46,792 nucleotides of DNA from a bacterium. Lineage in GTDB: Bacteria > Patescibacteriota > Gracilibacteria > UBA1369 > PNNO01. Position numbers and translations under genes: made by a program. The stretch is from the NCBI GenBank assembly GCA_021158225.1, contig JAGGUZ010000010.1, positions 1 through 46,792 on the forward strand, in the 5' to 3' direction. This document shows, piece after piece, positions 1 through 46,792 of this stretch. Within the stretch, counting starts at the first letter, position 1, and every line of letters starts with the position of its first letter. The notes below the pieces were generated by a model. It was not told where the DNA came from. It did not search any database and saw nothing but the letters and a program-made list of their open reading frames with translations.

Positions 1-81
1 GTGAAGAACACCGCACACTACTACAAGTTCGACCCCGAAGCCGAACAGAAGTTCTCCAAGATCACTCGCACCGCACTGTAA
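1..81 (+). CDS. C-terminal fragment of an unidentified protein, ...VKNTAHYYKFDPEAEQKFSKITRTAL*
   Basis: Open frame from window start to TAA at 79-81, followed by a strong intrinsic terminator; too short to identify. Confidence 0.5.
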   Translation: MKNTAHYYKFDPEAEQKFSKITRTAL

Positions 82-151
82 CCGCCAACCTCATCTCCGG
101 CTTTGCATATGTGCATCTGAAGATAGCACATAAAGCTGCCTGACCAACACT

Positions 152-190
152 GGCCGGACACTGATATACATCATGTGTCCGGCCTTTTTT
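152..190 (+). terminator. Rho-independent terminator
   Basis: Perfect 10-bp stem ggccggacac (152-161)/gtgtccggcc (175-184) followed by tttttt. Confidence 0.9.
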
Positions 191-253
191 ATTGATTAGT
201 CCTTTAAGCTCTTCCAATTGATCTTTCCCACATTTTAGGAAACATCAATCAAT

Positions 254-331
254 CTATTTTTCTTCCATAGCGAAGACTATCTTGCTAATTAAATCTTTAG
301 TAGCAAATGGTTTCTCTTCGTTTGAAGTTAC
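254..331 (-). pseudogene. Remnant of the C-terminal end of a response-regulator receiver domain
   Basis: Minus-strand translation VTSNEEKPFATKDLISKIVFAMEEK* directly downstream, in another frame, of a histidine kinase stop; resembles the K-P-F...L...I end of REC domains. Confidence 0.6.
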
Positions 332-1941
332 AATACTTTCGCATTTTGCTGTTGTGGGTCCTCTTTTTTTGAAATAGGCAATATAATCTCAAAAGTTGTT
401 CCTTCTCCAACCTTACTCCTAACATCAATTACTCCTCCATGTTGATGGATTATTCCATGTGCAACCGCAAGCCCCATTCCACTTCCTTTTCCAAACGGCT
501 TTGTAGTAAAAAACGGTTCGAAAATTTTATTAATATTATCTTCCGATATGCCGGAACCTGTGTCTGCAACTTCTATGCTTATATATTCTCCAGCTCTTAA
601 CCATTCTCCGTCAATCATTTGATCTGTTTCTAAATGTTTATTCTTTGCGGTTACTGTAATTTTACCTCCATCAGTTATAGCATCATGCGCATTTATTATT
701 AAATTCATTATGACTTGTTCAATTTGCGATTGATCTACAGAAATAAAATTCAAATCGCCATAAGTTAAAAAACTAAGATTTATATTCTCTCCGATTATGT
801 TTTCAAGAATATTTTTCAAACCGGAAAACAATTGTTTAACTTCTAGAGATTCAACCTTTAGATGTTGCTTTCTTCCAAACGCTAAAAGATGATTAACAAG
901 TTTAGAGGCTTTCTCCCCAGATTCTCTAATTAAACTTATAATTTCCATTCTGGATTCTTTATCATTATTATCCATAGCCAATAAATCCGCACCGGAAACT
1001 ACGGGAACAAGTAAATTATTGAAATCATGTGCTATCCCAGCAACGAGGGTCCCAATTGCCTGTAAGCGTTGCCCTCTTATTAATTGCTCTTGCTTAAGTT
1101 CCAACTCTTTACGCATTTTATCTCTATCTACTGCAACACCTAAACTTCCAGAAAGCCATTCAAAAAACTCTATTAAATCTTTATTAAACACATCTGTTCC
1201 AGAAGCTTCCATTCTCATAACACCTATTATTTTTTGACGCACCTTAATTGGAATTACCGCCAAGGAATCCGTCCATAAACTTTCATGCTCTGTTCTATTA
1301 AAAGAACTTTCTTGTGGAGAGCTAAACCCAACTTCACCATTATCTTGATCAAATAAATCAATAGAAACCATTAAATTTTCAAAATTCTCTCTGATAAAAT
1401 CCACTACTCTTTTAATAGTATCTCTCACATCATCATCTGCAGACTCATTTAAGCACTTCAGCACATTAATTACCAAATCTTTACGTTCAATCGCAATTTT
1501 TTTATCGGTAATATCTTTTGTAACACCAAGAAAAGCAACTAAATCACCGGAATCGTCATGCAGAAAAGAGACTTGATTCTCTGTCCAGATAGTTGATCCG
1601 TCTTTACATTTCATCTCAAGTTCAAGAATACGAATTCGATTTTTATCTATATCCGGATTATTTTCCAAAGCAATTTCTTCTTGAACGACTTTAGAAACAA
1701 CCTCTAACGACTCGGGCGTGAATATATCTTCCAAAGTCTGATTTTTGACTTCTTCGGGAGTAAAACCCCTCTGCATAGACACAGTACTTGAAATCCATTG
1801 GATTCCCTCTTCCAATTCTATCGGGATAATCCAAACTGAGTTTGGTAATTTTTCCATGATAATTTCAAGCAAAACATTCGCATCTTGTCCGGTCAGTTCT
1901 TTTATATCTTTCATTTCCAAAATAGTATGATTAACGAACAC
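328..1941 (-). CDS. PAS/GAF sensor histidine kinase, likely former hybrid kinase
   Basis: PAS-PAC region, GAF-like region, H-box GTLVAGIAHDFNNLL, N-box NLIINAHDAI, G1 VADTGSGI, F-box EPFFTTK, G2 GSGMGLA. Confidence 0.9.
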   Translation of the reverse strand: MFVNHTILEMKDIKELTGQDANVLLEIIMEKLPNSVWIIPIELEEGIQWISSTVSMQRGFTPEEVKNQTLEDIFTPESLEVVSKVVQEEIALENNPDIDKNRIRILELEMKCKDGSTIWTENQVSFLHDDSGDLVAFLGVTKDITDKKIAIERKDLVINVLKCLNESADDDVRDTIKRVVDFIRENFENLMVSIDLFDQDNGEVGFSSPQESSFNRTEHESLWTDSLAVIPIKVRQKIIGVMRMEASGTDVFNKDLIEFFEWLSGSLGVAVDRDKMRKELELKQEQLIRGQRLQAIGTLVAGIAHDFNNLLVPVVSGADLLAMDNNDKESRMEIISLIRESGEKASKLVNHLLAFGRKQHLKVESLEVKQLFSGLKNILENIIGENINLSFLTYGDLNFISVDQSQIEQVIMNLIINAHDAITDGGKITVTAKNKHLETDQMIDGEWLRAGEYISIEVADTGSGISEDNINKIFEPFFTTKPFGKGSGMGLAVAHGIIHQHGGVIDVRSKVGEGTTFEIILPISKKEDPQQQNAKVL

Positions 1942-2009
1942 AAGGCGCTAATTCTATAATATTTAACAATTTATTGTCAAGTTTATCGGGCCCAGGAAAA
2001 ACGCAAAAT

Positions 2010-2101
2010 TGGCGGAGAGAGGGGGATTCGAACCCCCGATGAGTTTTAACACCCACACACGCTTTCCAAGCGTGCTCCTTCAGCCACTCGGACACCTCTC
2101 C
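2010..2101 (-). tRNA. tRNA-Ser(GGA), CCA encoded
   Basis: Acceptor GGAGAGG, long variable arm, T-loop GGTTCGAATCC, anticodon loop TTGGAAA, 3' GCCA. Confidence 0.92.
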
Positions 2102-2157
2102 AATATAAAATACCACACTAAAACTGGCATAGAGTTGCAAATTAAGTATAACGCACA

Positions 2158-2619
2158 TTATGCGTACATCAAAATTCCAACAACAATCAGAAAATCTATA
2201 ATAAAATAAGAGAGATAAATCAAAATTATAGGTCTTTCTTTATGAATTATCCCATATGCCGTCCAAATTATTGCATTAATAAAAAAAGTGAACCATGTAA
2301 CAAAAGCCACTCCCGAAGCATTTTGAGTTAAATAAATCTGCAATGCTTGAGGTACGGCCATAACAACAGAAAGAGCACCTGTAAAATATACCAGTTTATC
2401 AAGAATAAGCTTAAAACGATTCATTGGACTAAGTGCAACATCCTCAATCCGAGACTCAGTTCCCGAAGCTGTTCGATCTGTAGCTTGATTTGTAGTTACA
2501 CGATTTTGCCTATGAATATAGTGCAGTATATTTGAAAATTGCGACATTTTGTTTTTTATACTTAAGAATTTTCCAAGATTCTCAAGTATTATTATAACAC
2601 AAAAATCAGACAACAACAA
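2158..2619 (-). CDS. SemiSWEET/PQ-loop (MtN3-like) small membrane protein; start may be internal (MSQFSN...)
   Basis: C-terminal ~85 aa with three TM segments: LVYFTGALSVVMAVPQALQIYLTQNASGVAFVTWFTFFINAIIWTAYGIIHKERPIILIYLSYFIIDFLIVVGILMY. Confidence 0.7.
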   Translation of the reverse strand: MLLSDFCVIIILENLGKFLSIKNKMSQFSNILHYIHRQNRVTTNQATDRTASGTESRIEDVALSPMNRFKLILDKLVYFTGALSVVMAVPQALQIYLTQNASGVAFVTWFTFFINAIIWTAYGIIHKERPIILIYLSYFIIDFLIVVGILMYA

Positions 2620-2638
2620 CCTGCGTGGGATATAAAAA

Positions 2639-2728
2639 TGGCGGAGAGACTGGGATTCGAACCCAGGAGGCCCGTGAAGGCCTAACGGTTTTCAAGACCG
2701 CCGCTTTCGACCACTCAGCCATCTCTCC
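2639..2728 (-). tRNA. tRNA-Ser(TGA), CCA encoded
   Basis: Acceptor GGAGAGA, anticodon loop CTTGAAA (TGA), long variable arm, GGTTCGAATCC T-loop, 3' GCCA. Confidence 0.92.
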
Positions 2729-2791
2729 TTATTTTTGCTTACCCACTATAACAAAAAATCATTTATAGTCCAGAAAATTTTAAAATATCCT

Positions 2792-5452
2792 TTACATTCT
2801 TTCCGGCACATCAATACCAAGAATCACAAGCCCCTCTTTTAAAACCTCAGCCGAAGCTTTAACCAAATTAAGACGAACAAGCCTTACTTGTTTGCTATCC
2901 GCCTGCAATACGGAAACCGAATTATAAAAACTGTTAAATTGCTGAGCCACATCATATAAATAATTCGACAACAAATTCGGTTTATATTCTTCCGTAGCCA
3001 AAACCAAATATTCTTGAAACTTTACCAATAAACGAGCTACAGCAAGTTCAAGAGGATGTTCAAGTGGCTTAAAGTTATCTTCGTAACCCTCAACTCTATC
3101 TAGCGCCTCAAAAATATCAATTTGCTTGTTTTCTTCCTCTTTGTCTTCCTGTTTATTTTTAGGCGTTGGCTTTTTACCAGCACGAGTCATCTCATTATAT
3201 TTATTCAAAATACTTTGCGCACGAGCAACCGTATATTGAAGATACGGCGCACTATTTCCTTCAATACTAAGCATTTTATCCCAATCAAAAGTAATATCGG
3301 TAGTTCTGTTTTGCGAAAGAATATTGTATTTAATGGCCCCAATCGCCACTTTTCTTGCCACTTCCTCTCGCTCCTTTTTCTTAAGATTCTTACTTTTTTC
3401 CTCTACAATTTTCCGAGCTCGCTCAAATGCCTCATTTAAAACATCTTCCAAAAGAACCACATTCCCTTTTCTGGTACTCATGGATCTGTCCGGCAAGTGC
3501 ATTCTACCAAAAGATACATGTACCATCTTTACCTCATCAAATCCCATTAATTTCGCAGTCTCAAACAGCTGATTAAAATGAAGACTCTGTGCAGTATCCA
3601 CCACATAAATAAGTTGCGAAGGTTGCCATCTTTTAATCCTGTATTCCAGACTTGTTAAATCGCGCGTTGAATAAAGAGTCGATCCATCGGATTTTCGGAT
3701 CATATAAGGAGGGTATTTTTCGTCTTTAAATTCAACAATTAACGCCCCTCCTTCTCCTTCTTTAAATATTCCTTTTTGGATACCTTCATCTATAACAGCT
3801 TGCATTTTATCTTTAAAGAAACTTTCACCGATATATTCATCAAAATGAACTCCGAGTTTTTCATATGTTTTCTCAAGATTTTTGCGACTCATGTTGTTAA
3901 ACCATTTCCAAAGTTCAATATTTTCCAAATTCCCTTCCTCAAGTTTTTTAAACTCCTCCCTCCCTTTTTCTTCTATTGATTTATCTTGCTCCGCTCCTTC
4001 ATGAAATTTAACATAAAGCTTTAAAAGTTCCTGAATCGGATTTTTCTCAACAGCTTTTTTACTCCCCCAAGTTTTATAAGCGTAAATTAATTTTCCGAAT
4101 TGAGTACCCCAATCCCCAAGATAGTTTATTCCAACAGATTTAAACCCTATATGTTTGTAAATATTATAAAGAGATTGTCCTATAATTGTTGAAAGCAAAT
4201 GATGAACTCCAAGCGGTTTTGCCGTATTCGGCGACGAGTAATCAAAAACAACCGCCCTGTTTTGACCAAGTGTGTTGTCGTACATTTGCATACCTTCGGC
4301 AAGATCTTTTATTTTACTTTCAAGCCAACTACGTGCGACTTTTATATTTATAAAGCCCGGAAGAGCCACAGATAAAGAATCTATAAATTGAATAGGCTGA
4401 ACATTTTGAATAATTTTTTCGGCAATCGTCGAAGGATTTTTGAGTAGTCGTTTACTTAATTTCATCGCGATACTACATGCATAATCACCATTTTCCGCAT
4501 CTTTTGGATATTCAACTTTTAAATCAGACGCATCGGCTTCCGGATATGCCTTCCCCAAAGCCTCTTTTAACAAGACTGTTAACCTTGCTTTTAAAGAATT
4601 TGTGTCTAATTCAAACGAACTATCCGGAACCGATGGCACAATTTTAGCTGGAGAATTATTTAAAATTTTATCCTCCTTATCTTCACTTGAGCCTAATTCT
4701 TTTTTAGAATCCTCCTCTTTTTTAACAGAAGTAACTTCCTCTACGGGTTCCTTTTCCGCCTTTTCTTCTTCATAATCAGCCGGATTATACTCCGAAAGAC
4801 CAATAACATTTAAATCTTTCTCTTTACGAGGAAATTTTAAAATATCTTCCTCAAATTCGCCTCCGGAACAATAACGCTGAATCATAATGGCCATTTCGTG
4901 CATTTTAACACTTAAATCGTCATCTTCTAAAATCCCCATATTTTCTATAATACAAACTATATTTTGAGTATTTTTATTGACCGATCCTCTGGGAAATTGC
5001 TCACTGTTCCATTTTTTTGTAAGAGTACTTCCACCATCGCGATAAAAAATATTATTTTTCTCAATATCAAGATGGATATCCTCATAAATATCATCCAAAC
5101 TAAAACAAATAATCGGGATTTGCCACTTAAGCATAAAGTAATCACGAATTCTGCTTATATTATCACGAAATGGAATATCTTTATTCTTTAAAGCCTTATA
5201 AAGGATATCTTCCATTGAAGTTTTAAAAGTTTTTGCACTTATTTCTTCAAAAACTTTACGCCAATTCGAAATTTTCGGCATATCATTCGGATCGATATCT
5301 TTAAATTTCTTTTTAATCTGAACACTTAAACCGCTATATATTTGTGTAAGCGCACTGCTTCTTTTTGAGTTGTCTATACGTTTTGCAACAATAATCCCAA
5401 AAGAAAGCGATGGATATCTCTCACTGATTGTCTCATTTACAATAAATTTCAT
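2792..5452 (-). CDS. argS: Arginyl-tRNA synthetase with N-terminal fused B3/4 (PheRS-beta editing-like) domain
   Basis: C-terminal ~600 aa is ArgRS (YSSPNTAKPLGVHHLLSTIIGQSL, NYLGDWGTQFGKLI, MSTRKGNVV, C-terminal LGIDVPERM). N-terminal ~220 aa resembles solo B3/4 proteins (YPSLSFGIIVAKRIDNS, KISNWRKVFEEI, WNSEQFPRGSVNKNTQNIVCIIENMGI). Confidence 0.93.
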   Translation of the reverse strand: MKFIVNETISERYPSLSFGIIVAKRIDNSKRSSALTQIYSGLSVQIKKKFKDIDPNDMPKISNWRKVFEEISAKTFKTSMEDILYKALKNKDIPFRDNISRIRDYFMLKWQIPIICFSLDDIYEDIHLDIEKNNIFYRDGGSTLTKKWNSEQFPRGSVNKNTQNIVCIIENMGILEDDDLSVKMHEMAIMIQRYCSGGEFEEDILKFPRKEKDLNVIGLSEYNPADYEEEKAEKEPVEEVTSVKKEEDSKKELGSSEDKEDKILNNSPAKIVPSVPDSSFELDTNSLKARLTVLLKEALGKAYPEADASDLKVEYPKDAENGDYACSIAMKLSKRLLKNPSTIAEKIIQNVQPIQFIDSLSVALPGFINIKVARSWLESKIKDLAEGMQMYDNTLGQNRAVVFDYSSPNTAKPLGVHHLLSTIIGQSLYNIYKHIGFKSVGINYLGDWGTQFGKLIYAYKTWGSKKAVEKNPIQELLKLYVKFHEGAEQDKSIEEKGREEFKKLEEGNLENIELWKWFNNMSRKNLEKTYEKLGVHFDEYIGESFFKDKMQAVIDEGIQKGIFKEGEGGALIVEFKDEKYPPYMIRKSDGSTLYSTRDLTSLEYRIKRWQPSQLIYVVDTAQSLHFNQLFETAKLMGFDEVKMVHVSFGRMHLPDRSMSTRKGNVVLLEDVLNEAFERARKIVEEKSKNLKKKEREEVARKVAIGAIKYNILSQNRTTDITFDWDKMLSIEGNSAPYLQYTVARAQSILNKYNEMTRAGKKPTPKNKQEDKEEENKQIDIFEALDRVEGYEDNFKPLEHPLELAVARLLVKFQEYLVLATEEYKPNLLSNYLYDVAQQFNSFYNSVSVLQADSKQVRLVRLNLVKASAEVLKEGLVILGIDVPERM

Positions 5453-5536
5453 ATCGGGAAAGCCTTAAAGGTTCCTTGCAAAAGATAGCAAAGAAAGTAG
5501 AATAAAAAAAGATTAAGCTTAACTAAAAAAATCAAA

Positions 5537-6772
5537 ATGAGTTGGATTATCATATGGTTAATTGTTCTTGTAATCATGTCAGGTATATTTTCCGGGAGTG
5601 AGACTGCTATTATTTCTGTTTCGGACGCTAAAATTAGAAGTTTGGTAAAAGAAAAAGTTTCCAGAGCAAACACTTTGTATCTATTAAAACAAGATCCTCA
5701 TAAACTTTTAATTACAATTTTAATCGGAAACAACCTTGTTAATATAGGAGCTTCCGTACTCGCAACAGTTGTATTTACCAAGGCTTTCGGCTCATCAGGA
5801 ATTGGAATCGCAACAGGTGTAATGACTTTATTCATTCTTATCTTTGGAGAAATTACTCCAAAATCATTCGCCACAAAATATTCTGTAAAGATATCGCTTT
5901 TGGTCGCGAAGCCTCTTTATATAATGCAAATACTCTTTTTCCCGATTATCTGGTTTTTAGATAAAATAGTGCAATTTTTAATTAAAGTACTCGGCGATAA
6001 TGCAAAGAACGAACATGTAAGCGAAGAGGAACTGAAAGCAATTATTGACATAGGCGCGGAAGAAGGAGCCATTTTAAAGGCCGAGAAAGAGCTTCTGCAC
6101 AATGTACTGCAATTTAACGATATACATGTCGAAGAAGTTATGACTCCGCGAGTTGAGGTTGATGCTCTCCCTATAGAATCAACTCTGCAGGAAGCAATTG
6201 ATTTTGTTATTAAAAAATCTCATAGTCGAATACCGGTATATCAAGACACTATCGACAATATTATAGGCATTATAACCATAAAGGATGTTTTAACAATGTC
6301 CGAAAAATATAATACGAACAAAAAACTGGAGAATATTAGACTTAAAAAACCTATTGTTGTCCCGGTTTCCAAGAAAATAGATGTACTGTTTAAAGAATTT
6401 CAACACGCACACACACATATTGCGATTGTTATAGACGAATATGGAGGAACTGCGGGAATAGTCACTTTAGAAGACTTGTTGGAAGAAATTGTTGGAGAAA
6501 TTATTGATGAATCCGATATTGAAGAAATGCCCATCAAAAAAATAGATGACGAAAAGATAATTGCCAATGGTCTTACAAAAGTTGAAGATATAAACGAGTA
6601 TTTACACATTAATATAATCGGCAACGAGAAAGAACCAATAAGCGCTTTTATATTGGACAAATTAAACAGATTCCCGAAAAACGGAGAAGTAATTAAACTA
6701 CCTCATATCAGGATTAAAATACTTAAGATAATTGATAATAAAATTGTAAGCGTAAGTATCGAAAAAAAATAA
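5537..6772 (+). CDS. Hemolysin-family CNNM/DUF21-CBS-CorC_HlyC membrane protein
   Basis: MSGIFSGSETAIISVSDAKIR, GEITPKSFA, EEGAILKAEKELLHNVLQFNDIHVEEVMTPRVEV, IDEYGGTAGIVTLEDLLEEIVGEI. Confidence 0.92.
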   Translation: MSWIIIWLIVLVIMSGIFSGSETAIISVSDAKIRSLVKEKVSRANTLYLLKQDPHKLLITILIGNNLVNIGASVLATVVFTKAFGSSGIGIATGVMTLFILIFGEITPKSFATKYSVKISLLVAKPLYIMQILFFPIIWFLDKIVQFLIKVLGDNAKNEHVSEEELKAIIDIGAEEGAILKAEKELLHNVLQFNDIHVEEVMTPRVEVDALPIESTLQEAIDFVIKKSHSRIPVYQDTIDNIIGIITIKDVLTMSEKYNTNKKLENIRLKKPIVVPVSKKIDVLFKEFQHAHTHIAIVIDEYGGTAGIVTLEDLLEEIVGEIIDESDIEEMPIKKIDDEKIIANGLTKVEDINEYLHINIIGNEKEPISAFILDKLNRFPKNGEVIKLPHIRIKILKIIDNKIVSVSIEKK

Positions 6773-6818
6773 AAATATTCCGATCTTGTTCCATTTTTGA
6801 TTAATTTAACTTTTTGAT

Positions 6819-6847
6819 TTGAAAAAAATTGTTTTTTTTGCTATAAT
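6819..6847 (+). promoter_or_regulatory. Sigma70-type promoter for the LPXTG surface protein gene
   Basis: TTGAAA (6819-6824), 17-nt spacer, TATAAT (6842-6847). Confidence 0.8.
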
Positions 6848-6884
6848 TTAGAGATTTATTTAATAAAACTAACACAAAAACAAC

Positions 6885-8429
6885 ATGCAGAAAGTATCAA
6901 CAAAGAACAAAACCTTGTTTTATTTAATCGTATTTGTTGCAGGGCTGTTCCTTATGCTCACGACAGTACAAAAAGCAGGGGCCCAAGCACCGGAAACAGA
7001 TGTTACGCCTCCGGATGATGTTACTAATTTACAAATTGAACTTTACGACGGAGCCGCAAAGCTTAGCTGGGATGTTGCTACAGACGATACGGGTGTAGTT
7101 GGATATAAAATTTATTCCGGTCCGGATGCGGTTACTCCGGAAGGAGGAGAGTATTCATATGACACAATAGATGCCGGGGATACTATTGAATATTTGGTTA
7201 CAGAACTTGAAAACGGAAAAGAAATTCATTTTACGGTTACGGCATATGACGCGGCCGGGAATGAAAGTGAAAACTACAGTAATGAAGTTTACGGCACACC
7301 GGATTCATCTTACGGAGAAGCTCCAACACCAGAGCACCCGGCCGCCGACGAAGAACCACCGGCTGTAAGTGATGCTCAAGCTCTTGATAGTGCAACTGTA
7401 AAAGTTGTTTTCTCGGAACCGGTTGTTTTACCAGCCGATTCAGCCGAAACGGCGTTTAGCATTATTAATAATGCAACTGATGAAAATTTAGCGGTAACAG
7501 CGGTTGAACTTGACCCTGATGATGTTCTTGGTGAAACGGTTTTATTAACGACAGATCCTCAAGAAGGAGGAGCCGAATATATTTTAACAGCTGGAATTCA
7601 AATTGAAGACACTGTCGGGAATCCTATTGTTAGCGGAACTTCAGATACAGCGGCTTTCATCGGAAGTACAGTCGAACCTGGTACAGATTTAACCGGAGAT
7701 CTTCCTGCAAACGATTTTGATGCACCAACAGTTGTTTCCGCCGAAGCGGAGGATAAAAACACTCTGCAAGTTGTATTTTCAGAACCTGTTATTTTAGATA
7801 GTGATCCTGAAAGTAATTTCTTGATTTCCAAAGTAGATGACCCAGCAGTCGAACTTTCAATTTCAAGTGTTGTCAGAGATGAGACCGGATCAATTGTTAC
7901 AATTACCACTGTAGATCAACTTGATATTGAATATTCCGTTGTTGTAACCGGAGTTCTTGATGAAGCCGGAAACAAAATCGATGACCTTGCAAACAGCGCA
8001 ACATTTATGGGAAGCACAACTGAAGCACAAGATACATCCCCAGAAGATATAACTCCTCCATCTCTTGCACTTACACCGGAAAATGTTAAAAATTTTGTAG
8101 CATCAATTGTTAGCGACTTTGTTGTAAGACTTACATGGCAAAAACCGGACGATGTATCTATTATAGATCAAGTCTTATATAAAAGTACGGACGGTGGAAC
8201 AAATTATGATGCCGGAACATCTCTTGGGGCAAATAAAGAACAAGTTGATGTAAACGGTCTTGTCCCCGGAAACGACTATTATTTCAAACTTACAACAAAA
8301 GATGTTGATGGGAACGAAAGTGACGGAGTAATCACTCATATCAAACTTCCTTCAACCGGAATGGGAGTTGGATTACTTATTGGTGCTTCAATGGGACTTG
8401 CAGCACTTAAAAACAAAAAGAAAAAATAA
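6885..8429 (+). CDS. Secreted, sortase-anchored surface protein (signal peptide, FN3, two Big_5-like domains, FN3, LPSTG)
   Basis: N-terminal hydrophobic signal ending KAGAQA; two related blocks with VKVVFSEPV / LQVVFSEPV; FN3 motifs; C-terminal LPSTGMGVGLLIGASMGLAALKNKKKK. Confidence 0.88.
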   Translation: MQKVSTKNKTLFYLIVFVAGLFLMLTTVQKAGAQAPETDVTPPDDVTNLQIELYDGAAKLSWDVATDDTGVVGYKIYSGPDAVTPEGGEYSYDTIDAGDTIEYLVTELENGKEIHFTVTAYDAAGNESENYSNEVYGTPDSSYGEAPTPEHPAADEEPPAVSDAQALDSATVKVVFSEPVVLPADSAETAFSIINNATDENLAVTAVELDPDDVLGETVLLTTDPQEGGAEYILTAGIQIEDTVGNPIVSGTSDTAAFIGSTVEPGTDLTGDLPANDFDAPTVVSAEAEDKNTLQVVFSEPVILDSDPESNFLISKVDDPAVELSISSVVRDETGSIVTITTVDQLDIEYSVVVTGVLDEAGNKIDDLANSATFMGSTTEAQDTSPEDITPPSLALTPENVKNFVASIVSDFVVRLTWQKPDDVSIIDQVLYKSTDGGTNYDAGTSLGANKEQVDVNGLVPGNDYYFKLTTKDVDGNESDGVITHIKLPSTGMGVGLLIGASMGLAALKNKKKK

Positions 8430-8448
8430 TTGATATAAAAAACTAAAT

Positions 8449-8482
8449 TGGCCAGCCTTAATTTACGGGTTGGCTTTTTTAG
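8449..8482 (+). terminator. Rho-independent terminator after the surface protein gene
   Basis: gccagcc (8451-8457)/ggttggc (8468-8474) stem with one G-U, then tttttt. Confidence 0.8.
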
Positions 8483-8527
8483 TTTTTGTTTAGAAAAATT
8501 TTAAGATTGGATGTTAGAGTTACTCGT

Positions 8528-9349
8528 ATGAAAAACAGATTTTGGTTAATCGCCGTTATAACTTTAGTTCTGCTTATTATTTGTATTTCTGAACTTCCAA
8601 ATCCAAGTAATGTACAATTTTCTTTTCTTAATATCGGACAAGGCGACAGTATATATATTCACACACCGGACGACTATTCCATTCTAATCGATGGAGGTCC
8701 GGACATGAGTGTTTTAGAACAATTGGCGCAAGTTATGCCGAGATACAATAGGACAATCAATATGATTTTGCTCACTCATCCTCATTCCGATCATGTAAAT
8801 GGACTTGTTGAAGTACTTAAAAGATTCGAAGTTAAAAAAGTTATGGTTACCGGTACACCTTGCTCAAACGCTTACTATCAAAAATTTTTTAAGCTTTGTA
8901 ACGAGCAAAATATTCCAATTTATTTTGGTGAAGCAGATAAAGATGTCAAAGTCGGACGATTTCTTTACCTTGATATCGTCTGGCCCATTAAAAAAATGGT
9001 CGGGAAGAAATTTGAGAATCTTAATAACGCATCTTTATCCGTTAGAGCAATTACACCAAGCAAGGTGGTTATGTTAAGTGGCGATGCTGAAATTGAGGAA
9101 GAGTCAGAAATGGTAGCTTCCGGATTTGATCTTTCCGCCGATATTTTAAAAGCCGGACATCACGGGAGTAAAACTTCAAGCTCAAACGCTTTCTTAAATG
9201 CAGTCTCTCCCGACATAGCAGTTATTCAATGTGGCAAAGATAACAGTTTTGGACATCCTCACAAAGAAACTCTGGAAAAATATCTTAAACGATCAATACG
9301 AGTTAGAAGAAATGACTTAGAAGGGAGAATTGATCTTATTTTTAACTAA
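8528..9349 (+). CDS. Stand-alone ComEC-type metallo-beta-lactamase domain protein with N-terminal TM
   Basis: FSFLNIGQGDSIYIHTPDDYSILIDGGP, LLTHPHSDHVNGL, MLSGDAE, LKAGHHGSKTSSSNAFL. ATG at 8528 preferred over TTG at 8486. Confidence 0.87.
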   Translation: MKNRFWLIAVITLVLLIICISELPNPSNVQFSFLNIGQGDSIYIHTPDDYSILIDGGPDMSVLEQLAQVMPRYNRTINMILLTHPHSDHVNGLVEVLKRFEVKKVMVTGTPCSNAYYQKFFKLCNEQNIPIYFGEADKDVKVGRFLYLDIVWPIKKMVGKKFENLNNASLSVRAITPSKVVMLSGDAEIEEESEMVASGFDLSADILKAGHHGSKTSSSNAFLNAVSPDIAVIQCGKDNSFGHPHKETLEKYLKRSIRVRRNDLEGRIDLIFN

Positions 9350-9353
9350 ATTT

Positions 9354-10607
9354 TTACACTCTTTCTATAACAGCCCCAAGTTTTTGAAGTTTGGCTTCTA
9401 GGTTGTCATACCCCCTATCAATGAATCCGATATTGCTGATTTCGGTTATCCCATCCGCAACAAGTGCCGCAAGAACCATCGCCGCTCCCGCTCGAATATC
9501 CCAACTTGAAATTGGAACTCCCTTTAATTTGGTTTTCCCGGAAATAATAGCCTGATGAGGATTTAAAATATCAAATTTCGCTCCCATTTTCTCAAGTTCA
9601 AATAAATAGTTAAGTCTACCGTCAAAAAGAGTTTCAAAAATCTTGCTGTTTCCCTGAGCCTGAGTAAGCAAAACCGCAAATGGAGCCTGTAAGTCAGTAG
9701 GAAAGCTTGGATGAACAGCCGTTCTAAGTTGACTAATCGCTTTTAATTTTCCATGAGGTTTGATAATCACTGAATTTTTTTTAAGTTCAAATTGCGCCCC
9801 AAGTTCAGAAAGCTTCTGCCAAAAACTATCAAGATGATGGGGATCAATCCCTTTAACTTCAACTTCGCCATTTGTTAAAACCGCCGCAATAATAAAAGTT
9901 CCGGCTTCCAAATAGTCACCGGTAATCGAATATTCTCCGCCTTTAAGTGATTCCACTCCTTTAATCGTTAGTTCATGCGTTCCTACTCCGGAGATTTTCG
10001 CTCCAAGTTTGTTTAAAAAATTACATAAATCCTGAACATGTGGCTCTGCAGCAGCAAGACGAATAACAGAAGTTCCCTGCGTAATAACAGCAGCCATAAT
10101 CACGTTTTCCGTCGCCGTAACGCTTAATTCAGACATAACAATATCAGCGCCTTTAAGACCGTTTGTTTTCATTTCTATATCATTTTTTGTATCAACAACC
10201 TTGGCTCCAAGTCCTTCCAATGCAAGCAAATGAGTTTCAATCGGACGTTTACCAAGTACACATCCACCGGGAAAAGCCATTTTTACTTTTTTAAACTTAG
10301 CCAAAAGCGGTCCCAATAAAAGAATCGACGCACGCATACAATGCTCTCCTTCGTTCCCAATATATTGATTTTTAACTTTGGTTGAATCAATTTTAACAAT
10401 GTTGTTTTTAAACTTCACATCAGCTCCTATGGATTTAAGAATTGAAATCATCGCACGAATATCGGCAATATCCGGAACATTTTTTAAAGTAACCGGCTTT
10501 CCCGCAAGAAGCGTAGCGCATAGAATAGGTAAAGCAGCGTTTTTTGAACCGCTAATCTTCACAGATCCATTTAATTTCTTTCCGCCTTGTATGATATATT
10601 TTGCCAT
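9354..10607 (-). CDS. murA: UDP-N-acetylglucosamine 1-carboxyvinyltransferase
   Basis: GSKNAALPILCATLL, catalytic PGGCVLGKRPIETHL, SFPTDLQAP, DIRAGAAMVLAALVADG. Confidence 0.95.
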   Translation of the reverse strand: MAKYIIQGGKKLNGSVKISGSKNAALPILCATLLAGKPVTLKNVPDIADIRAMISILKSIGADVKFKNNIVKIDSTKVKNQYIGNEGEHCMRASILLLGPLLAKFKKVKMAFPGGCVLGKRPIETHLLALEGLGAKVVDTKNDIEMKTNGLKGADIVMSELSVTATENVIMAAVITQGTSVIRLAAAEPHVQDLCNFLNKLGAKISGVGTHELTIKGVESLKGGEYSITGDYLEAGTFIIAAVLTNGEVEVKGIDPHHLDSFWQKLSELGAQFELKKNSVIIKPHGKLKAISQLRTAVHPSFPTDLQAPFAVLLTQAQGNSKIFETLFDGRLNYLFELEKMGAKFDILNPHQAIISGKTKLKGVPISSWDIRAGAAMVLAALVADGITEISNIGFIDRGYDNLEAKLQKLGAVIERV

Positions 10608-10682
10608 AGTGATTGGAATTATAAGATCAAGAGATTGAAAAGTCCAGTTCCACCAAATAGAAAATCTATATAGAATAAAACT

Positions 10683-12233
10683 ATGCTAAGCAAAATATTT
10701 CGCTCTCAAAAATCGGGTCAAGCAGCGTTTCTGCTTATGCTCGCTTCGTTACTTAGTTATAGTGCGGGGCTTTTTCGCGATAGAGTTTTATCTCATACCT
10801 TTGGAGCAACTTACCTTACAGATGCCTATAATGCATCTTTTTTAATTCCGGATTTTTTATTTAATTTATTTATTGCCGGTGCGCTTTCTGTTGCTTTTAT
10901 TCCAATTTTCACAAGTTATTTAAAAAAAGATCAAAAAGAAGCTGAAGAAGTAGCAAATACCGTTATTACTTTTGGAACATTATTGCTTGGTATTATCGGA
11001 ATTATATTTTTTGTTATTGCTCCTTATATTATTCCGGCAATTTTTAGTAGCACACCGGCAGAAGATCACACTCTTATTATAACTATGACAAGAATTCTTT
11101 TGCTTTCACCGATTTTATTCGCAATAAGTAACGCACTTGGAAGTATTTTGATTACACATAAACATTTTTTGGCATATGCGCTATCCGGATTTCTTTACAA
11201 TATGGGAATTATTCTTGGAATAATTATTTTGCATAACCAACTTGGCATTTACTCGGCAGCAGTAGGAGCAATTATTGGAGCGTTTTTTCATCTTTCAATT
11301 CGATTACTCAACATTCTTACAATTAAATATAAATTCAGACCAACTCTTTCTTTAAAACATAAAGGTGTTAGAAAAATTTTCTGGCTGATGATTCCAAAGA
11401 CTGTAAGTTTAGTGAGCTGGCAAGCAATGCTTATTGTTTACACACTCGTTGCCTACACATTAACAGAAGGAAGTGTCGCCGCATTTAATTATGCAAGAAA
11501 TCTTCAAAGCTTTCCTGTAAGTCTTTTTGGAATAGCTTTTGCAACTGCAATTTTTCCGTTTTTAAGTGAAGATGCGCACAATAATGCGATAAGAAAGTTC
11601 TCTGAAGATTTTCAAATCACGCTTGAGAAAATTTTATTTTTTGCAATTCCGGCAACAATAGGAATGTTACTACTCAATAGAGAAATTATCGAAATTATTT
11701 TAAAAGGAGGAGCGTTTGACGAATCAGCCGTTAATTTAACGTCAAGTGTCTTATTCTTCTTTATTTTATCTATCCCAATCGAGGGAATGGTCCATTTATT
11801 TGCACGCGGATACTATGCATATAAAAATACCATTATTCCTATGTTTTTTGCTCTAATCGGATACGGAATAAATATTGGTCTTGCTGTTTTGTTCGCAAAG
11901 ATAATCGGCGTAATTGCTCTGCCAATTGCATTTCTAATTGGAACAAGCGTGCAACTTATTTTGTTGACATTATTTATCACAAAAAAAATCTCATATTTTA
12001 ATGCGAAAAATTTGTTAGTAAAAATTTTAAAAATTGGATTCGCCACAGCGCTAATGGCAATTACAGTCTTTATAATTCCGCAATTTTTATCCACATCTTT
12101 TTTGACGCTCCAATTAATTCGCATTATAGTAGGAGCTGGAATATACCTTTTAATAACTTATATATTTCGCTGTCCGGAACTTAAATTCTTCAGCGATTTA
12201 CTTAGTAAACTAAAAAATCCTCGACGTGCATAA
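10683..12233 (+). CDS. murJ: Lipid II flippase MurJ (MviN family)
   Basis: AGLFRDRVLSHTFGATYLTDAYNASFLIPDFLFNLFIAGALSVAFIPIF, multiple TM segments. Confidence 0.93.
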   Translation: MLSKIFRSQKSGQAAFLLMLASLLSYSAGLFRDRVLSHTFGATYLTDAYNASFLIPDFLFNLFIAGALSVAFIPIFTSYLKKDQKEAEEVANTVITFGTLLLGIIGIIFFVIAPYIIPAIFSSTPAEDHTLIITMTRILLLSPILFAISNALGSILITHKHFLAYALSGFLYNMGIILGIIILHNQLGIYSAAVGAIIGAFFHLSIRLLNILTIKYKFRPTLSLKHKGVRKIFWLMIPKTVSLVSWQAMLIVYTLVAYTLTEGSVAAFNYARNLQSFPVSLFGIAFATAIFPFLSEDAHNNAIRKFSEDFQITLEKILFFAIPATIGMLLLNREIIEIILKGGAFDESAVNLTSSVLFFFILSIPIEGMVHLFARGYYAYKNTIIPMFFALIGYGINIGLAVLFAKIIGVIALPIAFLIGTSVQLILLTLFITKKISYFNAKNLLVKILKIGFATALMAITVFIIPQFLSTSFLTLQLIRIIVGAGIYLLITYIFRCPELKFFSDLLSKLKNPRRA

Positions 12234-13065
12234 TTATCAAAGGTCTTCAACACCACAAAAAAAGAAATGGCAGATATATTTACTTTTCATTGCACTTGGC
12301 ATTGTACTTGGAGCCGGACTTATTGGATACCCAAAAATCGCATCCTACATTGAACGCTTAAATATTGAGAAAACAAACGAAGATACTATGGCGCAAATAA
12401 TCGAACAAAATATATTAAACCAAACTGTTGAAAATTTTAAAAAACTTCCCGAAGAAATAGAAAAAATAAAAAATCCGCCTGTCACAATTCTTGAAAATGC
12501 ATATTTGGATGTCCCGTTTGTCTGTCAAGCACCATTTGAAACCAAGGAAAATTGGACGCACCATGAAGAAAGTTGTGAGGAAGCTGCCCTGCTTCAAGCA
12601 CATTATTATATTCAAGGAATCATAAATCCAACGCCCGAAGATTCAAATAATACAATTCTTGATATGATAGATTGGCAAAAGAAGAATTTCGGTGAGCATA
12701 AAGATATATATGCAAATGAACTAAAATTACTTATAGCAGGTTATTTTAACTACCCGGAAGATGCAATACAAATTGTTTACGATGCAGATATTACAGACAT
12801 AAAAAAGGCTATATCTCAAGGTTATCCTGTTCTTGTCCCGATTATGGGAGATATTTTAAAAAATCCATATTATCCGTATCCGGGTTATCATATGCTCACA
12901 ATTATCGGATATACTCCGGATAAAATAATCACAAACGATGTTGGAACTCGCCGAGGAAAAGACTTTAGCTACAATTATGATATATTCATAAAAGCCACAG
13001 ATGCTGCGGGCGGAGATATTGTTTTTATTAAAGAACTGCCAAAAAAAAATGATGGAGAAAATTAA
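12226..13065 (+). CDS. Exported/membrane C39-like (peptidase C39_2 family) cysteine peptidase-like protein
   Basis: GTG start overlapping murJ stop; N-terminal TM; VPFVCQAPFETKENWTHHEESCEEAALLQAHYY, YPGYHMLTIIGYTPDKIITNDVGTRRGKDFSYNYD. Confidence 0.8.
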   Translation: MHNYQRSSTPQKKKWQIYLLFIALGIVLGAGLIGYPKIASYIERLNIEKTNEDTMAQIIEQNILNQTVENFKKLPEEIEKIKNPPVTILENAYLDVPFVCQAPFETKENWTHHEESCEEAALLQAHYYIQGIINPTPEDSNNTILDMIDWQKKNFGEHKDIYANELKLLIAGYFNYPEDAIQIVYDADITDIKKAISQGYPVLVPIMGDILKNPYYPYPGYHMLTIIGYTPDKIITNDVGTRRGKDFSYNYDIFIKATDAAGGDIVFIKELPKKNDGEN

Positions 13066-13711
13066 ATTTTCTACAAAACAACATATAAACACGATAAAAA
13101 AATTCGAAAGTAAAATTTGGAATATTATTATCTTGCTTTTAATGACTTTCTCAGCTTTTTCGTTCCAGTCATTTCTTGAGGCAAAACTTAATCCGGATAT
13201 TGTAAAAGCGAATATAAGTAATGCAAGAGAAATAGCAAAAGAAGCGTTTAAATTGTCATCTAATTTTAAAATAACTCCGATTCACAGCGAAAAAGGAGGT
13301 TATTACATTGCTCCCGGAGAGAAAAATATTCCAATTTTCGCCTTTTCTATAGAATCAAAAAAGAAAACACTTTTATTTAAAAAACTTCAGCTTACACTTA
13401 ATGGAAATGTTGACAATAAAACGCTTATAGGTGCCAAGCTTTATGAAGGTACCAATAAAATCGCATCTGTCAAAATTAAAAATAATATTTTTTATTTTAA
13501 AAATTTCACTTCTGTTTTAAAACCAAATATCAAAAAAATTTATACTGTAAAACTTGATATTTCCGAAGATATCATGCCCGGCTTAAGATTTAATTTTGAG
13601 ATTCAAAACCCCTATGCGCTGGACCTTAAATTAGGCAATAATCCTCAATACTCTTTAGATAAATATCCTATTAAAGGGGATTATATTACCGTGGTCGGAT
13701 GGAGAAAATAA
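13049..13711 (+). CDS. Hypothetical exported protein with one N-terminal TM
   Basis: ATG at 13049, in frame with the track ORF starting 13001; hydrophobic IWNIIILLLMTFSAFSFQSF then beta-rich region. Confidence 0.6.
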   Translation: MMEKIKFSTKQHINTIKKFESKIWNIIILLLMTFSAFSFQSFLEAKLNPDIVKANISNAREIAKEAFKLSSNFKITPIHSEKGGYYIAPGEKNIPIFAFSIESKKKTLLFKKLQLTLNGNVDNKTLIGAKLYEGTNKIASVKIKNNIFYFKNFTSVLKPNIKKIYTVKLDISEDIMPGLRFNFEIQNPYALDLKLGNNPQYSLDKYPIKGDYITVVGWRK

Positions 13712-13712
13712 T

Positions 13713-15206
13713 TTAATATACAAACGATTTTTTATATTGAACAGCCTCTGCGATATGAGATTTTCGGATTTCTTTTACATTATCCAAATCTGCTATTGTT
13801 TGTGCCACCCTTATAATACTCAAATATGATCTTGGAGATAAATGCATTTTTTCGTTTAGAAGTTTTATAAAATCTTTTGCATTATATGTAAGGAAAATTT
13901 GAGTATCGATATCTTTAAATTGAATAAGCGAGTTTTTTAATCCTCTTTTTGTTTGTACAAGCCAAGCCTTTTCCACTCTTTTGCGGATAACGCTTGATTT
14001 TTCACTTTTATTCGCTTTGTTTAATAATTCGTTTTTTATACGAGGAACATTAACAACCATATCTATTCGATCTACAATGGGCCCTGAAATTTTTCGATAA
14101 AATCTTTTTATTTGATAAGGACTGCAAAGACAATTTTTTACAGAATCTCCATAATAACCGCAAGGACAAGGGTTCATTGCCCCAACCAATTGGAAATCGG
14201 AAGGGAGCGTTCTTGTTTTTCCATATCTACCTAGCCTTATGACCCCTTCCTGAAGAGGCTCCCTTAAATTTTCCAGCTGCGAATGAGAAAATTCCGCAAA
14301 TTCATCTAAAAAAAGGATACCTTTATGAGAAAGCGTTACTTCCCCAAACCTAATAGGAGAACCACCCCCAATTAAAGTGATAATCGATATGGAATGATGG
14401 ACATGCCGAAACGGCCTAAAGCGTATTGGAAATAATTCCGAATCAACCTTATTTGCAAGTGAATATATCATACTTACATCAAGAGATTCATCTAAATTTA
14501 ATTTTGGCATAATCCCCGGCAGAGCCTTGGCAAGCATTGTTTTACCTGTTCCCGGCGAACCGACAAGTATAATGTGATGCTTACCGGCGGCCGCTATTTC
14601 AAGCGCACGCTTTTGAGTATGATGACCGTATATATCAGCCATATCAATGCCATGAAATTTTCTAACAACTTTAATTTGCTCTTTAGGAAAAATTTGGGCT
14701 TTTTTACCCTGAACAATTTGAACAACTTCGCTTAAACTATGCGCGGGCAAAATATTTATATCTTTAATTAAAGAGGCCTCGTTAAAGTTGGTAAACGGAA
14801 TAATAACATTCTTAAAGCCATGCTTTTTGGCGAAATTAACAAGAGCAAGCACACCGGGAACCGCTCTTAAATCTCCTTTAAGCGTAAGCTCCCCGGCAAC
14901 AAATATTTTTCCAAATTGAACATGTGAGATTTGACCGGACGAATTTAGTATACCAAGAGCAATAGGCAAATCGAAATGAGACCCGTGCTTCTTTATATTA
15001 GCCGGAGAAAGATTAACCACAATGCGCTTAACCGGATATTTGTAGCCACTTTTTTTAATCGCCGGACGTACTCGTTCCCTTGCCTCTTTAATAGAAATAT
15101 CTCCAAGCCCGACAATAAAAAAAGCCGGAAGCCCTTGAGCTATATCAGTCTCGACATATGTAAGAGTTAAATGTAAACCGTCGATTGCAGCTGAAAAAAT
15201 TTGCAT
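13713..15206 (-). CDS. comM: YifB/ComM-family Mg-chelatase-like AAA+ protein
   Basis: IVGLGDISIKEARERVRPAIKKSGY, VNLSPANIKKHGSHFDLPIALGIL, Walker A GSPGTGKTMLAKALPGIMP, NPCPCGYYGD. Confidence 0.94.
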   Translation of the reverse strand: MQIFSAAIDGLHLTLTYVETDIAQGLPAFFIVGLGDISIKEARERVRPAIKKSGYKYPVKRIVVNLSPANIKKHGSHFDLPIALGILNSSGQISHVQFGKIFVAGELTLKGDLRAVPGVLALVNFAKKHGFKNVIIPFTNFNEASLIKDINILPAHSLSEVVQIVQGKKAQIFPKEQIKVVRKFHGIDMADIYGHHTQKRALEIAAAGKHHIILVGSPGTGKTMLAKALPGIMPKLNLDESLDVSMIYSLANKVDSELFPIRFRPFRHVHHSISIITLIGGGSPIRFGEVTLSHKGILFLDEFAEFSHSQLENLREPLQEGVIRLGRYGKTRTLPSDFQLVGAMNPCPCGYYGDSVKNCLCSPYQIKRFYRKISGPIVDRIDMVVNVPRIKNELLNKANKSEKSSVIRKRVEKAWLVQTKRGLKNSLIQFKDIDTQIFLTYNAKDFIKLLNEKMHLSPRSYLSIIRVAQTIADLDNVKEIRKSHIAEAVQYKKSFVY

Positions 15207-15287
15207 ACAAATAAATTTTTATATGCATTTATTAAAATAAAAATAAATGAAGATCCTCTAAATTTTTTATTAAAAATAAAAGAATGT

Positions 15288-16574
15288 TTAATCGTCCACC
15301 TTTACATCATAATACTTTGCATCTATTAACATGCGCACTATAGATCCATTTGTATCAATTTCAATTCTTTCAGGTTGAAGCGGAATAACATTTGTTAACT
15401 CCAAAACCAAATAAGTTTGTCCTTCGTCAGCATTAAAAAGATGTAAAGCAATTTCTTTCGCATCCGTTAACCGATTTATGTTTAATTCATTATTTTCATC
15501 AAAATTTGACAAATAAGGTCTTTTACCTCCCATTAGCGAATAATTTTGATTGGAAACAAAATAAAATTTTCCATTTCTTCCATCTGTAATAAGATTTGGA
15601 GAAACATTAAACTTAAGCATGGTTTTGTTTTTATTTTGACTATTTAACATCCAAAGTTTGGGAACATCATCGTTAATTTTCTTACCACTAAAAATATAGT
15701 ATTTATCATTATCAGACCAATGACCTTGTGTAAGCGCATGACCTTCAAAAATATTTGTACGGGTTTTTTGCTCCAAATCGATAAGATAAAGAATTTGCAT
15801 GTCAGATGTGGTATCGATAAGAATCACATAACGCTCACTTGGAGAAACGGAAAGTAAATATTTATTAATATCACGCAAGAAATAAACATATTTTTCAATC
15901 GAGTCGTCATTAAGATTAATTTTGACAAGTGCGTCTTTTTTAGATGCCTCGTCTGGGATAACGGAATAAAGAGCATCTTCTGCATTATTCCACGCAACAG
16001 AGCAAATTCCGCTTAAAGAATCAATTTCGTTGCTTTCAAAAGTATCTGTTTTATAATACAAAACTTTTTCATCCTTAAATAAAACTGCAGATTTACCTGA
16101 AGGAGCAAATTGAATATTATCTATTTTCTTTGGCATTTTTTTTAGTTGGTACTTATCCGGCAACATATGAAAAAGAGAAACATCCGATAATTTTTCCAGA
16201 TATTTTGAATACCCGACAGGCAAAGTGATTGTCGGATATTCAATCCCAGCAATTGCTTTTGCTTCAAACACAGCTTCGTATGAAATTAAAACCGTCTTCC
16301 CTCTTGAAATAGAAACATTCCCAGCTTGATCAAAATACCCTTCTTTGGATAAAACATAAGAATGCTCGCGCGCAGATAAAGAATAATCACATTGTTTTTC
16401 AAGACAAATATTCGTGTTCCCATCAATTGAGACATTAAAAGGGGGGACTCCCTCAAAAACAACATGACCCTTGTTAAAAACAATCAACCAAAGTACATAA
16501 AGAATCGCAAACAAAGCAATTAATCCTATTATCACAAACCCAAGTAACCTGTTCTTATCCATTGTTATTTCCAT
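15288..16574 (-). CDS. Membrane-anchored PEGA-like domain protein with beta-propeller-like C-terminal region
   Basis: N-terminal TM, VVFEGVPPFNVSIDGNTNICLEKQCDYSLSAREHSYVLSKEGYFDQAGNVSISRG (PEGA-like), then TolB/WD-like repeats. Confidence 0.65.
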   Translation of the reverse strand: MEITMDKNRLLGFVIIGLIALFAILYVLWLIVFNKGHVVFEGVPPFNVSIDGNTNICLEKQCDYSLSAREHSYVLSKEGYFDQAGNVSISRGKTVLISYEAVFEAKAIAGIEYPTITLPVGYSKYLEKLSDVSLFHMLPDKYQLKKMPKKIDNIQFAPSGKSAVLFKDEKVLYYKTDTFESNEIDSLSGICSVAWNNAEDALYSVIPDEASKKDALVKINLNDDSIEKYVYFLRDINKYLLSVSPSERYVILIDTTSDMQILYLIDLEQKTRTNIFEGHALTQGHWSDNDKYYIFSGKKINDDVPKLWMLNSQNKNKTMLKFNVSPNLITDGRNGKFYFVSNQNYSLMGGKRPYLSNFDENNELNINRLTDAKEIALHLFNADEGQTYLVLELTNVIPLQPERIEIDTNGSIVRMLIDAKYYDVKVDD

Positions 16575-16586
16575 ACTAAAGTTAAC

Positions 16587-16940
16587 TTATAAAGTAACAT
16601 TGCTATAATGCCTTATATCTTCAACTTCATCAAAGGAATTCATCATAATTGCTATTAAGTCAATTTGCCAAAGCCCGCGATAATGCGAATTAACCATGTA
16701 TTCCAGTGCGGATCTAAGAATAAGCCTATACTTACGCTTGGTAAATGAATCTTCAGGGTATCCGTACGCTAAATTTTTCCGAGTTTTTACCTCTACGAAA
16801 ACCAAACGCTTGTTTTTATAGACGACAAGATCTATTTCCCCATAACGCGTATACAAATTTTGATGTACTAAACGATAACCTTGATTTTGTAGAAAAGATG
16901 CAGCGTAAGTTTCCCCTTTTTGTCCTGTTTTCCTGCTCAT
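16587..16940 (-). CDS. yraN: YraN/UPF0102 family endonuclease-like protein
   Basis: GQKGETYAASFLQNQGYRLVHQNLYTRYGEIDLVVYKNKRLVFVEVKTRKN. Confidence 0.9.
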   Translation of the reverse strand: MSRKTGQKGETYAASFLQNQGYRLVHQNLYTRYGEIDLVVYKNKRLVFVEVKTRKNLAYGYPEDSFTKRKYRLILRSALEYMVNSHYRGLWQIDLIAIMMNSFDEVEDIRHYSNVTL

Positions 16941-16984
16941 AAGACCACTTTATCAAATAAATATGAACAAAACATAAAAATATT

Positions 16985-17013
16985 TTGAAATTTATACGTT
17001 TCTCACGTACAAT
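16985..17013 (+). promoter_or_regulatory. Sigma70-type promoter for dnaB
   Basis: TTGAAA (16985-16990), 17-nt spacer, TACAAT (17008-17013). Confidence 0.75.
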
Positions 17014-17043
17014 AAAAATCCTCTTTGTTTTTATCTATCACAC

Positions 17044-18420
17044 ATGTCTACCAATCAAGATATCTTGCATGTTCCTCCTCATAGTTTAGAGGCGGAACGC
17101 TCTACTCTCGGAGCACTGTTAATAGATAAAGACGCAATCATCAAAATTGCAGATTTAGTGGTTGACGAAGACTTTTATCACGAAAAACATGCGGCAATTT
17201 ATAGAGCAATAATCGAACTTTTTGAGAAAAGACAACCTATAGACATTCTTACGGTTACATCGCTTTTGGAAGATAAAAAAGAATTGGATCTTATTGGGGG
17301 AGCTTCATATATTGCGGAATTGACTTCGGAAGTACCAACCGCATCACATATTTTCCAGTACGGAACAATCGTTAAACAAAAATCCATTTTAAGAAAACTT
17401 CTAAAAGCCGGCGATATAATTACCGGACTTGGATATAAAGAAACGGATGAAATTGAAGACTTATTGGAAAAAGCTGAAAAAGCATTATTTAATGTATCTC
17501 AAACCTTTATTCAAGATAAATTTGTTCATGTTAAAGATATTTTAAGTAAAACATACGAAAAACTGGCTGATCTGCACGACCCCGACAGCAAAGACAAATA
17601 TCGAGGTATACCAACAGGATTTAGAGATCTTGATAATTTACTATCCGGCATGCAACCGTCCGATTTACTTATTATAGCTGCAAGACCATCTATGGGGAAA
17701 ACAGCTTTTGCTTTAAACATAGCGCAAAACATTGCCAGACATAAAAAATCTGTTGGATTTATATCTCTTGAAATGTCAAAAGAACAACTTGTTGAACGTA
17801 TGTTTTGTTCTTTACTCGGTGTTGATTCTTGGAAAATGCGCACAGGAAAATTAACCGATGAAGATTTTGGGAAAATCGGAGGAATTATGGACGAACTTAA
17901 TTCGATGAAATTATATATAGACGATTCAATTGGAGGCTCTATTGCTGAATTACGAGCAAAAGCAAGGAGGTTACAAATGGAAAACGGGCTTGATGTTCTT
18001 TTTGTAGATTATCTGCAACTTATGTCAAACGGGAAATACTCGGGAAATATGTCTAATCGCGTTCAAGAAATTTCCGATATATCAAGAGCGCTTAAAGGGC
18101 TTGCCAGAGAGCTCCGTATTCCTGTTATCGCACTTTCTCAATTATCAAGAGCCGTTGAGCTTCGTCCAAGCAAAATCCCACAACTTTCAGATCTTCGTGA
18201 ATCAGGTGCAATCGAACAAGATGCTGATGTTGTTATGATGCTTTACAGAGAAGATTATTATGAAGAAGATTCGGACAGAGCCGGAATTACCGATATTTAC
18301 ATAAGAAAACATCGTAACGGGCCTACCGGGAAAATAGAACTCGGATTTAAAAAAGAACAAATGAAATTTATAAGTATAGAAAAACAACGCAAAGCGGAAG
18401 ATTATGCAATGAGCGTTTAA
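17044..18420 (+). CDS. dnaB: Replicative DNA helicase
   Basis: VPPHSLEAERSTLGALLID, Walker A AARPSMGKTAFALNIA, LFVDYLQLM, LRESGAIEQDADVVMMLYRE. Confidence 0.96.
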   Translation: MSTNQDILHVPPHSLEAERSTLGALLIDKDAIIKIADLVVDEDFYHEKHAAIYRAIIELFEKRQPIDILTVTSLLEDKKELDLIGGASYIAELTSEVPTASHIFQYGTIVKQKSILRKLLKAGDIITGLGYKETDEIEDLLEKAEKALFNVSQTFIQDKFVHVKDILSKTYEKLADLHDPDSKDKYRGIPTGFRDLDNLLSGMQPSDLLIIAARPSMGKTAFALNIAQNIARHKKSVGFISLEMSKEQLVERMFCSLLGVDSWKMRTGKLTDEDFGKIGGIMDELNSMKLYIDDSIGGSIAELRAKARRLQMENGLDVLFVDYLQLMSNGKYSGNMSNRVQEISDISRALKGLARELRIPVIALSQLSRAVELRPSKIPQLSDLRESGAIEQDADVVMMLYREDYYEEDSDRAGITDIYIRKHRNGPTGKIELGFKKEQMKFISIEKQRKAEDYAMSV

Positions 18421-18436
18421 ATATAATAATTTTATT

Positions 18437-19972
18437 ATGAACCAAGATTCGCAAACCGGCGATACCTCAAACGAGTATCACGATAGACTCGAGAAAATCA
18501 AACAAATCCGAGAGATGAAAATAAATCCTTATCCGGATAGTTATAAGAGAACTCATAAGATGCTTGAAGCGAAAGATCTTGGAGAAAAAAAAGGTGTACG
18601 TAAAACAGACGACATTATAAACAAGCCTAATGATAATATAAAAATTTCCGGCAGGCTTATGTCTTTTAGAAATCACGGAAATATTAGTTTCGGACAATTA
18701 CAGGACGATTCGGGACAAATTCAAATCTGTTTTATGAAAAATGTTGTTGGCATAGATGAATATAAATTTTTAAAGAAAATTGATGTCGCCGATTTTTTAG
18801 GATGCCAAGGTGAATTATTCAAAACCAAACATGGCGAGATTACTCTTCTTGTTACAAGATATATTTTGCTTTCAAAGTCATTGCGTCCACTACCTGAAAA
18901 ATTTCACGGACTAAAAGATCAAGAAACTCAATACAGACAACGATATTTAGATCTTACAATAAACGAGGAGACAAAAAAACGATTTGATATGAGATCTGAC
19001 TTTATTCAAGCACTTCGTGAATTTTATTGGCAAAACGGTTTTAGAGAAATTGAAACTCCAATATTAAGTTCGTCTGCTTCCGGAGCTTTGGCTAAGCCTT
19101 TTTTAACTCATCATGAAGCCCTTGATCATGATTTCTTTTTAAGAATTGCCGGTGGAGAAACGTATCTTAAAGAAACAATAGGAGGCGGATATGAAAAAGT
19201 ATTTGAGATAGGGAAAGTCTTTAGAAACGAGGGAATGGACCCTTCTCATTTGCAAGAATTTACGATGAATGAGTTTTATCATGCTTATTGGAATTATAAA
19301 GATTTAATGCAATTCACGGAGGATATGTTTGAATATTTACTTAAAAAAACACTTGGTACTTTAGAAATTGAAATTAAAGATAGAGATGGAACTATCCAAA
19401 AAGTGAACTTTAAGACACCTTGGGAAAAAATCAGTATGAAAGATGCAATTATGGAAAATTGCGGAATAGATATAGAAAAACATAATACGGCCAAAGACCT
19501 TTTAGACGAGATTAAATCTAAGAATATCATTATAGAAGAAGCAAAAAATCTCGGAAGAGGGAACTTAATAGATCAACTATACAAAAAAGTCGCTCGCCCC
19601 AAAATGATAGGTCCACTTTTCCTAATTCAGCATCCTACGGATCTTTCACCACTTGCACGAAGAAACGATGAAAATCCCACTGTAGTAGATAGATTTCAAG
19701 TAATTGTTAACGGTTGGGAAATTGTAAACGCATACTCTGAGTTGATTAATCCGATTGAACAAGCAAAAGCGTTTAATCAGCAGGCACAAGAGCAGGAAAA
19801 GGGGGACGAAGAAGCTCACGGAAAAGATGATGAATTTGTACAGGCAATGGAACACGGCTTCCCTCCAATAGCGGGATGGGGAATGGGGATAGACAGGATT
19901 ATCGCACTTCTGACTAATCAAGACAATTTAAAAGATGTTGTTTTGTTCCCATTAATGCGCCCTTTAGAGTAA
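18437..19972 (+). CDS. lysS: Lysyl-tRNA synthetase, class II
   Basis: GRLMSFRNHGNISFGQLQDDSGQIQICF, YRQRYLDL, EIGKVFRNEGMDPSHLQEFTMNEFYHAY, GWGMGIDRIIALLTN. Confidence 0.95.
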   Translation: MNQDSQTGDTSNEYHDRLEKIKQIREMKINPYPDSYKRTHKMLEAKDLGEKKGVRKTDDIINKPNDNIKISGRLMSFRNHGNISFGQLQDDSGQIQICFMKNVVGIDEYKFLKKIDVADFLGCQGELFKTKHGEITLLVTRYILLSKSLRPLPEKFHGLKDQETQYRQRYLDLTINEETKKRFDMRSDFIQALREFYWQNGFREIETPILSSSASGALAKPFLTHHEALDHDFFLRIAGGETYLKETIGGGYEKVFEIGKVFRNEGMDPSHLQEFTMNEFYHAYWNYKDLMQFTEDMFEYLLKKTLGTLEIEIKDRDGTIQKVNFKTPWEKISMKDAIMENCGIDIEKHNTAKDLLDEIKSKNIIIEEAKNLGRGNLIDQLYKKVARPKMIGPLFLIQHPTDLSPLARRNDENPTVVDRFQVIVNGWEIVNAYSELINPIEQAKAFNQQAQEQEKGDEEAHGKDDEFVQAMEHGFPPIAGWGMGIDRIIALLTNQDNLKDVVLFPLMRPLE

Positions 19973-19976
19973 ACCT

Positions 19977-21653
19977 ATGAAGAACAAAAAGACAAAAAAA
20001 TGGATAGTTCGAGGGGGTCTCTCTCTGATGTTTATTGTGCTTTTTATGATTCTCTATGGCCTTTCGGCATTAAGCGGTCTTAGATTTTTTATTCCACATT
20101 ATTTTGATATAGCCGGAGGACCTTTCAGTGAGAAAAATTATCTTGTTATTTTTCAAAATAATAACGAACTAAGACCCTCGGGAGGGTTTATTTCTTCTTA
20201 TGGAATACTTCATTTTAAAAACGGGTTTTTCAGCAGTATTGATGTAAAAGATGTATTTGGAGAAATTGCAAATCATCAATATATTGATCCTCCTTATCCT
20301 CAACAAAAATTATTGGATGGAAAATTCTATCAAGGCTATACATTTAGAGATGCAAATTATTATGCTGATTTCCCTGAAACTGTAACGGAACTCATGAAAA
20401 TGTATCGACTGACTGATAATAAAACTCAACTCGACGGAGTTATTGCTATAAACTTAAATGTTATGGAGGATTTATTAAATATTTTAAAATATATTCGCAT
20501 TAGTGATTTAAAATTTACCTCTGAAAATATATTTGAATTACTTGAATTTTCGTTAAATAATATTGATTATCATAATATTCAAGAAATTACACAAAGAAAA
20601 AACATTCTTGCTCCTTTAGCAAAGGCTTTAATTAAAAAAATGATTTTTTCACCTTTCAAATGGAGACAAATAAGTGATGCGATTATTGAAAATCTAAATA
20701 AAAAAAATATTCAACTTTATTTCTTTAACCAAGCTTTACAAGAAAAAATCAATCAAAAAGAATGGGGGGGTGCATGGCCAAAGACCAGTAGCGATTTTCT
20801 GGCTATCGTTGAAGCGAATCTTGCAGGAATGAAATCTGATAGGTATATAAAAAGAAATATAAAATACAGATTGCAGATTTGGGAAGACAAAGGGAGATAC
20901 ACACTAACCGGAACAACAATTATTGAAATGGAACATTTTGGAGATTATAATGTGCCGATTAGCGGAAACTATCAAGGATATCTTCGTATATATCTACCAA
21001 AAAATGCCAATTTAATAGAATCAAATGTTGATGTGCATAATGATTCAACTTCAAAACATACTATTTTTGGCACAATAGTTAAATTAAAACCAGGTGAACA
21101 TAAAAGAATAGAATTTAAATATGAACTTCCCTCTTCAATTTTCAATGGCAAAACTTATAATTTAAATCTGATTAAACAATCGGGAACCACAGATGATAAC
21201 TATTCAGTTATTATTGAGGCTCCGCAAGGCACTGAAATCGCCAAGGGTTCAAAATTTGAAGGACGCGAAAATTATGCTATTTGGGAGGGGAAACTATTGA
21301 AAAATATATCACTTAAATTTAATTTACTTCCTGATAAACTCAGTCCACGAATTGCTTATTCAAAAATCGATTCACTTGATAAAATTTTAGTTGTTTTTAA
21401 TGAAAGAATTAATCCTGAAATTTTGGAAAATCTTTCAAATTTCACAATTGAAGATACAGATAAAGCTAATATTAAAATACATGACAATATTAAAATAAAA
21501 GATGTTCATGTTGATTTTAAAGACCTATGGATTGAAATTGAAGGGATGACAAAGCAACCTAAAGAATTTTACAAACTCACAATTGAAAATGCTGAAGATT
21601 TATATGGAAATTCAATACAACCACTTCCAAAAAGCATTACTTTGGTACAATAA
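19977..21653 (+). CDS. DUF4012-family membrane-anchored protein
   Basis: NYLVIFQNNNELRPSGGFISSYGILHFKNGFF and N-terminal TM. Confidence 0.8.
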   Translation: MKNKKTKKWIVRGGLSLMFIVLFMILYGLSALSGLRFFIPHYFDIAGGPFSEKNYLVIFQNNNELRPSGGFISSYGILHFKNGFFSSIDVKDVFGEIANHQYIDPPYPQQKLLDGKFYQGYTFRDANYYADFPETVTELMKMYRLTDNKTQLDGVIAINLNVMEDLLNILKYIRISDLKFTSENIFELLEFSLNNIDYHNIQEITQRKNILAPLAKALIKKMIFSPFKWRQISDAIIENLNKKNIQLYFFNQALQEKINQKEWGGAWPKTSSDFLAIVEANLAGMKSDRYIKRNIKYRLQIWEDKGRYTLTGTTIIEMEHFGDYNVPISGNYQGYLRIYLPKNANLIESNVDVHNDSTSKHTIFGTIVKLKPGEHKRIEFKYELPSSIFNGKTYNLNLIKQSGTTDDNYSVIIEAPQGTEIAKGSKFEGRENYAIWEGKLLKNISLKFNLLPDKLSPRIAYSKIDSLDKILVVFNERINPEILENLSNFTIEDTDKANIKIHDNIKIKDVHVDFKDLWIEIEGMTKQPKEFYKLTIENAEDLYGNSIQPLPKSITLVQ

Positions 21654-21713
21654 TTGAAGAGTGTACCCAATATAAAAATATGATATAAAGGAAACACATT
21701 AATAAAATACACA

Positions 21714-23528
21714 GTGGACACAATCGCAGTTTTAGATTTTGGTGGACAATATGCCCATCTTATTGCAAACAGGACAAGAAGATTAAATGTTTATTCCGAA
21801 ATTCTGGATAGCAATACACCGGCAGAGAAATTAAAAGAATATAAAGGTATTATTTTATCCGGTGGTCCGCAAAGCGTTTATGATGAAAATTCTCCACAAT
21901 GCGATCCTCAACTTTTCTATCTTGGGATTCCTGTTCTTGGTATTTGTTACGGACTTCAAATAATGGTCCATAAAAAGGGTGGACATGTGTCTTCCGGTAA
22001 GATTAAAGAATATGGTTTCGCCAGACTTAATTTGTCTAAACGAAAAGGAATTTTTGAAGATCTTGAACCTGAAGAAAACGTATGGATGAGCCATGGAGAC
22101 GAGGTTACAAGCCTCCCCGAAGGAATGGAAATTGTGGGATCAACCGACAATTGTGCAAATGCCGCGATTGCCGATTTTGATAAAAATCTTTATGGAGTTC
22201 AGTTCCATCCTGAAGTCACCCATACAGATCATGGAATGAAAATCTTGGATAACTTTTTAAAAATTACCGGAGCAAAACGTGAATGGAATCTTGATAAATT
22301 CATTGAAAACGAATTGGAAGCAATTAAGAAAAAAGTGGGAGATAACAATGTTTTTATGCTTATAAGCGGAGGAGTTGATTCAACTGTAGCATATAAACTT
22401 ATTCAAAAAGCTATAGGAACAAAACGAACTTACGGACTTTTTGTCGACACCGGCCTTATTAGAGAACACGAAAGGGAAGAAGTTGAAGAAGCCTACAAAA
22501 AAGCCGGAATTGAGAATGTGCATTTTTATTATGCCGGAGATAAGTTTTTTACACATTTACAAAACATTTATAAGCCTGAAGAAAAAAGAAAAATTATCGG
22601 AGATACTTTTATTAATGTTCAAAAAGATACTGTTGAAACAATGCAACTGAATCCTGAAAAGTGGCTACTTGGGCAAGGAACAATCTATCCGGATACAATT
22701 GAAACCGGTGGAACAAAAAATTCCGATAAAATCAAAACCCATCATAATAGAGTCGAGCAAATTGAAGAAATGATTAAAGCCGGTAAAGTTATAGAACCTC
22801 TAATGCAACTTTATAAAGATGAAGTACGTCAAGTTGGGTTAAAACTTGGTATCCCCGAAGAAATTGTGCAAAGACATCCGTTCCCGGGACCCGGACTCGG
22901 CGTACGATGTTTGTGCGCCAAACAAGATGACTACCCGGAAAATTACGAAAATATGCAAAGCGAAATTAACACATATCTTCAAGAAATATATGGAATTAAT
23001 GGGCAAATTTTGCCTCTTAAAAGTGTTGGTGTTCAAGGAGACTCAAGAACATATCGTCATCCGTTTTTAATCAAACTTCATAAAGATTTAAAAAGAGATT
23101 GGGGATTACTGGCAAAAATTTCAACCGACATAACAAATAGATTTAGTACAATTAACAGAGTTCTTCTTCTATTGCATCCTCACGGAGTCATAGAAAAAAA
23201 AATCAAGCCGGGATATTTAACAAAAGAAAGAATAGAATTATTGCAAAAAGCCGATTACAGAGTTACTCAGTTCATCAAGTATCATAAAATGTATCAAGAA
23301 ATTTGGCAGTTTCCAGTAGTGCTTTTGCCACTTAGCCTAAACAATGAAGGAGGGGAAAGTGTGGTTTTGCGCCCAATCCAATCCGAAGAAGCAATGACCG
23401 CAAACTTCTACAGAATGACATGGAAATGGCTAGACGAACTTGTGGAAGGATTAGAAGCAACTCCTGGAATCGACGGAGTGTTTTATGATTTAACAAATAA
23501 ACCTCCCGGAACTATTGAGTGGGAATAA
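21714..23528 (+). CDS. guaA: GMP synthase (glutamine-hydrolysing)
   Basis: GTG start; GATase GILSGGPQSVYDE...GICYGLQIM...GVQFHPEVTHT; PP-loop LISGGVDSTVAY; HPFPGPGLGVR; C-terminal PPGTIEWE. Confidence 0.96.
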   Translation: MDTIAVLDFGGQYAHLIANRTRRLNVYSEILDSNTPAEKLKEYKGIILSGGPQSVYDENSPQCDPQLFYLGIPVLGICYGLQIMVHKKGGHVSSGKIKEYGFARLNLSKRKGIFEDLEPEENVWMSHGDEVTSLPEGMEIVGSTDNCANAAIADFDKNLYGVQFHPEVTHTDHGMKILDNFLKITGAKREWNLDKFIENELEAIKKKVGDNNVFMLISGGVDSTVAYKLIQKAIGTKRTYGLFVDTGLIREHEREEVEEAYKKAGIENVHFYYAGDKFFTHLQNIYKPEEKRKIIGDTFINVQKDTVETMQLNPEKWLLGQGTIYPDTIETGGTKNSDKIKTHHNRVEQIEEMIKAGKVIEPLMQLYKDEVRQVGLKLGIPEEIVQRHPFPGPGLGVRCLCAKQDDYPENYENMQSEINTYLQEIYGINGQILPLKSVGVQGDSRTYRHPFLIKLHKDLKRDWGLLAKISTDITNRFSTINRVLLLLHPHGVIEKKIKPGYLTKERIELLQKADYRVTQFIKYHKMYQEIWQFPVVLLPLSLNNEGGESVVLRPIQSEEAMTANFYRMTWKWLDELVEGLEATPGIDGVFYDLTNKPPGTIEWE

Positions 23529-23533
23529 AATTT

Positions 23534-24700
23534 TTATAGCATAATAGTCATTAAAGCTCCGGCAACAAGTGGAATAACCACATTGTCATCCAGTTCCATT
23601 TCAAAGCGTTTAATTCCAATATCAATTGACTCAATTGCCATAGCGATGGCACTTGCTATAAAAGCGGGCCACAATGGAACAAAGAAAAGGGCTGCAAGTG
23701 TGGATGCCAATATGGAAACGATCGTTCCTTCAATATTCTTTTTTTGATTAAACGGATTTTTTATTTTACCAAAATGCCTGCCAACAATATTTGTTACCGA
23801 GTCCCCGACAGCCATTATCATTATGGATGCCATTGCTATATTTTTTTCAAATATTAAGGTTGCAAGAGCGGCTCCAAGCACCAAAAAAAACGATCCTCTC
23901 CCGGGAAAACGTGCCATATGATGGGGCCTTTCAAAATATTCCAATAATTCGTGGACAAGCGGTACACGCATTTTTCTTGCTACAAGCACTAAAATTCCTC
24001 CAATAAATGTAATGAAAAACAAAATCCGACTATTCATAAGCTGAAGCTTTAATAAAAGCACAATTAAAGTGCCAATACCTAAATGCGCGGTTTGTCTTCT
24101 TAATTCAAATTTATCAGTGAGTTTCAAATCCAGCCATTCTAGCAATTTATATTTTTTCTCCAAATTTAAAATGCCGTAAGTTGTAACAAGTCCAACGACA
24201 ATTCCAGCTATAATATCACTTAAACTGTGAACTCCAAGATAAATCCGACTAAACACAATCAAAATCATGAAAAAATAAACAAGAAGTAAACTTTTCTTTC
24301 CGAAAATATATTTCTGAAACGGAAGAAGAGAACAAAGTACCGCAGTATGTATACTCGGGAAAGCATAACCGGAAGCCAATAAAAGTGGTTGCCCATACGC
24401 AAGAGCATATGGTCTGGGTACCTGAAAAATCAATTTAAGTAGAAAAGAAGCTTCCAAAGCGACAAGAACACTAAGTGTCATGAACAATATGAATCGATAT
24501 TTTTTCTGCAACAAACTTACAACACCAATGACCCCAAAAATAAAAATAACACCGAAATCGGTTACAAAATACATAATGGATGTAAGTTGTATAAACCTGA
24601 TACTATTTATTAAACTAAAAACATACTCATCCAAAAAAAATGTGAAAATAATAAAAATATATCCAACCGAAGCTATCTTGAAAACTGTATTTTTTACCAT
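23534..24700 (-). CDS. Fusion of PAP2-type phosphatase and CTP-dependent dolichol/phytol-kinase-like (SEC59/CDS-like) membrane domain
   Basis: PAP2 motifs KLIFQVPRP, PSIH, SRIYLGVHSLSD; C-terminal ELRRQTAHLGIGTL, MAVGDSVTNIVGRHFGKIK...KNIEGTIVS. Confidence 0.85.
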   Translation of the reverse strand: MVKNTVFKIASVGYIFIIFTFFLDEYVFSLINSIRFIQLTSIMYFVTDFGVIFIFGVIGVVSLLQKKYRFILFMTLSVLVALEASFLLKLIFQVPRPYALAYGQPLLLASGYAFPSIHTAVLCSLLPFQKYIFGKKSLLLVYFFMILIVFSRIYLGVHSLSDIIAGIVVGLVTTYGILNLEKKYKLLEWLDLKLTDKFELRRQTAHLGIGTLIVLLLKLQLMNSRILFFITFIGGILVLVARKMRVPLVHELLEYFERPHHMARFPGRGSFFLVLGAALATLIFEKNIAMASIMIMAVGDSVTNIVGRHFGKIKNPFNQKKNIEGTIVSILASTLAALFFVPLWPAFIASAIAMAIESIDIGIKRFEMELDDNVVIPLVAGALMTIML

Positions 24701-25506
24701 ATGACATCCGTTTTTACGGTATCGATTGAAAGGGAAAGTTCTTCATTCCCGAATTTTTTAAAACTATCAGCAGAATCGGTCGTTACATACTCCCTTGTTC
24801 CACCTTGAGTAATCAACTTTTCAATTTCCGGATGTCTATTTAAATAATCTTTTAAACTCTCAGCTATAATCTCTCCTGACTTAAGAACATTGACATTTTT
24901 CCCCATATATCTTTTGAAATCCTTATACATAAGAGGATAATGCGTACATCCCAATATTAATGTATCGCTGTTTTTTGATTTAAGCGGAAGCAAATATTTT
25001 TTTAGAATTTTTTTTGCTTCCGGTTTATGATGCCAATGTTCTTCTATTAAAGACACAAGCAACGGACAAGCTTTTGAAAAAACATTAATATCGGGATCTA
25101 GCTTCTTAAGTTCAATTTCATATGCATTGGAAGCGATTGTTCCACGAGTACCAACAACACTTATTCGTTTTGTATTGGTATTTGTCGTAGCATATTCAGC
25201 TAATGGCCTAATTACTCCAAGAATTTTTTTATCGGCTATATTCTTATCACGCAAATATTTTTGTTGAAGATGTCTAAGTGCCAAAGCGGAAACCGTATTA
25301 CAAGCAATAATAATTAATCTGCACCCTCTGTCAAACAAATATTCCACAGCCTGCTCGCTATACCTTTTAATGGTTTCAGGTGTACGCGTTCCGTAAGGCG
25401 TGCGCGCATTATCACCAAGATATATGTAATCATATTGAGGAAGCTTTTCCAAAACAGGCTTAAGCACTGTTAACCCTCCATATCCCGAATCAAATAATCC
25501 AATCAT
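24694..25506 (-). CDS. murI: Glutamate racemase
   Basis: MIGLFDSGYGGLTVLKPV, YLGDNARTPYGTR, IIACNTVSALAL, LGCTHYPLM. Confidence 0.95.
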   Translation of the reverse strand: MIGLFDSGYGGLTVLKPVLEKLPQYDYIYLGDNARTPYGTRTPETIKRYSEQAVEYLFDRGCRLIIIACNTVSALALRHLQQKYLRDKNIADKKILGVIRPLAEYATTNTNTKRISVVGTRGTIASNAYEIELKKLDPDINVFSKACPLLVSLIEEHWHHKPEAKKILKKYLLPLKSKNSDTLILGCTHYPLMYKDFKRYMGKNVNVLKSGEIIAESLKDYLNRHPEIEKLITQGGTREYVTTDSADSFKKFGNEELSLSIDTVKTDVIW

Positions 25507-25558
25507 AATAAAACATTAAACCTCAGTTACTTTAACGCTTTATTAATATATAAGACAA

Positions 25559-25599
25559 TAGACAATTTTATGACCATTTAGTATACTTGCAATTGTCTA
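25559..25599 (+). promoter_or_regulatory. Promoter framed by perfect 9-bp inverted repeat TAGACAATT/AATTGTCTA (candidate operator)
   Basis: TAGACAATT 25559-25567 and AATTGTCTA 25591-25599; TAGACA, 17-nt spacer, TATACT (25582-25587). Confidence 0.55.
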
Positions 25600-25611
25600 A
25601 TTAAAGCATTC

Positions 25612-26340
25612 ATGAGCACATCGCTTAAAATTATATCTATTTTGGTTGGAGTCCTTGTCGGTCTTTTAGTAATGGCTCAATTTAGAACTTCAACGCCACT
25701 CGGCAGTTCATATCCTCTTGATCAAGTAAGGGCTCAAAAAGAACTTATAAAGTCATATATTGATGACGAAACTCAATTGAAGAGTCGTATAGTTTCACTC
25801 CGTGAAAAAATAGATCAAACCCTAAAAGACAATAAACTGATTAGTCAAACCACGAATTTGGAAAAATTAAATGAACTAAAAAAACAAATAGATCTCTCTG
25901 AAATAAAAGGAAAGGGCTTTAACATAAATCTGGACGACAGTCCTTATATTGACAGAGACTCTATAAAACCCGATGAAGGCGGAATTGTTTATGCAGCCGA
26001 TATACGTGATATTATAAATCTTTTACGAGCAAATAATGTTGAAGGAATCGCAGTTAATGATCAAAGAATAATTGCAACATCCCCAATTACATCCGTAGGA
26101 AATAGTGTGCTGATAAACAACTCTCATCTTTCTCCTCCATTTAATATTTCAGTTATCGGTGATTATGAATCTTTTCTGGTTAGAATATCCGACCCGGGGG
26201 TACTAACAGATTTACAAAAAAGGGTTAATGAAAATGGAATAAAATTTTCGATAAAACAATCACCACATATAATTCTACCGATTTATAATGGCCAATTCAG
26301 ATTAAAATTTATTAAACGTACAGATGAATCTACTTCATAG
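25612..26340 (+). CDS. DUF881 family protein (first of tandem pair)
   Basis: N-terminal TM plus coiled-coil; DDSPYIDRDSIKPDEGGIVYAADIRDIINLLRANNVEGIAVNDQRI. Confidence 0.85.
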   Translation: MSTSLKIISILVGVLVGLLVMAQFRTSTPLGSSYPLDQVRAQKELIKSYIDDETQLKSRIVSLREKIDQTLKDNKLISQTTNLEKLNELKKQIDLSEIKGKGFNINLDDSPYIDRDSIKPDEGGIVYAADIRDIINLLRANNVEGIAVNDQRIIATSPITSVGNSVLINNSHLSPPFNISVIGDYESFLVRISDPGVLTDLQKRVNENGIKFSIKQSPHIILPIYNGQFRLKFIKRTDESTS

Positions 26341-26980
26341 AAAAAAGAATAAATCTAATATGCAAATTGCATTGTTATTGATAACCGGCTTGGTACTGGG
26401 ATTTATTGTTATAATTCAAGCGAAACATTTTACAAATTATATTGAAACTATTGGACGTGACAGTACAGAAAATGTTTTTAGGCGTATCCAAATTTTAAAA
26501 ATATCCAACGACGAACTAAAAGATGAAATCTCATCACTGGAAACACAATTTGAAGATTTGAATGATCAAGCACAATCATTCGCCACAATTGATAATGATA
26601 TTAAAAAAGATGAAATAATTGCCGGAGAGACCGATATTTTCGGTCCCGGCATTGAACTAACCATTGAAAATAATCTAAATGTAGTTTGGTTTATAGATCT
26701 TACAAATGAATTAATAACCTCCGGGGCCGAAGCCATCAGTGTAAATAATATAAGACTCACCAATTCAACCATGGGATTTGACCCTCTTCCAAACGGTCAA
26801 ATAATGATAAACGGTGTGATTCTCCAGCCCCCATATACATTCCAAGCCATTGGAGATAAAGAAGAATTAAATCAAATATTAACAAATCCCATAGGAATTC
26901 TTAACAGAATGAATTCCGCAATCAAAGATTTTAAATACGAAATCTCTCAAAAAGACAGGATTGATATGAAAAAGGTTTAG
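26324..26980 (+). CDS. DUF881 family protein (second of tandem pair)
   Basis: Overlaps previous CDS by 17 nt; NLNVVWFIDLTNELITSGAEAISVNNIRLTNSTMG. Confidence 0.83.
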   Translation: MNLLHRKKNKSNMQIALLLITGLVLGFIVIIQAKHFTNYIETIGRDSTENVFRRIQILKISNDELKDEISSLETQFEDLNDQAQSFATIDNDIKKDEIIAGETDIFGPGIELTIENNLNVVWFIDLTNELITSGAEAISVNNIRLTNSTMGFDPLPNGQIMINGVILQPPYTFQAIGDKEELNQILTNPIGILNRMNSAIKDFKYEISQKDRIDMKKV

Positions 26981-26984
26981 GCAT

Positions 26985-27524
26985 TTATGTATATGCCAAT
27001 ATAAGCCAAATTGGTTGCAAACCGAGCAATATAGCTAAAAGCACATAAAGCACTCGTTTGTTGTATCTTTCTTTCTTGTGACCAGCTAAAAGCTTTTGAT
27101 GTTCAAGTATTGGAACCGACGACTCAATTTGAGACTCCAATTGCCCGACTCTATAATTTGCTCCTTCAAGCCTTTGCTGAAAAACTTTTAAATCTCTTTG
27201 TGATTCATCGTATAAATTTTTATAAATTCTATTTTCAACTTTCTCAATAAAATTAACATCGGACTCAATTAATATATCCGGCGTCGGCACAGATGGGGTT
27301 TTGTGATGAATTTGAGGTTGCCTGTATTTAATTTTTCTATGTGACCTTCTTTCCTTCGCAAGCTTAGTTATCTCATCTATATTTAAGAAAACCCTACCAG
27401 CAATATTCTTATTCGAAACCTTAGCTATCTTAATATAACGATCTAATGTACGTGTTGACACCTTGAGAATCTTTGAAGCTTCATTCCGGCTTACTGTAAA
27501 TGTTTTTTCAGCTTGAGTCGACAT
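26985..27524 (-). CDS. Putative membrane-tethered HTH DNA-binding protein
   Basis: N-terminal VSRNEASKILKVSTRTLDRYIKIAKV...GRVFLNIDEI HTH; central coiled-coil; C-terminal TM RVLYVLLAILLGLQPIWLILAY. Confidence 0.7.
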   Translation of the reverse strand: MSTQAEKTFTVSRNEASKILKVSTRTLDRYIKIAKVSNKNIAGRVFLNIDEITKLAKERRSHRKIKYRQPQIHHKTPSVPTPDILIESDVNFIEKVENRIYKNLYDESQRDLKVFQQRLEGANYRVGQLESQIESSVPILEHQKLLAGHKKERYNKRVLYVLLAILLGLQPIWLILAYT

Positions 27525-27571
27525 AAATTTTATATGTTATTTTGACTATGTCGATGTTAATATACATATAT

Positions 27572-27600
27572 TTGCACATTCTGGCAAGTGCTAGTATGAT
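27572..27600 (+). promoter_or_regulatory. Promoter of the trmH-family gene, positioned for a leaderless transcript
   Basis: TTGCAC (27572-27577), 17-nt spacer, TATGAT (27595-27600); ATG at 27607. Confidence 0.7.
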
Positions 27601-27606
27601 ACGCAC

Positions 27607-28155
27607 ATGAGTCAAAGAAAACTAACCTCGGAAGAAATTGTAAAAAACAAAAAAAGTATCGATGAAATTCGATTACTTCCACGAACTCCAATTGTTGCGA
27701 TCTTGGATAATATTAGAAGTTTATATAATGTTGGAGCAATGTTTAGAACTTCCGATGGGCTGATGTTGAAAAAAATATATTTATGCGGGATGACCGGAAT
27801 ACCACCAAGGAAAGAGATTGAAAAAACATCGCTCGGGGCATCGCAAACAGTCCCATGGGAATATAGAAAAAAAACCATAGACATTGTTAAAGAACTAAAG
27901 GAAGAAGGTTACCAAATAATTGCTCTTGAACTTACCGATCCACCGATGCATTATGCGAAAGCAAATTTTTCATTTCCGGTAGCGCTTATTGTTGGACACG
28001 AAATAAACGGCGTTTCCGACGAAGTAATGAATGAAGTAGATTTATCTATATCAATTCCCATGCTGGGAAGAGCAAATTCTTTAAATGTTGCTACAGCTTA
28101 CGGTATCGCTACGTATCAAATACTTTATAAGTACCAAAACAATGTTTCATCTTGA
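27607..28155 (+). CDS. TrmH/SpoU-family RNA methyltransferase
   Basis: ILDNIRSLYNVGAMFRTSDG, ALIVGHEINGVSDEVM, SIPMLGRANSLNVATAYGIATYQIL. Confidence 0.93.
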   Translation: MSQRKLTSEEIVKNKKSIDEIRLLPRTPIVAILDNIRSLYNVGAMFRTSDGLMLKKIYLCGMTGIPPRKEIEKTSLGASQTVPWEYRKKTIDIVKELKEEGYQIIALELTDPPMHYAKANFSFPVALIVGHEINGVSDEVMNEVDLSISIPMLGRANSLNVATAYGIATYQILYKYQNNVSS

Positions 28156-28594
28156 ATTTTACAACGAGACGAAAGAATCAATTTCCGGAAAAATTTTCGA
28201 AGATCTGCTTAATACAATCAATGATAATTTTAAGCAAATTTTTCCAAAAATGCTGAATAAAAACAAGCAATATTTTATTTCTTGCACGATTGTTAACGAT
28301 AAACTCATGGAGAAAATTAACAAACAGTATAGAGGGAAAGATCAACCAACCGACGTTATATCGCTTGGATACTTAGAAAAAGGGTCATTTCCCGGAAATG
28401 ATATGGCGGGTGAAATTTTCATCTCGTTCGATACAGCAAATAGACAAGCAAACAATCTCAACCATTCAACTTTAACCGAAATAGCATTCTTGTTCATTCA
28501 TGGGATACTTCATATTTTAGGATACGAACACAAAGAAGAAAAAGATTTTAAATTAATGATGGATTTGACTAATCAAATTCTCTCTTTAAAGTAA
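28144..28594 (+). CDS. ybeY: Endoribonuclease YbeY
   Basis: [15 protein letters not shown], zinc motif [16 protein letters not shown] at 28144 preferred over the track start. Confidence 0.9.
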
Positions 28595-29508
28595 CTAATT
28601 GTCTTTAAAAGACCATCTTTCAACTGAATTTCAGGTTCCCAATTAAGCATTTTTCTTGCAAGAGAAATATCAGGAAATCTCCTTTTAGGATCATCTTCCG
28701 GAAGATTTTTATACTCAATATCACTGTTTAAATTTGTTAAATCTATAATTATTTTAGCAAGTTTGATAATGGAAATTTCTTTAGGATTTCCCAAATTAAC
28801 CGGCCCGACAAAATTTTTACTTTCCATCATTAATGTCATCCCATTAATAAGATCATCAATATACTGGAAACTTCTTGTTTGAGATCCATCGCCATAAATC
28901 GTTATATTCTTGTTTTTTAACGCTTGAACTATAAAATTAGAAACCACGCGCCCATCGTTCTCATACATATTTGGTCCATAAGTGTTAAAAATTCTCACAA
29001 TTTTAACATCAACTTTATATTGCCGTAGATAATCCATACAAAGTGTTTCAGCACAACGCTTCCCTTCATCATAACAAGCCCGCGGACCAAGAGTATTAAC
29101 ATTCCCGGTATAAGTTTCTTTTTGAGGATTTTCCAACGGATCACCATAAATTTCCGATGTGGAAGCTTGCAACACTCTAGCTTTGTATTTTTTAGCCAGC
29201 TTAAGAACATTAATTGTTCCAAGCACATTTGTAGTAGTTGTTTGAATAGGATCTTTTTGATAATAAACCGGTGAAGCCGGACAAGCCAAATTATAAATTT
29301 GGTTAACTTCGTAATCAAACGGCTTGTTTATATCATGATAAACAAATTTAAAATTATTGTGTTTATTTAACTCTTCAATATTATCTTTTGTACCGGTAAG
29401 TAAATTGTCTAAGACAATAACTTCGTGTCCTTGTTTAAGCAACTTCGTGCACAAATGAAATCCAATAAACCCGGCTCCTCCGGTAACAAGTATTTTCATA
29501 TTATTCAC
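28573..29508 (-). CDS. UDP-glucuronate decarboxylase (UDP-xylose synthase) family SDR
   Basis: [69 protein letters not shown]. Confidence 0.88.
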
Positions 29509-30819
29509 TTAATTTATGCCTATGCCACTATACTTTAAACCGACTTCCTTTACCAGCGCGGGATCGTAAATATTTCGCCCATCAATTAAAAGTGTTCCTT
29601 TCATCAATGATTTTATTTTATCAAAATCCGGATTTCTAAATTCATCCCATTCGGTTAAAACAACAAGAGCGTCAGCTTCCTTTGCACTATCATACATTCC
29701 TGAAACTTTAATAAGATCAGCTGAATTGTAAAATTGCATAAAATTATCTCCTGATATAGGATCATAAACTTTTATCGTTGCTCCCATATTTAACAATTTC
29801 TCAACTATATTACGCGAAGGAGCGTTGCGCAAATCATCGGTTTTAGGCTTAAAACTAAGCCCCAGAATACCAATAACCTTCCCGTTTAAATTACCCAAAT
29901 GCCTTTCAAGCTTGTTTAGAATTATCTCTTTTTGCTTTTTGTTGCGCAATTCAACAGCACTCAAAATATCTAAATTTTTGTTAAATTTTTTGGCCTGACT
30001 AATCAAAGATTTATTATCTTTGCCCAGACAGCTTCCTCCATACCCAATCCCGGCATGTAAAAACCGTGAACCTATTCGCCTGTCCAATCCGATTCCCTCG
30101 GCAACTTCTCTGATATTAGCACCGTTTGAATCACATAAATCCGCCATCTCGTTTATAAATGAAATCTTCATGCTTAAAAAAGCGTTTGCCGCATATTTCG
30201 TTAATTCGGCAGACTCAATACTCATAAAAACAAGTGGTTTCCCTATCCTTTCCAAGGATCCATATAAAGTTTTCATTATTTTTTTTGACTTGTCATCCTC
30301 AACTCCAACAACAATTCTATCGGGGGTAAGAGTATCTTTTACAGCCACCCCCTGTCTTAAAAATTCCGGATTTGAAACAACTTGAACATTAAAATCTTTT
30401 CCGCGTACGAAAACTTCATCTTGAATAATTCGCTTACATTGCAAAGTTGTACCTACCGGCACCGTTGATTTCATTACAAAAACAACATCGCCATTAATAT
30501 TTTTTCCAACAAGATGAGCCACTTCAAAAATATCAGTTAAATCTGTTTGTCCATTCTTACCAGTTGGCGTTCCAACTGCACATATGACAATATCAACATT
30601 ATCAACAGTCATTTTATCAACAAATTTTAATCTTCCATTAGACATATTCCTGTCTACAAGTTCCTGTAATCCGGGTTCATAAAGTGGCATTCCCCCATTA
30701 TTCAACATGTTAATTTTCTCTATATTTTTGTCTACACAAACAACCTCGTTTCCCATTTCGGCAAAACCCGTTCCAGTAGCAAGACCAACATAACCACAAC
30801 CGATAACAATTATTTTCAT
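29509..30819 (-). CDS. UDP-glucose 6-dehydrogenase
   Basis: MKIIVIGCGYVGLATGTGFAEMGNEVVCVD, VFVMKSTVPVGTT, NPEFLRQGVAVKDTLTPDRIVVG, GIGYGGSCLGKD, LGLSFKPKTDDLRNAPS. Confidence 0.93.
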   Translation of the reverse strand: MKIIVIGCGYVGLATGTGFAEMGNEVVCVDKNIEKINMLNNGGMPLYEPGLQELVDRNMSNGRLKFVDKMTVDNVDIVICAVGTPTGKNGQTDLTDIFEVAHLVGKNINGDVVFVMKSTVPVGTTLQCKRIIQDEVFVRGKDFNVQVVSNPEFLRQGVAVKDTLTPDRIVVGVEDDKSKKIMKTLYGSLERIGKPLVFMSIESAELTKYAANAFLSMKISFINEMADLCDSNGANIREVAEGIGLDRRIGSRFLHAGIGYGGSCLGKDNKSLISQAKKFNKNLDILSAVELRNKKQKEIILNKLERHLGNLNGKVIGILGLSFKPKTDDLRNAPSRNIVEKLLNMGATIKVYDPISGDNFMQFYNSADLIKVSGMYDSAKEADALVVLTEWDEFRNPDFDKIKSLMKGTLLIDGRNIYDPALVKEVGLKYSGIGIN

Positions 30820-30878
30820 ACTGTTATGTTAGTCGCTAATCGAATTGGTAGTCAATTAAAATATGATACAATAAAATC

Positions 30879-31328
30879 ATGAATATCCGACGAGCAAAAA
30901 AACAAGATATAAAAAATATTTCAAAGCTTCTTATAAATACATTTAATAAATTTTTGCTTCCATACTTTACAAAAGAAGGGGCTGAAAATTTTAAAAACAA
31001 AAAACTTTCTACTAAAAGTTTACTCTCCAGAATGAATCAATATATGTTTGTAGCAGAAGAAAAAGAGCAAATTATAGGATATATAGAAGCAAATTTAAAC
31101 GAAATTCAACTTTTTTTTGTTAATCAAAAGTATCAAGGCAAAGGAGTTGGAAAAGCGCTTATGGATACAATAGAATTAATTGTAAAAAAGAAAAAAAATA
31201 ATGTAATTTATGTTAAAGCCTCTATTTATGCTGTACCAATTTATACAAATCTCGGATTTAAAAAAACCACCGGCAAAAGACAAATAAATGGCGAGCAATA
31301 CCAACCTATGAAAAAAATCATTAATTAA
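30879..31328 (+). CDS. GNAT-family N-acetyltransferase
   Basis: NIRRAKKQDIKNISKLL, LFFVNQKYQGKGVGKALMDTIE, IPIYTNLGFKKTTG. Confidence 0.87.
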   Translation: MNIRRAKKQDIKNISKLLINTFNKFLLPYFTKEGAENFKNKKLSTKSLLSRMNQYMFVAEEKEQIIGYIEANLNEIQLFFVNQKYQGKGVGKALMDTIELIVKKKKNNVIYVKASIYAVPIYTNLGFKKTTGKRQINGEQYQPMKKIIN

Positions 31329-31333
31329 TTTCC

Positions 31334-31690
31334 CTTACAAAAAGATCAGCTTTAATTCTACTACTGGCAACCATGCTAAACGGATGTTCAATAAAAGATT
31401 TACCTTTACAACAACCAATACCTAAACCCGAGTTAACTCAGCATTCGACAAAAAATTGAATGAATTTATTAAAGATGTCAAAGAATATGTAGCAACGCCA
31501 GAAGAAACGGGAATGGGACGATAGCGCTGGAGATGACTCGGAGAACTTTCAAAATTTTAACATAACGAAAACCGGATTTGTATTTCATGTTGATCCGGAA
31601 CAAGTAGCTCCTTACTCACTCGGCACACAAGACATCGAAGTTGAATTTAGCGATTTGAAAGCTATTTTGACGCCGGAATGGAACAAATAA
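31334..31690 (+). pseudogene. Degraded lipoprotein with DUF3298/RsiV-like C-terminal domain
   Basis: LTKRSALILLLATMLNGCS lipoprotein signal, stops, then frame-shifted WDDSAGDDSENFQNFNITKTGFVFHVDPEQVAPYSLGTQDIEVEFSDLKAILTPEWNK*. Confidence 0.75.
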
Positions 31691-31772
31691 GATTGACAAA
31701 TCGAAGAAAAATTATTATTTTCTTTTCTTGAGTATAAAAATACACAAAAATAACCATTAACCGCGCTCTGTT

Positions 31773-31982
31773 ATGGATGATATTGACGATATTAAAGATC
31801 CTTTAGAAGAAATGACTAGAGAAGAACTTCAAAAAGAATTAGAATTTAGACGAGCAATAAGAGACGGCTTCGACGGATCAAATGGGAAAACACATCGCGA
31901 ACTTCAAGCTAGTGTTGATGCAGTTAGAAGACAAATAAAAATGCTTGAAAATCCCACTTTCAAAAAAGAAAATGAGTATTAA
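31773..31982 (+). CDS. Small hypothetical acidic/coiled-coil protein (69 aa)
   Basis: ORF MDDIDDIKDPLEEMTREELQKELEFRRAI...; no recognised family. Confidence 0.5.
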   Translation: MDDIDDIKDPLEEMTREELQKELEFRRAIRDGFDGSNGKTHRELQASVDAVRRQIKMLENPTFKKENEY

Positions 31983-31987
31983 AAATG

Positions 31988-32016
31988 TTGACAAAACCTT
32001 GTTAGCACTCTATTAT
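31988..32016 (+). promoter_or_regulatory. Housekeeping-type promoter of clpB
   Basis: TTGACA (31988-31993), 17-nt spacer, TATTAT (32011-32016). Confidence 0.85.
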
Positions 32017-32028
32017 TAGGAGTGCTAA
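32002..32028 (+). promoter_or_regulatory. CIRCE operator (HrcA binding site), perfect TTAGCACTC-N9-GAGTGCTAA
   Basis: ttagcactc tattattag gagtgctaa directly upstream of clpB. Confidence 0.95.
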
Positions 32029-32046
32029 TTTATTAACTTTTAATTT

Positions 32047-34611
32047 ATGCAAATTGGAAATAATTTTACAATAAAAACACAGGAATTAATCAATAATGCT
32101 GCGCAAAAAGCGCTGTCGCTTAATCATCAGCAAATTACAGAGCTTCATTTGCTTGATGAAATGATTAAACAAGAGGGGACTTTAATAAATCCTTTATTTA
32201 AAAAACTTGCAGTAAACAGCAATCTTCTGTCGGACGCAATTGAAGCTAAGCTGAAGCAAATTCCAATAGTTGAAGGGGGAAGTCAGATGGTTTCCGAATC
32301 TTTAAAACGCATTTTAACCGAGGCTTCAAAAATCGCTCAGAAATTTTCAGATGATTATATCTCTGTAGAACATATTTTACTCGCGTTGCTTTCAATTAAA
32401 AATGATACAAGCGACCTTTTAAGAGATGCCGGGCTGGAGAAAGAGACTATAACCGGTATTATAAAAGACTTAAGAGGTTCTGAAAAAATTACGGATGATA
32501 ACCCTGAAAGTAAATTTCAAGCACTGGAGAAATATTGTCAGAATTTTACTGATTTGGCAAAAAAAGGAAAACTTGATCCAGTGATAGGGCGAAACGAAGA
32601 AATTCGTAGACTTATGCAAATACTGGCCAGAAGAACAAAAAATAATCCGGTTTTAATAGGAGAGCCCGGCACGGGAAAAACGGCAATAGTGGAAGGTTTG
32701 GCTAATCGAATCGTAAATGGGGACGTACCTGAAAGTCTTAAAGATAAACAGCTTTTGGCCCTTGATCTTGGAGCGTTAATAGCCGGAACAAAATTTAGAG
32801 GAGAATTTGAGGAACGTTTTAAAGCGGTCTTGAAACAAGTAAAAGAGCAGGAAGGAAAAATCATTTTATTTATTGATGAGCTCCACACTCTTGTTGGAGC
32901 CGGTGCCACCGAAGGGCAAATGGATGCTTCCAATATGATTAAGCCCGCACTTGCTCGTGGAGAACTTCATGCAATCGGAGCAACCACAATTAAGGAATAT
33001 CAAAAATATATCGAGAAAGATGCCGCTTTGGAAAGACGTTTTCAGCCAATTTACGTAAAAGAACCGTCGGTTGACGAAACTATTGCAATCTTAAGAGGTA
33101 TTAAGAAAAAATACGAGCTTTATCACGGAGTAAAAATTCTTGATGAGGCGATTGTCGCTGCTGCAAATTTATCGAACAGATATATCACAGATCGTTTTTT
33201 ACCTGATAAAGCAGTAGACCTGATTGATGAAGCTACTGCGGTTTTAAAAATTGATCTGGAAAGCTCTCCAAGTGAAATTGACGAACTTCAAAGAGAGGTT
33301 ACCCAGCTTGAAATTGAGAAAGAAGCCCTAAAGAAAGAAAAATCAGCTAAAGATAAACTTGCCGAGGTTGAAAAGAATATGGCTACCAAGAAGGAAAAAT
33401 TGGATTCGTTAAAACTCGTCTGGCAAAACGAAAAAGATATTATTGATGAGATGCACAAGATAAAAGGAGAAATCGATCAATTAAACAACGAAGTCCAATC
33501 GTTTGAGAGAGAGTCCAAATTCGATAAGGTAGCCGAAATTATGTATGGAAAAATTCCGGAGAAAAATAAGAAACTTCAAGAGCTTGAGCAAAAACTCAAA
33601 AAAATTCATGGAAACGATCGAATGCTTAAAGAAGAAGTTGGCGCAGAAGATATTGCCAGAATTGTTTCTAAATGGACAGGCGTTCCGGTAAATAAAATGA
33701 ACGAGTCTGAAACAGAAAAGCTACTTCATCTCGAAGATGAGTTGGAAAAGAGAGTTGTAGGACAGGAAAAGGCTGTTAAGGCCGTGAGTAATGTTATCCG
33801 AAGATCAAAAGCTCATATTTCCGAACAAAACAGGCCAATGGGATCATTCTTGTTTTTGGGTCCAACAGGCGTTGGAAAAACTGAACTTGCAAAAACGCTT
33901 GCTTCATTCTTATTTAATGACGAAAAAGCCTTGATTAGACTAGATATGAGTGAATACATGGAGTCACACAGCGTGTCCAAGATAATCGGATCACCTCCCG
34001 GATATATTGGCTACGAAGAAGGTGGGCAATTAACCGAACTCGTAAGAAAAAGACCATACAGCGTTGTACTCTTTGATGAAGTGGAAAAGGCTCATCCTCA
34101 GATTTTCAATGTGCTTCTTCAAATCCTCGATGAAGGGCATATTACGGACGCAAAAGGTAGACAAGTTAACTTTAAAAACACTGTAATAATTCTTACATCA
34201 AATATCGGAAGTAATGAGATTATCAGCTTTAAAGGTACTAAATCCGCTCTTGACCTTAAAATCGAAAACTTGTTAAAACAATATTTTAAGCCCGAATTCT
34301 TGAATAGAATCGACAATACAATCGTGTTTAATCCTCTTACAAAAGAAAATTTAAAAAAGATTGTGGAAATACAAATTGAGGATTTGCGAAAAAGACTTGA
34401 TAAACAACATTTAACACTGAAAATTTCCGAAAAAGCCTTAAACTATCTCGCAGAAAAAGGCTATGATCCGGATTTTGGAGCTCGCCCTCTTAAGCGTTTG
34501 ATTCAAAAGGAAATAGAAAATATTTTAGCCATTAAAATAATTGGAAATGAACTAGAAAACGGCAATACAATAAGAGTGGATATCAAGAAAGACAAATTAC
34601 AGGTAAATTAA
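32047..34611 (+). CDS. clpB: ATP-dependent disaggregase ClpB
   Basis: [28 protein letters not shown]-domain coiled-coil, [46 protein letters not shown]. Confidence 0.96.
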
Positions 34612-34621
34612 AAGACAATAA

Positions 34622-34658
34622 AAAAGAGCGGAAACTGCACACCTTAATCCGCTCTTTT
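34622..34658. terminator. Bidirectional intrinsic terminator between clpB and the RRM gene
   Basis: aaaagagcgga (34622-34632)/tccgctctttt (34648-34658) perfect inverted repeat with A/T tails on both sides. Confidence 0.85.
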
Positions 34659-34680
34659 AATTTGTTTAATTTAAAACGAT

Positions 34681-34932
34681 TTAAGACTCTTTTGGTCTAG
34701 CTTCGTTTACAACGATGGTACGTTTACCAAGTTGTTTTCCGTCAAGTTCTGCAATAGCTTTGTCGGCTGCTGCATCGTCTGTATAAGTTACAAACCCGAA
34801 CCCTTTAGATCGCCCTTGAAAGTCTTTGATGATAATAGCTTCTTCTACCTCACCCAATTCTCCAAAGAAAGATTTTAGTTCATCTTCTGTCGTGTTCCAA
34901 TCAAGGCTTCCGACGAATAATTTTTTAGCCAT
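34681..34932 (-). CDS. RRM (RNP-1) RNA-binding protein
   Basis: KKLFVGSLDWNTTEDELKSFF (RNP2), RSKGFGFVTY (RNP1). Confidence 0.93.
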   Translation of the reverse strand: MAKKLFVGSLDWNTTEDELKSFFGELGEVEEAIIIKDFQGRSKGFGFVTYTDDAAADKAIAELDGKQLGKRTIVVNEARPKES

Positions 34933-35162
34933 AGTACGTGCTTAAAAATAGAATATAGACACAAACTTTAGCCTATTAATTCGGAAGCAGACAAACTGTG
35001 CACATTTACTCTTCCTCATTAAAACCAAAGAATGCTGCCGTATGGTAGACCATTTATATAAAATTGGCAAGAAAATAAAAATTTGTAAAATACAACCGAG
35101 AGCTTAAGTCTTTACTTTTTACTCCTCGATAAGTAGACTAAATATCGGCTAAATCGCGCCGT

Positions 35163-35255
35163 GGAGAGGTACTCAAGTGGCTGAAGAGGCGGGATTGCTA
35201 ATCCTGTAGGGTGACTTATGTTGCCGCGGGGGTTCGAATCCCCCCCTCTCCGCCA
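35163..35255 (+). tRNA. tRNA-Ser(GCT), CCA encoded
   Basis: GGAGAGG acceptor, anticodon loop TTGCTAA, long variable arm, GGTTCGAATCC, 3' GCCA. Confidence 0.92.
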
Positions 35256-35280
35256 GTTTTATTTTGTAAGCCTTTTATGT

Positions 35281-35661
35281 ATGAAAAAAATGCAAACTCC
35301 TATACATTTTGAGATCCCGGTTGATAATATGGAACGCGCACAGAAATTTTATAGAGAACTTTTTGAATGGGATATCTCCTCTGCAGGAAATAACTTCGAC
35401 AATTATTTTATAATCAAGACAACCGAGGATGGAAGAACTGGAATAAATGGTGGCATGCTTATGCGATCAAACCCCGATCAGCCAATAATTAATTATATTT
35501 CGGTTGATGATATTGACGCTTCTCTGACCAAACTTGAGGAACTCGGAGGCAGTGTTCTTATGCCAAAAATGCCTGTAAAAGGAGTTGGATGGAACTGCGT
35601 TGTTAGAGATACCGAAAACAATATGTTTGGCATGATTCAAAAAAATAAAATATTTAAATAA
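35281..35661 (+). CDS. VOC/glyoxalase-superfamily protein
   Basis: PIHFEIPVDNMERAQKFYRELFEWDIS, GINGGMLMRSNPDQPIINYISVDDIDASLTKLEELGGSVLMPKMPV; ATG at 35281 because the track start lies inside the tRNA. Confidence 0.88.
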   Translation: MKKMQTPIHFEIPVDNMERAQKFYRELFEWDISSAGNNFDNYFIIKTTEDGRTGINGGMLMRSNPDQPIINYISVDDIDASLTKLEELGGSVLMPKMPVKGVGWNCVVRDTENNMFGMIQKNKIFK

Positions 35662-35664
35662 TAT

Positions 35665-37056
35665 ATGAGTAAACCCGAGGACAAGAAAGAATTAAAAGAG
35701 AATTTGGAACGGAAACAACACGCTTTTCGTGCACTAAAAGCTTACGCCAAAAGACAATTAGCGCATGCAAAGGACCTCATTAGTGAAAGGAAAGAAGAAA
35801 AACAGCAAGAAATTGATAAACAAGAAGAAGATATCCATCAAAAATTTGAAAAGGAACGAACTCGTATAGACAAAGAAGCTGTTAAAGCCGAGAAACAAGC
35901 TGAAGAAATTACGGAAAAAGAAATAGCAAAAGCACGAAAGGAGCTTATATCGATAAAAAAACGGGTTTATTCAAGAAGACATAGAATTGTTAACGGTCTT
36001 CAATTCGTCGGCGTTATTTATCTTTTTATATTTTCCGTCGTTATTCTTAAAGATGTCGCCATAGCTTTAAGTAGCTCTGCAATTGCAACTATCGGATCTA
36101 CAGTTAACACCCCGGCAAGCGCATTTGGAGCAGGTTGGTTTACCTCTATAATTGCACAATCGGCATCTGTTGTAGCAATTCTGGCAAATACCCTTGTAGG
36201 TTCGGGGGCTATAAATTTTAATACGGCGTTTTATATTCTTCTTGGCCTAACTCTTGGAAATTCCGTAACTCCTGTTTTGGCTTCTTTGGTAATAAAAACC
36301 GATCATCATTGGCGATTACGCCATGGATTTGAGCTTGGACTTGCTAATGTTATTTATTCAACTTTTTTAATCGGCATTGTTTTTGTAATTCAAATTTTTA
36401 CCGGATTTTTTACAAATGCCGGAGAATCGATTAATCAATGGGCCGGAGAATTTAAAGCTTTTCAGACAATTCCGGACTTGCTTTCCGTAATTACAGCCCC
36501 CGTTAAGAATCTTCTATTTTTTGATCACTTGCCTCTTATCATTATTTTTATTATCGGTATATTTATACTTATTTTCAGTCTGGGAAGAGTTGGACAAAGC
36601 ATGTTTATATTTTTAGGAGGTAAAAGACATGCCCGTGCAATTATGGAAAAACATTTGGGAAACTATCGAAAAGCGTTTTTGGTTGGACTTGCTCTTACTA
36701 TAATAATTCCAAGTGCATCACTGCTTGTTACACTTATGGTTCCGCTTGCAATTGCCAGAGTTATAACCCTAAGACAAGCAATTCCTTATTTGATCGGAAC
36801 AAACGTTGGAACGTTTATAGATGTGCTTCTAGCTTCTTTTGCCAATGCGCAAGGTTATGCAATTGCAGGTGGAGTTGTATTAACTTTAATGTCTTCTGTT
36901 GGATTTTTGTTTATCTTTAAAGATTTTGGGACAACAATTATATATAAAATCACGCGTTATCTGTCTTTACATACTGTAAAAATGAGGAAAAGAAACATTT
37001 TAAAATTTATTGCCAGTTTTATACTTATTCCAGCACTTATTATGGTTATTTTCTAA
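35665..37056 (+). CDS. Na/Pi-cotransporter-like membrane protein with N-terminal charged coiled-coil
   Basis: Repeated transporter motif GWFTSIIAQSASVVAILANTLVGSGAI...GLTLGNSVTPVLASL and GTNVGTFIDVLLASF; first ~100 aa Lys/Glu-rich helix. Confidence 0.78.
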   Translation: MSKPEDKKELKENLERKQHAFRALKAYAKRQLAHAKDLISERKEEKQQEIDKQEEDIHQKFEKERTRIDKEAVKAEKQAEEITEKEIAKARKELISIKKRVYSRRHRIVNGLQFVGVIYLFIFSVVILKDVAIALSSSAIATIGSTVNTPASAFGAGWFTSIIAQSASVVAILANTLVGSGAINFNTAFYILLGLTLGNSVTPVLASLVIKTDHHWRLRHGFELGLANVIYSTFLIGIVFVIQIFTGFFTNAGESINQWAGEFKAFQTIPDLLSVITAPVKNLLFFDHLPLIIIFIIGIFILIFSLGRVGQSMFIFLGGKRHARAIMEKHLGNYRKAFLVGLALTIIIPSASLLVTLMVPLAIARVITLRQAIPYLIGTNVGTFIDVLLASFANAQGYAIAGGVVLTLMSSVGFLFIFKDFGTTIIYKITRYLSLHTVKMRKRNILKFIASFILIPALIMVIF

Positions 37057-37109
37057 AATATCTGACATAATAACCAAAACAATTCTTTTATTTAGTGGTC
37101 TCATATATT

Positions 37110-37295
37110 ATGACTTCAACCCCAAAAGTAGGACAAAAATGGCAGAACAAAGTTACAAAAGATAAAGTAAAAGTAATGAAATTACTTCCCGGACATGTAA
37201 AAGTATTTGATATGGACGGAAGTAATCAAGGAACACAATTTCAGGTTGCACTTCACATCTTTATTACTAAATACCGGCTGGTTCAAGATGTCTAA
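37110..37295 (+). CDS. Small hypothetical protein (62 aa)
   Basis: MTSTPKVGQKWQNKVTKDKVKVMKLLPGHVKVFDMDG...; overlaps carB start by 8 nt, suggesting coupling. Confidence 0.5.
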   Translation: MTSTPKVGQKWQNKVTKDKVKVMKLLPGHVKVFDMDGSNQGTQFQVALHIFITKYRLVQDV

Positions 37296-40200
37296 GAAAA
37301 AAAATCTTCCACGAAAAGTACTTGTTCTCGGCTCCGGAGCTTTAAAAATCGGAGAAGCCGGAGAATTTGATTACTCGGGATCACAAGCCATCAAAGCCCT
37401 TAAAGAAGAACATGTTAATACCGTTTTGATAAATCCGAATATAGCGACTAATCAAACGAGCAAAGACCTTGCAAATAAAATCTATTTTTTGCCGGTTAAT
37501 ACATACTTTGTAGAAAAAGTGATTAAAAAAGAAAAACCGGATGGGATATTGCTGGCGTTTGGAGGGCAAACAGCTCTTAATTGCGGAATCGAATTATTCA
37601 GAAAAGGCATACTCAAAAAACACAAAGTAAAAGTACTTGGAACTCCGGTTGAAACAATTCAAAACACCGAGGATCGGGAACTTTTTAATAACGAACTTAC
37701 CAAAATCGGAGTTAAGATGCCAAGAAGTATCGCCTGTACAAATGTAAAAACAGCCCTTAACGCCGCAGAAAAAAGCGGGTATCCGGTTATTATTAGAGCC
37801 GGTTTTACGCTTGGAGGAAAAGGTTCCGGATTTGCAAACAACAAAACGCAACTTAAAAAAATGTTGGAAAATACTTTTGCATACAGCCCTCAAGTGCTTG
37901 TTGAAGAAAATCTAAAGGGGTGGAAAGAAATTGAATACGAGGTTGTAAGAGATAAAAACGACAACTGTATTGCGGTTACAAATATGGAAAATTTTGATCC
38001 GCTTGGAATACACACAGGAGAAAGTATTGTCATCGCACCATCTCAAACGTTAACGAATAGCGAATATCATAAATTGCGTGAAATTTCCATTAAGACAATC
38101 AGGCATCTTGGTATTGTTGGTGAGTGTAATATCCAATTTGCATTAGATCCTAAATCGGAAGATTACCGCGTGATCGAAGTAAATGCCAGGCTTTCCCGCT
38201 CTTCAGCTTTAGCCTCAAAAGCGACAGGCTATCCTTTAGCTCATGTAGCAACAAAACTGGCTCTCGGGTATACACTTCCGGAACTGAAAAACGCTGTTAC
38301 AAAAACCACCACAGCATTTTTTGAACCTTCTCTCGATTACTTAGCATTAAAAATACCAAGATGGGACTTGGAAAAATTTCAACGTGTTTCTCATGAAATC
38401 ACAAGCGAAATGAAATCGGTTGGAGAAATTATGTCACTTGGACGCAACTTTGAAGAAGTATTGCAAAAAGGTCTGCGCATGTTGCAAATTGGCCTGCACG
38501 GCTTAACCTCAAATAATAAAATTGAATTAAATAGTAATAATCTTACAAAAGAAATTTCGGTGCCAACTCCAAAAAGAATTCTCGCCATCGCAAAAGCCCT
38601 AAAAAAAGGATGGTCCGTTGAAAAAATAAGCAAGCTGTCCGGAATCGACAACTGGTTTTTAGAAAAACTTAAAAATATTATCGACATGGAGAAAACTCTT
38701 TTGGAAAATTCCATGTCTCCGGAATTAATGCGTAAAGCAAAACAATATGGATTTTCGGATAAACAAATAGCAAACATAAAAGGAAAAACCGAATTACAAA
38801 TAAGAACTCAAAGAAAAAAATACGGCATCCTCCCGGTAGTTAAACAGATAGATACTATGGCAGCTGAATATCCGGCAAAAACAAATTATCTATATCTTAC
38901 TTATCACGGAGATAAAAACGACATTACTCTTGAAAAAAAGGAAAAGAAAATTATTGTTCTTGGATCCGGATCATACAGCATCGGGTCGTCCGTAGAATTT
39001 GACTGGTGCTGTGTAAATGCCCTTAAAACAGCTAAGAAAGAGCGTTTTGAAACAATTATGATCAATTATAATCCGGAAACAGTATCAACCGATTATGATA
39101 TTTCCGATAAGCTATATTTTGACGAACTTTCCCTTGAAAGAGTAATGGATATTTACGACATAGAAAATCCAAACGGAGTTATTTTATCAACCGGAGGACA
39201 AATTCCAAATAACATTGCCGTAAAACTTAAGAAAGCAGGTGTTAAAGTTCTTGGAACAAACCCGGACGATATAGATAGAGCGGAGAACAGACATAAGTTC
39301 TCTGCAATGCTGGATAAATACAATATAGATCAGCCAAAATGGAAAGAACTTGTTAAAATAGAAGATGCGGTTAAGTTTGCCGAGAGTGTTAAATATCCCG
39401 TACTTGTTCGCCCTTCGTATGTACTTTCCGGAGCAGCTATGCGCGTTGCACACAACAAGGAACTTCTTACGGACTTCTTAAAACATGCCGCCGAAGTTTC
39501 ACCGGATGCACCAGTAGTCATAAGTAAATTTGAGAAAGGAGCCAAAGAAATAGAAATTGATGCCGTAGCATATAAAGGGAAACTTGTTATTTATGCGATT
39601 GCCGAACATGTTGAACAAGCGGGAGTTCATTCCGGCGATGCAACTATAGTGCTACCTCCTCAAAAATTATATATACAAACTATAAGAAAGATTAAAAAAA
39701 TAACAAAAAAAATAGCGGAGCAACTTAAAATTTCTGGCCCGTTTAATATTCAATTTCTTGCAAAAACAAACGAAGTAAAAGTAATTGAGTGTAATTTGCG
39801 AGCAAGCAGGTCGTTTCCGTTTTCATCCAAAGTAACCGGTTATAATTTTATAGAAATTGCGACAAAAGCAATGCTTGGTATAACTAAAGACCCGTTGCTT
39901 AATAAAGCAGATTATAAAACTTTAGACTTGGACTATGTTGGAGTTAAAGCTCCTCAGTTTTCTTTTTCGAGATTACATGGTGCCGATCCGGTTTTAGGAG
40001 TAGAAATGGCATCAACTGGAGAAGTTGCTTGTTTCGGCGAGACTCTTCAAACTGCTTTTTTAAAAGCCATGATTTCCGTTGGATTTAGATTACCGAAAGA
40101 AAACATTTTACTTACTATCGGAAGACTGGAAGATAAAGTTGATTTTTTGGCATCCGCAAGACGTTTAAAAAATCTTGGGTATACACTTTTCGCTACAGAA

Positions 40201-40497
40201 GGTACCTCTAAATTTTTAAAGCAAAACGGAATTAATACCACTCTCGTCCAAAAATTAAGCAAAAAGAAAAACCCAAATATTCTAGACTACATAAAAAAGA
40301 AAAAAGTCGATCTTGTAATTGATATCCCAAAAAATTACACTAGGCAAGAAATAACGGATGGATATATGATTCGTCGTAATGCTATTGATATGAATATCCC
40401 ACTTGTTACGAATGTACAAATAGCAAAGCTTATTGTAAATGTACTACAAAACTACACAATTGATGACCTTGAAATAAAAAGTTGGGACGAATATTAA
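37288..40497 (+). CDS. carB: Carbamoyl-phosphate synthase large subunit
   Basis: Two ATP-grasp halves (GSGALKIGEAGEFDYSGSQAIKAL; GSGSYSIGSSVEFDWCCVNAL), C-terminal MGS-like domain. ATG at 37288 preferred. Confidence 0.95.
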   Translation: MSKKKNLPRKVLVLGSGALKIGEAGEFDYSGSQAIKALKEEHVNTVLINPNIATNQTSKDLANKIYFLPVNTYFVEKVIKKEKPDGILLAFGGQTALNCGIELFRKGILKKHKVKVLGTPVETIQNTEDRELFNNELTKIGVKMPRSIACTNVKTALNAAEKSGYPVIIRAGFTLGGKGSGFANNKTQLKKMLENTFAYSPQVLVEENLKGWKEIEYEVVRDKNDNCIAVTNMENFDPLGIHTGESIVIAPSQTLTNSEYHKLREISIKTIRHLGIVGECNIQFALDPKSEDYRVIEVNARLSRSSALASKATGYPLAHVATKLALGYTLPELKNAVTKTTTAFFEPSLDYLALKIPRWDLEKFQRVSHEITSEMKSVGEIMSLGRNFEEVLQKGLRMLQIGLHGLTSNNKIELNSNNLTKEISVPTPKRILAIAKALKKGWSVEKISKLSGIDNWFLEKLKNIIDMEKTLLENSMSPELMRKAKQYGFSDKQIANIKGKTELQIRTQRKKYGILPVVKQIDTMAAEYPAKTNYLYLTYHGDKNDITLEKKEKKIIVLGSGSYSIGSSVEFDWCCVNALKTAKKERFETIMINYNPETVSTDYDISDKLYFDELSLERVMDIYDIENPNGVILSTGGQIPNNIAVKLKKAGVKVLGTNPDDIDRAENRHKFSAMLDKYNIDQPKWKELVKIEDAVKFAESVKYPVLVRPSYVLSGAAMRVAHNKELLTDFLKHAAEVSPDAPVVISKFEKGAKEIEIDAVAYKGKLVIYAIAEHVEQAGVHSGDATIVLPPQKLYIQTIRKIKKITKKIAEQLKISGPFNIQFLAKTNEVKVIECNLRASRSFPFSSKVTGYNFIEIATKAMLGITKDPLLNKADYKTLDLDYVGVKAPQFSFSRLHGADPVLGVEMASTGEVACFGETLQTAFLKAMISVGFRLPKENILLTIGRLEDKVDFLASARRLKNLGYTLFATEGTSKFLKQNGINTTLVQKLSKKKNPNILDYIKKKKVDLVIDIPKNYTRQEITDGYMIRRNAIDMNIPLVTNVQIAKLIVNVLQNYTIDDLEIKSWDEY

Positions 40498-41414
40498 GCT
40501 TCGCTTCTTAATTTATGAAGCACATTTATTGCAGCCATTGCTCCATCTCCGCCGGAAGCTATAACTTGTTTTACAGACCCTTTTCTTAAATCTCCACCGG
40601 CAAAAATTCTAGGATGAGAGGTTTGCATTGTTTGATTTACAACAACTTCACCACGATCAAGCTCAACTTTGCCTTCAAGAATTTTTGAATTTGGAGTATA
40701 GCCGATAAAAATAAATACGCCTTTAGCCGGATATTCATATTCTTTATCGTTTTTATTATCGTATACAAGTATTCTATCTACTTTCCCATCTTGACCGCCT
40801 CTTACTTCCTTTATCTCGTGATTCATCAAAAATTCTATCTTATTGTTCTTTTTGGCAAGATCAATTAAATATTGTTCCGCTCTAAATTTATCTCGTCTAT
40901 GAATAATAGTAACTTTGCTTGCATGCTCAGTTAACGCAATTCCCTCGTCTAAAGCAGAATTTCCCCCTCCGGCAATTACACATTCTTGATCTTTATAAAA
41001 AGCCCCATCGCATGTAGCGCAATATGAAACCCCTTTCCCTCTATATTCATCCTCTCCGGGGACTCCGAGTTTTCTTGGATTTGAACCCAAACTAAACAAA
41101 ACATATTTTGTTTTATATTCACCCATATTTGTTTTAAGGGATACATAATCATCGTACGGATCAACAGTTTCAACCCCTTCATATTTTATTTTAAGCCCGA
41201 ATTTCTGAGCATGTTGCATCATTTTCTGAGCAAGATCAAAACCGTTCGCGTGTTCGATTCCAGGATAATTTTCTATATTATCAGTTAAAAGAAGTTGTCC
41301 ACCCGGAGCATCTTTTTCCAAAAGCAAAGGATTAATTCCTCCTCGCCCTGCATAAAGCCCAGCTGTTAATCCGCAAACACCACCACCTACAATAATAAAA
41401 TCGTGCATTTCCAT
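40494..41414 (-). CDS. trxB: Thioredoxin reductase
   Basis: GGGVCGLTAGLYAGRGG, redox motif CATCDGAFY, GGGNSALDEGIALTEHASKVTIIHRR, FAGGDLRKGSVKQVIASGGDGAMAA. Confidence 0.94.
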   Translation of the reverse strand: MEMHDFIIVGGGVCGLTAGLYAGRGGINPLLLEKDAPGGQLLLTDNIENYPGIEHANGFDLAQKMMQHAQKFGLKIKYEGVETVDPYDDYVSLKTNMGEYKTKYVLFSLGSNPRKLGVPGEDEYRGKGVSYCATCDGAFYKDQECVIAGGGNSALDEGIALTEHASKVTIIHRRDKFRAEQYLIDLAKKNNKIEFLMNHEIKEVRGGQDGKVDRILVYDNKNDKEYEYPAKGVFIFIGYTPNSKILEGKVELDRGEVVVNQTMQTSHPRIFAGGDLRKGSVKQVIASGGDGAMAAINVLHKLRSEA

Positions 41415-41500
41415 AGCCTTAAATAATTAAGAATAATATTTACTATCTGTTAATGCAGTATACCAAACAACAGTTCTGTATAAAAGAGTTACTTTTGGAT

Positions 41501-41625
41501 ACCTAGTGACTATCCGTTGTATATCCGACGACTACACATTCGACTATCCATCGAGTATACACTCGGGTATTCGCCGGGTGTACATTGCTTATCCATCAAC
41601 TATTCTCGACTATTCGCTGAAAATA
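41501..41625. repeat. Degenerate short tandem repeat-like/hairpin-bearing intergenic element
   Basis: Recurring gaCTATCCGT, cgaCTATCCAT, gggTATTCGC, gctTATCCAT, cgaCTATTCGC at roughly 20-25 nt; hairpin cgagt-atac-actcg. Confidence 0.5.
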
Positions 41626-41632
41626 TGAGAGA

Positions 41633-42838
41633 ATGCTAAAGTATAACCACTTAAAACAAATTCTAAATATTATGGATGACATTATTTTTCAACTAAGCAT
41701 TGTAATTATCGTCACAACCATTCTTAGCATTATTCTTGAACTTTCAAAACAACCAATTTTAATTGCTTTTATTTTTTCAGGTCTTATAGTTGGTCCTCAT
41801 GGATTGGGTCTTGTAAACAATACGGCATTTTTTCAAGCAATCGGACAAATTGGCATTATTCTTTTACTATATTTAATCGGTCTTGAACTTAAAACAAAAA
41901 TCTTTTCCGGAACATTCGGGAAAGGAACTTTAATAACATTTCTTGCAAGTGCAGTTATTTTTGTATGTGGACTTGGAATAGGTTTTATAACGCAAATCGG
42001 ATTAACCGAATCATTGTATCTTGGAATGGTTCTGATTTTCAGTAGTACGGTTGTTGTTATGAAACTGTTAAATGATCAAAAAGATGCAAATCCTTATGTT
42101 AGGCAGTATTGTATCGCGGCGTTGATTACTCAAGATATACTCGCAATTATGATTCTTTTGTTTATTTCAAGTACAAGACAAGTCGGTTACTTTGGCTTCT
42201 TTGAAGGAATAAAGTTTTTTATTGAAGGAATATTCGTGTTCCTTTTGGCCTTTGTTCTACAAAAATTTGTACTAAAAGGAATTGCACGAAAAATATTTCA
42301 CAAACCAGATATAATGTTTTTACTCGGGCTTGCATGGTGCTTTTTATTCGCAGAAGTTGCAGAATTCTTTAATTTTTCAAGAGAGATTGGAGCTTTTATT
42401 GCAGGGATTTCTTTAACATTTCTTCCTTCTTACAAATTGCGCGTTATTGTTAAAAAATCAGAAACGATACGAGACTTTTTTATGATACTGTTTTTCTTTG
42501 TTCTTGGAGCAAATATTGAATTCACACATCTTGAACAATTCGGCCCGTTAATTGCAGTTTCTATTTTGTTTGTCGTTATTGTTAAACCGATTATTTTTAA
42601 ACTGTTTTTCAATTGGTTTAAAGTGGTTCCAAATGAAAATCTGGAGATAAGCGTTCGATTAGGACAATTAAGTGAATTTTCCGTTATCGTAATTTTGCTT
42701 GGGGCATCTACCGGCCATATCTCGATGAATTTTGCCATGGCAATACAAATCGTTATGTTCTTATCTATAATAATATCAACATATCTCGTCCAATATATTC
42801 CATTTTATAAATTTAATAAGACTTCTAAAAACAGTTAA
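41633..42838 (+). CDS. CPA2-family Na+/H+ (or K+/H+) antiporter without RCK domain; start may be internal ATG at 41672
   Basis: SKQPILIAFIFSGLIVGPHGLGLV, FFQAIGQIGIILLLYLIGLEL, FSSTVVVMKLLND, SREIGAFIAGISL. Confidence 0.88.
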   Translation: MLKYNHLKQILNIMDDIIFQLSIVIIVTTILSIILELSKQPILIAFIFSGLIVGPHGLGLVNNTAFFQAIGQIGIILLLYLIGLELKTKIFSGTFGKGTLITFLASAVIFVCGLGIGFITQIGLTESLYLGMVLIFSSTVVVMKLLNDQKDANPYVRQYCIAALITQDILAIMILLFISSTRQVGYFGFFEGIKFFIEGIFVFLLAFVLQKFVLKGIARKIFHKPDIMFLLGLAWCFLFAEVAEFFNFSREIGAFIAGISLTFLPSYKLRVIVKKSETIRDFFMILFFFVLGANIEFTHLEQFGPLIAVSILFVVIVKPIIFKLFFNWFKVVPNENLEISVRLGQLSEFSVIVILLGASTGHISMNFAMAIQIVMFLSIIISTYLVQYIPFYKFNKTSKNS

Positions 42839-43662
42839 TTTTTCTTTTGTGCCGAAGGTGATTTTGGCGGAATTTTTTTACCAAAAAATTTTTTAAAATA
42901 TATAATTGCATCTTTAATATGAACTCGCATTATTTTTTTCTTGAATATATCGATTATACCTCCACCTGATAATCTTGATTCATTATGTTTTGCTCTTGCT
43001 TCACCTACATAATGAACTTCAAAATCTTTTTCCCAGGCCAATCTACAAAGTTCCAAATCAGACATAAAAAGAAAATAATCCTCGCTGTTAGGTCCAACAG
43101 CTTCCCAGCATTCACGCGTTACAACTTGGAAAGCTCCGGTTACCCAATCAACTGGTTCGTTTTTAGAAGGATCTTTATCCCACATAAGATACCTGCGCAT
43201 ACGCCCAGTAAACATTTTCCTTAAAAACTTAATACGCTTTATTACAAGATCGGCAGTACGCGGAAAAACTCTAAAATTATCTTGAGTCTGCCCATTTGGA
43301 TATATAAGCCTTGGAGAGACAATTCCAACTTTTGAATGTTTCTCTAAGTAATTGATAAGTGTCCTTATTGTTTTCTCGTTAACCTCAATATCCGGATTAA
43401 CCATTGCAATATATTTCGCGTTTAATTTTGATATGCCAACATTATTTCCTTGAGGAAATCCTTTATTTGGAATATCTATAAACTCAACATTAAAATTCTC
43501 GTAGGAATTTTTATCGATCTTTTTATTTGCATTATTACCTCCGTTGTTAACCACCACGAAATGTGTTTTCCGTGGAAGCTCGGCTTTTTTGAAAGCTTGA
43601 AAGTTTTTAGTTACTTCCTCCGGAGTATTGTACTGCAATATAACAATTCCAAGTGTATCCAA
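42835..43662 (-). CDS. Glycosyltransferase family 2 (rhamnosyltransferase-like)
   Basis: LGIVILQYNTPEEVTKNFQAF, NKGFPQGNNVGISKLNAKYIAMVNPDIEV, VDWVTGAFQVVTRECWEAVG. Confidence 0.9.
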   Translation of the reverse strand: MDTLGIVILQYNTPEEVTKNFQAFKKAELPRKTHFVVVNNGGNNANKKIDKNSYENFNVEFIDIPNKGFPQGNNVGISKLNAKYIAMVNPDIEVNEKTIRTLINYLEKHSKVGIVSPRLIYPNGQTQDNFRVFPRTADLVIKRIKFLRKMFTGRMRRYLMWDKDPSKNEPVDWVTGAFQVVTRECWEAVGPNSEDYFLFMSDLELCRLAWEKDFEVHYVGEARAKHNESRLSGGGIIDIFKKKIMRVHIKDAIIYFKKFFGKKIPPKSPSAQKKN

Positions 43663-43666
43663 TTTA

Positions 43667-44620
43667 TTATTTTAAGAAATATTTTTCCATTTTTTTTGAT
43701 GAAATCGTTCGTTGACTTTTTCGAATTTTCATTTTAAATGCTTGCGGAATAACTGTAAGTACTTTCGGCTTAATAATCAAATAGTACAGAAATTTAATAA
43801 TCTCATACATTAAAATCGATAATTTTGTTTGCAGTTTATACTTCTTATCAACATTACTTCTAAGCATTATAAGATGATTTTTATAACTGTTTTTTGCTTC
43901 AAACAGCGACTTTTTCTTTCCTTTGCCAAGTGTTCTTGCGTGATAACCCAAAACATCCGGCAAAAATTTGATTTTTAAACCCAGCCATCTCATTCTATAA
44001 GCCAAATCAACATCATCCTTATACATAAAAATTGTTTCATCAAAAAGCTCGCTATCCACGCCATAAAGTTTTTTAATATCCAATCTCCTTACAAAAAATG
44101 CCGCTCCGGAAACTCCAAATACATTATTAATCGTATCGTCATATTGTCCTTTATCTATTTTCCCCTGTCCACGATCCCAAAAATGATGCCCGCGACTTCC
44201 TATAATTCCAAGCGTATCAATTACATTTGTTTTTTTGTTGTTTTCAAAATCCCAATGATAAAGCTTCCCGCTTATCATGGTTAAAGTTTCGTTCTCATCA
44301 AGCACTTTAATACAGTTTGTATACCCATTTTTTTCTATTAAAATATCCGTATTTAAACAAAAATAATACTTGGACTTCGAGGACTCTTTTATGATGTAAT
44401 TATGCCCTCTTGAAAAACCGATATTACCTTTTGGATGGCGTAAATATGTAATTTGAGGATAGTTTTTTTTAAGATACTTTTTTATATCGTCATTTTGAGC
44501 ATTATCCAAAATTACGATTCTTGCTTCAGGTAAATCGATTAATTTTGGGAGCGCTTTTTCCAGATAGTGTTTGTCGTTATAAGAAATCATCCCAATAACA
44601 ACTTTGTTTTGCTCACTCAT
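43667..44620 (-). CDS. Glycosyltransferase family 2
   Basis: VIGMISYNDKHYLEKALPKL, NIGFSRGHNYIIKESSKSKYYFCLNTDILI, GVSGAAFFVRR, YKDDVDLAYRMRWLG. Confidence 0.88.
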   Translation of the reverse strand: MSEQNKVVIGMISYNDKHYLEKALPKLIDLPEARIVILDNAQNDDIKKYLKKNYPQITYLRHPKGNIGFSRGHNYIIKESSKSKYYFCLNTDILIEKNGYTNCIKVLDENETLTMISGKLYHWDFENNKKTNVIDTLGIIGSRGHHFWDRGQGKIDKGQYDDTINNVFGVSGAAFFVRRLDIKKLYGVDSELFDETIFMYKDDVDLAYRMRWLGLKIKFLPDVLGYHARTLGKGKKKSLFEAKNSYKNHLIMLRSNVDKKYKLQTKLSILMYEIIKFLYYLIIKPKVLTVIPQAFKMKIRKSQRTISSKKMEKYFLK

Positions 44621-44666
44621 AAAAACAGGGTATACATCCGTCGCATTATACCAAGCTAACCACCTA

Positions 44667-45466
44667 TTACGAAAGGTATTCCTCTATATTCCTGTAAGTC
44701 CCCGTAGCAACTGAATCCTGAACCATCTGCGCCACCGCCCTAGCAGCTTTTGGCTTCATATGAACTTTATCACTGTAAAGCATTGTTGACCGTCCATATT
44801 TTTTTATCATTGACACAAAATCTTTATGAAGATCGATAACTCTTATATTTTTAGGAAATCTATTGGCGAAAGTTCGAATTTTCTTATTAATCAATTCAAT
44901 TTTCTTATTTTTATTTTTGTGATTTTGAAATTCTCTGTGCGATAAAATATATTTTGTATATTGTTGTGTAAGAGAGTCCCCGTAATAAGAAACTTCTTTG
45001 TGATTAATCGGTTCTCTTTCCACATCTTTTTTCTGTTTTGGCGCAGATGAAGGAGTAGGCAATCCAGACTTTTTTGCCAATTTCCTTCTTTCTTTTCTCG
45101 ATCTTTCCAAAACTTGTTGTCTTGGTTTAGGATTAAGCACAGGAAATTTTTTTATAAGCGCATCAAATGTTATTGGTCCAAATTTGCCGTCGCATCCGTC
45201 ATAGGTATCTGTTTGTTTAAATTTTAAAGCATCTCTTTGAAGCAAAAAACAAAAGGAGCAAGAGAATCTGTTGCTTTTGGAGGTTTTATTTTCGCTAATT
45301 TACAAGCTTTTTCAATAAATTGCCTTGGACTTTGCCCAGCAATCATTTGAGGAAGAAGATTTTCGGTAACTTCGTCTCTTTCTTGTACGATGTTTTTTAT
45401 TTCTTCAATAAGCTCCCTTCTTGGAATTTTTTCAGGAGACTCACCCCCTAACATTTTTACCGACAT
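44667..45466 (-). pseudogene. Probable frameshifted and internally deleted PG-binding-like/SGNH-hydrolase gene (two track ORFs 45224-45466 and 44667-45245)
   Basis: Frames join at a 6-nt homopolymer (45244-45249). Downstream frame has YDGCDGKFGPITFDALIKKFP (PG-binding-like), GDSL motif VSYYGDSLTQQ, and block V YSDKVHMKPKAARAVAQMV; central SGNH blocks missing. Confidence 0.6.
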
Positions 45467-45574
45467 ACTTTTTATATTTATTTTAATCTTTATATTTTAG
45501 CACAAAAAAGCCGTTTTTCCAATGAGTATATAAAAAATTACTTGGTGAACAAAACCTCATCCCGATGTATGATT

Positions 45575-46576
45575 TTACAAAAAAGTTCCTTTTCTCACAT
45601 ATTCAAAAATCTCATCAAAGCGAATTTCTCCTTTCTCAAACATTTCAACCGCTTTATCATTTGATTGATTTAACTTTTTAGTAAAATTTCCTTTTCGTTG
45701 AAGTGCATCGTAAGCAAAACCTATAGATGGGAATTTACACAAATCCGGCTTATAAAATTCGAGTTTTTTATCAATCAAATCAATTCGAGGTAGATTATTC
45801 TCTTTAGCTTGCGGATAATACAATGCATACGAAATAGGAAGCCTCATGTCCGGATATCCCATATGCGCAATTAAAGAGCCGTCCCTAAATTGGACAAGTG
45901 CATGGACAATGCTTTGCGGATGTACAAGCACATCAATTTTTTCCGGAGTAATATCAAAAAGATGATGAGCTTCTATAATTTCTAAAGCTTTATTCATCAT
46001 TGTTGCCGAATCAACAGAAATCTTTTTCCCCATTTTCCAATTGGGATGTTTTATAGCTTGATTAAAAGTAATTGATTTAAATCCTTCTTGAGACATATTT
46101 AAAAATGGACCGCCCGAACATGTTAAAATAATTTTTTCGATTTCACGATCTTTATTTCCGTTTAAGATCTGGAAAATTCCGGAATGCTCCGAATCAATCG
46201 GAATAAGTTGAACACCGTATTTTTTTGCCTCATTCATAATTCGCTCTCCATATTCAACAAGAAGCTCTTTGTTGGCAATCGCAATCTGCTTTTTATGTCT
46301 AATAGACTCTATTAAGACATTAATTACATCTGTTCCTTTGCAAGCAAAAACAACCATATCCGTATTGGGATTGATAGCCATTTCTTCCATTTTGCTTATA
46401 TCTAAAGTCCATCCTAATCTTGGATTAAAATCATTTGAATGTTCTTCAAGTAAACATTTATTTGATTTTGCGGAAAGACCGAGAATCTCAAAATCATCAG
46501 GATTTGCTCGCACAACATCAAGGACTTGTGACCCTATAGATCCGGTTGCTCCAAAAATGACTAGTCGTTTTTTCAT
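45575..46576 (-). CDS. dxr: 1-deoxy-D-xylulose 5-phosphate reductoisomerase
   Basis: IFGATGSIGSQVLDVVRANPDDFEILGLSAKSN, IPIDSEHSGIFQ, NWKMGKKISVDSATMMNKALEIIEAHHLF, HPQSIVHALVQFRDGS. Confidence 0.93.
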   Translation of the reverse strand: MKKRLVIFGATGSIGSQVLDVVRANPDDFEILGLSAKSNKCLLEEHSNDFNPRLGWTLDISKMEEMAINPNTDMVVFACKGTDVINVLIESIRHKKQIAIANKELLVEYGERIMNEAKKYGVQLIPIDSEHSGIFQILNGNKDREIEKIILTCSGGPFLNMSQEGFKSITFNQAIKHPNWKMGKKISVDSATMMNKALEIIEAHHLFDITPEKIDVLVHPQSIVHALVQFRDGSLIAHMGYPDMRLPISYALYYPQAKENNLPRIDLIDKKLEFYKPDLCKFPSIGFAYDALQRKGNFTKKLNQSNDKAVEMFEKGEIRFDEIFEYVRKGTFL

Positions 46577-46754
46577 TTTAATTGTACATAAAGGAATTTT
46601 AATTTAGCACAAGTTAATTTTTGACACAAAGACAATATATAACTGGAAATCAGTTACAAAATTATAGTAGAATACACTTGACAAATAAACCGTTTTCATT
46701 TAGAGTTCATCCCCATATTGTTTTAGTTTTCCGCACTAACTTTAAATAAAGTAT

Positions 46755-46792
46755 ATGAGCAACCCTGAAGATCCAACAAAAATGCCTGAGGA
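46755..46792 (+). CDS. Start of a gene truncated by the window end (MSNPEDPTKMPE...)
   Basis: ATG at 46755 open to window end. Confidence 0.4.
   Translation, partial: MSNPEDPTKMPE

Follow-up and report, generated by a model that had tools for sequence, protein, structure and literature searches.

A CtdA-like B3/4 domain fused to arginyl-tRNA synthetase in Patescibacteria and its probable remodelling in one family

Introduction

Why should the only arginyl-tRNA synthetase (ArgRS) of a bacterium with a very small genome begin with a domain that resembles an editing module? To our knowledge, ArgRS is listed among the synthetases without an editing domain, and B3/4 editing domains are absent from the known forms of ArgRS, LysRS (classes I and II), TyrRS, TrpRS and MetRS. 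The gene in question lies in a contig of 46,792 nucleotides (JAGGUZ010000010.1; the window) from a 990-kb, 99.4%-complete genome of the Peregrinibacteria type, where it is the sole argS. An earlier note, made from the sequence of the window, had described it as a fusion of ArgRS with a B3/4 domain akin to that of PheRS beta, possibly a new quality-control system. In this study, we analyzed the identity, conservation, distribution and phylogeny of this domain.

Organization of the fusion gene

The single uninterrupted open reading frame of 886 aa at 2792-5452 was confirmed. It lies on the minus strand, which had not been given before, begins with ATG and ends with a stop codon at 2792-2794. Its features are as follows.

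2792..5452, minus strand: B3/4-ArgRS fusion gene, 886 aa, only argS of the genome
4778..5452, minus strand: N-terminal CtdA-like B3/4 domain, aa 1-225 (profile against CtdA, E=4e-22; AF2/Foldseek, TM 0.75)
5060..5065, minus strand: point after aa 130 where alignments place a missing loop of ~18 aa, which in CtdA-like proteins holds a conserved G-x-E-x-F
4943..5056, minus strand: pocket-side segment, aa 133-170 (...FYRDGGSTLTKKWNSEQFPRGS...), with canonical residues replaced
4595..4777, minus strand: fast-evolving acidic linker of low complexity, aa 226-286 (relatives share 18-33% identity)
2795..4594, minus strand: complete ArgRS body, aa 287-886, with the N-terminal domain, a class I catalytic domain containing MSTRKGN, and the DALR anticodon-binding domain

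The acidic linker and the complete ArgRS were thus both recovered as first described. Pfam and NCBIfam searches located Arg_tRNA_synt_N at 291-371, tRNA-synt_1d at 387-724 and DALR at 790-886, together with an argS equivalog match (E=2e-136); all three ArgRS domains scored above the cut-offs (TIGR00456/PF00750). A tRNA-Ser gene (TGA, window positions 2642-2728) lies directly downstream of argS, with a second one (GGA, 2013-2101) further on, and tRNA-Ser (TGA) is also found next to argS in L015, L022, L024 and L194.

Identity of the N-terminal domain

The N-terminus of the window protein gave a sub-threshold match to PF03483 (E=0.05), and the orthologous N-terminal domains of sister families matched the same model at up to E=6e-26. 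When the window domain alone was compared with the PDB by phmmer, no match was obtained and a family profile was needed. The profile built from 25 family sequences retrieved CtdA (9f7e and 9mkl) with E=4e-22, whereas PheRS-beta reached E=0.2. The structural check proposed earlier gave the same order: with the AF2 model of the window domain (pLDDT 89.5), Foldseek placed CtdA first (TM 0.75-0.78, E about 1e-12), whereas the B3/4 regions of PheRS showed a TM of about 0.5. The model of L008, a relative with an intact domain (pLDDT 94.7), superposed on CtdA with TM 0.75-0.86 at 28% identity. The domain is thus, by profile and predicted structure, a CtdA-like B3/4 fold, because CtdA came first in the family profile search and in Foldseek searches with both models. 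The resemblance to solo B3/4 proteins (COG3382-like) noticed at the outset was therefore borne out, but PheRS beta had to give way to CtdA as the nearest relative, and a PheRS-beta origin was rejected on the same figures (E 4e-22 vs 0.2; TM 0.75 vs about 0.5). The B5 and FDX-ACB context of a PheRS-beta chain was not found around the window domain, and a separate pheT-type B3/4 protein is encoded elsewhere in the same genome.

Conserved residues and selection

We scored each copy at 30 positions whose conservation reaches 80% or more in a set of 17 solo/CtdA proteins, which makes them conserved rather than proven catalytic residues. Most solo proteins retained 27-30 of them (17-22 in a few divergent solos) and CtdA 24-25. 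The ArgRS-linked copies differed widely: L008 retained 28 and L015, L018 and L021 retained 23-24 (L015, 24), so that the conserved set is present in L008 and L015; other ArgRS-linked copies of families f13 and f14 retained 13-20, those of family f2 only 5-6, and those of the window's own family (f1) 9-11. The window copy itself, with 9, has lost 21 of the 30, including N106 and E137, invariant (100%) in the solo/CtdA set. E137 is gone together with its loop, as the 18-aa G-x-E-x-F loop is absent from the whole family; the WN pair and the residue equivalent to D159 are kept. Since most of the conserved residues are lost, the window protein appears a poor candidate for an active editor, unlike L008 (genome G010) and L015 (G019), and catalysis by the present copy is doubtful.

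Loss of residues was accompanied by constraint on the domain. Within the window's family, dN/dS was about 0.10-0.15 in the domain and 0.4-0.6 in the linker, with synonymous sites near saturation in several pairs, and identity was 58-72% in the N-terminal domain vs 70-83% in the catalytic domain. In f14 and f13, constraint on the N-terminal domain was about equal to that on the ArgRS body or stronger (again with near-saturated synonymous sites in several pairs); between L015 and L018, dN/dS was 0.018 for the B3/4 domain vs 0.049 for the ArgRS body. Invariant positions of the window's family were concentrated in that half of the domain which bears the pocket (33/74 vs 37/151 in the remainder, p=0.003, with borders set by eye), and few parts of the domain are as well conserved in this family as the pocket-side segment at aa 133-170. 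Because purifying selection is combined with invariant residues massed in the pocket-bearing half, the domain looks remodelled rather than simply decayed.

Such remodelling could in principle have left an active deacylase of canavanyl- or analogue-tRNAArg with a reshaped pocket. The kept fold, the purifying selection, the re-conserved pocket-side segment and the retention of the WN pair and of a residue equivalent to D159 would all suit an enzyme of this kind, but the loss of 21 of 30 conserved residues, N106, E137 and its loop among them, makes it rather unlikely. Given the altered pocket, the window copy most likely no longer performs the standard CtdA chemistry. The earlier proposal of cis-editing of mischarged tRNAArg thus survives as a general idea, but not with the window copy, which has 9 of the 30 residues, as an active editor.

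Distribution in the order

The same fusion was present in all seven genomes of the window's family (G000-G006), in one of which (G003) it has an internal stop and in another (G004) it is split across two contigs, and it was found in other families of the order as well. In a scan of 89 genomes of the order, an N-terminal domain of the ArgRS-linked clade was matched in about 54 of the 59 genomes of f1, f2, f5, f13 and f14 (manual row count), the ArgRS linkage of rows other than those inspected individually being read from open-frame lengths consistent with it (about 750-1000 aa, against about 260-300 aa for a separate gene). Part of f14 (G037, G044, G049 and G387) instead encodes the domain in an ORF of its own immediately upstream of argS, and these ORFs nest inside the fused clade in the tree. 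Two f14 genomes have an additional solo B3/4 gene elsewhere beside the ArgRS-linked copy (L226:107-820 and L227:675-1382). A scan of named genomes, which was built on a full-length alignment with ArgRS patterns and returns mostly unfused ArgRS, yielded two loci with the domain among 80: a fusion in Ca. Peregrinibacteria GW2011_GWF2_38_29 (L085) and an argS-adjacent copy in Ca. Peribacteria Ike-200m-53 (L086).

Because the fusion occurs in all seven family genomes and also in numerous further genomes of the order, it is neither a chance event nor an assembly chimera, a concern raised at the start. A chimera or a neutral remnant might have been suspected from the sub-threshold Pfam match and the lost residues, but its probability is close to nil in view of independent assemblies carrying the same fusion across the whole family and beyond, and of a dN/dS of about 0.1 in the domain vs 0.4-0.6 in the linker.

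Fusions to other synthetases

Searching 380 Patescibacteria genomes with a broad CtdA-like profile, we obtained 43 strong matches other than PheRS, which were classified by Pfam/NCBIfam and ORF context; matches worse than about 1e-12 were put aside as mostly PheRS-beta, an assignment confirmed for L054 and, for the others, based on ORF length and on where the match lay. Twenty-six of the 43 were fusions, 4 lay directly upstream of argS, 10 were solos and 3 were cut by contig ends. Ten of the fusions were to ArgRS, for which a survey had been suggested earlier, and the others were to five further synthetase types, if the two LysRS classes are counted apart: class II LysRS (6), class I LysRS (4), TyrRS (4), TrpRS (1) and MetRS (1). 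The window's order adds TyrRS and class I LysRS fusions. By comparison, none of 27 matches in 200 Bacillota genomes was fused, all lying in ORFs no longer than 313 aa (Fisher p=1e-8 for the excess in Patescibacteria, with argS-adjacent copies counted as unfused), and the only match in 96 genomes of Kiritimatiellota, the phylum of G477, was in an ORF of 285 aa. Overall, the sampling for such fusions covered Patescibacteria, these two phyla and 35 hand-picked genomes.

Several architectures were more elaborate. A class II LysRS of 1119 aa is followed by HD, B3/4 and DUF2000 domains (L201:2091-5447); other LysRS proteins combine tRNA_bind and B3/4 (L200:3802-6543) or B3/4 and a weak HD match (L067:1441-4293). 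One TrpRS has N-terminal B3/4 and YbaK-type tRNA_edit domains together (L078:2666-4924), and one genome encodes both a MetRS with a C-terminal B3/4 (L079:3246-5681) and a TyrRS fusion (L072:4339-6285). At L199:1-4192, a solo B3/4 gene is followed on the same strand by an ORF of 577 aa, whose sole matches were weak ones to helix-turn-helix domains, and then by ArgRS.

An alternative is that the domain was never an editor in these proteins and has always been a tRNA-binding appendage that raises tRNA affinity in small-genome cells, like PheRS B2 or tRNA_bind. For CPR bacteria, TyrRS and LysRS with a fused B2 OB-fold have been published (PMC5370408), the LysRS of G344 bears tRNA_bind and B3/4 together, and f1 and f2 retain the domain without its pocket residues. 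Yet the complete solo/CtdA residue set persists in the intact families, where constraint is very strong, and it is not obvious that binding by itself would call for this; the TrpRS of G113, too, combines B3/4 with a second editing-type domain (YbaK/tRNA_edit). We consider a purely binding origin improbable.

Phylogeny of the fused domains

In a careful tree that excluded the long-branch domains of TrpRS and MetRS, the ArgRS-linked domains of the order formed one clade (UFBoot 100/SH-aLRT 98). A second ArgRS fusion (L069 and L070, families f35 and f36) grouped with true CtdA and a cyanobacterial solo protein (98/95), and the ArgRS tree also kept the two fusions apart. A single clade of all ArgRS-linked domains was weakly rejected (AU p=0.037), and the Arg, Arg-B and CtdA branches joined weakly (80/80). 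The ArgRS fusion thus appears, from these trees, to have two origins in Patescibacteria. TyrRS-linked domains formed a clade (97/91), as did the domains linked to class I and class II LysRS (100/99), with the exception of L062, a separate fusion of the solo type (100/100). A single Lys-linked clade including L062 was rejected (p=0.014), whereas a single clade of class I LysRS-linked domains was not (p=0.46).

In general, the B3/4 domains grouped by the amino acid of their synthetase, and class I and class II LysRS share a clade although they are unrelated. This grouping could also mirror tRNA binding without hydrolysis. In G223 and G295, two of the genomes with the second ArgRS fusion, three tRNA-Arg genes (TCG, GCG and TCT) lie directly upstream of the B3/4-ArgRS fusion on the same strand (L069:4201-4509 and L198:4173-4508). 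It had also been suggested that ArgRS merely carries the domain for trans-editing of another tRNA. Relaxed aminoacyl specificity is possible in editing domains (PMC11415595), but the grouping by amino acid, the two independent ArgRS fusions, the separate copies adjacent to argS and the tRNA-Arg cluster upstream in f35 make this very unlikely.

Proposed function

The explanation that we favor, and regard as fairly probable, is that an intact ancestral CtdA-type cis-editor on the sole ArgRS was remodelled in the window's family and now serves as a tRNAArg binder or as an editor whose specificity has changed. In this view, several families of the order share an ancestor that would have had an intact aminoacyl-tRNAArg deacylase tethered to ArgRS by a flexible linker. 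If the ArgRS active site loaded a tRNAArg with canavanine or some other analogue of arginine, the 3' end of this tRNA could move over to the B3/4 pocket for hydrolysis ahead of release. Canavanine is a plant compound, and the natural substrate in these bacteria may differ. In the window's family, the 18-aa loop would then have been lost and most conserved pocket residues replaced, with the fold still under purifying selection, which may have left a tRNAArg-binding module or an editor with altered specificity.

The architecture, the homology to CtdA, the orthology, the loss of residues and the selection are results of the analysis; deacylation by the intact relatives, the substrate involved and the role that the domain now has in this organism are what we infer from them. 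Judged by homology, by position and by the grouping of the domains by amino acid, the intact fusions are most probably ArgRSs that edit in cis; for the window protein, a modified role, either tRNAArg binding or altered editing, is expected. More broadly, a free-standing CtdA-like deacylase may have been converted repeatedly into a cis-editing module, twice for ArgRS and also for both LysRS classes, TyrRS, TrpRS and MetRS, with a specificity that tracks the amino acid or tRNA rather than the synthetase fold and with the window's ArgRS module rebuilt for a new use; we see this wider picture as plausible and evenly balanced.

If an editing-type domain arose twice within ArgRS, the genomes themselves would indicate that proofreading of tRNAArg is important far outside the soil bacteria exposed to canavanine, also in cells that have genomes of about 1 Mb and are probably amino-acid scavengers. 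The occurrence of a single clade of the domain on LysRS of both classes is a natural experiment tying the appended domain to tRNA or amino-acid identity, not to the synthetase.

Comparison with known systems

CtdA hydrolyses canavanyl-tRNAArg in vitro and in vivo and spares Arg-tRNAArg (Hauth 2023, PMC10018355), and its loss leads to canavanine incorporation (PMC10018355). Editing of tRNAArg by B3/4 proteins is therefore not new, since the nearest relative of our domain is a published tRNAArg editor, and the claim of an undescribed quality-control system must be narrowed to the cis fusion: we found no description of B3/4 fused to ArgRS or LysRS in the open-licence literature (PMC), and no tRNAArg editor other than CtdA there. 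CtdA (PDB 9f7e and 9mkl) shares the B3/4 fold with the window domain and is its closest relative by both profile and structure; nearly all of its conserved residues are present in intact relatives of the window protein, whereas the window copy is without most of them. CtdA and the solo B3/4 proteins stand alone, CtdA acting on tRNAArg, whereas the window domain is fused to ArgRS. Known CtdA genes are frequently, but not universally, near canavanine-degradation genes or under guanidine riboswitches; no Rfam riboswitch, guanidine riboswitches included, was found at the gathering threshold in the window and nine related loci.

Mukai et al. (2017, PMC5370408) described B2 fused to TyrRS and LysRS of CPR bacteria, a case of a PheRS-beta-type domain appended to synthetases in the same radiation, but B2 is an OB-fold tRNA-binding domain, unlike the B3/4 editing fold, and ArgRS was not reported there. 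The B3/4 region of PheRS beta has the same superfamily fold as the window domain (TM about 0.5) but is a much weaker match, and the window domain is without the B5/FDX-ACB context. Finally, the INS/YbaK-type editing fold occurs both as a cis domain of ProRS and as standalone ProXp proteins. The INS family is named in PMC10018355 and PMC11415595. It provides a precedent for one editing fold that is used both free and fused, with another fold and another tRNA.
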